Positions 1 through 64,000 of a stretch of DNA of 64,000 nucleotides are shown one piece after another. The first letter of the stretch is position 1. Every line of letters starts with the position of its first letter. The stretch spans positions 12,772,001-12,836,000 of the forward strand of contig JAMPIQ010000002.1 of NCBI GenBank assembly GCA_024699855.1, read 5' to 3'. The position numbers were made by a program, and so were the translations under genes. The notes beneath the pieces were generated by a model. It worked only from the letters and a program-made list of their open reading frames with translations, had not been told where the DNA came from and did not search any database. Source of the DNA: Aphelenchoides besseyi. Lineage: Eukaryota > Nematoda > Chromadorea > Rhabditida > Aphelenchoididae.

Positions 1-3000
1 TTCCAACGAGTGATGCATGAGCGGTAAACCGCAAACCGACCGCTCTTCTTCACGTTTCGCCGACCCAAGAGGATTGAACTGCGGCGAACTGTTTTGCTAT
101 GTTTTGGTTTCCGCCTTCTTAGCGACATGTCCACCACATTTCAAAGATTCCTCTCATGATTTGTTGTCTTTTTGCATTTGAACTGGGCATCTTGTAGGGC
201 CGGAAACGTTAAATTTGCATATGCTAACGCATCGAACATGACCATATTTGCGTTTGTTCTGATGATTCTGACGATCTTGACGAGCAATCGGCCGATTGTC
301 CACTCGAACTCGCTGTTAAAGAGGTCACTTGCTCTGTTGTTGACATTTCCGTTTAGCATGCACGCCCTTCGAACAAAACTGTGACTTCTCTAATGCGGAA
401 ACTGTACGTATTTTCGATGATAACTTACGAGCTCATACAATCATCTTGTTCGAAACGATCGCTTTGCTCGTAACCGTTTTAACTGCTCGTTTAGAAGCAG
501 CCGTTTTCTGTGTTCACATGATATCTACGCGATGATTTTTGATGGGTTTTCTCGATGTTTATGTCGAGAATACGTTTCAGCTTTTGAGGAGCTTGTTGTC
601 ACTGACACAATTTCGTGCTCAATCAACATTATTGATGTAATTGTGGGTGTTACATCTTTTTTCATGTTTACGCTCTGAGAGGATCCAAAAGTTGCGATGG
701 AAATTCGATTAGCGACAACATTGCGAAAACCGGATTGAAGAATTAAATCGCCCAAAAATCAGCTGTCAGTTAGCATTTACGGTTTTTTTGAAGTCACTGG
801 CAACGTTTTGCTTATGAAAACAGTTTTCGAACCGATCACTTTTTGTTTCAGTCAGACCAAATGAATGGACGTTGACTCAACAGCGAAAATTATGTCCCAA
901 TGATCGTGACCACCCTGCTGCTCGTTGACTGGTTTTCTGTCGGAATTGAAGCAGTGGCATGAATTTGCATATTTTCGGGCGCGCAGTTATGTTGCAGGTG
1001 TTAGGTGCGACGTCTCCTCTTCGTCGTTGGCCTTTTTCGACCGAATTCATCGCGCTCCTCTTTTTCGGTCCCATCAGTCATTCACGATCTTACAATCAAT
1101 ATGCGCCCAACAAGCGACTTTGGGGTGGAAATCGAATGTCAACAATCTTCGCGTTTCCATTCGTGTCGTGTTGGTACCGAATTAAGAAATGATTCAGAGG
1201 CTTCCGGTTTGTTTTATCAGTTATGTCTCATAATGCGATAAATGGCGCTGATTGTACATTTGCTTCGAAGCGAATTGAACCTCCTTTTCAACTTTAAATC
1301 TGACGATTAAGATTTTTAGTTTAAAAGATTCCTCATCCATCACTCTGTTCTTTCATTTGTTTAATTGCAAATTTGAGAGTTCGACTTCATTAGGAGTGCT
1401 GAGTTTCTACGGTGTGAATTAATTGCCGTTTGTTGTTGTAGTTCATCTGCAAAGAGTGAAATTATATCGAAACCAATTAGGTACGTAAATACCCACAGCA
1501 TGAAGTCCATTTGCTGACTGACACAATTTCTTTCGCGCGGTCATTCGCTTGACAAGCAAATGGATGTTTGAAACGGTTTGGCTCAGATGTTCCGCCAACT
1601 CCCCGAAGTCTCGTTTCGGGAGCGGTTTGGCCGAATTCCAACGCGTACTATCGTCCCGTTTGTAGTTCGGTAGAAACGATTAATCCTAGAGGCTCGTTTG
1701 TCCTCTGCATTCTTTCTGCTAAGCCACCCAGCATGCCGTCTTCTCGGTAAATTCAGCAACATTCCCGCACAGCAAACTTTTTGTTTTGCCATCAAACACC
1801 ACTATCAGACCGTCTTTTAGGGTCCAAGGACTTGGCCCAGTGGAAGCGCAAAAGGCGAGAACGGAGAAACCGAGCGGCATTCGCAGAATGACGACGATAC
1901 GTCAAACGAGACATTCCGCAAATTTCTTCCAAATTTTGACCGTCATGTTGCGGGATGAATTTTATGAATGGAAGACCAGCGGTCAGCGGCAAGTCACTTT
2001 GCTACGCGAGAGTTTCTTTTTGTTCATGAATTGGTGTAGAGAATTTTTGACTCCAGATGGATGCTTGGCCAAGCAGAAGACGATGACTTCACGCGCAACG
2101 GATTACGCTCCTTCTATCGTATGATTGCGTTGGTTGATTCCTAACCGGTCGAATAGCCTCGGATGTCTCAATAATCTAATACTCAGTTTGTTAGGAGCGC
2201 GCGCGAATGTCTTTTCACGAGACTCCATTTGTTGCGGACATAAAACATCCGGTAGTTGTACTTCCTGTTTGCTAGTCGATTTGAATTGCCGTACACATCT
2301 GTGGGGGTAATCAAAAGCTAGCAATCTATTTATCGAAAAACCATTGTACCATCAACCTCGCTTGCAGAATCCCTGTTCCCAAACTTCGCATGAGAAATTC
2401 GGTTGCAACACGTTCAACGTGTGTAATTCGTCTTAGCCGCTCGGTCGACAGTTTCAAACAAGACAACCGCAAATGAAACGGAAGCTCTTGAAAAAATCGA
2501 GTGGTGAGTCGGCCGATTGCTATTGCCACTGCAGTTTATTTGCACGTGTAAACCAACGTAAAGATCAACGCTTCATTTCCATCTCCAAATCAGTTTCTCG
2601 TTCTACTCGTGTTGCGCTTGTTGTTGTGCTTCCGACTGGTTGCTTGAGGATATTAGCTGTAGGACGAGGAATAATTGCGCGTGATCTCTTTCAACTACGA
2701 ATTCCTACTACCGAGTTTGAAAGCCGTGACTTTAGGCTTTGTATTCGAATAGGCGGCAATCTTTTTGGGTGGTCTATGGATTGCGCAAAAGAAGCCAAAG
2801 TGTTGATTTTTCGAAAGACTGGACAATCGTTTTGTGATCTTTTCTCTACGACTGCTGAAGTTATTTGCATCAGACGGATGCTTTAGCGAAACAAAATTGG
2901 CTTTTTACACAGCAAACGATGTTTTTAACGGTTGCATAATGGACGCTTTGAAAAGTGCTGATCATATTCGTTGAATGGATGAATTAAACGTGGTCAAAAA

Positions 3001-4738
3001 ATGATTTCACGTTCTATCATTAGTGTCCATTTTCGTTCGAGCGTGTTCTTTCCTACTTTTTCTGTTTTCATTACCCGCGATTCATAATAAATGAGCAACA
3101 ACGTCGTCACCACAAACTGCGCGATTGAACCGCCCGAGTCCTTTGGTCACGTCTTGCCGCGGTTTCAAGCGCGCTTTTCTTCCTTATTATCAATGCCGCT
3201 GATCAAGACCGCGAAATGCACGACGGTCCTAAAATGATGCTCACAACGTTGTTGGCGCTCACGTTTTTACAATTGCGTATTCGCATTGCGATCTAATTGG
3301 CCATCTGTAGAGAGTGTTGCGAAGCACTGTACGTCGAAAGTTTCTGGTGTTTGCGTTAGACGACTGCGCGAGCAGGTGTCGTAATGAACTACAAACCCAG
3401 TGAACCAAAACTCTGCCAAGATTTACGTTACCCGACCGAGAGTTCGTCAAATGGAAGCAGATGTTGTTGAGGCGGCGCTTCCTTTTCGTTCTTCAATTGA
3501 ACGTTGAAATCGAACGGCTAAACATCAACAGAACGCGTGTCAAGTGCCGTGGCTTTTGAATGTTTGCGTTTGACCCATTAGGAAAATGAAGCGATTTGTT
3601 TGGTTCATTTGTTCTTTTGAATCTCTTGATACATTGAGATTAATTGCGATTATATCGAAGCGAATAGTCGGATTTCTGCTCACTTTTGATTTACTTCACA
3701 ACTCGCCAAGATTCTCGTTTGCTTTCTGCCAAATTGAACACACTTTCCATTACGCCGATTAGAACCGTTCATTTCCGTTCGTTACAAAACCGCCTCCCAA
3801 TTTCTTGGCTCCGGATTAATTCTAAACGACGACAATTGGGGTTGAACGAGCGGCAGAAATAATCTAATGAACCGAGAGTTTCTGCTATTTTCTTGAAGTA
3901 TATTCCATAGACAGAATGCTGGCTTTTGCTTGAGAGGGTTGTGAACGCTTGTTTATACAAATACTCGGAAAAAACAGTCGTGGGTAGAAACGGCAAACCG
4001 AATTCTCATATCAAACAATGTTTGACCGCGGCTAATCCTCTCATTTCACTGTTCATGTAAAAGCCGACTTCCGATTATTTAGTTTACAGTTTATATTTAC
4101 GTGTTTTTTGGAAGCGAAAAGATAAGAAGTCAGGATTGGAGAAGGTTGCAAAGCCGAGGACCAATTGAAACGGGTTGAACAAACTTTTTTCTTGAATACC
4201 ACTTTCTGTTCATTTGGTGGTTCATTAAGTCGGCTTTTAACATGCTCACGACGAACTCATTTATAAGCCGCCCGTACGAACATTCTTTCCCATAGGTTTT
4301 TTGTCTTATTGTGTAAATTCTATCTCGAATGTTCGTTTCGATTGAGCTACATGGGATCGTCTGAGAGCTCCGTGTTTGTGCTTCATGGAGTATTTGTGCC
4401 CAATTGAAAACAATCATTGTTCAGGATGATGAAGTCAATCTTCTTCGAGATGAAGTGTCCGTCCAAACGTTGCATTGAACTGATGATTGTGAATACACGT
4501 TTAACAACTTTCACTCAAACGCTGCTTACCCGAAACTATCGGAAAGTTGGCCTCTTTCTCTTATCAATTAGAATTTCAGTTTGATCTTTTCATATTTTTT
4601 CGTACGTGATGCTTTTAACCAAAAGACAGTTCTTGCAATAACTGCCAATTTTGCGTAATTTCAACTTTTCGTTTTGATTCATAGCACCATCAAATTACGT
4701 GGATCTGTTCTTCAACTAATTACGTGATCGTTTTCAGA
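1..4738. other. gene-free stretch
   Basis: I see no supportable gene here. Open frames of 60-137 codons occur on both strands (for example 2473-2886 + and 1786-2124 +). None has the short introns with TTTAG or TTTCAG acceptors that mark real genes elsewhere in the window, and none gives a protein I recognise. Opposite-strand frames overlap each other freely, as in non-coding DNA of moderate GC. The right end may hold the promoter of the small membrane protein at 4739. Confidence 0.5.
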
Positions 4739-5248
4739 ATGCGGCGACTCAGAATACTTTTGCTTCTGTGCACTCTTGCGGCATTACTCACTATTTCGAA
4801 TGGACAGAAAAGTGTTGACGATGAGACGGTTGAAGGTAGCGCAAATGTGGACAATCCCGACGATGAAGACTTTGATGGCGACGTGAGATCTTGTTGTTTT
4901 TTCGATTTCAAACAACTTATTTAGCAATCTGGTCTTCCAGCTGACGATGAAAAAACGGGATCTAATCCCGAAGCGCCGGTTATCAACGTTCAAGCGACAA
5001 CCGGTCAGCCGGTACTCAAACCGACGACTGTGATTATTCAACCGGGTTCTGTGGACAGTTGGACTTTAGATACGACGACCTTGGTTATTCTACTGGGCGC
5101 TCTTTTCGTTGTCATTTTGATCATCGTGATTGCTGTCGTGTGTGTACGAAAACGAACAAGTAAGTGGGCTTGCGACAATGAAACAAACTCGAACATTTCA
5201 GACAAAGAATACACACGCGGTAATAGGGCTCCAAATGCTTACGTTTAG
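4739..5248 (+). CDS. short type I single-pass membrane protein, syndecan-like layout
   Basis: Three exons, 4739-4882, 4925-5159 and 5202-5248, encode 141 aa. The start is the ATG two bases after a TTTTCAG acceptor (4731-4737), a likely spliced-leader site. Residues 1-22 form a signal peptide (MRRLRILLLLCTLAALLTIS). The short ectodomain is acidic and has a Ser-Gly directly after an Asp/Glu run at the exon 1/2 junction (DEDFDGD-QSG), the context in which glycosaminoglycan chains are added. One hydrophobic segment at about residues 98-120 is followed by a basic stop-transfer (VRKR) and a short tail ending NAYV, which could bind a class II PDZ domain. The layout recalls syndecan, but the C1 region and EFYA end of true syndecans are missing. 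It may be an unrelated orphan membrane protein. Family assignment is inference. Confidence 0.65.
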
Positions 5249-5745
5249 TTTTAAATCAGCAGCTTTCAATGCGTCGACTTTGACGGATAAGCGAAAATTG
5301 GTCGAACAAATGATTGTTGATCGTATCTCTTCAATTCACACCTATCGACTAAGTGTACTTTCAACTTTCTTCCTATTGTCGTCAATCGATGCGGTTCGGA
5401 ACTCCGGGTGCTTGATGCTCTTGCTCTCTCTTCCGCTATTATAATAATCTTTCTTAACCCTCTTATATCCTATTGATCAGACTCATTCCTCATAAGTTCA
5501 TTAAAAAGATTTTCACTCATTTGTTATCATTTAAATTTTGATGCCATTTAGAGAAACTGACTCACGTTTTTGTTAACCTTTTTCGAATTTCACTTTTCAT
5601 TGATGTTTTCTATTTCTAAGCATTTTGAACTGTTTAATTTCTCTATTGCTTCCCGGTAAGCATATCTTTTGGACTAACTAAACCTTTTAATTGTTCGTTA
5701 ATAAAAATTTCTTCTGAGAGCTTAAGAACTACAATATTCAAAGTT
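5249..5745. other. intergenic stretch
   Basis: This is probably the 3' UTR of the small membrane protein plus the upstream region of the phospholipase gene. The sequence is AT-rich. No ORF or structured RNA is evident. Confidence 0.5.
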
Positions 5746-5907
5746 ATGAATCAGCAGGAACAGCGAGAAAGAATTCGAGCTGTCGTAAACAATCCGTCCA
5801 CTAACCGTATAGGAATGTTTTTACGTAAAAGTTGTGATGGAAAACGCAAAATCAATGGTCCGACATTACGTGACAGGATGATTTTGAAAGCAGTTAAGTC
5901 GACGTGA
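5746..5907 (+). CDS. 53-codon ORF, possibly first exon of the iPLA2 gene
   Basis: The ORF starts MNQQEQRERIRAVV and ends KAVKST before a TGA. It is basic and I do not recognise it. It may not be a separate gene. A GT at 5893 (GCA|GTTAAG, phase 0) could splice to the CAG acceptor at 5998. That would continue in frame through a 23-nt exon into the phospholipase and give it a 56-residue N-terminal extension. Either reading is a guess; transcript data would decide. Confidence 0.3.
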   Translation: MNQQEQRERIRAVVNNPSTNRIGMFLRKSCDGKRKINGPTLRDRMILKAVKST

Positions 5908-6019
5908 GACATCTGTGGTTGTTGTTATTCAACAGTGGGTTGTCGTTTAGAAATAAAACTCTACAACTCACTTTAATTTCATCAATTTTGTGCTACAGAC
6001 CGTGAAATACGTTGCTTTA

Positions 6020-9000
6020 ATGTAAGTTCGTTGGATTTTTTTTGTTGATTTTTCGTTTATTTTAAGGAGCCGCAAGGAAAATGGCGGTAAACCGGAGGTG
6101 GAAGAAACCAATCCGCCAACTCCGCTCATTTCTGAAGAACAACTCAAAACAAAATTAACAGAATGTCTGGAGGATAACATGTTGGCCGAAGGAAAAGTCG
6201 AGAAAAAAGGTGATGAAGTCGTCCAAACTCCGCCACCATCGCCCACTGAAGCCGGTCCAAAGAAAGACCCTCAACCGAGGTTAGTTGTCTTGTATTTACA
6301 TTGTAATTTTTGTCTTTAGCGTATTTTCTGTAGCTCAAGTGTCGATCAAACTCAACGAACTTTGGTCGACTGCAAAAGAGACCATTTATGGCGAAACCTA
6401 TTGGATACCTACGGATGTCTACGAAGTGTTTATCTTTCCGCATCAATTTCTAAAGAATCACAAGACTATGTATCCACCAAACGAGGGAAATGACGATGCA
6501 ACTTTACGTGTCGTTCAAGGATCAATTAAAAAGGAAAACTCGGACAAAGTCGATCTCAATCACGTGGTATTTTCACGTAATATTGATGATGTTCGCGAAA
6601 CGTTGAGCTTATTTCGAACACATGATCTCAGTGAAGCAATGGATTTTTGTCGTCGTTGCGAAGAATGTCGTGCATTATTTAAACTGCTTAGTAAGTTCTT
6701 AAATTGCTCTAACGTTTAAAATCGAGTTTCAGTTAATTTGAAAGATATTCGACGTCAAGTCAGAGATCTTACCAAAAAATTTCAAGCCCATCCGTTGTGG
6801 CGTATGGTTCATATTGCAATTGCTTGTGGGCGTACGGATGTGTTCAATGATGACGGGTTTGAATTTCTGCAAAAAATGGGATATCATGAAGACGAGTAAG
6901 TTCTCCTGTTCGTTGTTCTCATGACCTTAATCGTTTAGTCTCACAAAGCCTGTGGCATCTCCTGAAGGAAAGTATCCGTTGATGTTGGCGATTGAAACGA
7001 ATCAACCGGACATTGTGAACTTTCTATTGAAAATTGGAGCCGATGTGACAGCTCGAGATAGCGATGGTAATAATTGCATGCACTACGCTGCGTTAGCATC
7101 AACACAAATGATTGAGGTTTTTTCGATGGACTTGTAAGATTAAAGATTTGCGATTTCAGATTATTTGGGCGGTGCCATCTGCGAAAGAACTCTTGAATTC
7201 GCTGAACAACGATCGTAACACACCGGCCTTGTTGGCCATTCGGAATGCAAATCCGTTTTGTTTGAAGGTTTTGATGAATCTTGGAGCAGATATGAGCATT
7301 CGAATTGCGGGCAAAAATCCGCTTTTCGAAGCGGTTCAATCTAAAGGAAAAACAATTGAGTGAGTTGGATCTTGTAAAAAAACTCAGAAGGTGTGTTTAG
7401 AGTTATTCGTGCGATTCTCGAAGCTCAGCCGGATATTATTAGCGATACAGAAGAGGCAACAGGAAACACGGTACTTCACGCCGCTCTGTACAAACTGCCG
7501 TTGATGGGCGTTTTGAATTTGCGTCGTAAAGAATTGGATTTGAATGCTCGAAACAAGGCCGGACAAACGGCTTTGCACCTGTACACAAGTCGTGGTGAAA
7601 TGGGTAAGTGAATAGCATCATCATTCTCTTTAATACTCTTCTGTAGGCATGATTATAACAATCGCATCGTACGGTTGTGATATGAATGCTCGCGATCAAA
7701 GTGGAAACACCGCATTGCACATCGCCGTTTCGAAGAACTTCTTGAATTTGTCTCGTCTGCTTCTTTGTCTCGGTTCCGATCCAAACACGCTAAATTATCA
7801 CGGTGACAGTCCACGACACTTGGCCGCAAAATTGAACGAGTGAGTTGAATTGTTTGCGACATTTGTATTCTGCTTGTTTAGTGTTGTGTTGTTACGAAGT
7901 TTGATTATGTGCGGAGCTACACGATGCTCACACTCGAAGAGCGGTTGTGTATCGGGATGTGTTAACGAACGTTCGATTCGATTTCTGTCGAAATCTCACA
8001 GTACAGCCTCAACTGACGGTCAAGCGAAGCCCAGTCCTCGTGCATTTGCTGCTATTGAAGAAATTGAAAGCAAAAAAGAACAAATTGCCGAGCATCCGTG
8101 GAATAAGTTTCAAGGAATGGAACACAAAGTAGGTGTTTGGATACGCTCGTGATTTCCAAATCCAAACTTAGGAAATCTACGAATCAATGCTTCGACGTTT
8201 ATCCAAAATGGCAGAAAACAAAGAAGAGAATGTGGACATAATCAATGTGTTGACATTGGACGGCGGTGGTATTCGAGGTCTTGTTATCATGCAGGTTTGT
8301 TGATAAATATTCTGGCTCTTAACGAGATTTAACTGCAGATTTTGATTGAAATCGAACGAATTATGGGTGAGCCAATTTGGAAATATTTTGATTGGATTGC
8401 CGGCACATCGACTGGTGCATTAGTTGCTGCGGCCTTGAGTCTCGGTTTGTTACACTCGTATCGAATTTATCTATGGAACTTTAGGAAAATCACTGAGGGA
8501 TTGTCAAATGATTTATCTACGATTCAAAGACTTGATCTTCGATGGATGGGTTCGTCCATACAAGGCGACAATTTTGGAAACGTTCATTAAAGCAGAAATG
8601 GGCGAAGAAACGTTGATGTCTCAAATCCATTGGCCGCGGTAAGCTATTGAACAGAGTTTGCATCTTCATCATTGCATTTAGATTGATGTTTACGACGACT
8701 CGAGCTGATGTTTTTCCTGTTCAGTTGGAGTTTTTACGAAATTATCGTCTACCAATATCCGAAGAAGATAATCAGGAGTTGGGATTTTTGGATCCGAAAG
8801 GTAAGTTCATTAAACATTTTACGAGTTGAAGATTATTGTTTAGAATTACATTTATGGAAAGCTTTACGACGATCATCAGCTGCACCTACGTACTTTTCTT
8901 GCGTTGATAACAAGTATATTGATGGTGGAATTGTGTCAAACAATCCCACATTGGATCTTCTTTCTGAAGTGCAACTTTACAACTCGACTTGTCGATACAC

Positions 9001-9540
9001 TGTAAGGACAATATAAAATCACCTGTTTTCATTCAAGAATTTTTTTAGAAACGTCCAAATACTGTTCAAATTGGTTGTTTGGTAAGCATAGGTACCGGTG
9101 TTATACCAACAATTCCGATGAACGCCTCTCAATTGGATATTTCGAGTACCAATCCGTATTCTTCGGCGGTGGCAATTAAAAATCTGGGTGTTATTCTGGT
9201 TGATCAAGTTACTGCAACTGATGGAGTTCCGGTTAGTCGTGCAGCATCCTGGTGTGTGACCCGTGAAACACCGTACTTTCGTCTTTCGGCTCCACTGCAC
9301 AAAGATATCGCAATGGACACACGGGATGATGATGTTTTGGCCAAGATGATGTGGGATTGCATGGAATACACGTACAAACATCAACCATACATCGAAAAAA
9401 TATGCACATTGTTGAAGAAAATTGGAATTGCCGAAAGTCGTCGTGATCGTTTTGCGGATTTTCGATCGTCAACCGAAATGGCAACTCAAACGTCTCGCCC
9501 ACCGAGCCCCAGCACTACCACGTCGACTGAAAACGATTGA
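6020..9540 (+). CDS. calcium-independent phospholipase A2 (PLA2G6/PNPLA9 type) with ankyrin repeats
   Basis: Patatin-family lipase that hydrolyses the sn-2 acyl chain of phospholipids. Exons: 5999-6021, 6067-6279, 6320-6690, 6733-6895, 6939-7116, 7160-7359, 7401-7603, 7647-7839, 7882-8128, 8172-8294, 8339-8444, 8485-8638, 8682-8800, 8844-9001, 9049-9540. All phases agree and give 973 aa if the initiator ATG is split (AT at 6020-6021, G at 6067). Ankyrin-type repeats run through the middle (such as [19 protein letters not shown] and [19 protein letters not shown]). The catalytic part has the glycine loop DGGGIRG (about 8253-8279), the nucleophile elbow GTSTG (about 8402) and the catalytic Asp in YIDGG (about 8920). 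Order and spacing match vertebrate iPLA2-beta throughout. The C-terminal tail is rich in Ser, Thr and Pro. The first exon is uncertain (see the ORF at 5746). Confidence 0.93.
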
Positions 9541-10109
9541 TACAACTTGTGTAATTAACTCGGTATACGCTTTCTTTACCTCAACGATTTCCGTCTAATG
9601 TATAAAATGCCTTAATTCGAATTTCGGTGTAAGTCGATAGTATTTTTGACTTACTTCTAGGACCTTCACTTTTGTGCGCTTAACTCTAAATTGCTTTGCT
9701 ATTTAACGAACGTAAATTCATGTTAAGTGCCTTGAAAATTGAGCAACTTTGCTTTCACTACAGTTCATCACACGAAAATATAGTTTCGCTTAGTATCTCG
9801 TCTGTATCTTCAATTTCGAGTTAACATCGTGGCTTTGACAGCTCGAAATCACTTGTATTCTTTAAATCACAAACGTCCTCTGTGATTGTTAGATGGCGAT
9901 TAGCGATTTGCACTAGACATTCCGGTTATTACCAATTGAAATCATACTTTAGTTTGCTTACGAACATTACGGCAAGGTCACTTTAGTCTTCTTCGAATAA
10001 GTTAATGAGATGTGTAATGATGTAATAAATCTGATCATGGTATTCTTGTTTGTACGCTTGTCTTTAAGGTTAACCGATAAACAGTTTATTTGAAAACTCA
10101 AGGTGGAAC
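9541..10109. other. convergent intergenic region / 3' UTRs
   Basis: This stretch lies between the ends of the phospholipase (+) and ALG13 (-) genes. It is AT-rich and has an AATAAA at about 10024 in + orientation. I see no ORF of interest. Confidence 0.6.
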
Positions 10110-10701
10110 TCAAAAATCTAATACATTGGCCAAGTAATCAGCAAAAACTTTGGAATCGACAGGCGCAGGAAAGGGTTTGGGTTTGAGCAAATTGGGAAGA
10201 CAAAGAGTCTCGTGTAACTGTTTTACATCGTGGACAACCAAGCAATAGTTATCGAGAGCAAGACGATCGGCCAACTCGGTTTGATGATTGTGCATAAGTG
10301 AGTTGTTCACGACAACAACTAACGGTTTACCGAGATTCAAAGCTTCCATACATGTTCCGGCACCACCGTGACTAATTATCAAATCAGCGTCACGCATTTC
10401 GCGATCCATTGAATCGAAAAAGTAATTACGAGCACGAATCTAAAGAAGATTTTTAAAAAATGATGTAAAAACCGACACATACCTTTAAATCACGCCAACG
10501 AAGATTAGTTGTTTCGGAATTCTGGTTGATTACGACGAATTCATCGCACTGTTTGATGTGTTCTTGGAAATCGATGTTGCCCATTTGCAACGAGATTTCT
10601 CGAAAGCCCAATTCACTTAACAAATTCAACACTTTTTTGGACATTACATCGTAAATGAGCGCCTCGAATTTCGTTGTTCCGACGGTCACCAGAAGTCTCA
10701 T
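10110..10701 (-). CDS. ALG13-type UDP-GlcNAc transferase subunit
   Basis: Catalytic subunit that, with ALG14, adds the second GlcNAc to the dolichol-linked oligosaccharide at the cytosolic face of the ER, an early step of N-glycosylation. Two exons, 10701-10483 and 10439-10110, encode 182 aa, close to yeast Alg13 and the short animal form. The N-terminus MRLLVTVGTTKFEAL and the C-terminal half with DLIISHGGAGTCMEAL (the HGGAG sugar-nucleotide motif) and LMHNHQTELAD are diagnostic. No OTU or Tudor extension, as found in long vertebrate ALG13, is visible. Its ATG overlaps the stop codon of the upstream cistron by one base (TAATG at 10703-10699), and no good trans-splice acceptor lies just before it, so its translation needs explaining. 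Confidence 0.94.
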
Positions 10702-11066
10702 TACGTTGACGATGGGGCTTTGGAATCGCGGAAAATTTCCTCGATGGCTGCGTATCTCCAGGCGTCGTTTCTGGCTCCACGTACAGATGAAAGAAGAAAG
10801 TTGATACGTTTTGTGTGATTATCTAAAAACACGTATAATAGAGTAATGGAAGAATCGTACCGGCAAGCAAATCTTCAGCCGCTTTAGCTGCACGTTCCGG
10901 AAGAGTATCGAGTTTGGCCGCTGCTTCGCTTACTGAAACCATATAAATGAATACCAATAAACGAAAAATTAAACTGACCGGTTTGTGTGGGATTTTGGGT
11001 GTTTAGACGATTTGCGTTTGCTCGCGATTGACTCCTTGTAATTGGTCGATTAACAGTCCCAACCAT
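10701..11066 (-). CDS. 93-aa protein of unknown function, first cistron with ALG13
   Basis: Three exons, 11066-10979, 10932-10861 and 10822-10701, join in phase to 93 aa. I do not recognise the family. The N-terminal 30 residues are polar (SQSRANANRLNTQNPTQT). The remainder is helical and alanine-rich, with an amphipathic stretch (LPERAAKAAEDLL) and a conserved-looking end (NFLLSSVRGARNDAWRYAAI). There is no signal peptide or membrane segment. The start is the first ATG in frame; upstream the frame opens only from a TTG. The TAA shares its last A with the ALG13 ATG, so the two frames form a tight pair. They may be one dicistronic mRNA, or the upstream frame may be translated from a separately spliced form. 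Confidence 0.65.
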
Positions 11067-14000
11067 AACATACAAAGATCATCAAAATGCTCGGGTTTAG
11101 TTAGAAACGTGCAAATACAACGCGGAAAAGCTTGGAGTTTTTGTGCGTCTATACTACTTCGTAATCGCTACAACAGAATGCCAAGCAGTTAGCTTGTGTA
11201 GACTTTAAACGTTCATTTCTTGTGTAGTACTTTGAATGTTCAATCTGTCCGATGTTAGAATGCTTGTATTGCGTGAAAACTAATTGAAGAAACTGATTCT
11301 ATGCAGTTAAAAATGTTATTGTTCTTCGAATGCATTTAAAGCAAGGGATTGGTTTGTGACGAGCAATATCAATCGTACAAACTGATTGCTGATGTTCGAC
11401 TTAAAAGCGACAAGACATAAACCAATTGGTTGCACTTAAAAGTTTATTCAAGCAACAGATATTGCAAAAAAAACAAAAGAAAACAAAAAAAAAGCATGCT
11501 GAAGTTGTGAAGCGTCAAAAAGTACAGGAATCAGTCCGCTTTTTGTGCTCATCTGCTGCTTTCGTCCAAGTTCCGTCGAGGTGTCCAGTTGGAGTGCAGA
11601 ATTGGACAAGCTGAAGGTCTACGAAACGGCCGGACGTCTTTTGCGAGGTTGTCGGGTCGAAGGAGCGGCTGATGGTCGAGCAGATGGAGACGTAAAAAAG
11701 AAGAAGACTCGTTGGCCGGAGTTCAGACTGCCTATCTGTCTGACGGTTTTTAACAGGGACGAATGGTTTCTTCGGCTTTTTGCCTTCAGTTTTCTAAAGT
11801 CAGCTTGGTTTATCATTTGTACTTCGACCATCTTGTTTTCTGGACACGCGACCAATGGACTGTCGTTTTCGTTCATTACGATGCGCTTCCAACACGAGAC
11901 TCAAACGTTCAAGCGCTTACTTCCAATCTTCTTCTTTCCGCTATGTTAACGATTCACTTCCGAAGTTGGAGGATTTGTGGTTTTCGTCGTTTTGCTATCA
12001 CTTCTTATAATGGTTTTTTGAGATCCCGTCAGAAACATGCATATTCTCGTGATGCTGAATTTGGCCAATGATTTTAGCTTCAACAAGTGTTTCAAAGAGC
12101 AGTAACCTCTGAGACTGAAACATGTTTAATGTCATTTTGAACAAAAATAAAAGCAATCGGGTCATTTCAATGTTCAATCACGAGTCTCGAAGCGTGACAA
12201 TAAGCGTGTGATCTGAGATTTCCAGATGCCAAAAAACAGCTGCATCTCTTGATTATCTGAAGAAACTGTTATCTCCACGAAATCTTTACTTTTATCGGAT
12301 ATCAACTGTGATTGAACAAACAATTTTGAATTAGCGACTTCTTAAACCGACATAAAGTTTGTGTTTATGGCGAAATGTAAAAAGCGAATCTTCGTATTAT
12401 TACTGTTTTTTGTTGCGTTGATAGCGAGAACGGAAGAAGATTCTTCCGTCAGGCACGAGCAATGAGCTTCTTGAACTTCGATGTCATGTTATGGATAGAA
12501 AAGGGAATCCTCGGGCTTTTCGAAGCGACTTCCGAGTGGGTAAAAAACGCCGTTGGCAATTCAAGTTTGTCGTCAGTTTCTGGGCCAAAACGCCATTTAT
12601 AAGGGTTGAGTTTAACAAATTCTTAGGCACTTTATTTCAGTAGCCACCGAATATTTAATGGGCTGTTGTTTTCAAGTCTTTTCTCTTGACCTGTTATCGA
12701 TGTAATCTTTTCTATTAGCACATAACGAACTAGTGTTGAAATTCGCATCCCCGTGGTTCGTGGCTGATATCAACTTGCGTTTTCTCCTCAATTTTGCGAT
12801 TATACCCCAATTAGTTTTTAGAAGTTTTTGATGTTTAAGAGTTAGTCGTTGGCCTGATGACACGAAACAACGCAAAAAATGTGAACATTAACAGGTGAGT
12901 GAAGTTGAAACTCTAAGACAAGTTCTTCTCCATCGCTTTTTCACTTCCTATAGTGTTAACTGATGCTTTCATACAAGTTCAGTGCGACAATGTCATAGGC
13001 CTCAGCTATGCCTATACTTTTACTTGTAATTGACAACTTGATAGCCAAAATAAGCACACATACTCTTTTTGGCCATCTTTATGATGGACTTTTACTTCAC
13101 AGTTAAGATTTTTTATCTGCGAAAGATACTTTGGTGCATAATATGCATTTGGAATTGACATTATGCACGTTCTTAGAACCGAGTTTTTCGAAGAGCAAAA
13201 GTCGATCATAGTTCAAAACGCAAACTATAGATAGTCGTGTTCAAGTTTAGTTCACAGCTATCAGGTGTTTTGGAAATCGCGTTAGAATAATAAAAGCAAC
13301 TATGAATACTTTTTCTGGTATTTTGCTCAAAAACTTGCAAAACAGCACCAATCTCTGGGTGGGTAACCAACCTGTTGACGAACTTTAGTTAATCGATAAC
13401 CCTAGTCGATCTTGCGCACTAAAAATTGTATGTCTGTATATAGAAGTTTATGTAAAATGCAAAAGAAAATTTTAAAAATCTAACTCACAAACTAAACGGC
13501 AATCAAATAACGGTGGGAAGAGCAAAATTAATCTGGAGCTTGCGCGTATGTGGGTAATGAAATGCTTCAAGGGACCAAACGAAGAGCTCGTGAATGACGG
13601 TTTGTCCTCCCATAGACCCATCGAATTTCCCATCGTCCTGCTGAGAAAATTGCCAACATTGAAGCACCGCCTTTTGGGTCATGAAGTCGTAACGTTGACA
13701 GAAAACGCAAATGTTGAAGATTAAAAGAAGAAATTAAGTTCGTTAGTTAAACACTCGGCAAATGGCCAATAAAGCCGAGAAAAGACTCAATGAAGCGCAT
13801 TTGTTCGTCGCTTAAGATCACCATCATTTCGTATTCTTGTTTTTCCACATCTTTAGTCTTAGTATACGATAGGACTAGCAAGCAAAATACTGCACCTCAT
13901 AACAGTAGAAACAACTATCGTAATGAGATGATTGAGTTGTAAAGACAAGTATGTTTGTGAATTCGAAATATTTGTTGCATGGCTACTTAAGTAGGTGAGA

Positions 14001-15402
14001 TATAGTCGTAAATATTCGAGCAGCTACAATTCACATAAGTATATTTGTCAAAAATTATTCTGCAACTGATTCATATCATCTCTCATTGAAGTGATGCAGC
14101 TCCTTAAAGTTTCAACGGTTTTTTGTTGTTGAATTGCGAAGATCTTTGGGTTGTCGCTATGTCTGCATTCGACAACGGGTTTCGCACATTATGCGACAAC
14201 AGCAATTGCGATGTGAAAACGTCGGGAATGACTAAGGCGTGAATTTAGCGCCATGTCGAGGTGACTTGACTCGCCGTTGCAGATGGCGACGATTTTGAAG
14301 AGAATCCGAAGAAGGCCAACAAAGAAAAACTGCGAAGCAAAAAGAGCAAAAACGACGAAAACGGAGAAGAACGGCACGCGCGTCCATATTCTGCCAAACC
14401 GACTACACGACAATGCAACAAACTCGGTTTTGACTGAACTCATCCGTCCGATAAGCTACGCCATCTGCTTCAACCAATTCAACAGACTACGGTTATACGA
14501 AAGTGACTTTTCATTGCGATGGTATTAAGTATTATTGTCTACCGATTTCATGAACTCGTCTTGGTAGCTTTATACGGTGGTTGAAGCGTACTGAACTCAC
14601 GTCAGAGCAATCTGTCGATTAAACTCGGAATCAAACCACTTTGACACCCGTTCGACCGCCATTTCTACTATCATTTACTGGCCATTGCGCCGCAACAGTC
14701 GGCATCTTGGTCGCCACTCGACTCGTCACCTCCCACTCCTCCTCTCATTTTATTGGTCGTCGAATCGTCCGCTCCCTGCGGCATTTTCGCTTGTAGAGTT
14801 GAGTCCGATGAGCGCAACCACTCATTTCAATAGTTAAAACTGATTTAATTTAATGTTAATGCTACCGACTAAGCTTGTAATGCTTATTGTTGAACCGACT
14901 ATTGTTAACATGCTATCTATCAACATTATTCCTACGAATGATATCTTAGCGTAGCTACAATTCCCTTATAACCTTTCAATTCTGTTATCAAATTGCTATT
15001 TGATTTGGCTTCTCGATCAATTGAAGAGAAATGTACGTTCGATATTTGCAGCACCAGCATTGTGGCACCGTCCAGTTGTTAATGATGCCGTTGAACACGG
15101 CAGTTAGTTCGGTAAAGAGCTCCAAACGGTGAGTAATAAGCGAATACTCTTCAAAATCGTTGCAAATTACCAACAAATTTTCTTGTCATCCAATTCTACA
15201 GTTGATCCTTGAGAGTCAGCTGAACTCCTAACAGCATTCCGGCTTACACTCAAACCATAACCTTGAACTCTGAGATTCAAGAAATGCGGATCAGCATTAA
15301 AATGATTTAGAGACCACAAATTTCTCGAACATTAAAAAATAGCTGACCGGAGGATCTGATTCTCAGTCGGGACAAATTGGATTATTTTTCAGGTCGGAAC
15401 GC
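11067..15402. other. 4.3-kb gene-free region upstream of unc-80
   Basis: No gene can be assembled here. Frames at 11545-11949 (+) and 14189-14530 lack start context, splice structure or a recognisable product. A near-perfect inverted repeat with 9-bp arms lies at 12430-12449. A purine-rich stretch at 11465-11500 (AAAACAAAAGAAAAC-like) is low complexity. The region could carry regulatory sequence for unc-80 and the divergent ALG13 cistron pair. Confidence 0.5.
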
Positions 15403-18400
15403 ATGGACGAGAATGAGAGCGAAGAGTGCGAACCCGTCCCATTGCCAATTCAAACGTTTCTCTGGCGGCAGACCAAGTAGGCGGAAATTGTGCTCGACAA
15501 TTATGCGTGAAATTTCACTCGTTTCAGTCCATTTCTTGGCGCCAAGATCGGGAAATTACATGAAGCTTCGTGCGTAGTGAGTTTTTGTTTTCAAACAAGA
15601 TTTCCCACAAGTTGTCTTCTGGTTCGAAAATGACAGCAGACAAAAGCAATTGCAAAACATCACTCGCCTTCATTTCTTATTGCCATTTTGGCTGTCCGTT
15701 TAACCCGCAGAGAATGAGAAAATAAAAATTAAAATGACCTTCGGAAGCAGACGAAGTGATGGAAGGCGTCCGGATGGTTCTTCGTCGTTCCGACGCGAAA
15801 ACAACTTTGGTACGTCTGAAACCATTCTGTTCGACGATGTTGCCGGCTTTCAACTCCACCTCTTGGGACCAACAAGATAGATCCGAGGAAAATAGTCGAG
15901 AGATCAAATGTTCTTATTGCAAATGTTTGAACTTCTCACAAAATTGAAAAAACGATCAAAAAGAAATCAACAACATTTTAGACGTTTGAACGAGTTGTCG
16001 TGCAAAACATTCTTCATGGAATAAGTCCAAGTCTTTCTGATGCGATTGCGTCGGTTTCACGATGGCGATTCGTTCGAGCGGCATTTCCGCACATCGTTCA
16101 GGTAATCGAGATTCACGATGTCCTTTATCGAACTGCTTGTTTAGTGCTGTGGAGCTCTGCTATCCGCTCGATTGAACGAGGACGAAAACCTTCAAATGAA
16201 CAGCTCGTTGGTTAAGATTCTCTACATTCTACATTGGTTGGTGTTGGATGCAGCAGCTGAGTGCAGCGAGATGGTACGTGAATAGTATGCAATAGAAAGT
16301 ATACAGTTGTTTTAGAATCTGAACGGTTCAGACGATAATGGGCCGACTTCTGTTCGTCATTTAACTTATTCGGTGCCATGCATTCAGATGTTTGTCTACT
16401 TGATCACTCCTTTATGCCACGTAATAAAAGAGGAGGAAATTGAGAATCATATTCGATTGGAAAGTGGATTGCGTTTATGGCAAGCATTTTGGCAGGTAGT
16501 TATTTGTTAACGTGATAGCAAATTGTAAACTGGTTTTCTAGTTTCGACAACCCGATTTACTTTGTTTTTCGGCTCCAGTTAAACAACGACGAAATAAGTT
16601 ACCGCAACTGACTGTTTCACGTCGTGCTCCGGTGATTACTGCAACGGAACAAGGAATCTATCTGGGTGATGAACCTGCAGCCACAGGCAATCGACGGTCT
16701 TCCCAATCACCAGCCACAGCTACATCGTCAATTGCAGCATCTACAAAACTTTCACTGGGCGCCGACAGCTCATCAAGCAAAGACACACCGTCGAAGAAGC
16801 CGTTCACGGTGATTCCAATTCCCGAAAGATCACCATCAACTGAATGCGATGCGGAATTCGAACATGCCATGACCACAGTCCTTCCACCCACGAAGAATTC
16901 GACTGTTACTCAGTTTCCTTTGCGACCAACTCAAGTTCCTTCAACGGGAATTGTGCGATCGGTTAGCGATTACAAAACAAGTGAACTGGCCGGTAATCTG
17001 CAAAGTCGGATGTCGTTACGTAAATCTCAGACGGATGTTTTTTATCAATCGCCTGGTTGGTTAACAGAAATAAGTGCTTTTACCAAGTAGTTACAGATTC
17101 TGATCCGTTTAATGGAATACGAGACTTGGACGAAGCGATGCGTTTTACCGAAGACAGCGGATCATTCTCCGAAATATTTCAATTCAACGATCGTGCTCCT
17201 CTCGTTCAACTTCAAGAAATTTGTAGCGCGGCATCCATCGATGCATCCGATTCCATCAACGGAGAAATTCGTCACGAATCAGTACGTCGTTTTCTATTCA
17301 CTATTCACAGCTATTTTTCCAGAAGCCTTGTGTTTATTGCAAGCGATTTCCATGTGCTTGTGCAGCATCATCAATTAGTCCGCTGAATTCGGGACCACCG
17401 ACTGCTCGAACTGAACAAACGTTACGCAAGAAATCAATTGCCGAAGATTCTTCGTCGATGGGCAGCCAACAAACGATCATCAACCGGGCTATTAAGTCTC
17501 AACGAGCACCACTGCTTCAGTTTGATGATTCGAAAAAAGACTCAATTTCTGGTCACAGTGAAGATAAAATAGAACCCGTAGATTTTGAAATTTTTCAAGA
17601 ACTGATCTGCGTTTTTAGGTAAGCATCGATCCGCATGAAGCCACATATTTGGATGTTGCTACGATGCGTTGTTTGTTGATTCGGAATTGGAGTGAAGACG
17701 GAGTCTATTGGGGTGTAAAGTATTTGTTGAATCGTCTAGCCGACATTCGTCAATATCGGTGCTCTCACGAGGGCCCGTTTAGAAGTCGATCGAATTCGGT
17801 TCCCACCGTCGCTGCAGTTCGTGGCTCACGCAACGACGTACTCAATGCCGAGTATTTGACTTGGGCCGATTTACAAGAACGATCGAATGCTTTGGATCGA
17901 CGAACTTGTGGAATAGATGGTGCGAAGAACTCCCTGGTAACTGAAGATGAAGGTTCAAAGACACGCGTTGCTTTCAATATTGAACGAGCGCCGTAACATC
18001 TCCAGTTTATAAACTAAACTAACTCATTTGATTTACAGTGTAGATGATTCGGGCAAGAAACTTAAGGTCATGGCTGATCAACGACGTATCAGCGTGAATA
18101 CTCTTCCGGCAACGAAGAAAATCAGTCGCATTGGAGTTACACGGCGACCATTGCGTAGCAAGTAAAATTGTGTTTAAATTAGGTAGTCTATTTTTGTATG
18201 ATTATCAGAAGCGAGCCATCATTGTATCAACCGGAAGATGTCGTCAACACAACAACGTCCAACGGAATTTCAACTAATGGAAATGCCGGCAAAAGTGAAC
18301 GAGAATCCACAAGTCAAAACAACAGCAATTTGGCCGGACAGTTCTTTCCAGAGGCGATCGGAAGTACGATGTTTATCGAAAAGAACGGCCATCTCAGCTT

Positions 18401-21400
18401 GAATGTTATTCTCAAGATTCTAAGCGCTCTGATCGAACGTTGTTCGGCAATTCGCGTTTTGGAATTGGTTTTGAATGCTTGCGACACATTGTTGACAACA
18501 CCAAATTGCGAGACGTTGAATTTCTTCGAAGGAATCGTTAAGATCTGTGTAAAAACGTACATTCATCTCGGTTGTCCAAATGGTTGTAACGAGGGAATGC
18601 GAACTCCTCAAGCCGATTTCATGCGCATCAAACTCAAGAATCTCTTTTCGCAGATGCACAAACTCGGACAACCAACTCTCACTGAAATTCTACGAACTCA
18701 AGTCGTCGATACGAGTGTTCAGTCGCTACTTGATTGTCTACATTCGATGACCGCCTTCTGTGATTTGGATGCTAACAAAGCCAAGACAGCAAAGACGGGA
18801 ACAACTGCAACGCGACGTCGCTCGTCAACAGTTGAAATGCGATTGCCCAGTTACCGCAACAATTTCAACGAAAATCAATCAGGAATGGAAGGTATCATAT
18901 TGAATACCTTGTTGAATCCGTTGGTGAGCAAGCTTATGAGTAAATTACCCGATTTGTACTTACCAGAAAACATGGTATGCTGTGAGAGTTTACATTAACG
19001 TTGATTTCAATTTCAGGGTTTATATCAAGACGTTCGAATGCTAGTGGCCTGTGTAAGTGAATTCATTCGAAATGTCCGAATATTTTTGGTCTAATAAGCA
19101 ATTTGAAGATATTTTTGGATAACTACAACATTAAAAATGAAATCTTTCAGGTCTACGAATATCATGGCAATCCGCTAAGACGTACAGCATTGAGTGCGTT
19201 GGCCTGTCGAATAGGCGGTGAAGATGGTGAACAGGGAAGCGATACACGTTCGAATAGCGAAACGACAAGCACTCGATTTGGGGCTGAAGGCTCGTTGAGT
19301 TCGTATCAACGAGACAACGCATCATTACGACGTGGATTGTTTAAGAAAAAAGGCGACAAAGTTAGTCAACTAAAGTGATCGATACCGAATTACCATTTCA
19401 GTTTGCGACCGTGAATGCGGATGATAGCGAGATAGAATCGAGTCCATCAACACCACGAAACATGCCATCTGCGGATGAGTCGATGAGTAATATTGGTAGT
19501 CCTTTGTTACCTCACGGCAGTTATATCAAGAAGAAATCGGGTGGAAAATTGCATTTTGGTTCGTCGCAATTGAGATTCAGTTAATTTGAACGTTTTAGTT
19601 TCAGCATTCAACCTTCTCAAGTCATCAGCACGAACCGATGCTTCAGAAGACGAAAATTGGGATGAATCAGTGAATTTGGACGAATTGGCTTCTGAAGACA
19701 CTAACACGGGTCTGAGCGCAGATTCGAAATCGAGGATATCGTTTCGAAATGCGTCGCAAAAACTGAGTTACTCTCGACAACGACAATCCCTTTCTATCGA
19801 CAACAGTTACACCGACATTCAAGGTTTAGGTTAGTACTTGATTATTCATATTCTAAACGCATATATTTAGACAAACCAGCTGTAAATCCTGCTGAAATCC
19901 CATTCCTTCAGCTTTATCTTCCACCACGAAAACTAATCAATTTGCTAGATGCTCGTGAAGGTGCTCGACGATTTTCGTTTTTATTGGAAACATGTAAGCC
20001 GGGACAATTACCCGATGCTCCACTTATCGCTGCCCTCTTGGAACTGGTAAGAACGATTCGGTTATTTTTACTCTGACACATGTAGAAAGCACCGGTTTTG
20101 AGTCGTGCGATCATCTTCTTGGAATGCGCAAATTTTGTTCATCGATGTAATCATGGCAATTGGCCCGAATGGATACGATCAGGCAGTGCGATGGGTTCTG
20201 TTCGTAACGCAAACGCTTCGTCGTTCACTTCGGGACCAAATCGAACGGTCGCCGGTGGTTCGCGTAAAACATTTCTATTGCAACGATCGGCGGGTCGTAG
20301 TTTCTACGATTGGGCAATTCAAGTACGTTCGTGATAACAAGCAGCATACAAATTATGAACCTTCAGATTGGTGCTCGATTACAAAAAATGTGTGAACGAG
20401 ACGATGAGAAATCAAAAGAACCGGAAAGTAAACGTCGTTTAAAATTGCTTGACGATATCGAAGATTTCTTGGATGATGGAACAGTAAACGATGCAAACAA
20501 TGAGTCTTGTCCACCGGCACTGCAGCTAATGGCCTGTCAGTTGCTATACCAAATTACGGCTTTTCTGCGAGAAACCTTCCAGTTGATTCCGAGATCGAAG
20601 ATCGCACATAAAACAGCGGGCAGCACTTCCGGTTGGGAGAAGTTGATGTCACACAGAAGATGGTCGATTCTTTCGAATACTTTCAATCAACAAGGTTCAA
20701 TTCACAGTATCAACGATTTGCATCCAACTTATGGACGTGAGTAAAATGATCGCTCTCAATTTGAATTCTGTTTTCAGCTGAACGTCGAGTGAGTTATTCG
20801 ACAGCTGACGAAGAGTCTTCACCACGTGGTTCTCACGATCTGGCCGATGATCAACCATTAGTCGGAAGTATTGATAAGAAAGGTATTCAAAAGTTTCACA
20901 ACAACTGTTGAATAACAATCGCATTAACTGTAAACATTGATTAACTGACAAAATTGTTAGCTTTGTTTTTATTGTTCCGTTTGCTAGCTTTGACTTGACT
21001 GCAGCAGTCTTTAACCATTAATGCTTCACGCTAATTGCTTTTTTTTGTATCTAAGATAGACATGAAGGCAATAATGCGCTTTTGGCTTTGCATCGATTAA
21101 CCTCTCGTGGTCGTTTGTTTTCTCGAGAAACAAGCCTCTCAACTGCAACCGATGATGGTCATGAACACGGATCGGCAGTCAAAATTCTTCGCTCTCAACA
21201 TACCATTGGTTCTAGTGGCAGCGCATCTTCTCCGTCGATGACGGCACAAGTGATTGGAACAATGATAGTCCCCGACTCAGGTTGCTCTTCGTTGCTTGAC
21301 GGTGTGAAAATTTTGCTTCTTTCGCTATTTCTTTCTTGCTGTCTAGCGTTCTATAGTTCCTAAGAATTTCCGTTGTGGTTGAGTAGTCGTTATCTAACTG

Positions 21401-24400
21401 AAAAACTCTTTTTCTTTTATAAGATATTTGCTTTCTGCTTCTTCTGTCGAAACTTTAACAATACTTTCAATCGTTTGATTGATTTCAGTCCGAAGATTGG
21501 CACAAGGTCGACAACGTCTGTTGAAACGAGGATCACCATCCGGTGGAACCCAAGGTTCTTTGGAATCAAGTAGACGAAGACGAGAAACTTCTTTTCGGTA
21601 ACTATTGAGCTTCTTTTATGAATAAGAACTGTGTGTTTAGGTTACGGAAGCAATCGAAATCACCCACTGGTTTAGAGAACGATGAATTGGCCAGTGAATC
21701 AGGTTGGTTGCTTAATATGCCTATACTTCCCGTTGATTCCTATTTCTCAATCATCTACTGTCCTATTTTATTTCCCATACGCACATTTTCGATTCGAAGC
21801 GATTTGCGAGATTCGGCTTTTCGGTAGTTTGTTTGCAGTGAATAGAGATTTCTGTTAATTAAACTGCAAGAAAACATCTGATTTTGTATACGATTGTGAT
21901 GCAATAACATCAGTCAATCGACCTGATTCTTGATTTTGAAAGTTGAGTTTGAAATTATTTGGGAATTGCTGTGTTGACGTTTTTAGCCCGAATTGAGGTT
22001 ATTTTGATTTTATCGATATTCATGTGTTGCAGTTCAATTTCTTTTTTTTGAGTTCTTTTCCCAGCTTTTCCTTGCAGTTAGCTCGCTGGTCGATCGGGAT
22101 ACCGGCTTCTTTCAACGTCGTCGTAAGGCCGCATCGCTACGAAGTGCCGGAGTTCGATGGAACATGCGATCGATGCGCTTACGTGGTACTGCAACAACCG
22201 CGGATTCGCCGAAGTTGGTGCATTCACCATTGGCCACAGCAACGCAATCATTCAGTGCGTTAGACGATCAGGCATTACATGAGTTTACGGCAAAAACTAG
22301 CATTGCCACTACCACCTCGTCCTCAAATCAATCCCCAATAATACACGAACCCCGTCATTCAACTCGAGGTCTGTACTTTACTGTAATTGTGCAGAGATTG
22401 TGATTGAAATAACACGTCAATGTTTTGTGTTCATGCGGTGGTATCGTTTTAGTGTATATAATACATTTTGATACACTCACTATTTCCGTATCTTCTCTCT
22501 TTGCACCCCATTCACTTCTGTTGCAATTGATGGTCGTCCAACGACTTTTCACTTTGATGTCCACAATCCACAGTTTTCAAAACGAATCATCTGATACGTT
22601 GATTTTAGTGCCATTAAACGCTAAAACTCGTGATAGCTTAAAACCGAGTCCGTCTGCTAAGAACTCGACAGCACAAGATGATGCAGCCACATCTTTCGAT
22701 ACACATACGTCGCCTGAACGACGCACGGGTACCACGAACTCAGTTTCCGGTTCACATCACGGACCACATCCGACTACAAATCCTCCAACACTGCCATGTA
22801 CTGCCGAAGATGACGAAGAGGAAATGCTTAAGAATATGCCGTGGATTAAAGTAAACAACAAACGGTACAATAACTTGAAATAATTTTCTAGGTTATGATT
22901 GGAATGATGAAACAATTCGATGTTAATTGTACACACGAAAAGAGTTGTACACCCTGGTGTTTTGATCGTGTGTATCGCCAATGTAAACGTTTGACTGACT
23001 CGTTTCGAGTCGTGTATGAAGATGCTTCTGCACATGAAAAGAAAGTGGATCGTCGAAAACAACTTAGCGAAGCCTGGCAATCGATGCAAGATACGAATAT
23101 CAAGGTAAGGATTGCATTCCGATTATCTTCATTTCAATTATAGAAACGGAGCTCAAATCCACGACGTGAAAGTGCGATTGTTCGACAAACGGGAATCGAA
23201 CGAGTACCGTTGGCATTGCGCGGTCTATTGATCGAAAAGTTGAGCGAAATTGAGGAAACAAAAAGCACAAAGAAAGAGAGTAATAATGTTGTTGAAACAA
23301 CATCTATTGATTTGAGTGAACTTACTGTCAAAAAGCATCCGGTAATCGGATACATTCAAAACCGAGTTTTCAATCTTGTTCATTCGCCATTGTCGTCGAT
23401 GTTGAAGAGTGCTGTAATTATGACTACCGATCAATATCGAGCAGTAGTCGGAATATCGTGGTCTTTACTCATTCATGCCGATGCGAATACCGTTGCAACA
23501 GCGGGTAAGAAAATCATTTTCATCAAATAGGCATCAAGTTTAGCCGCAATGTTTATTTGTTGTTCGGTAAAATGTGCCGACGATTGCATCAACACGATCA
23601 AACGCGATCTGTCGCACAACGATGCTTCTGTTCGATCGGCTGCTATTCGTCGTTTCTACGCTCTTTGGCGAAATCGTTTTCATGTTTGGTTGAAAATGGA
23701 AGATGGTGCCCAATTGATATTCAAAGTGCCACCGCCTGGAATCGATTTCACCCTTCCATCACCGCCAATTGGACAAAGTCAACATCCCGTAGTTGATCCG
23801 CCATGGATGCCACACGTAAAAACCAAAGTGGAAGAGTTGTCGTTGAAAGAGGAAGAGCATTCAACGAGTCAAACGATTATGACAATGACACGTACACGTC
23901 GCAAACAAAAACAAGAAATGGTGAAAAAAGCGGTTCGTGAAGCTGAGGAACGACAATACGAGCTGAGACAACATTTTCCACTTCGTGCAACTGCAGTTGT
24001 GCAACAAGCAGCTTATGAACCTGCACTCTTTCAACATCAAGCAATCAATCTTGTTCAACAGCAACAACAACAACAAAATGCTGAAGGATTCAACGACGAC
24101 TATGAAATGATGCATTCGGTGATTCCAGCTCGTCAACAAATGCCTGTTGCTCAACCGTTATTCCCATCGTCCATTTTGAGTGTTGTACCACAAATCGTAG
24201 AGATGTTTGACGACGTACAAGTCGATCGAGATGGTTGTTCGGTTGGTGATGTTTGTAGGCGAACAGCTTGGAGTTGTATTATCGAAGACTCGTCACTATT
24301 TCTACGACATTTTCTTGAGAAGCTTACTCACCGTGACAAACAGGTAGAATAATAAGAAAGTCCAAATTAACATTCAATGTTTAGGAATATTTGTTTGCAC

Positions 24401-27400
24401 TACTTCGCAAATTGATTCTTGCCTTTCGTCCACTGCCCAGCCAAACTGCGTATTCACTTCTAAACTATCTGTTTGGTTTTGTTATGTTTTACGTACGAAC
24501 GCCGTGTGAAGGATCGGATAAGTCGATGGGTTTGGCGTTGAGTGTAATTTGGTTAGTTACACCCTACGTTCATGGTCTTTATTTTAAAGATCTAAAACAA
24601 ACGCTTAAAAAAGAACAATGCGACGTAAGATCTATGCTACGATGCTTCTAAACACTACTATTTAGCAAGCACTAATGATAACAGCAAACGTTCCGAGTGC
24701 TAAGAAGATTATTGTTCATGGACCTGATAGCAGTAGTGGCGGTATCCCATCGCAATTTCCAATCCACGAAGACACCCAATTTCAACAAATCCTCACGGAT
24801 AGTTTGGATTTTTTCAATATTCCTGAAGACGAGTTAGATCATTACTTTTTGGTTGATTCGAAGACCGGCTTCATTCATAATCCAACTGCTTATGTTCGGT
24901 TCGTAACCTCAACTTTCACTCCAACTATGAAAACTATTATTTTCAGTGACTTTTACTTTTTCCATCGATCGTTTTATCCACAACTTACACTTGCCAAAAT
25001 GGATCCAAATACTGCTCTTTACAAAATGAAAACCTACGCATTTCAACAAAAACTCATCGAAACCGGAAAAGTTCTTTTAACTCACAACGCTCTAAGACAT
25101 AGTCCAGAAAGCGTGGTAGTCGATTCATGAAACTTCATACCAAGTTATACAATGAGTTTAGATTCCACAACGTATCTTCTTTTTACACGATGAGTTCACT
25201 CACTTGCCATCGTTTCCTCGTCGAAGTGTGGAGTCTTGTTTTGGTATGTATCAGGGAGCAATGGGAAACGAACTGCAAGCCATCGATTCAATGCATAAAT
25301 TTGTTTGGAGTAAAGTCAGTTTTCGAACCATTTAAATAACCTCATGATAATGATTTCAGTTGGTGAGCGACATGTTTGAAAAGATGGAAAACGCTTTCAT
25401 GTTCGGAGATCTGCATTTGTTCATTAATGTAATCAATGGTATCGTGATTATACATTGCGAAGACGTGCTTATCATTCGTCGTTGTATGGCCACTTATCTC
25501 ACGATGGCAATTCACTTTAGCACCCTGTTTGCAAGCAATGTAAGTTGACCAAAAAGTTAAGATTATCTCGCTTTAAGGGTTTCTTTTTGATTATGCCAAC
25601 ACTACTTCGTTGTTATAGTCAACGTCAAACGAATAAGTTGTTTAAACAGGTCATCGAGTTTGTTTGCAAGCAGTTTTACATTTTACATCGAAAACCGTTT
25701 TTGTTGCAAATGTTCGGTTCAATTGCTGACATTTGTGACCAGAATAACAACGATCTCGAGATTAATGCCATGCAAATCAAAGCCAAATATCTCTTCAATC
25801 TGCTTCTTGCTATGGAAATGATGAATGATCTTACCGACCAATTGGACATACTCACACTTGTTCCTTATCCCAAACCCTTAAAAGCGTTGGATTTGTGTTA
25901 TCGAGATGATCCTAATTCGTTCCTAATGCTACCTGATGCGATGGCGAGTTGTGTTACTGTTTGTGCTTTTTCGTCGGAATCAAAACGAAGTCATCAGATG
26001 TTATTGATTATGCAAGCGATTTTACCGCATTTTATTGCTCATCAGGAAGCCGAAACTTTGAATCAAAATAACAGTCCCGCCGCTCTAAAACACGAAATAA
26101 CAAGTTACACAACAATGTGCGTGGAAATGAAGACACTCGTAAACAGCTGTGAAGCATTGTTACGGTAAGTACCGAGAATACTCACTTGTAAACTTACGTT
26201 TCAGTGGACCAACACGCAACTTCGACATTGTAAATGCCGTCAATGAGCGCGGAAAATCGTTTATTGCCGATTCGCCACAGTTCTTCGATCCTCCAACAGT
26301 CGCAGATGACGAGCCGAAAATGAATACAACCAAGTAAGATATGAGCTTTCGAGTTCCGACTTAAATTTTAGTATCAGTACAAAAGAAAAGAAAACTCCTA
26401 TTGGAGCTTGGGATGCAAATGCTGACAACATGGAGTTACAAAAAGAGATTTTTCGTGGACCGCGAGATGCTTTTCTCTTGCTTTGTGCTTTGTTTATTGA
26501 GAAGGCGGGTGCTCGTCTCAAGGAATTGACCAAATTAGCTGCCAATGTTGAGCATACGAAAATACCCGAAGTGTTTGATCACAAATGTCATGTGGTTAGT
26601 ATATGAAGTTGGACCCACGGATAATTTGTTTGTAGAAAATCGGCGAAGTTGCAATGTCGTTGTTGAAAGTAGCGCCGTACGATTTGAGTGCAATGTGCTG
26701 TCAAGGACTTCAGAAGTAGAAGACAGAAGTTTATTCTTGTAACCAGTACACTTCAGATATTTCACGAGCATTCTGCCGATTGTCGACTGGTCGGTTGAAA
26801 CAAACCGTTCAGCTCTGAATCTTATTCTACGGCGTCTCGATAAAACGATTGCCAAGATTGCAAAGAAGCCGTCCGTTCGAAAACGAGCGAACTGGACAGC
26901 GATCGGAAACTGGCTAACTGGTTTATATCGAACTCTGTGCGCATATCCATATATTGCTCACTTGCATTCACTGAAGGTTGGCACGAAGTGTTAGAATAAG
27001 CAAGAACATTTTCTTCAGGCAATAACTCAAATGTGTCTTCGGTTAACGGTGGGCGATCATTGTACTGACGAAGTTGTTTCAAATGTCTACTCGGGATCAA
27101 ATCCGATGACAATTCTAAATGCCAGTGTACCGCCTCAATCTTTTTGCAATATTGTTCTTCGATTAACAGCATTTCTAATGCAAGCACTTGGACAGGTTAA
27201 CAAAAAGATGAAACAACTTCAGGACATTAAATTTGTAGATGGTATTTTCATTGGAAATCGTTTGTAGTCAAGAAGGAGTGGGGGTGGCTGCCGAACGTTT
27301 GGAAGCGATCTTATGTCACATTCTTATACCGCTTTTCCTTATGGCTGCCGTACCGGGAAAAGAAGCACCGCAATTTCAAGCCAAAGATCTTAACTATTGT

Positions 27401-28918
27401 TTAACTCTTATGTACAACACAATCTGTCCGCCGTTGGCAAAACAAAGTTTGGCGCCCACAACCACTGGAACATTAGCGAACACGTTGATTCGTGGGGCAA
27501 CACATGGTGCTTTTAATTGATTTATATTTTTATTGCAAATCGCTTAGATGCAAGTGGACGACAAGGTTCGGTTTCCGTAATGGATCGTGGACATAGTGCG
27601 ACTGTTTCAACACATCGAATTATACGTGATTCGGCGGTACAATCAATATTTCTTGGTATAAAGAAAAAGACTTTTGTTAAACAAATTGGTGTTTTCAGCA
27701 ATGAAGGCAATGGTTCTTGCTTTCCACCGACAAATGACGAGCCATTGGGTCAAATTTGGGAAGATTGCGAGGGAGATGATTTCCAAACGTTTGGGCGGTT
27801 CAGCGTTGTTCTCGTTTATTGAATTCCTATTGAGTATAAATTTGCCCATTTCTTTGATTATTTACCCGGTAATACAAAATAAGGTAAGTATACAAAACGA
27901 ACAACTTGATAGGAATACTTTTTAGTTGAATCAAAAACCAAATTCCGAACAAGAAGCCCACTGGTTTAATGAATTGCGTGAACGTGTTGCAGGTGTACAA
28001 CAAACTTCTTGCGATAACATCAAAGGTTACAATCTGTTGTTGACTAAACTACAACATGAGCTTCAACAAATGCGTGACGACTTCTCGATTCGCACGTTAG
28101 ATGTTCCACGTTCTCACACGCCCACTATCGGCGATCTACATAGCGATTCGGGCAGCACTCAAAGCGTTAGCACACATCGATCAGGTCGGCCAGCTACCGC
28201 TTCAACGGAAACACGTCGTTTGAGTTCGTCGACGGCCTTCAGTAAACTACGCGGCGCCAAGAGTTCGGTAACATCAGCTGGTCCGGGATCTGTCACATCA
28301 GCCGAACTTCCCAGTCATAATCTTCACGATGCCACTATTCTTGAAGATATCGAAGACGAGACCACGCAAATGATTACGGGAAAAGTGCCGAAAAGCCCTT
28401 CGTTACCATCTAATAGAGCGACTCAATCGCGAAAACGATCAATTACCGGTTTGGGTATGTTCCGTAGTGTGCGTCGTAAATCGCGGTACTTTACCGACGA
28501 CGAAGATGCTAGTCGACAATTTGAAATGCGCGACATTCATCGACGTACAAAATCGTGGAATAAACGGTAGTCTTTGGCTGGATTCTTTAAGAAACTTTGT
28601 AACATTTAGTTTGGCAACGAGAAATAGCTTGCAAACCGAAGACACCGTCTTAATCACACCACTCACAATGCCCGAATCTCAATTACGACCCGAAGCTTCA
28701 ACACCAACCTCAAAAACCTCCGAATGTCAACATAGTGTTGTTAGCGGTAATGATCGTCCAAGAAGTTAGTTTAACATTCGAGAACACAATTTGATGTGCA
28801 TTACACATTTTTAGTGGTTTCTTTTTCTACTCCAAAGCACAGTAGGAATTCTCAAGCCACTAGTGACACCGACTCATCTGATGAGTATTACATAACCGCA
28901 CGACACCACTTGATTTAG
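15403..28918 (+). CDS. unc-80: UNC-80, NALCN channel complex subunit
   Basis: Giant scaffold that stabilises and localises the NALCN/NCA sodium-leak channel with UNC-79 in neurons. About 44 exons give roughly 3,485 aa, near the size of vertebrate UNC80. The start is the ATG 10 bases after a TTTTTCAG acceptor (ends 15392); the first residues end in PLPIQTFLWRQT, the UNC80 N-terminal signature. Landmarks: RYATYFDVAVL-like block (17650-17760), FLECANFVHRCNHGNWPEW (about 20117), DFLDDGTVN (about 20467), TFLRETF-like block (about 20560), EEGAQQIFKIPPP-like (about 23700), FVRTPCEG and KDLKQTLKKEQC (24490-24620), KQFYILHRKPFLLQMF (about 25670). The long second intron is 405 nt; most others are 40-50 nt. 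Ser/Thr-rich insertions are species-specific. Only the exon 38/39 junction near 27242-27272 fails to resolve with a normal intron. Confidence 0.96.
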
Positions 28919-29159
28919 CGTATTTAATCCGTGTGTTACCTCAACATTTCTCATAAGGGAATTTTCTTTGTTATCATCAAATTTTTAAAATATTTTTATC
29001 ATTGTCATCGATTTTTTACTTGTAAACCACATGCTCATTGCAATGCTTTAGAGAAAGTTTTACAACATAAATATCTTAATTAAACAAAAGCAAAGTACTG
29101 AAACCATAAGCCGGGAATGGAGTAACACCGGTGAATGAATAAATCTGCTGATCCATCTG

Positions 29160-31150
29160 CTAGTTCCTCTCTGCAAAAAGCGTTGCAATTAAGATATCGT
29201 TAAGTTCACTTACTTTCAATATTGTCGTATCTGCTGGCGTCAAACGGAATGCTGTCCACACTAATTGCATCGAGCTCTGCCTTGGGAGCATTGAAATTGT
29301 GAAACGAGAACATTGCCGTGTATTCACTGTCAGCACCACTGAAACAGAAACTAAGGGAATATATTCAGCTAAATGTACCTATAATTGGAATAGCCGCATG
29401 AATCCAGTCGTTCTATACCGGGAGACAACGGAATGTTCAAAGAGGCGTTGGAATGCTCGTTGAAATTACGTGGTGTTTGGGAGAAGAACTCAACGCAGCT
29501 GTTGGATGATGTCGGCGAATTCGTGCCACGATTATTCAAACGAACCAAATTGCGGAATGACGATTTGATGTTGGAGCCCAACGTTTTGATGTTGCGCTTA
29601 ACTTGACCGATCATTGTGTTTCCAATCGGTTCTTCGGAACGAACTCTAAAGCCAATGTTGCATGATACAGTTTTTGTTTCTTGTTTACCGTTTGTGTAAG
29701 TACTTTGGTGATTTACATTCACTACAATAAAAGATTACGTTACGTCTAATCGAATTGATTTGCTTACGGGCTCTCACTGCGATCGTGAGTAAAACCATTA
29801 ATCTCGTTGGAATGTGTAAGTGAATTCCCGTTTGTAGACAAAAATGAAGACTCGTTAACTAAAATTTATAATTGTTTTACTTTTAGATGTTGTTTCTTAC
29901 TGTTCACTAAATCGTAGAAGATTTCTTTGTACCATTTGATGAAGACTTGAATGAGCAGATTTTGTGTTGACAAACTCGAGACCTGATCCCGTGGATGTTT
30001 GATTCTAAATCGAGTTATCTTCATCTTTCTATCATTGATTCGGTTTACCGAAACAAGTTGGGAGTCCAAACCAAACTCAAATTTGCGTGATCCATTCCCG
30101 TCAACGCGTGTTGCTCGGAAATCAATGCCAAATGTCGCATAAGAAACGCAGCTGTTCTACAAGTTTCGAAGATAAATGAAGAAGAACAAAAAGGTTTACC
30201 GAAAATTTGCGGAAGTTAATCGTCTGGACAACTCACGGGCATTTCGAATTTGCTGTTCGATTGCACTTGATTGCATTGCCGACTAAACGACCAGCAACAT
30301 TCAAGACAATAGTATGGATACTTACGTTTATACACGAACTCGAAAACCGACCAAACAACCGATTGGGTATTGAACGAAAATAGAACTTCAACAAACAAGC
30401 GATCACATGAACATCGATATTGGCGACGCGTTCAAATTCGTAGTTATCGGATCGCTTATTGTCATAGATCTCTCTGAATAGCATTAGATGATCGGTTGCT
30501 AATCAGATGATATTACTTTAAACTGTTCATTTGAGTCATCGAACCCGATACACGATAAACACCGAGAGCCAAATTGTTTTCGATAAATCTAGTAGCATCA
30601 AGAAGAATACATGGAATAGCTTCAACACAACTATCCAAGTGCTTTTCGAGATCTACGCCAAACACTCGACCATGTGTGAAGTTGCGTTCATTACGAAGTG
30701 CATATCTTATTTTATTGATGTATGAATCTTCAGTACCCTAAAAGATTCACATTATCTGATATTTTAGGATAGAACCTCACATATGTACGCTCAATAAACG
30801 CGGGAATAGGAACGGGATTGCCATCATGTTGACCTTTATTGTTGAGCTAAAACTAGATAGTTAACAAATTGACTAGTGATTTTGCCTTTACCTCTACGAA
30901 GTTTAGAACATGAGTGCAACCGATTTTGATTTCGTCGCGTTGTAAGATGGCGGTAAAACGTCGCATGAAAACATCTACGAGGTTACGAATTTCACCTTGT
31001 TGTAAGATTCGTTGTTTTCGCGATAAATTATCAGAAATCGCGAACAATTCGCTACTTAACATCGGTAACCGCGAATATCGGCGTGTGAAAATGCAATCGT
31101 GAAGGTTTTGATCGAAATCAACAAGATCAGCACTTGATCTCTGGATTTGC
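29160..31150 (-). CDS. ARHGAP32/33-like RhoGAP without SH3 domain (5' end unresolved)
   Basis: GTPase-activating protein for Rho-family GTPases. Exons (-): 31150-30892, 30846-30781, 30737-30517, 30473-30326, 30282-30200, 30156-30049, 30004-29901, 29858-29778, 29721-29379, 29338-29214, 29170-29160; every phase agrees, at least 516 aa. The first exon seen is the C-terminal half of a PX-like domain (CIFTRRYSRLP), followed by FVELNNKGQ and IPAFIERTY, as in ARHGAP32/33 just before their SH3. The RhoGAP domain follows at once: VFGVDLEKHL, arginine finger in GVYRVSG, FLMRHLALISE and LVWTPNLFR. The tail is Ser/Asn-rich and ends YDNIEKRN. ARHGAP32/33 have an SH3 between PX and GAP; here a roughly 43-nt intron occupies that place. 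N-terminal exons should lie above 31150, but I could not place an ATG. Confidence 0.85.
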
Positions 31151-33579
31151 CTAAAATGAGCTGATACCCAATAACCGTCGATGTTCGTTACCACTGCTCT
31201 CCGTCGCACTTCACGAGAAACCGAAATTTGTAGCAGTTCGATTGATGGTAGTCACGAATCAGAGATAGGTTCAGTTGTGAGAAGACAATACGATCGTAGT
31301 GCGCGTGTACGTCTCTACAACAGAATTCTAGTCACCATCTACTACTAAACTTTATGCTTATGAAACTTGCGTGACTTTGTTCACGTGTTTCAGATGTTCA
31401 AAGACCTTACAACTGACCTTCTGTAAAGAGGCAACGATCTCGAAGAAGAGGAGCGTTCGCTCACATCTGCTTCCAGGTTACCAGCGTCCATTACATGAAG
31501 TAGGCGGTACGCACCAAAGATGCGTAGTTCAATTATTCACACGCACTTATTTCCGGCAATCTTAATGAGATGTAATTAAAATACAATGAGTTCAAGAAGG
31601 AAAACACGAAACGTTCCGGCGACCAACGGGAAATGTTTTTCGCTATCTTTCATGTACATGGAAAAAAAGTGCGTGGTAGTGAGAACACATAATCGTTTTA
31701 AAAGAACAGTTCGGATATCCGGCGAATTTCGAAGACCAAAATAAACACGCGAAAAAGGACATTTCTAAGCGGCACCTTAATTCGTACACTAATCAAAATA
31801 TCATGAACGTCATGAATCCGTAAATTTGAAGGCACAATACAAATTTGTACTAACAATTGTAGATTCTGTTTTCATTCTCAACGTCTTTTGCGTAATGAGC
31901 TCGTCGTCAAAACCTTCTGTTGTCTAATTGTCCGCCAACAATGTTCGCTGCGTGGGCACCTTTTTTGTAGGCAAAAACGTCAAGACAAAAACTTCAGTAC
32001 GATAGACGTGAATAAAAATTGTTGAAATCTTTAATCGAGACCTGCAGTTGGTTTCATTGTCAATCTGTGGGTGACACAAAGTAATGTTCAGAAATGTAAA
32101 CAATTCCCATATGTAGCATTCGGCACAGATAACAACAAGATAGAGATGTAGCAGTTATCAAAAAAACTAAAAACTCAAAAAGCATTCAAACCGTCGTTCT
32201 GACTTCTTAGCCCATGGGGAGAGTGTCTTTTGAGAATCCATAAAATGCGTACTGTTATGGTTGCCACAAAAAACTCCAAGCCGCATACAACGTTTTCAGT
32301 GCGTGGGTAGTTTTGAGTCTTAATTTCAGTAAACGGAAAACAGGAGTCCACTCTCATCTTTCTTTTCTCGTGCCTTCCGATTTTCACGTCTTCATTTTTG
32401 TTTAGGACCCGAAACACATCATTTTGCCACGAGCTATAACCGCAAAAAACCCTTTCAAACTATTTCTTAATGGTCTCTAATTCTCGGTTGAACTCTTTTC
32501 GAATCATTAGCCTTCCTATTTACTTTGATTTTGGACATCAAATTCGGATTGATTGTGGACGATAAGAAGTAGTAAGGTTCTCGTACAAACGCAAACCCAA
32601 AAGACGCGTAAAATATACACGCAGTAAAAAGCGTTAAAAACTAGTTATGTGATTAAAAAACTGCTTGAGTGGCGCAAGTTAATTACGGATCTAGCGAGTG
32701 CATATCCCGAAAGTTGTTTATAATTCAATCTTCAGCGAGATTTCACTCATACGCAAAAATTTGAAACTCTTCGAGCTTTTAATTTTACTCCTCACATTCA
32801 TATAATAAGCTTCCATTACTTTAATAGTCGAATTGATTCGTTGAAAAGCTCTTAGATTGTGTTAGATTTCACAATTCAACAGCTCGATGATTAGTATCCG
32901 ATGTGTGGATTATCCTCGAACTTTCGGAACAGTTAAAAACGAACACATTGAGACTAAGAAGCCTTCTATTGCTTCAAATAACAAGTCACTAGTTTTAACG
33001 CATTGATTGAAAGTAAACAAAAAGATTAGATGATGGTGAATGTGCAGATAAACGAACCACGAAAAAACTTCATATGATCGGCAATTGTAAGTTACTCGAA
33101 GTTTACGCGTAAATTAACGGCCACCTAATTGACCAAACAATGACCAAATGCTCACTCGATTAAGATTGGCCATTCAACGCGTTCTGTTTATTCCCAACCA
33201 CCTATCGCCGAGTTGTGCATCGCTGTGTTGGGGCCATTTTTTACGAGCGCAAACGTTTTGGACTCACTCCTTTTGTTTGATTACTTCGAGAGGCAACTGT
33301 TCTGCAAAGCCGTTTTCACTAAAATGCTCGATCCCTGACCGGGACTGACCACCTCGTCCGCTTCTTCTAATGAAATGTTGACAAACAAGAGATTAGAACC
33401 GTCTTTTGTTTACCTTGCTTTTTATGTCACCGACATTCTAATTGAGCTCAAAAACTACACGAACTCAGAATTTGAACGCGAATTGACTACACAATCTAAA
33501 ACAAAACATTCTTGTCATGATACTCGACTGCTAATTGTACGGACGTTTATTGACGAGTTTACACGTTTATTTACTTTAT
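31151..33579. other. non-coding stretch, may hide 5' exons of the RhoGAP
   Basis: An open minus-strand frame just above 31150 (about 31190-31215) could supply a preceding RhoGAP exon, but it runs into a stop without an ATG. Nothing else is recognisable. Short frames (31371-31565 +, 32175-32417 -) look random. The far end holds minus-strand AATAAA-type signals just below the GPCR stop codon (about 33560-33575). Confidence 0.5.
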
Positions 33580-34922
33580 TCACATCTCTGCATGAGTTCC
33601 TTTGAGCCACGTTGAAGTTCGACAGTTGCCAATCAGTCCAACGGATTCGGCCGTTCGCGTCAACTGCGGCAGATTGCTAACTGAACGCGAACAACGTGGA
33701 ATCGATGGAATTTGTTGGCTGGATTTGGAGAGAAACAAAAGATGAAAAGTTCTACGAAAATCGCCGTTTGTCACTACGTAAAGACAGAAATTTATGGACG
33801 AGTACAACAGCGTTAGAAACTCGAGCAGCGATCCAACTTTGTCGTAAATCTTAACGCCAAACTCTTCGCCGTTCACAGCTGTCAATAAATTCAACAAGCC
33901 ATGCGGAAGCTCAACCTTTTTGAATAAAGATCAGTTTAACAACGTCAATGAAGCTACTTACCATCGTGCATAGAACCAAAATGATGATCAATGTATGGGT
34001 TGTCTTTAGAGGACCACCATTTCGTTTGTGAATCCCAGTTGCACGTTTTCGTAAACATTGTTCTCGTCGATTTTCAACCGATTGAAGTGATCTACAAACA
34101 GTTGTTGCACAAAATCAAGCCTTCATAATCATTTACCGTATAATGCTGCCCAATAGAAATATGAAGATTATTGACGGCACCAATTTAGCTATGACGCCAA
34201 AAGACCAGAAAACTAGACTCACGAGCAGCGGATTGTCGGCGTATCTCAGATCGTACATAACATCAAACTTGCAAACTTCGTCTTCACGTTCCGTAATCAA
34301 TGAGACTCTTGAAGTAAAATACACGGGAATGCAAAGCACAGGAACTATCAACCAAATCATAATTGAGCAAGAGATAGCCCAGTCATTGAACGAAATAAAC
34401 CGATTGGCACGAATCGGCCACCGTAGACACAGAATTCGAAAAATAGCCAAAGCGAGTGTATGGGCGAAAGCAACTGAAATCGTGGATTAGACGACGTTTT
34501 GAATCTTTGATCGATACCCGTATGAAATATGACGTTCAAATTTACGTTAATCAATTTATAAGCATTTGCGGTGTAACCCCAAAAAAACTCGAAGCTAAAT
34601 GAAACGTTTTACGCAATGAAACATAACGCTGGAATACCAAAGCAGACGAAATTGTTCAAAGACAAGTAATCCCAGGTAATTAGTATCGAGTAGAAACTGT
34701 GCAAACGATAAACCAACAAGGAACACGTTTACAGATGTCTGCATGTTCTTTCTAAACCAAAAATTTTCATAAGAAAACCAATACTACTACTCGCCTAGTG
34801 AGCACGATAATGTTAATAACATTGCTAATACCACCGAATATACAAATTATCGATGAAAGCGTTACATGTACCTTATCGTAGGCCTTAATTGACGTTGTTT
34901 GCTGTTTCCGATCTGAGAACAT
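33580..34922 (-). CDS. DMSR-like (myosuppressin/FMRFamide-type) neuropeptide GPCR
   Basis: Seven-transmembrane receptor, probably for an RFamide-type peptide. Exons (-): 34922-34795, 34751-34638, 34594-34518, 34473-34137, 34091-33962, 33915-33580; phases agree, 373 aa. TM1/TM2 read FGGISNVINIIVLTRKNMQTSVNVFLVGLS. TM3 ends FRILCLRWP in place of DRY, as in the DMSR/srw group. TM6 runs LIIILVLCTM-VELPHGLL, matching the TEFPQG-like motif of DMSR receptors. TM7 is YSSINFCLYVVTNGDFRRTF. Intron 1 must use a GC donor (AG|GCGAGT at 34794) to keep TM1-TM2 in frame; the nearby GT breaks the frame. The ATG at 34922 is the first in frame, but an upstream exon is possible. Ligand unknown. Confidence 0.85.
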
Positions 34923-35610
34923 ACCTCCGAGAATTCATGCAGAAAACACCAACTGTACCAACAATTGGGATCAGAAACGTCGCTTATGTTCCCCATACAA
35001 ACGATTACGAATACGCTTAAACTTCACTACGTCTGTAAAGCGTATTGGAAGAAATAATAGGGCGGGATTTCTTGTATTAGACGCTTCAACCCACTCCTTC
35101 GTTACTTGGCTGTATTTCCGTCTAATTTAATCACAAAAAACAAACTTCGAAGACCATATTGTTCTATTGAAGATCTCTGTTAGTCTATAAGCCAACTTCG
35201 TTGTCTATGATTGTGTTTACGGCAACCAACAGCGAGGTAAGTCGCGTAGTACGAGTAATGCAATTATCTTTGACTCTCGACTTGTAAATAAACATTTCCG
35301 GCGCATTAATGCAGATCTTTGCACCTTAAACTAAAATTAGTTTGTTAATCTTTAATTTGTTCATGTTATGTGTTGAAATTGCCAAAAGACAGTAATGGTT
35401 TTATTCCCAACAAGTAAACGTAAAACTTTGGACAATAAGTTACGACTTAAAATGCACCGCTTAAGCACAGATAGAAATGGTGATGTTACGAAGGCGTAGT
35501 ATAAGAACCAAGAAATATGCACCGAATCAAGAGATAATCGAATTCAACTGTGAAACGTGATGGATAATGCAGGAGACAAATGTTTGTTGCAAATCGGTAC
35601 CCGTCATTGA
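34923..35610. other. intergenic stretch
   Basis: This region lies between the 5' end of the DMSR-like receptor and the 3' end of nucleobindin, both on the minus strand. I see no ORF with coding character and no RNA gene. Confidence 0.5.
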
Positions 35611-37334
35611 CTAGACTCCGTAAACTGGATCAACTATCTTCGGAGCTTTTGGAGTAACAACTTCGGGATGTTGAGGTTGATGGTTGACTGGCGGCTAAAT
35701 ACATACGATTATTTTCGTATCATTTAAGTGTTTTGTCAACCTGTTGAGGCGGATTTTGTGCTGGTACCTGATGAGAATTTTGGTCTAAATGAGATGGAGC
35801 ATCAGTGATTGGATCGTAAGCTCCTTCGCCCCAACCTTGTTGTTTGGCGTATTCTTTCTCAAATTTCTGAAGTTCTTCGTCCGTATATAATTTCGTATCG
35901 GCGATGTCATCCCTTGAAGTAATCGAATCAACCTCGATCCTAATCATAACACCTACCATCCGGCATCCGGTTTTTTATCGTCGACTGTCGCTTCGTTGTC
36001 CTAAAAACAAAGTCATCCAATTAGCTTTTGACTCAATTTGTCTGCGTTTACTTGAAGGAATTCGTTCAAGGAAATCAAACGGTCTTTGTTCTTGTCCATT
36101 TGACCAACCACATGCTCACGCATTCGATACATTTCCTCGACTCTAAAACACCAAACGTTAATCAATAAACGGAAGCAATAACGACTTTTCACGCGGATCG
36201 TCATCGGGATCTGAAAAAATCCAATTAGAACTTTTTTGACGACTTACTCTTCTAATACATTTACACTAAGCAAGATGACTCACCTGTTTCGTTGTAGACT
36301 TTTGCCAATTCAATTTGGAAAAGTGCTTCCAACTCATCGTCATTCCAATATCCATCGCCGTTCAGATCGTGAAGAGCAAAGAAGGTCTTCGGATCGAAAC
36401 TATCTTTGTCCATCTGTAATTGGATATAGATTGCTAACTAATTGAATGGTGAACTTACATGATCGGTTTCTTCCCAGACTTCTTCCAATTGCTCTCTGCC
36501 GCCGGGATGTTTAACTTTTTCGTGTTCTTTGTGTCGTTTCTTCGATTCTTCCAACTTTCGTAGCTCTTCTTCACGCTCCTTCGGTGGTAGCTGATTCAAA
36601 CGGTGATCTTCTTCGGCCTTCTTCTTCATCTCGTACTCCTTGAACTGTTCACGACGATTGCGATCAATTTCATCCATGTGCTCTACAGTCTGAAACATTT
36701 CTTTTAATTTACCAATTCGCAACCCAAAATTACCTTCAAAATTAGCTTTCGAAGATCTTCCTTGTGAAATTTTTCCCAATTATAAACGTCGATGTGGTCG
36801 GGAATCGCGATTTTACTCGCATCTCCAGTTCGTTTAATGTCCTGATCGATTTGTTCGCGTAGACGTTCCAATTCAGACAGTTTTGCTTTGGTGAGTTGAT
36901 CGAAGACATCGGGACTCAAATCGTCAATATGATCAGCAATTTTTCCAGTCTAAATCTTCAGACTTTATGCAATCAACCGAAGCAAGTACCTTAATGTCCT
37001 CTTCGTTCATCGTCTTAATGCGATCACGAAACTTCTCATCACCTTCCAAAATTTTGACCACTTGTTCCAAATATTTCTGAAATCAAAACTTCTTCGTTGA
37101 ACTCCAACGAAATAGCGCTCACCGAATACGCGAACTGATAAATCTAAAATTGAAATTAAACACAAAAAATGAATTTCAACCACCTACCGGTTTCTGGTCT
37201 TCGGTTTGAGGAGTCGCAGAAGTCGCGTGGACCGGGGCTTCAGTTGCTTGAGAGGCAGCTTGACGGTTTGGCGGTGGAGCCGTTAACAATGGAGTTAAAA
37301 CACCAAGCAGAAAGATGATAACAAGTCCGTTCAT
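35611..37334 (-). CDS. nucleobindin (NUCB/nesfatin-type calcium-binding protein)
   Basis: Secretory-pathway EF-hand protein, Golgi-resident or secreted in animals. Exons (-): 37334-37188, 37143-37123, 37076-36990, 36949-36734, 36689-36459, 36413-36284, 36210-36186, 36142-36052, 36000-35957, 35912-35741, 35694-35611; 415 aa. Signal peptide MNGLVIIFLLGVLTPLLTA. The nesfatin-like N-terminal half (YLEQVVKILEGDEKFRDRI) leads to a DNA-binding-like basic/acidic coiled coil (KVKHPGGREQLEEVWEETD). Two EF-hand loops follow: DLNGDGYWNDDE and DKNKDRLISLNE. The leucine zipper after the EF hands of vertebrate NUCB1/2 is replaced by a short Pro/Gln-rich tail. Exon 2 is a 21-nt microexon coding seven residues. 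Confidence 0.95.
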
Positions 37335-37711
37335 CCTGAAATTCAAAACAAAAACTTTTGTCTGAACACGCGGAAGTGGGCAGACGACATTTAAAATCGA
37401 ACATCAAATAAAAATTGCAACAATCGTCATAAGCAACATGAGATGATCAGGTGACTAACAAAAACGGATCCGAGAAATTCGATTCGCTGAATTACACGTC
37501 AGTTAACGCACTCTCCAGAATTTCTCTGCTTGCTTTTTGCGGTGGTCATCAACGAGACATTGGACGAAGGGAAAGTCTGCAGCGCAAAGAGAAAATCGAT
37601 GTGAATGTCAATTCGCTGTTCTTCGACATTGTCGAATGCCCCGTAAACAATAGATTTTGTTTAACGACTTGAAATCACAGTCTCGAACTGTTTCAACTGG
37701 GCTTTTGCGCT
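37335..37711. promoter_or_regulatory. divergent promoter region, nucleobindin / mRpL40
   Basis: Only 377 bp separate the start codons of nucleobindin (-) and mitochondrial L40 (+). The stretch has no convincing ORF, so it must hold the 5' UTRs or trans-splice sites and promoter elements of both. No specific element was identified. Confidence 0.5.
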
Positions 37712-38381
37712 ATGAGTCAATTGTCGCTAATCAGCAGTTTTCGGCAAGTTTCTGTTCGGATGATCCACGCATCTGCTTTGAAGTGAGTACTCTTCTTGTC
37801 ATTTGGATGATCGTTTTCTTTCGTTCAGTTCGTCCGTGTTCATGAAGAAACAAAAGAAAGTCGATCCGGAAGTGGCAAAACTGCGCGAAAAACGAAAACG
37901 ACGAAAACTTGAACGGGAAATTCGTTTGATGCAACGTGATGGCAAAACTCCGAAGCCGGTAACGGAGTTGTCTGTAGACGAAAAGACTTTGGAAGCTGTC
38001 GAGTGAGTTGATGAGTTAGACTTTCATTTTTTGTTTACTTTTAGTGAACTTCGTCGTGTTGACGTCGCTCTTGATGAAAACACAATCGATCAACGGGCCG
38101 TTATCTTGAAGGCATATTGTAAGTCCAGAAATCAGCTGGCAACTGCAGACAACCATTGGATTCGCACGATGATCAATGAACAGAACAAAGCACTCAATGT
38201 ACTCAAAACCATCTCACCGACTCTTTACGAATCAGCAGTTGCTCCAGACCCTTCATTTTTGCCTTTCAGTACTCGTGGTCCCGTTTATACACCGCCGTTA
38301 AAAGAATACATGTCTCCGGACGGTGAATATACAAACATAACACCGAATTACGTTGAAAACAAACCATCTTCTAAAACCTAG
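37712..38381 (+). CDS. mitochondrial large-subunit ribosomal protein mL40
   Basis: Component of the 39S mitoribosomal subunit. Exons 37712-37782, 37829-38002 and 38045-38381 give 193 aa, the usual size for MRPL40. The first 24 residues (MSQLSLISSFRQVSVRMIHASA) form an arginine-rich amphipathic mitochondrial presequence. The core has the lysine/arginine-rich KLREKRKRRKLEREIR, then a long helix with IDQRAVILKAYCKSRNQ, and the C-terminal PLKEYMSPDGEYTNITPNY, matching mL40. The start is the only in-frame ATG that supplies a presequence. An AATAAA lies about 30 bases past the stop (38412). Confidence 0.92.
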
Positions 38382-40814
38382 GTCATTTAGAGGTTGTTAT
38401 GTTTAGATGAAAATAAAAAATCCATTTGTAAGTGTTTCCGAAGAATGACCAGCTGATTGAAAACGAAAGTTTTTGAGATTAAGGACTTTGTCTCTTTATA
38501 TGTTTAAGCTCTCCCAACACGTCCATTTGACCATTCAAGTAGCCACTTAACTGACCACAAATTGAACGGCAGCGAACGAGAGATCGACAATTCGTTTATT
38601 GTTTCGTCTTCGGAAGTGAAATATTGTGATCTATGCACAGCAAACCAATAATCAACTGTGTTTCACATCACAGCTGTAATTCCCATCTAGACATAAATGG
38701 TCATGGTCAATCGATTTTCAATTATTAGTTTTTGGTGTTGAGCTTAGAAATGAAATTGCCTGGATTCTTTTCGTCTTGTAGATTGCAATTCAAAGGGCAC
38801 CAATTACTGCACCTTTTGAAGGCCACTTATTATGTGACCGCCAAAAAGAGCTGCGCGTTTTACATTTGCAGTTTGTCCTTGGTGTTTTTTTTGCGTTAAT
38901 TTCCTGTCAACGAATGAGTTTCCACGAATTCAACAGAACCATTTGTTTATAATAAGTTTTCTTGGTCAAACCACAAAAATCCAATGGCATGTTTTGTCTA
39001 AGTCTTATTAGGTTGTCCTCTGAAGATGAGTAGAACACAAAGCAGACGGACTCTCCTCGTCCCTAAAAGGTCCCAGTCACTCTCGCACAATACTTTTCGC
39101 TCGGAATGACCACTGGCTATGTGCGAGTTTGATTTCAGCGACCCTCTTGTCTGTTTCTGGCCAAATTCGAATTGCTGGTCATTGCGTTTGTGGTCACTCG
39201 AATTGTTTTTTCTTGTTTCTTCGCTTGCCTGCGGCGACTTTAGAGGATTAAAGAGCAGATGGGTTCAGGCAATGGCCATCTGTTTGTTAAACGACTTAAC
39301 CAAAATTTGTTCTTAACTCGATATTCCTTTTATTCAATTGTCTTCACATTCACAAAACCATCCGAAATTGGTTGTTGTTTAAACGTTTTTATTTAATTTC
39401 GTCATCTAAACACGCTCTCCATCAAACTTGTTCGTGATTCTCGAGCGTAGACAACCAATGAGTTTACAGCCATGCGGCTATTAACCCATCAAATCGCTTG
39501 CAATTTAAATTTTAAGTTTTTTGGACCTTTGATGTTAATATTACAAAAGTTTTCTTGGGATTATTTGAGTTACAAAGCAAAACTCCTTAGATGAAAGAGA
39601 CATTCTTCCATCATTAAATCAGAATGACACATCCGGCTGAATCCACCGGCGAAACAGATGGATAGCGAAATTCGGATGTTCACGAAATCGAAAGTCTCCC
39701 GCAGTAATCGGAACATACAACGCGAGTAAACGACATCAATCAGCGCAACATCTGTATTTTATTGATCACAAGTTAGCCACCGGAACACTTTAAGTGCTGG
39801 GCTTATTGGCGGCTGTCTATTCGTCCTATGAGAAGAATAGTAACAAACAAAAAACGCGATCATTCAAAAACAGAGTACAAAGCAATTCGTTTAGTCTGTT
39901 TGAGGATTGCGTGGGATTAAGATCAGCGAATTGCTGGCCGGCGAATGTCTTCAATCTCTCTTACTTTACACATGTCATCGTGCGCACGTTTAGACGCAGG
40001 ATGCTGGTCAGCGTATGTATCGCCGTCAAATGTTACGTCGGAGCTCATTGTTCGTTGTTGTTACGTCCCTCATCCCGTTCACGAGACGAACGCGTAGAAC
40101 TTGGTTGATTCATTTATCCACACGAATACAATCGTGTGATTTTGCGGGCATCCCAAACGTTTATTTGTCGTTTTTCTTCGATCGACAGCAATCTAACTTA
40201 CTTTTCAACGAACAACTAAAAACAAAAGATTACCAACCGTTTCCTTTTGTATTAGCATTATGCTTCGTAAGCTCTTTCATTGCTGCTTATTATGTCATTG
40301 ATTAGTAGCGGAAATCAATTCGTCGACATCGTATTCCTTCACAGCGTGTTATTTCTTGTATTTGTTTTACTCAAAACACTTTTACCCTCGTATTTCGAAT
40401 TCGAGCACATTTGTTTATGCAAGCAGCCCGGAGATGTTTTCAACTTAATCTGCAAGATAACAAAAACGAACGGAAAGGTGACAGATTGAATATACGAAAT
40501 AGGTCAATTTCTCGGTAACCGTCGGTGCATGAAGTGCAAGAAAAGGGAGCAGAAATCGAAGAATTTAGGCGATTGATCCACGTCTTTTTTCGCTTTCTAT
40601 TTCTTTGTCGTAAACTGAAATTTTTGTACGCAAACTGATTTATGGCATTTGCAAGAACAATCTCTGGTAATTTCAAGTCCGAACTTGTGATAGGTATCTG
40701 TGAAGCACAGGGATACGATCAACCGAAGGGAAGGTATACACGGAAGACGAGTGCGGTTCCTCGAATTGAAGTTGTCAGATTGTGAGTGAAAACTGTCGAT
40801 CGATTTGATGACCT
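38382..40814. other. 2.4-kb non-coding stretch
   Basis: After the mL40 polyadenylation signal I see nothing I can call. Frames such as 39794-40108 and 40015-40305 overlap in different phases and encode nothing recognisable. No repeat or RNA gene was noticed. Confidence 0.5.
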
Positions 40815-41132
40815 TCAACTCATTTGTTTGCGATTCTTTTCAGTTACTTCAATCGTATTTTTGACGTCGTCAATTTGAATCAAGTTCTGTAAATTTCGAG
40901 GTTCTTTTACCGCAGCGATCGTCATCAACAGGCGCTCCGGAAAATTGTTTTTGGCGAGAGCGCGAATTGTTCGCTTTTTATGACATTGCGCGTTCTGAAG
41001 TAATCGTGGCAGCTGTCTGTTTACTGCCAACAGCTCTCGGCGTAAATCAACAAACTCCCGCTGATCGGCCAAATCGTTTTGACAGGTGGTCTCGTGTATA
41101 AGTGAGTTGCGCCGCTTTTGTATTTCCGATCT
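40815..41132 (-). other. open frame without ATG, possible coding exon
   Basis: A minus-strand frame of about 105 codons runs from just after a TAA to a stop at 40815. It reads like a real helical protein (DLRRELLAVNRQLPRLLQNA, then RALAKNNFPERLLMTIAAVKEP) but has no initiator; the first in-frame ATG is deep inside. It would need an upstream exon, perhaps in 41515-41936 on the same strand. I do not recognise it. Confidence 0.3.
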
Positions 41133-41514
41133 TTAAGCAGCGCTTTCAATGAACGAGTGTGTTTATGGGAAACGGTCGTAGGGTTTCAGTGTTGAGATTC
41201 GCATCGTTTCGATGTGATTCGTATTGATGCCGAATAATCTTCTTAACGTTCCCAATTCGCGCGGCGTAATTGCGTGTCGACTTGAACGCATAAAATTTGC
41301 GTCAATCACTCCTGTGAAATGGTACATCGTTTTCAATTACGTTAACCTTGTGACTACTACTTCCGTTTGCCCATGTTCACAACATTTGCATACGAGTATT
41401 CGCGCTGCTCGATCTCCTCATTCGACCTCCACGCACGTTCGTTTGCGTCGCCGCCAATTCAACGCCATGGACTCAATTGCCTTTCAATTGCGAAGACGAA
41501 TTTTCGCGTTCTTT

Positions 41515-41936
41515 TTAGTTAAACGTCTTCAGTCTTGAAATTAGCAGTCGACGAGTTCTTTTCGCTAACGAGTGGGTTGAATGAAGTGGTTTTATGATAA
41601 GTTTATCGAAGAACTCGCATTCTGGTGAGGCGAGCGAGGGGAATGAGCAACAATCACGCTTGAGTGACCGTTCGAATTGGGCAGTCAATCGCATCGACTG
41701 CTCTTCGGGGTGTTCAGTTGAGGGCGGTTCAAAGCGCATGTCGGGAGGAAGTCGACGGATGCGCGGAGTTGGCGCGTAATTTTCTCAACTAAACGCACTT
41801 TTTCCTTTCGAAATTTGTTCACGAGATTAGAAACACGAGTACGATGCGGGATGTAAATTTTGGCAGCGGACCGTTGAATACGCTTCATTTCAGGCGGTTC
41901 GTCGTGTTGAATAGGCGGCGGGATATTACTCGACAT
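41515..41936 (-). other. gene-like fragment with apparent frame change
   Basis: An ATG at 41936 opens a frame (MSSNIPPPIQHDEPPEMKRI) that looks coding for about 51 residues. From about 41784 a second minus-strand frame takes over coding character (APTPRIRRLPPDMRFEPPST) and continues to a stop at 41515. No GT-AG intron of normal size joins them. A one-base shift near 41784 would fuse them into a protein of about 138 aa. It could be a sequencing error, a young pseudogene, or two overlapping chance frames. The ATG is 87 bp from the tetraspanin start on the other strand. Confidence 0.3.
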
Positions 41937-42022
41937 CTGCTGGTTTCTACTTGGGTCGTCTATGCATCAGCAGTGAGGTGTTCGAACGGAACGCGAATGC
42001 TGCAGAATCCGTGTAATTGCCG

Positions 42023-43066
42023 ATGGGGCAGTACAATCGTTTCGGCTATCAACAGCATGCGAGTGGTGGGGCAAACGAACAGTCCCGACGTAAACCACTA
42101 AGATTTCTGAAACCACGACAAGAAATTTGTGCACCATTAAAATGGTTGTGTTTCGCTCTAAACTGCGTCGTATTCGTAAGCTTGAGTTCTTTTGCTCATT
42201 CTAAACAGTTCGATTTAGCTTACGGGTGTTACTCTATTGGCCTTGGGAGTGTATTTGTGGATTAAAGATCCGCGAAGTGTTACGGCTGTTGAAGATGTGA
42301 TACTGAATTTGTCCGTAGCGTTGACGATTATTGGGCTGTACGTAAGTATCGTTTCATTGTGTGGACTATTCGGTTCATTACGTGATCACGCCACCTTACT
42401 TAAAATAGTCAGTTTATAATTCACGTCACAAACTGTTATCCCTATGGTGATTTCAGTCGGTATGGTTAGCGGCAACAAGTTTTGTGGCTGTGGTAATTGG
42501 CGTTTTTGGATTGTTTTTGATCTTCTACGCGGATTCGGCAGACATATTTTCCATGAATGCGATACTCACGTATGCCATTAAGAAGTATCATGTTAATCAT
42601 AACATGGCCGACATTGTTGATTATGTGCAAGAGAACGTAAGTTTGTATTACGATCTTTTAATTCGTTTACTTCTCATTTCAGCTCGAATGTTGTGGTATT
42701 CGTTCGCTTTCGCAAGGATATCGCGATTGGCACTTGAGTGATCAGTTTCATTGTAATCGAACCAATCTCTTTGTCAATCCGTATCCCGAACGATGTGGTG
42801 TTCCGTTTAGTTGTTGTCGTAAAAGTGTGCAACCGGATACGATCATACAATCTGGATCCTTGTTGCCGGCAATGCGCTCATTAGAATGTTGGCAGAATGC
42901 GCAGACAAAACGCCCACAAGAACTGGAAAACGATCTTTACATTCGCGGATGTACGGCACCATTGAGACAAACGTTCGAAAGTCATGCAATTCTAATTGGT
43001 TCAGCAGTTGCATTGGCATTAATTCCAGGAGTATGTTGGGCTTTTAACATTCAATATTTTATGTGA
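42023..43066 (+). CDS. TspanC8-group tetraspanin (TSP-12/TSP-14-like)
   Basis: Four-span membrane organiser. TspanC8 proteins escort the ADAM10/SUP-17 protease and in C. elegans promote Notch and BMP signalling. Exons 42023-42175, 42219-42411, 42458-42636 and 42683-43066 join to 302 aa. Features: short basic cytoplasmic N-terminus, TM1 (KWLCFALNCVVF), TM2 (LSVALTIIGLYVSIVSLCGLF) with FGSLRDHATLLK after it, TM3 (AVVIGVFGLFLIFY), then a large loop with exactly eight cysteines (LECCGI, FHC, RCGVPFSCC, LEC, RGC), the defining TspanC8 pattern, and TM4 (LIGSAVALALIPGVCWAF). The ATG at 42023 follows a TTG-opened frame; an extra 5' exon is possible. An AATAAA lies at about 43180. Confidence 0.93.
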
Positions 43067-43546
43067 TTTGGAGACAAAATCAAAACATTTCCACTAATCA
43101 CGTGTATTTGTATTCCGAGAGTAAGTGCATCGGAATGCAAATCATCCGACTGCTATTAAGCCGTGGAGTGGAAATATAAAATAAATGCTTTCGAACGTTT
43201 TCAAACAACGCAAAGTACTTTGAATTGAAACTGTTAATCCCGTTGTTAGACTACAATTTCTTAACATTCGACACTGTTGAGATTAAGAGCCTTTTATAAC
43301 CGATGACAAGCTAAAAAGTCACGTTGAATGTACAAATGAAAAATTTCTCAAAGTTTAATAGGTTTTTGCAATACAAAACCTTTTTGCAACTTTTCAATCA
43401 AAACTAGACAGAATTTTGAACTTGACGTCGAAATGATCATTCTCGAAAAGCATTGATTGTACGCCATTTCCGGATTAAGTGGCTTCTTTCCTGACAAAAG
43501 TAAAGTCCCGCTTTACAAGAACTATTTTCAGCTTTTTTACGTCTTC
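43067..43546. other. intergenic stretch
   Basis: This holds the 3' UTR of the tetraspanin (poly(A) signal at about 43180) and the leader of the next gene. The right end contains an ACTATTTTCAG acceptor ending at 43531, a likely trans-splice site 15 bases before the next ATG. Confidence 0.55.
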
Positions 43547-43972
43547 ATGGAATACGTTTTGGCACGTCAAATCGAATACCAACATTTTTTGCTTGATCGC
43601 GAAGCTCGTCGTAACGAAAGAAGACGACGACGAGCGGAATCGAAACGCGACAAACAAACCACATTGGAAGCAGGAACCAATCGTCCCCCACCGGTGCTTG
43701 TCGAACTTCCCAAACCTTCCAATGCAGAAGTGGTGGATCAACGGAAACGAAGAGCCAAACGTGCAACTACAAGTCTTTCGCCGCGACGAGCTGCCGAAGC
43801 TTCAAAGCCGACGAAACGTAAAGAGAAACGTCGTCGTGAAACCTCAGCGGGACCAACTGTTGGCATCACAACAACCTCCGCATCAGTTGCTATCGATCCA
43901 ACTGGGCGAATTCGGCAATGGGTTCTTCAACAATCAGATTTCGTACAAAAAGAAAAACCTATTGATTCATAA
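43547..43972 (+). CDS. 141-aa basic protein of unknown function
   Basis: A single exon with its ATG 15 bases after a TTTTCAG acceptor, which is why I start here and not in the longer open frame to the left. After MEYVLARQIEYQHFLLDREA the protein is dominated by Arg/Lys clusters (NERRRRRAESKRD, KRRAKRATTSLSPRRAAEAS, KRKEKRRRE), so nuclear or nucleic-acid binding is plausible. The end is more ordered (DPTGRIRQWVLQQSDFVQKE). No known domain is recognised. An AATAAA at about 44295 fits as its polyadenylation signal. It is not clearly in an operon: 480 bp separate it from the tetraspanin. Confidence 0.65.
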   Translation: MEYVLARQIEYQHFLLDREARRNERRRRRAESKRDKQTTLEAGTNRPPPVLVELPKPSNAEVVDQRKRRAKRATTSLSPRRAAEASKPTKRKEKRRRETSAGPTVGITTTSASVAIDPTGRIRQWVLQQSDFVQKEKPIDS

Positions 43973-44610
43973 CGCAGGGTATACTCTCTTGCCATTTTGC
44001 TTCCTATCGTTTTTCTAACATTCCAATTCCCGGCCACAGTTGTTCATTTCTATTGTCCGGTTAATTTTATTGTTCATCTTAAACTCAATCTTATGCTTCT
44101 GTTAAAGTTTAGAGATGTGAACGAACAGACAGCAGCCATTGTCACCGGTAGTTATCAAATATCCGATCTTTTATCGTCTCCTCGTCTTTGAAGCACTGCC
44201 ATTAATTGTTTGCAGCTTAAATTGCCACGATCGAATCTGATCGTAGACATTTGCGAATTCACATGAAATCTCTGTCTTTCGTTGTTTTCTTGTCAATAAA
44301 ACCCACTGAACTGTTAACATTGCTGCGTTTATTTCTGAATATACGACGCCAAAACAAAAGCGAAAAGGAGACGTGTGATGAAGTTCACTATGATGGTTGT
44401 TCAGAATGCGCAGAAAAAAAGGGAAAATAGACGGTGATTAGGAGCGTGGATGTAAAATCGTTTCAACGGATGGATAATTAGCGGAGTTTTGGTCGATTTT
44501 GTCCAGTCAAACATTGTAAGTTCTGTTGGCAGACACCTAAAAAAGATCTCGTAATTGATATGCACACACACACACGTCTTATTGATCGGGATCGTCCACG
44601 AATAAGCTTT
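43973..44610. other. convergent intergenic region with a CA microsatellite
   Basis: This region holds the 3' UTRs of the basic protein (+) and nematocin 1 (-). It contains a short CA dinucleotide run at about 44563-44577 and a + strand AATAAA near 44295. I see no ORF of interest. Confidence 0.5.
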
Positions 44611-45169
44611 TTATGACGCGTTGCACTTTTCTTTCGCGTCATCTTCTGCAGAGAAACATAACAGGGAAGTTTGTTTTGGCTACTTGTTATACCCCGCATT
44701 ACGTATTCAACTTTTAATTCATTTGTTAGTTGACGAAAACCACCCGCACAACTCTACGCATTTGAGATCAATCACCAAAATATTATCGTATAGCTGTGCT
44801 TTGAATTAATTTCAAGGTGTCAAACTTACGTCTAACGCAGCAGAGCTGATCGTTTACACATTCACCCGCAAGACCACCGAGGGAACATTGAGGAACGGGA
44901 CAAACTTCCGAGTTGTTGCATTCTTCAGATTCAAAACATGCTTTCGAAGTACAACAAACGGAGTTTGAAACACACAAACCGGCCAAGTTCTCGCCTAAAA
45001 TCGCTTATTCACTCTTACATTTCATCTGTGAAAACCACCAACCGCATTGACCGCAGCTGAGCGGTGAACGACCGTATCTCCGATAAGGACAACTGTTGAG
45101 GAAACAACCGAAACACACGTTGACAATCAAAATCAGCAACAAAGTTGAACGGCACATGTTTTTGTACAT
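44611..45169 (-). CDS. ntc-1: nematocin precursor 1 (vasopressin/oxytocin-type peptide with neurophysin)
   Basis: Secreted neuropeptide-hormone precursor; in C. elegans nematocin acts through NTR receptors in learning and male mating. Exons (-): 45169-45043, 44994-44830 and 44645-44611, phases 1 and 1, 108 aa. The ATG lies six bases after a TTCTACAG acceptor. Signal peptide MYKNMCRSTLLLILIVNVCFG, then CFLNSCPYRRY, identical to C. elegans nematocin, followed by GR: a glycine for C-terminal amidation and an arginine for cleavage. The neurophysin domain has the family spacing (SCGQCG, LC, VCC, AC, EEC, EVC, PQC, GEC, LCC, KC): 13 cysteines versus 14 in mammals, since the protein ends NAS three residues after the 13th. 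Exon 3 (11 codons, after a 184-nt intron) is the least certain part. Confidence 0.95.
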
Positions 45170-46461
45170 CTTTGTCTGTAGAAGAATGGAGTAGATGATG
45201 GCCGAATCAGTGAATCGTAAGAGAAGGCTCTTGTCAAACTGCCGAGTTACCAAATGACAACTAACCTGTTGTTGGTCGGTATTAACGAATGAAGAGCGGA
45301 ATGATGTTGAAGGCTCCTTAGAAGTCTTTACTTTCGCTTATGCCAACGACACTACTTCTTGTCTTTGTTATCCGATCATCTCGCAATATTTCGTCCGACT
45401 GTTGCGAGAAGATTGTAACAAACAAGAGAGTACAGAAATGTCTAATCGGATTCTGCGGCTTCAACGCGGCTTCAACGCGGCCGTTTCCTATCGATGTATT
45501 TCATCATGTGTTTATGATTTCAGTCTGAGCAGTCTATAACTTGTTTATTTAATCAACTTGATGGTTTGAGATTTGGTTATTTCGAATCTATGGGTTGCTT
45601 CAAAAATTTGGTCGATCAATCACCGTTTTTCCTCATAATGCGGCTAATGACGTTGTGGAAAGTTGATCTTACTTGGGCGATAAACTTTCCTTTTCCTCAA
45701 TGATCAGCAATCTCTGTTCACTTGAACAATTGAACATTCTCAGTACGAGTTTACTACTCAAAATCAGCTTAGCACATTAGTTTCCAACAAACAAATACGA
45801 TGGTTTTCATCCTTTCAATCGTTTAGAGTTATAAACTTGCAGGCTTGTTGCGTGCCAAATGTAAGACCAGACTCTAAGAGGTTTGCAGCCGGATGTTTGT
45901 TTTGGTCTATTTCATTAACTACAAAACCCACGAATTGTGAGTATATTTTGTGGTACTACGACAATTATGAATTACAGAATATGCTCTGGATCTTTTAAAA
46001 TTCGTAATTCGTCTTTCAACCTCTGTATACGCATCCTTTCGTCTTCTCAAATTTCCGTCGAGAGATCGCATCGATGACGACTTTTGTTAAAAGCCATGAG
46101 AGTTCATCAAAGCAGTGGAATTTTCGCCGACGCATGAAACCGCAACGTCAAAGAAAAGTAATGCATCATCGATGGGGTCGCTCCTTCGACTCCGCCCCAC
46201 ATCAGCTGGATTACAAAAGAATAAATACATCGAATGCTGCGAATGAGTAGCAGTTCTTGAACGAGAGAAAACATTTGGGCGTGGACTAACTTTTACTGGT
46301 CAGTAGCTAATCAACCGGTGGTTGGCGAAAACATTCAACTCCATTCGCTCGTTTTGCAATTTCTGTTTCTCAACTTTTCGGGAACGTTTATCGAGTCTGC
46401 AACTAGGTTACGGTGTTAGATGCTTCGTAAAGCGAATTACTTGCAAACTACAACCGTCGAA
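45170..46461. promoter_or_regulatory. shared divergent region of the two nematocin genes
   Basis: 1,292 bp separate the two start codons, so both nematocin genes must draw their upstream control from here. I see no coding exon. An 11-bp unit (cggcttcaacg) is repeated in tandem at about 45459-45482. No transcription-factor site can be named with confidence. The frame at 45340-45528 (+) has no supporting feature. Confidence 0.6.
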
Positions 46462-47041
46462 ATGTTCGCTCTTCGCCAAATCGTGATCTTCGCTCTAATT
46501 GTGCTGACCGTCGATGCTTGTTTCTTGAACTCTTGTCCCTATCGTCGATTTGAACGCGCAGGAGCCGAGAATTGTGGTACTTGTGGTGAGTATTTTACAG
46601 TCAAATTTCTTTGAGATCCAATTGGTCCTTTTGACTAATCAAACGAATCGCTTAGCGACACATTTAATGAACTAAATATTGTAGGTAAAGAAGGTGAAGG
46701 AATTTGCATAACCAATGGAGTATGTTGTTCGGAAACCGAATGTACGGAGGACAAATCATGTGACATCGCTTCGAGCTGTCCGCTGCCAACCTGTGAGATG
46801 GACAAACAAATCGGTTTTTGTGCCAGTTCAACACTCTGCTGTTCGGAAAGTAAGTTCGAGCACGAGGATTAAACTTCGGGTTTGACCAAAACGGATGTTA
46901 GAAATCTTTTGAATTCTGATCTTCGTAGCGTACTTCCGCTGGGTACATAGCAACGAATTGCACGAATCATTCGACCGACAATCTTTTCGTTCCTTTTCGT
47001 GACATTTAGCGGTGAAAGTGTGCAGTTGGTACGCTCGTTAA
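46462..47041 (+). CDS. nematocin-like precursor 2 (neurophysin paralogue with altered peptide end)
   Basis: Paralogue of the gene at 45169. Exons 46462-46585, 46685-46849 and 47010-47041, with the same phases (1 and 1) and a middle exon of exactly the same length (165 nt); 106 aa. Signal peptide MFALRQIVIFALIVLTVDA, then CFLNSCPYRRF. The residues after it are ERAGAENCGTCG: there is no Gly-basic amidation/cleavage site. A single Arg two residues on is the only obvious convertase-type basic site. The neurophysin domain keeps all cysteine positions of copy 1 (13 cysteines) but most other residues differ, implying an old duplication under constraint. An in-frame ATG at 46420 would add 14 polar residues before the signal peptide, so I prefer 46462. 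Exon 3 (VKVCSWYAR end) is inferred from phase and a TTTAG acceptor. Confidence 0.92.
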
Positions 47042-50000
47042 TTGAAAAATTGAAGATTCAAAATTTCTCTTTTCTAACACTTTTCAAGATCCACTTACTG
47101 TAAAAGCAGTAGCATCCGAGAAGTTTCTGATTTAAAAGTTGAAACATGCAAAGAAACTTAATTTCCGTTTATTTTAACCCGATTTGTCTTTTCAGAGTTC
47201 TGTCAACGAAATCTGAATTGCATGGTGGCAACGGCGAAAAAACTCAAACTTCGTTGAGGACAATTCGTTTACGGCCATCGAAAGAGCTTTCTAAGTCGAT
47301 GGAATCGATTTTAACGATCGAATGTACGTACCGTGAATGCCTTCTTACCTGTACCTATGAAGCACTCAGTTTGATCTCCAGTCGTGCCTTTTGCTCCGTT
47401 CAAGCCGCTATTCAGCTCTTCTTTACATTCCCATCTTTATAGTTGAAAGTGCAGTAGTTTTGATAGTCTTGTAATTTGCGTGTATCTCAAGTTTATACCA
47501 ATTGTTTCTATTTGTTTGAAATGCAAACTTTTACGGGTAAAATTAAATACAGTAATTTTAATGATACGTTATTCCTAATGTACAGTAGTCGTGCAAAAGC
47601 GCATGAGACCAAGTTCGTTGTGAATGTCAACAAACCAAATTTACAGCAGAAAAGAGCACGAGCTCAAGAACGGAATGTTGTTTTGTAGTATTTTGTGTGA
47701 ACGAGCCGTCGATCATAAAGTACGTGGTCCGTTCTTTCGCGAACTGGTGACAAACGAACGTTCGAAGAAATCGGAACGATTTTTACGCAACGTTTGAATT
47801 GTAGGTCATAAAAGCAGTTACCTTTGCAAAGGAAATGAGTTGGGGACTCGAAACTTGAAAAGTTGGGATTGTTGAAATGTTTGTACGTGCCACTGACAAC
47901 ATACAATTCAAAGATCTCCCGCGGTGTCAAAAACGGTGCTTTAGCGTCACAACCACAGATCTTTAGTCATCGGCGGAATAGAAGATTTTCTTCCAGAAAT
48001 GCGATTTCCCATTAAATCCACGGGCTCAATGTCTGATTATTGTTGAATTTGCTTGTTTTTCATGAGCTTAGTATACGAATTAAGTCTCTGATCGTGTGTT
48101 TTTGCTCTGATACCTTGTTTTCTAATAAAGATTTTGAAAGCGAGCTGTCGACTAAACCGGTCGAATGTGAATTTTAAAAACTACGCATCGGCTACTTTGT
48201 TTTTGTGTCTAATAGACCCATTTTTGTTATTAATACAAAGATCTAAGGCTGCCATCAAGACAAATAACTTCCGACCAAACTTTACAGTATCGTTCTTATT
48301 AAAATACTCACGATTCTGACGCTATTAAAAAGGTTCGATGATCATCAATTTACTGTTTGTTCGAAGAAAAATGGGCAAATTATAGTCTCCAACAAGTTTA
48401 AGTATCGTTTTTATGGATAAGAAGGTTAACGACTCGTACATCTTCACGCTCAAATGCAGATCTCTGAATTGTCATTTACATGAAATTTGCGAAGTGCGTA
48501 AGCAAGAGATTAGGAAGTAAATTCATGGGTTGGTAGAAGACGTTTAACGGCAGACGTTGATCGAAAGTTAACTACATGCTTTTGGGCTTATGCTTAATAG
48601 TTTTACTTTTTACGAAACTCGTCTGCGAGTGAAGTCATTGGAGATGTCTGGTTCTGTAGTTCGTTTTGAATACTATTTCTATGACACAGTGATATTATAA
48701 CATCCGTAGTCGAAGAATCAGATTAACGTGTGTTGCTGAGTTAATTGAGAGTGTTGTCGCTGAATACGTCATGTACATTAGTTGCGTGCAGTAAATTGTT
48801 GATAGAGAAAAGTCTAGAAACATCGCATTTCTGTGAACAACAACCTCTTGTTTTGAAAAGATAAATGATGTCAAATAGACTTCAAATAACTATGAAGTCT
48901 AATTTCACACCTTCAATAGGATAAACCGATACTCGAAGAATAGCTCATGTAATAAACGACAATCTAGCAAACGTTCGTGCTTCAAAGTTTACATTATTTG
49001 GCAGTTGAAGTGTCTGAAACTGGGAATTTCGATTGTTAACAAAGCACATATTAACCATTAGTAATTCAAGTTATGTTGGCACCGTTGAGAACCCAAAACA
49101 TAATCTTGTTCTTGTCGAGTCGAGAAAGCGCATTGTACTATTGAACATGCTCTTTTATATTACGCTTCCGGATTACTCAATTTTCTATTGTACACGAATT
49201 GCATTGCCGGAGACACTGAAAGCCACTAGTTTGATTAGTATAAACATTGAAAAGTATACGAACAGAATCGCGTGTGGTCGTTCAATGCACAACGATTCTT
49301 TGTGCTCAGATTTCATGTTGTCATAAAGTCAAAAGAAGGTTGTTGAAGTTCGTTGTTTTTTAAGGTAAAATGCGAGCCGAGAATTTCTGTCGCGAAAATG
49401 CAGTTGAACTTCTGTTTCGTATAACCATTTTCTATGCTTACTATCTTCTTCAAACCTTTGCACTTCGTACTCGTCGCGAGTAGTTGAAACCCAAAAATTT
49501 CTGCTAAAACGAGATGGTTTCTGTTGAGTACTTCAAGGATGCAAAACTTATGGTTCTACTTGAGATCTCCAAGTTTGTTTGTTTATCGGTATGAGCCAAG
49601 ACGATGACATGATTAGATTGGTATTTCAATGCGAAGTGTTCAAATTTAATGTTTGAATTTTGCAGTCCGACCATTATCGTTTCATCAACTGACTTTCGAA
49701 GATTAACAAACACCAAAATGACAACAATTTCAATGACCGGGCACTCAAGCAGAAGCTGATTCTTAACGTCCGTTAAAAGGTTTTGAGTTGTCTACAAAAA
49801 CGGTGCTCGCTTGTCCGGAAAAGCAAGAGTTGTGGTCTCTCCTATTGAAAACAACGTTTTGTTCACTTATCTTTGCCATTTTCGCAAACCTATTCAGTTG
49901 GGGTTCATCCGTTCGTTTGAACCGATTCACATTTTCTCCATTTTCCTTGCAAGTTTCCCATCATAGCGATTGTTTTCAACAGCATTCGCTCAACTTCTTT

Positions 50001-53000
50001 TGTTAAAATAAGGTTACAGCAGCGAACATTAGACATTAAAATCTGGTCTTCGTGGAATAGTCGACTAATTGCTACTAAAGTGAGCGTTTCAAGCTTCGAC
50101 ATTACGCAGAATGTCATGAATCGCGCGTAGTGTCGACTAGACGGAAGTTGTTTTTCTTCCGTTATCTTATATGTTTGAGCTAAAATATACAATGACCTGT
50201 GTTTTTTAGAATTAACGCAACTTCCTGAGACTCTTACCACTCATATTTACGGATTCATAAGGTTCCCAAACAGTCAATCTTTGATTATTCGTTTATAGCA
50301 AATTTGGGTGCATTCTTCTCGAAATGATGTTGAAGTAGATAAGTCATAGTCTTGCACATCCTATGTTCTAAACGTTCCGCGGAAACTTCTAAGACGGATG
50401 TCGTGAACTTTTCGCACTTCCGCTACAACTTGGGAGGTCTCACGAATAACGTCGGTTATTTTTTTTTGAAGGTAATTGGAACATGAATAACGAAAATCCA
50501 TTTTCAGCATCACACATTATAGTGCGTTTTTGTCCTTTGTCTGTACTATTGATGGGCTGACTTGTATAACACGCGTGTGTCCGTGAAATGTCGTATGCAA
50601 AAACGTTTATAGACCTCTGAGGTCATTCACTTCCTTGCTACAGTAATGATTTATAGACGATTACGTCAAAAGCTTATAGACCTTTAGTTTTCGTTTACAA
50701 AACTAGTTCAAATAAATTTAGTTTTAGAGTTTTTTCTTTATAAGTAAATGCGTTTCTTTGAATCTCGTTTTTTGAACGTCAAGTTCTTATGCATTTTGAA
50801 AGCCATGCACTCTTTAAAATGATTGTTGACCGGAAGAAGTATTGGACTTCCATTCACTTTGTCTGTACTTTTACTTGACTTCCGCATAAAAACAAACTCT
50901 TCTTCCTTTTTTGTAGCAATTATGCTCTGGTTTCAATGTGAACAATTAATCGTGTGAAAGAAACGTGTCGGGGTTTCAAATGCTCAATTTAGTTTATTCC
51001 CCACGATTTTAGGAGCTTCTTGACATACTACGGTAAACCTAAGCAAATTCAGTCGACCGTTGTTTTCACTTGTTGGCGTCCATCAAATTGACAGTTGCAC
51101 GACGTGACGTCTTGAAAGAAGTTGCCATTCTACTCGACAGTTCAACCATTTAAAGAAGAAGTGTATTGAAACAAGCTCTTTCTAACTTTCAAAAACTGAT
51201 ACGATGTACGTCTAAAGACAAACACACGAATTCTAACATCAACTGTCATTTCATCAGTACCGCCCATTAATCATCGACAACACTTCGAAATTACGTGGTC
51301 ATGGCGGCTATATTTGATCTTATTTTTGGCGATTCGTCTTCCGATTCAGATATGGTGAGTTTTTGCCAAACGAATCTACTGTTTGAAAAGAGAGCAATCC
51401 TTGAGTATTTTGCGCTCAAAAATTGTCGATTATCGGTGCAAGATTAACAGAATTTTGCGGTTGAACGATTGCTACGGAACTAAGGTTGACCTTCTAATGG
51501 TCGGTCTGTTCAGTTGTGCGTAAATATCCTTGTATTATGACACTCAACCATTGAGTTTTTAGTCTCAGCTTCGATTGCAGGCTTCAATTTCTTTGAGTCA
51601 CGCAACTTTGGTGCAAATAGAATACCAAATATTGGTTCGTAGTTCAATACTTATCCAATGAACTTTGCTTTTCGCTGATCATTACTTTCATTTGCACGTA
51701 AACTTTAGTCTTCAAAACCTTTCGCAAAAAGGAATTTTCTTGCCAATTCGATTCATAGCAGTGCGGTACTTACCGTAGAACCATATGTCAGCATATAAAA
51801 TCATCAGATAGAACACACCTGCACACGTGCTTCTCGAACGGCATAAACTTTCACAAATCATGTTAAATTTTGTGTATGTGATTAACATTTCACTGTTATT
51901 TAAAAAGGAAAATGTTTTGGATTAGGTCTGTTCGCTTATGAAATTAGCGTACGGTCGATTTTGGGATATAAGGGCCCGAATAAATAGCAGTATGTTTGGT
52001 GTGAAGCACGTTTAGTTTCCTTTTATCTCTTCGTTCGTCACTACTATCAAATTGCACAAAGGAAATGTGCGAACACTCCTTTGACTGTACATTTAGAGTT
52101 CAAATTGACACACGTAGCTACCAAAGAATTCGCGTCTTACTTTTTTTGTACTAAAGTGTTTGAACTCATTTTGACGATTAGAATACTTCTACGATCATAG
52201 CTTCCTAACTTCGATTATTCATAGAAGTTAGAGCCCAAAAGTTCGCTTCCAACTTCCGATTAAACGTCTGCTTTCCCATTTGTCATGGACACTGAATTTA
52301 TGTCGTCACAATTTTATCGCGAATTATACGCGAACTCGCAAAAATTAATCTGCATACGGTTATTGGCAGCTCGTAATTTCGATTGTAGTCTCGAAAAGCA
52401 CACTATAAACTTCGAGAACATCAAAAGACATTTCAACAACCTTTAACGCAAGAAACAATTGAAGATCTACAGAATATTTTGCATAAATTATAGAGTTCAT
52501 TTCGAGAAATGGGTCCATTTATGGCCGTTGGTGACATTGTGCGGCGGACCGTATGCTTCTGAGCAATCCAATTTTTGGGTGGGTGACGGTCATAAAAGTG
52601 GGTGTTATCTTGTACACCGATTGCACACGTTTTTGGAGCAAATGAAAAACTGTCACGCAATTGTTCAAAACGATGAAAATAGCTGAGTTTGAGGCGGTTC
52701 TCCACACAGTCTTGTGTCCTTCATTCGAGAGTTAATGGAATCAAAAGGGCGAAAGTTGGAGCACCGATCGAATGAATCTTAGTTCGATTTGAATTTGTTG
52801 ACGTTTATTGTTCGGGATTAAACTCCACGTGCTTTCACGAACTAGGGAATCGAGAAAACTTTATTTGTGAATATCGAGAGACGAGTCATGCGGTCCTTTT
52901 CCCATTATCATAACTAATAAACAATCTAATTTGATATTCAATACACAAAAAATAGCTTCCCAGACCTGTTTCCAAAGCCTTTGAAGAAGATTGACAGCTC

Positions 53001-54487
53001 CGTGTGTTTTGCTTGTTTTCACAAAAACTTTGTTGTTGCAAGCGATTGGCCACGAGAGACCGATCTTAAAAACATAATGTTTTTTCAAGTGTTGAAAATT
53101 TGAGGTCGAAGGTCTTTCGTCTTTAATCGGAGCACAACGTGCAAAAACTTGTAAACTTATGTTCGAGGTTCTGGCTTGGTTCAATGGCTCAGTGACTTAA
53201 CGAGAAAACAACGGGATGTTGTTTGGTAACCAAATACGTCTTCTGAATTATTTATTTGACTTTAGTTTTGCGTATTTTCTGCCTTCCCATTGGCATAGGA
53301 AGTGCATCGTACTTCCGAAATTTATCGTTGATGCGTTTAATGTAGTCGTTTTTCATCAACTTGTTCTCTGCGCGTGCTAATGAACGTTGGGAGATCTGAC
53401 CGTAACTCTGCTCAGTGTTCCCGTGGAAGGTTTTGAAGCATGAATGTTTGCTAATGACCATTTGAGCTTCAGTACTTTCTCTTTCTAATTAACGAATAAC
53501 GTTGTGATAAATTAGATTTAACATTATATTCGAGTAGACTGAGCTTTGGCCTTTGAGTCAACGATACATCCGCAATTTGACCAATTTTGGCATACACTTC
53601 CTTCATTCAAAAGACAGAAACTCGTGGGAAAAGTGATCACAATAACCGTCTGTCGATTTAATGTTTGATGTAAGACGGATAGAAGAATATGCACCCACGG
53701 ACATCCCTTCATCTTGCTGTCATAATAAGATTCACACAAGAAAGATATGAGAAGTGACAAAAGAGCTGGACTGTTAAGATCTTGTCAAAGAAACGTAATC
53801 CGTGGTAATGAGAAGAATGTAAAAAGTGACTTCGGAAATGAGTATCTTGATAGCTATTATCTTATGTGTTTTGCACCTGCATTTCGAAATTTGTTACGCA
53901 AAGACACGTGTTTTCAATAAAATTTCACTTTGACAGTTCAATGACCATCTTGTTGTTACAACTCGTACGGTGCCCGTTTCACTTGTACTTACATTTCACA
54001 ACGCCGTTTACCTGTAAATTTTAAATGCGACTTTTACATTAAAATTCATTGTTGCACTTTCATTATTGACCAGTTAATCATGTTTTGTTTCCGTGAGCTA
54101 TATGTTGTGATTTGACTTCTGCACTGATACCACAAGGGACATAAGAGCGAATCTTGCATTTGGTTCAAGAGCTACAGCAAGCAATTATACTTGTGGCTTT
54201 CGTTGTAAACATAATTACAGACACTAACCTTTTCATTGTTCCATGGACGTTATATTTAGCTCCATCTTAAGATGCTTTTGCAGTCAACAGTAAACATCTT
54301 TAATCTGTCAATTATAATTCTTTCGATCTTTTCAAGTGCGAGGCTATTAACCGAGGTCTCCTGCAAAAGCTGTTCCAATTATTTGGCATTCATTACCTTT
54401 AATAGTTTCAAGAGCTATTTCTTCCAAATCGTCTCATACAATTGGGAATAATTATTTCGTGAGGGTGGAAGTACTTTTGCTGTTAAA
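47042..54487. other. 7.4-kb gene-poor region
   Basis: The longest stretch without a gene in the window. Frames of 60-111 codons occur on both strands (47146-47442 +, 49033-49326 +, 49905-50240 -, 52433-52705 -, 52861-53184 -). None has splice structure, start context or a recognisable product. One exon-like element, an ATG with 18 codons ending at a GTGAGT donor, lies at 51301-51354. No tRNA, rRNA or long repeat was noticed by eye. It may hold upstream control for the NPY-like receptor, a non-coding transcript, or genes with exons too short to recognise. Confidence 0.5.
51301..51354 (+). other. possible isolated first coding exon
   Basis: ATGGCGGCT opens 18 codons (MAAIFDLIFGDSSSDSDM) that run exactly to a GTGAGT donor. 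The hydrophobic start and acidic Ser/Asp end look like a real N-terminus. A downstream piece after a TTTTTAG near 51560 (SQLRLQASISLSHATLVQI) would continue in phase, but I cannot extend the model further. It may be chance. Confidence 0.2.
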
Positions 54488-56503
54488 ATGATCCTAAACG
54501 TTGGCATAGGTTTCGTAATTCTTTTTATTCAGGTTATGTTCACAAATCTCATCGACATCGATAAACAATGTCCACGCGGTGTGAATTATAGCGATGTTAG
54601 CGAATCCGAGTGGCTTTCGACTCCATTCGACGATTTGTGTTTACGAGTAAGGTTAACGGAAAGCTGTTGTTAAACTGTTCATTATTTGCAGAGGTTCTTT
54701 CAGCGTATGAATGCCCATCTACGACGCTACAATCGATGGGAAGAACTTGTTATCACAGCACTTTACGTAATCATTTGTCTATTGGCACTAATTGGAAACG
54801 GATTAGTGAGTTGAGATGAGTCAGCGGCTCTAAAGATTTCATTGAAGGTTATCATAGCTGTAATACGCAAAAAAGAAATGCGAACGAATCGAAATGTTTT
54901 GATCGTGAATTTGGCGATTTCAAATTTCTTACTTGCTGTTGTTACTGTAAGTTAACGGATTGAGCAGAAATGATTGTCGAGTGGAATTGCTGAAAACTTG
55001 TTTTTAAAGATTGAAATACTAAAAGCCATACAATTATTCTCAATCTTATTCTGAATACCAACGATTACAGGTGCCCTTTTTGTGGTTGCCATCCGTTGAC
55101 TTCGAGTTTCCGTATTCGCGTTTCTTTTGCAAAGTAGCAAACGTGCTTCCGGCCGCCAATGTTTACTGCTCCACGTTGACTATAAGCACGATGGCAATTG
55201 ATCGGTACTATTCTGTCAAACGTATGGGAAACACGAATGGTCAATGCTTTCACGCAATCATCATTTCGATATTGATTTGGATTGCATCGTTTTTGCTCAG
55301 TTTACCGCTATTCGTTTATTACAACACTACCTTCTTATATTTGATCAAAGACGTTGTCGTTTTTGATCCCATACAAAACGTTAGTCTAAGTCGGAGTTAT
55401 GGTTGGAAACAATGTCGTTTGTCACCAGAAAGTAAATTGGAAGGTCAAGAAGCGAATTCGGATGTCGATTCGCAGGCCCGAATGATACAAGTGGGTTTGG
55501 AAGCTGTCAATTTCTTTAAGAAGAAAGTTTAGTTGGCTATGAGTTGTCTACAAGTTCTATTTCTCTATGTGATTCCGTTGATCTCGCTTTCGATTTTTAA
55601 TATGAAACTAACGAAATTTCTCAAAATCAATGCAAAACATATGAACAGAGCTCGAAACGGAACATTCCGCCGTGAATCTTATTTCATTCCCAATCAAGTG
55701 TCCAGCTATGCCATTAAAGACTCGAATTCGAAAAAGGTTTGGTGAATCTTAATTAGCAGTTATGTTTGATTTGGTTTTCAGATTGCGGACCAACAATCGA
55801 GTTCAAGCAGCGGAAATGGAGCACAAAGTCCCGTGGAAAGAGCTTCTGATCGCCGACGCAATCGTACAACTATGTTGCTAAATGCAATGGCTTTAAGCTA
55901 CGCGATTCTTTGGGCTCCATTCGTACTTGTCAGTTTGATTATTGACTTGGAAATTTTGCCTGTGGTAAGTGAAATGTAGTGAACATAATCATCATAGCGA
56001 TATTCTAGGAAAACAACGCTGGAATCATTGAGCGTATTGATCAATGTTGCAAGCTTATTAGCATTCTTTCTATCGCCGTTAATCCGCTTCTCTACGGATT
56101 CCTTAATTCCAATTTTCGTAATCAATTCACGGACATTTTCAACAAGCTCGTTTGCTGGACAAGTAACGATCGTCGCCAGTCGAACCGAAGTGCTTACACT
56201 GCAATTCGAAGGTATAGCCATCATTTTGAACCTTCTTACAGACTTTTTTAGTCGAGATAATAGATCGCATTCACTGTTTGAAAACGTCCAAAATGCGTGG
56301 GGATCGATGTTTTCATTACGAAACAGTTTGGAGACCCAGAATATCAAAGGGTAAGTCACGGAAATGAAGATGTTCATTGATTTGTGTTTTCCAGTGTTCC
56401 TGATCGATCGAAGAGTTTGAGTTCGGAAGCGTGTGTTTTCACAACCAACAATTGTGCCAAATCGGAGGCTGAGAAAAAGTTGCTTGCCGTGCCAAATGTT
56501 TGA
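54488..56503 (+). CDS. NPY/NPF-like neuropeptide GPCR (NPR type)
   Basis: Rhodopsin-class receptor, probably for an NPY/NPF or related peptide. Exons 54488-54646, 54692-54805, 54848-54946, 55071-55490, 55533-55736, 55782-55964, 56009-56211, 56252-56350 and 56395-56503; all phases agree, 529 aa. The N-terminus is hydrophobic ([18 protein letters not shown]), perhaps a signal peptide. TM1 [22 protein letters not shown]2 [20 protein letters not shown]3 with [16 protein letters not shown] (DRY), TM5 [19 protein letters not shown]6 [19 protein letters not shown]7 NPLLYGFLN. The third intracellular loop and tail are long and Ser-rich. The pattern fits C. elegans NPR receptors, not the vasopressin-type NTR receptors. 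Several introns start GTGAGT or GTGGGT. The receptor converges on the three-finger gene (126 bp apart). Confidence 0.9.
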
Positions 56504-56629
56504 ATTTGATTGTGAACTCAAGTATTTTTACTGCGTTTATGTTGACTACGGGTAAAATAAACACAAACGAATTTAACATTGGGAAGTCGAAGCGTAAGCA
56601 ATTCGCAGATATTGGCCATTATTTGAATT

Positions 56630-57225
56630 CTAATAAAACATTTGGAAAGCAGTCAAAACAAGTATTATTCCAAAGAAAGGTACAACGTTGGAAATCGACG
56701 ATGGTATCTTTTCTTCAGCAACTTCGGGTAATTGATCGAAGTGACGACGAATCTTTTCATTTGCTGCGTTGCAAAGTTCTCCACGACAGCAACAAAAGTT
56801 CTCAATTCCAGTGCTTGTCATAACTTGTCCAAATGTCTCTTCAACTAGACCAAGACGTCGAAGATTCGAAGGCAGTGGATCGAATGAGTTTCGATTGTAA
56901 CAAGTGGCATCGACCGTTGAATGTTCGCAAGCTAATGTGACAAAGACCGCTACAAATGAAATTATAAACGATCTTCTTTTATAGTTGAACGTACGGTGAT
57001 GTCTATGTAGATCTTTTAGGCATCTATATTGTGGGATATTGTCACGAAAACTGACCACCGCACAACCTCCACCGGAACAGTGACCTCGTGTGGCTAAAAA
57101 CATCCAACTCAAGTTATACACACATTAATTATTCAATTACTTGCAGTTCGACCATCACCTAAATGGCAAAAATCACTGGAAACCACGGACGAAATCAAAA
57201 CAACCACAAAGAAGATACTGTACAT
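56630..57225 (-). CDS. Ly6/three-finger (ET-module-like) GPI-anchored protein
   Basis: Small secreted or cell-surface protein. Exons (-): 57225-57141, 57093-56995 and 56949-56630 give 167 aa. Signal peptide MYSIFFVVVLISSVVS. The mature domain has ten cysteines in the three-finger style: FCHLGDG, GHCSGGGC, YRCL, LACEHS, ATCYNR, and the closing FCCCRGELCN, typical of Ly6 and nematode ET modules, which are related to TGF-beta/activin receptor ectodomains. After a hydrophilic spacer the protein ends in a hydrophobic segment (VVPFFGIILVLTAFQMFY) with nothing after it, as expected of a GPI-anchor signal. Function and partner unknown; such proteins often modulate channels or receptors. Confidence 0.82.
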
Positions 57226-57606
57226 TTCGTACCGTTTGATGGAAACTAGCAGTTTTGTTAGAAGGACGGGCTATTTATTTCCCATAACTTGATATATGTC
57301 TTCGTTTCGTTTCCCAGATCGACAATGATTCAACTTATGCTTCATCACGGAAATCAAAGGCCATTGAACAATAGTGTCCAACATTAACTACAATCGAGGA
57401 CGAAACTTTAAATGTCATGCAACCAATCATTCAATCGATTTCTTAACTTGTTTTTATCTTTAAAGTATGTGAATAAACAAATACCTAACAGTTTTACAAT
57501 TTGAAGGTTTCTAAGGTTTGAGAACATTTCCATTTCGGATTCAACAAACCATAAAGATTTAAAAGAACCTTTTGCTTAAAATGAAGATTGTAATTGACCC
57601 TATTAA
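57226..57606. other. intergenic stretch
   Basis: This short region lies between two minus-strand genes. It is AT-rich and I see no ORF. Confidence 0.5.
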
Positions 57607-57867
57607 TCAAGTCGGTGCTTTAAACGAAGTTACTTTCTTATCGTCGTTTTTTAAAAACAAAACCCTAATGGTTTCGTCTTCTACGACTTTTGACCCGGAA
57701 CTTTTGGTAAGAAAAATTCTCAAAAGCTCACAAAGATAATGAACTTCGAGTTTAAGTTGTTCACAAAATTGAGTTTGCAATTTCTTTGAATAAGCTTTTT
57801 TCATTCGTTGAAGCGTCAGCTGATGGTTTTCTTTGTCGAAGTTTATCCGTATTCTTTTATTCGACAT
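57607..57867 (-). CDS. 86-aa protein of unknown function
   Basis: A single exon whose ATG (57867) sits four bases after a TTTTTCAG acceptor, a likely spliced-leader site. The protein is helical and charged (NHQLTLQRMKKAYSKKLQ, then CEQLKLEVHYLCELLRIFL) with no signal peptide or membrane span. The helix-ELLRIFL-then-acidic pattern faintly recalls small histone-fold proteins such as CENP-X/MHF2, but I would not name it on that. The downstream gene on the same strand (three-finger protein) starts about 380 bp away. Confidence 0.5.
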   Translation of the reverse strand: MSNKRIRINFDKENHQLTLQRMKKAYSKKLQTQFCEQLKLEVHYLCELLRIFLTKSSGSKVVEDETIRVLFLKNDDKKVTSFKAPT

Positions 57868-58247
57868 TAATCTGAAAAACAATCAAAAGTCATCAGTGAA
57901 CGATTGCAAACTCTATATCTCTTCAATCGTATTGAGCATTACAATAGAGGAAATAATTAAGATAACATCGAGAAGGACAAATGGAGTTGCCAACACATTT
58001 CGTTTTGTATCACAACCTGTACCGGAAGAAACCGCAAAAGAAGTCGTTCATTAGAAACGGAATATGATATGTTCATGGTCAAAATTGACGAGCATTTGCT
58101 CGTCCAAAAGTTTTGTTCTAGATAACCGGAGGGAAGAGAAGACACAAACAAAATTCGTGAGGTTTTTAATGCTATATACACAAAGCAGTAAGTGAATAAA
58201 CGGGTAACTTAATGACTAGTTAAAAGGCAAAGGAAAGGCAATTAAAT
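57868..58247. other. intergenic stretch with overlapping weak frames
   Basis: A + strand open frame (57833-58054) reads plausibly (ITIEEIIKITSRRTNGVANTFRF) but has no ATG and overlaps the start of the 86-aa gene antisense, so I do not call it. The rest is the 3' flank of LST-2. Confidence 0.45.
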
Positions 58248-60447
58248 TCACTGTTCCATCGCAACCGCCGACGTTGATGGTAAAATGTCCGAGTTAACCG
58301 AATTCATACTACTACGACGCAATGAGTCATCTGATGTCTCGCTGGGACTCGACACTTGAATGCCGTTCGGAGTACAGGGCGCGAATGGATTTGATTTGAA
58401 GAGATAGCAAACATTGCAGACACGTACGGGACGATCATAACCCAATTCAGGAATTGAAAGAGCGTTCGCTGAACAGCGATAACAGAAGATTCGTCCACAG
58501 TTTCTGAAATGGAGCACTTATTTCTGTGTCGTGTCGTTCACTATTTGATGCAAATTAACAAAGAGGTTCTCATAAATACGTACTTTTGTTCATGAAAACC
58601 AGATAAGATCTTTCTTACAAACCTTTTTGCTTCACGTTTTAAGCTCTTTTTTTACAAAATAAACTCATTGACAAAAAACAAACCGGCAATGATGACGGCG
58701 ACGAATGAACGTAAATGTAGACCCGCAAGCAACACAGTTTTCGCAATCACTGTCCGGTACCCATTCAACTCCTGAAATAAGATTCGCTTGTTAACTTCAG
58801 CACTTTATATATACCAGTTATTGTTGGCAAGGATATGTTTTCTTGTACTTCAACACCCGTTTCTTCGACATTCTGTGCCGTAGATGCAGTTTTACCGCTG
58901 ACCTAAAACGCATTGTTTTTATTTGAAGGACTTCAGGAAACTCACTTCAAATACTGGAGACACTTCAACTGGTTGTAAAACCATTTTGAGGATTTTGCGT
59001 ATATCAGATGAGTAATTAGTCTGAAGTTGGTCAGCAACACCACAAATACAAACAAACAATCGGTGAATGACGTCTTGAATGTTTTTCTTTGCTTGTTGTT
59101 TACTGTAAACAAGTCAGTCAGAAGAGAATCTAGTGTTAATCAACTTACAAGTCATCATTTAGCACCAAACTTTGCAGCGAATTATCGTCGTTGTAAATGA
59201 TAGATCCAACAACCGTTTCTCCAGTTTGAAGTGTTTCTACGTTCTGCATCTGACCATCCACACACTCTACGGCAACTCCCTTCGAAGTCACAACTTCAGA
59301 ACACGTTGCCAATAGATCTTCAAGTAAAAGACTAATTAGCAGCTCGCCACTGAAAAAAACTAACCAGAAACATTCGTCGAATGAACCATATCCTTTCCAT
59401 CGGGCATTCCAGTAATCAAATATCGTTCCAATTTCGCGCGCTGCCCATCTTCAATAATCAAAAGCAGTGATCGAATGAGAAGGAGCAAATCGTAAAAGTG
59501 TCGAAACATTTCCGAAATATGTTCACGACCAAGATTCAAATTTAACGCATTGCCTTGAAAGACAGTCAATCCCCTGAAATCTTGATATTTTGTTGTGTCG
59601 CAAAGAATACTAACCAAACAATAGCAATTCGAGGTAATGCAATCATTAATGTTGGGTCCGAATCGTCGATTTGTTCTCTTGTCACATAACCCATTTCAAT
59701 GGCTCTACAATCGATCAAGATTACTTATTGAATTCCATTGGCCTCACCGAATAAGTGACTCAGAAAACAATACCGCCACATTCAACTGGTGATCGTACTC
59801 CAGTGAAGTTTTAACGGGAACCATAGCACTAACATAACTGAAAGATCAAACATAAAATGGTCGTAAAAAGTGGGAACTTACTTGAATTCAAACTCTGCAA
59901 AAAGATTGTCGAAAACTCGCAAGTTTGCTTTGATCTTGGGACTGTAATAAGTGGGATCTCGTAGAGCTTGATCTTTCAAAATATTTCGCATTTTATCCAA
60001 ATGTCGAGTCAACGCTCGAGCCATCGGTCGAATGGCTTCACTTTCGGCCTCGTGATCAACAATATTCGAACCCGCAGCTAAACACTCCGCTCCGAACCAA
60101 AGTTGCCCGGGCAGATTGTCGTGAATGATCTCATCCGGGAATTTGGCTCGATAATCACGACATGCACGTTCAGCTTCGGACGGAAATACAATAGTCAACA
60201 TTTCGGCTAAATGAAACGATGGTAAAACAAGGTGTTGAAACGTCCTACCGATTATATGAAGTACACGATCTTGTGCTTGTCGCAGTTTACTGACTAACTG
60301 ATTACATCTTTCGGGATCTCTACGACCATCGAAAGAATCCAATTCATTCGCTATCGCATTCAACGTCTCGTCGGCGTAGAAAAACTTGGCAAGTGGAGAC
60401 CAATCATCGATTCTCGGCTTGTTGACCAACTTTCGAAGCGCTTGCAT
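58248..60447 (-). CDS. lst-2: LST-2 / ZFYVE28 (lateral signaling target 2) with FYVE finger
   Basis: Negative regulator of EGF-receptor signalling, recruited to endosomes through PI3P. Exons (-): 60447-60249, 60206-59882, 59837-59748, 59704-59615, 59573-59365, 59317-59149, 59102-58946, 58902-58815, 58771-58684, 58503-58248; phases agree, 556 aa. The start is the ATG six bases after a TTTTCAG acceptor ([16 protein letters not shown]). The N-terminal conserved region is intact: [51 protein letters not shown] second conserved block reads [20 protein letters not shown]. The FYVE domain near the C-terminus has [20 protein letters not shown] and the remaining CxxC pairs, so the PI3P-binding basic patch is present. 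It is shorter than vertebrate ZFYVE28 because the Ser-rich middle is reduced. It diverges from the AP-2 mu gene with 1.1 kb between starts. Confidence 0.95.
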
Positions 60448-61582
60448 TAGATTCTGAAAAGAAATTTTAAGTTCCACGACTGTGTGATAAAAACAAAGAC
60501 ATTTCCCGCGATCCCACACGAAATGAACGGACATTACGAGAAGGTTACTCATCAATCAGCGAAAGCATAACCGATCGCGATCAATCGAGAACAAATAGCG
60601 TAATTGGTGTTGAAATCGCTACGCAGTTCGATGCAATCTCCTTCAATAGACACTGCAACACGTGTATTTTCCCCGAAATCTCAAAATTCGCTAAAATTTC
60701 CATTCAACCTTTGAGTTTCTTTGCCCTTATAAATAACCACGACGCAAACTCGTCCGTTGATCAGTAATTCGCTTTACTGCGTGGTCGCTCGCGCGAGCGT
60801 CATTTCACTAAAAGGTACAACGGTTCTCTTACTTTTCGTGGTCAGGATGATAAACACGCGTGTACTCTTCGACTCGACCTGTCAAATGTAAATTATGAGC
60901 ACGAAGTCGGTCGTCGTAGAGCGTCGAACAAAAGAATCTTTTCGTTTTTGAAACAATTGAAAAATGCGTTTGATTAGCGCGAAAACGCAGCCGATCGGAG
61001 GTCTGTTTTTGGAAGAACAAAGAGCGCCAATCACGTGTTAGCAGCCGCGCGTCGTGGGTTCGTGCATAATCCGACTAAAATCCGTTGAATTCGCAGTCAA
61101 ATCGATAATGAAAAGTGGAATCGATCAACGAAACGTAAATCAAGCGCACAGTTGCTGTTAAAAAATGCATCTAAAAAAAGAACGAACTACGACCTCCGCG
61201 ATAAGCTGGTGCTAATAAAATCCCCAAACCACATAATACGTCCGCAAATATACAAAAGTAAATGGCCCGAGACGTGAACACTAGCGAATCGCCTGCACGC
61301 GAATCGAGGACAACCGACAACACGGAACCTGTTCACCGTTGCTGCTGCTGGACGACCGTCTGTGCTTCTTCTAAAAGAAGTTTGTGTCTCGCCACTTCGT
61401 CGCAAGAGTTTGGCGAAATGTTCGCACAAACTTTGTCGATATTCTCTGCTCTCGCAAGAATCGAAATCAACAATCCACTTACGCGTCCGACATCAGTTTC
61501 TTTTGCAATAGAGTCGAAATGCCCGATCTAATCTTCCAGTTGCTATAATTTCGTGAAGGATTTCAGGAATGAATGTACAAGA
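60448..61582. promoter_or_regulatory. divergent region between lst-2 and AP-2 mu
   Basis: 1.1 kb between two endocytic genes that point away from each other. No supported exon; frames at 61187-61531 on both strands overlap and look random. The left edge has the TTTTCAG trans-splice acceptor of lst-2. The right edge has CAG acceptors at about 61539 and 61566 before the AP-2 mu ATG. Confidence 0.5.
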
Positions 61583-63141
<1,559 letters not shown>

Positions 63142-63660
63142 TCAGTAACACACGATTACATTCCATCTGCCATAAGCAAGACCTTTTCGATTACTGGTCT
63201 CAATATTCACTTCTAATGGGCATTTGCATGCTTTGACGAACCCTTTGCATCATAGTTGACGAAATTATTTCTAACGCTTAAGCCTCTACAACAATTATTT
63301 TTGAATTCTTACACGCCAAAGACTTTGAGTACTTATTTCCAAGTTTCCATAAATTTCTACAATTTGCTCTGTGTAAATGTGAACCTCAGTTTTCGCAAGA
63401 AAACGTTTGAACGTCGTGTTTTTGCTGATAATTTTATTGCAATAAAAGCATTAATTGAACAAGCTAGCGACATTAAAAATACGAAGATAGGAATAACACT
63501 GGAAAGAACGTATAATCCGGTGGTAGCTACATGAAGATATGTTTCGCTGGGAATTGTTTGTAAAATTGTTAGCTAGAAGGCAAATGGAGTTTGAAGACGG
63601 TGATCAAGCAGCGTCACGCAAACGTTGAGCCGCCTAAAAACGACCATAAATTTGAGTCAA
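63142..63660. other. convergent intergenic region
   Basis: This stretch lies between the ends of AP-2 mu (+) and the partial gene at the window edge (-). The frame at 63256-63534 (+) has no start or splice context. Nothing else was noticed. Confidence 0.5.
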
Positions 63661-63968
63661 TTACATTTTGTTTACCGTGTTTGTGTCAAAATCACGTTGA
63701 ACTTCGCTTAGCAATTCGTATCCGGCCATGTACTTCTTGCGACCTTGATTTAACAACGGCGGACAGATGTTGACGTGGAAAGTCCAGAAATCCATTTTCT
63801 CTGACAAATAACTTCCAGAAGGCGAATTGCGAAGACCCATAACGTACGGAACAGAAGTTGTCTGAAAGTAAAGTTATAGTCGTGAACCATAAAACAGTTT
63901 ACTTCAAACAAAGCGTCGTATTTCATGCAAATTGATTGCAACATCTTCATAAAATCCACAGATTCTTC
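63661..63968 (-). CDS. 3' exons of an unrecognised gene (truncated by the window)
   Basis: Two minus-strand exons, 63968-63903 and 63861-63661, join in phase 0 and give the last 88 residues of a protein. The upper exon follows an ATATTTAG acceptor at 63969-63971, so the gene continues beyond 64000. The sequence is clearly coding (DFMKMLQSICMKYDALFE, then TTSVPYVMGLRNSPSG, WTFHVNICPPLLNQGRKKYM, and an end DTNTVNKM). No motif I can assign is visible. Confidence 0.6.
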
Positions 63969-64000
63969 CTAAATATTCGAATCTTCGTACAGAAGTTAAA

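Follow-up and report, generated by a model that had tools for sequence, protein, structure and literature searches.

The question raised by this locus is whether the nematode Aphelenchoides besseyi carries two working genes for nematocin, a vasopressin/oxytocin (VP/OT)-type hormone, and whether the two have parted in function. C. elegans has a single nematocin gene, as the sequence-only reading of this DNA had stated and as the available text of PMC3527849 supports, and invertebrates typically have one VP/OT-type gene (available text of PMC7181382). Duplicated precursor and/or receptor genes are said in PMC7181382 to occur in nematodes among other lineages, a remark that fits the two nematocin receptors of C. 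elegans, ntr-1 and ntr-2 (PMC3527849). We propose, with good confidence, that ntc-1 probably underwent an old, local and inverted duplication that left a conserved, amidated copy on the minus strand and a retained but diverged copy on the plus strand, the latter with a hormone predicted to be unamidated, and that the pair has undergone sub- or neofunctionalisation. The window is the whole 64,000-nt stretch that was analysed (C2:12772001-12836000), and the genome searched comprises 47,386,574 bases in 31 contigs, among them C1 (18,141,642 bases), C2 (17,779,264 bases) and C3 (9,972,226 bases).

Two intact, divergent nematocin precursor genes are present in the window, at 45169-44478 on the minus strand and at 46462-47257 on the plus strand, with the following features.

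44478..44536, minus strand: third exon of the minus gene, 59 nt, ending in VCQQNLQCLTGQNRPKLR and a stop codon; best of 18 acceptors (score 38, next 15)
44830..44994, minus strand: second exon of the minus gene, 165 nt, neurophysin core with a phase-1 intron on either side; spliced model and genome search match
45043..45169, minus strand: first exon of the minus gene, 127 nt, signal peptide, CFLNSCPYRRY-GR and start of the neurophysin; spliced model and genome search match
45074..45106, minus strand: hormone CFLNSCPYRRY, then Gly-Arg (amidation and cleavage); read from the sequence
45170..46461, no strand: region of 1,292 bp separating the two start codons; spliced models
46462..46585, plus strand: first exon of the plus gene, 124 nt, signal peptide, CFLNSCPYRRF-ER and start of the neurophysin; spliced model and genome search match
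46519..46554, plus strand: predicted hormone CFLNSCPYRRFE, without the amidation Gly, RFER having the R-X-X-R pattern; read from the sequence, with putative processing
46685..46849, plus strand: second exon of the plus gene, 165 nt, neurophysin core; spliced model and genome search match
47196..47257, plus strand: third exon of the plus gene, 62 nt, ending in KFCQRNLNCMVATAKKLKLR and a stop codon; best of 30 acceptors (score 38, next 15)

Manual splicing of both genes yields precursors of 116 aa each, encoded by three coding exons with phase-1 introns and GT/AG ends; VP/OT-type genes of other taxa also have three coding exons (PMC7181382). Each precursor has a hydrophobic leader, judged by eye, with CFLNSCPYRR and its Cys1-Cys6 directly after it. 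The spliced models and their intact frames bear out the sequence-only reading where it described two complete head-to-head precursors of signal peptide, CFLNSCPYRR and neurophysin. They reproduce the distance of 1,292 bp that it gave from start codon to start codon, and the exon count, the intron phases (both introns phase 1) and the 165-nt middle exon are common to both genes, as it had noted, as is the cysteine spacing, the hormone and neurophysin columns being identical between the copies.

The third exons are a different matter. They had been taken to end at 44611 and 47041, and both were outscored by 44536-44478 and 47196-47257. Candidates were required to start at an AG acceptor no less than 40 nt from the start of the intron, to be in phase with exon 2 and to reach a stop within 150 nt, which gave 18 candidates on the minus side and 30 on the plus side, and they were scored against the other gene's chosen third exon, so that the ranking is partly circular. 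The top candidate on each side carries two cysteines and scores 38 against 15 for the runner-up, and the CC-x4-C-x5-C spacing is found in a single candidate per side (44536-44478 and 47196-47257). Three minus-side candidates ending at 44611 score 9, 10 and 10 and two plus-side candidates ending at 47041 score 15 and 10; all of these carry one cysteine, with which the neurophysin would keep 13. The minus acceptor at 44577 provides two cysteines in the wrong spacing and scores 13. Fourteen cysteines are the standard of the neurophysin family, and with the chosen third exons both neurophysins are complete, having 14 cysteines each in the same columns. All 16 cysteine columns (2 in the hormone and 14 in the neurophysin) are matched by cysteines in a provisional C. 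elegans precursor sequence, a check that lies outside the exon 3 scoring.

The hormone of the minus copy, CFLNSCPYRRY, is identical to the sequence of C. elegans nematocin (PMC3527849, PMC7181382). The plus copy reads CFLNSCPYRRF-ER, with F for Y and with Glu where the amide donor Gly stands in the minus copy, and the combination of amidation Gly and basic cleavage residue is thus present in minus (YGR) and absent in plus (FER). The claim that CFLNSCPYRR occurs in both precursors stands as far as the ten-residue core goes, but the two peptides are not equivalent (Y-GR vs F-ER). Loss of the amidation donor, which had been overlooked, is the best hint of a split function that the sequence offers. 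R-X-X-R is a convertase cleavage pattern, and since both RYGR and RFER keep it, a convertase may still cut the plus precursor, which is predicted to release CFLNSCPYRRFE as a free acid; cleavage at RR instead would produce CFLNSCPY. The selected list in Table 1 of PMC7181382 gives an amide for 38 of 39 VP/OT-type peptides, the exception being that of Ciona, CFFRDCSNMDWYR, which lacks the amide yet has an identified receptor (PMC7181382), and because of this exception the amidation Gly is not strictly family-defining.

The ten-residue core is identical even though 7 of its 30 nucleotides differ between the copies, all of them synonymously, a pattern that neither gene conversion nor recent copying would readily explain; with random substitution at seven sites, 1 and 2 of 400,000 trials left the core unchanged. 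Beyond the hormone, blastp of minus against plus gives 42/102 identical residues (41%) and 102 bits without composition adjustment, and 45/112 (40%) and 90.1 bits with it. Identity at the non-cysteine neurophysin columns (16/68, permutation mean 4.5) was reached by none of 20,000 permutations on the fixed alignment. Over 114 aligned codons the copies differ at 57 first, 51 second and 75 third positions, and the NG86 estimate of dN is 0.68 with dS undefined, in keeping with the description of neurophysins strongly diverged apart from their cysteines. At the DNA level exon 2 is no more similar than shuffled sequence under the scoring applied (a score at least as high in 183 of 500 shuffles), and the case for paralogy is built on the proteins, the exon structure and the hormone core. 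Intact frames, synonymous-only core changes and column identities above all permutations support the suggestion of a constrained, old local duplication: strong divergence around an identical core implies an old duplication, and selection appears to have maintained the hormone core in both copies.

Both precursors cover positions 2-79 of the 79 in the Pfam profile Hormone_5, and with 18.4 bits (minus) and 20.3 bits (plus) they stay below its cut-off of 27.2 bits, which is a threshold for detection rather than a criterion of structure; the provisional C. elegans precursor scores 35.2 bits. Automated annotation may therefore leave them unnamed and may miss similar copies elsewhere. A PDB sequence search at E 0.001 returned no match, to a solved neurophysin or otherwise, for either precursor, and in a looser search with the minus precursor neurophysin II appeared at E 4.2 among five chance-level matches.

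When either precursor was searched against the 47.39 Mb at E<=10, no third nematocin copy was found and these two places alone were matched, a copy count that is a lower bound since the search scores the best candidates only. Each precursor gave five exon matches, all in the two loci, and the provisional C. elegans precursor as query gave three matches in the same two loci. The minus copy is identical to that provisional sequence at 40/84 positions and the plus copy at 35/84, and the minus copy stands tail to tail with a tetraspanin gene.

42662..43063, plus strand: exon of a tetraspanin whose large extracellular loop has 8 cysteines (by eye); PF00335, 4.5e-12

The best PDB match of this tetraspanin is Tetraspanin-15 (E 0.0017), and we take its eight-cysteine loop to be of the TspanC8 type. 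The C. elegans gene tsp-14 (F39C12.3) presumably adjoins ntc-1 (F39C12.4); a literature search by name found neither F39C12.3 nor F39C12.4. The minus copy is probably the ancestral locus because it is closer to C. elegans, encodes the same hormone and, if tsp-14 does adjoin ntc-1 there, likewise has a tetraspanin neighbour. A long and very basic frame at 43480-43970 (plus strand) ends about 500 bp before the stop codon of the minus nematocin gene, and may encode the cytoplasmic tail of the tetraspanin or belong to a gene of its own.

The age of the duplication relative to the split from the C. elegans lineage can be read in two ways. The motifs CPxPxC and CQxNLxC and a C-terminal KLR are common to the paralogues and missing from the provisional C. 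elegans precursor sequence (which may end early), and the neurophysin alignment score is 58 between the paralogues, compared with 38 (minus) and 28 (plus) against C. elegans; the common motifs and the higher mutual score suggest that the duplication postdates the split. By non-cysteine neurophysin identity, the minus copy is as near to the provisional C. elegans precursor (13/57; plus copy 10/57) as it is to its paralogue (13/58), by which the duplication may be older than the split, in a comparison of three sequences, one of them provisional.

The sequence-only reading had raised co-regulation from one shared promoter region, and this finds no support in the region between the genes, whose two upstream 646-bp halves are no more alike than shuffles (184 of 500 reach the score); a shared enhancer may be compatible with such dissimilar halves. 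Similarity also lies within the range of shuffles for the 3' flanks of both genes (347/500) and for intron 1 (257/500), and for intron 2 it is slightly above it (7/500 reach it), a marginal result. Repeats in 44300-47500 consist of short families of 14-30 nt alone, and no Rfam families or tRNAs were found in the window.

Three other accounts of the pair have to be weighed against duplication with functional divergence. The two genes might form one dosage or expression unit, producing equivalent peptides from genes that differ in place and time of expression, as the identical CFLNSCPYRR core and the divergent layout with start codons 1.3 kb apart would allow; the dissimilar upstream halves and the difference in predicted C-terminus and charge (Y-NH2 vs FE-OH) speak against it, and we consider it unlikely. 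Less probable still is that the plus copy is on its way out, under relaxed selection or in decay, with the amidation signal gone and no active hormone produced. In a family with near-universal amidation (38/39 in Table 1 of PMC7181382), a missing amide donor is what such decay might look like, but in the plus copy the frame, the GT/AG splice sites and the 14 cysteines of the neurophysin are all intact and the core has changed only synonymously, despite a dN of 0.68, and a neutral duplicate of such age should by now be broken. Misjoined haplotypes can yield inverted neighbouring copies, yet an assembly artefact or contaminant is hardly credible here, as a dN of 0.68 is far above haplotype divergence and both genes lie within a single 17.78-Mb contig with no third place matched.

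We hence favor the old inverted duplication of ntc-1, with two functional genes for nematocin prohormones as its proposed outcome. From the minus precursor, CFLNSCPYRRY-NH2 would be released with the neurophysin as its carrier, and the cleavage and amidation site for this is present in the sequence; the plus precursor would be cut at R-X-X-R and trimmed to a peptide extended at its C-terminus and ending in a free acid, for instance CFLNSCPYRRFE. Both peptides would act on nematocin-type GPCRs, that of the plus copy most likely with altered receptor preference, potency or stability, so that sub- or neofunctionalisation would be expected rather than a simple dosage effect. A further possibility, which we put forward tentatively and with some doubt, is that the VP/OT system of A. 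besseyi has been split between amidated nematocin and free-acid CFLNSCPYRRFE with a receptor preference of its own, in a parallel to vertebrate vasopressin and oxytocin that arose independently.

Candidate receptors were sought with a provisional oxytocin-receptor core sequence as the genome query, and nine matches were obtained at E<=1e-4. Solved structures were compared with three of these, and the other six were judged from their translation.

C1:3279023-3279223: VP/OT-receptor-like locus; best PDB matches vasopressin V1a and oxytocin receptors, then orexin receptor 2
C1:7265756-7265965: VP/OT-receptor-like locus; best PDB matches V2 and V1a receptors
C2:15839636-15839839: receptor-like locus; best PDB matches GnRH and oxytocin receptors, interleaved

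The genome thus contains at least two VP/OT-receptor-like loci, each assigned from 67-70 residues, in line with the two receptors of C. elegans (ntr-1, ntr-2; PMC3527849). With a retained second hormone copy and at least two such loci, co-divergence of hormone and receptor after duplication would become testable in a small nervous system. Downstream of the plus nematocin gene in the window is an exon of a rhodopsin-type peptide GPCR (55023-55529, plus strand; PF00001, 7.2e-13), which among solved structures is closest to the apelin and angiotensin receptors; the best 60 of 98 matches include no VP/OT receptor. Elsewhere a near-identical GPCR exon stretch, muscarinic acetylcholine receptor-like by eye, occurs three times, at C2:15.50 Mb, C2:2.29 Mb and C3:9.14 Mb, the last adjoining a Tc1/mariner transposase-like frame (by eye).

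Several known systems provide a measure of what is new here. The minus copy shares with C. elegans ntc-1, whose peptide is CFLNSCPYRRY-NH2, the hormone sequence and, against the provisional precursor sequence, the 16 cysteine columns; A. besseyi differs in having two divergent genes, in the F for Y and E for Gly of the plus copy, and in neurophysins that are otherwise strongly diverged. The vertebrate vasopressin/oxytocin pair, which is traced to an inferred tandem duplication in the ancestral gnathostome (PMC7181382), likewise goes back to local duplication of one VP/OT-type prohormone gene and has peptides that differ at only a few positions, whereas the A. besseyi pair belongs to a separate lineage, is head-to-head and has one peptide predicted to be unamidated. 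Octopus cephalotocin and octopressin and other cephalopod pairs are likewise lineage-specific VP/OT duplications in an invertebrate (PMC7181382), but in Octopus each gene has its coding sequence in one exon and each peptide carries an amide, in contrast to the three exons and the one predicted unamidated peptide of A. besseyi. The peptide of Ciona intestinalis, CFFRDCSNMDWYR, is C-terminally extended and unamidated like the one predicted for the plus copy and has an identified receptor; Ciona is a urochordate, and the available text of PMC7181382 mentions no amidated sister gene. If the tentative split into two hormones is correct, CFLNSCPYRRFE would be the second unamidated member beside the 39 peptides in Table 1 of PMC7181382, after that of Ciona.

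Among the matches listed in a search of open-licence PMC titles and abstract openings, there was no report of a nematode with two nematocin genes. For parasitic nematodes, 15 nlp genes have been described as recently duplicated (PMC8764417); in the available text ntc-1/nlp-75 is not included, the species named with these duplications do not include A. besseyi, and the alignments are declared not to be exhaustive. The A. besseyi transcriptome was reported to contain 24 non-insulin, non-FLP neuropeptide genes (PMC3956754), and the words 'nematocin', 'vasopressin' and 'nlp' are absent from the main text available for that paper; an earlier sighting in its supplements is possible.

The window also contains an unc-80-type gene (23531-25127, plus strand) with UNC80 and UNC80_C, an exon of the mitochondrial ribosomal protein L28 family (38007-38378, plus strand) and an exon of an adaptor-complex medium subunit (62138-62836, plus strand). 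GH45 genes are typical of Aphelenchoididae, and on the same contig a GH45 cellulase cluster (C2:1045551-1636398) has six matches within 0.6 Mb, the last two of which abut and may be one gene.
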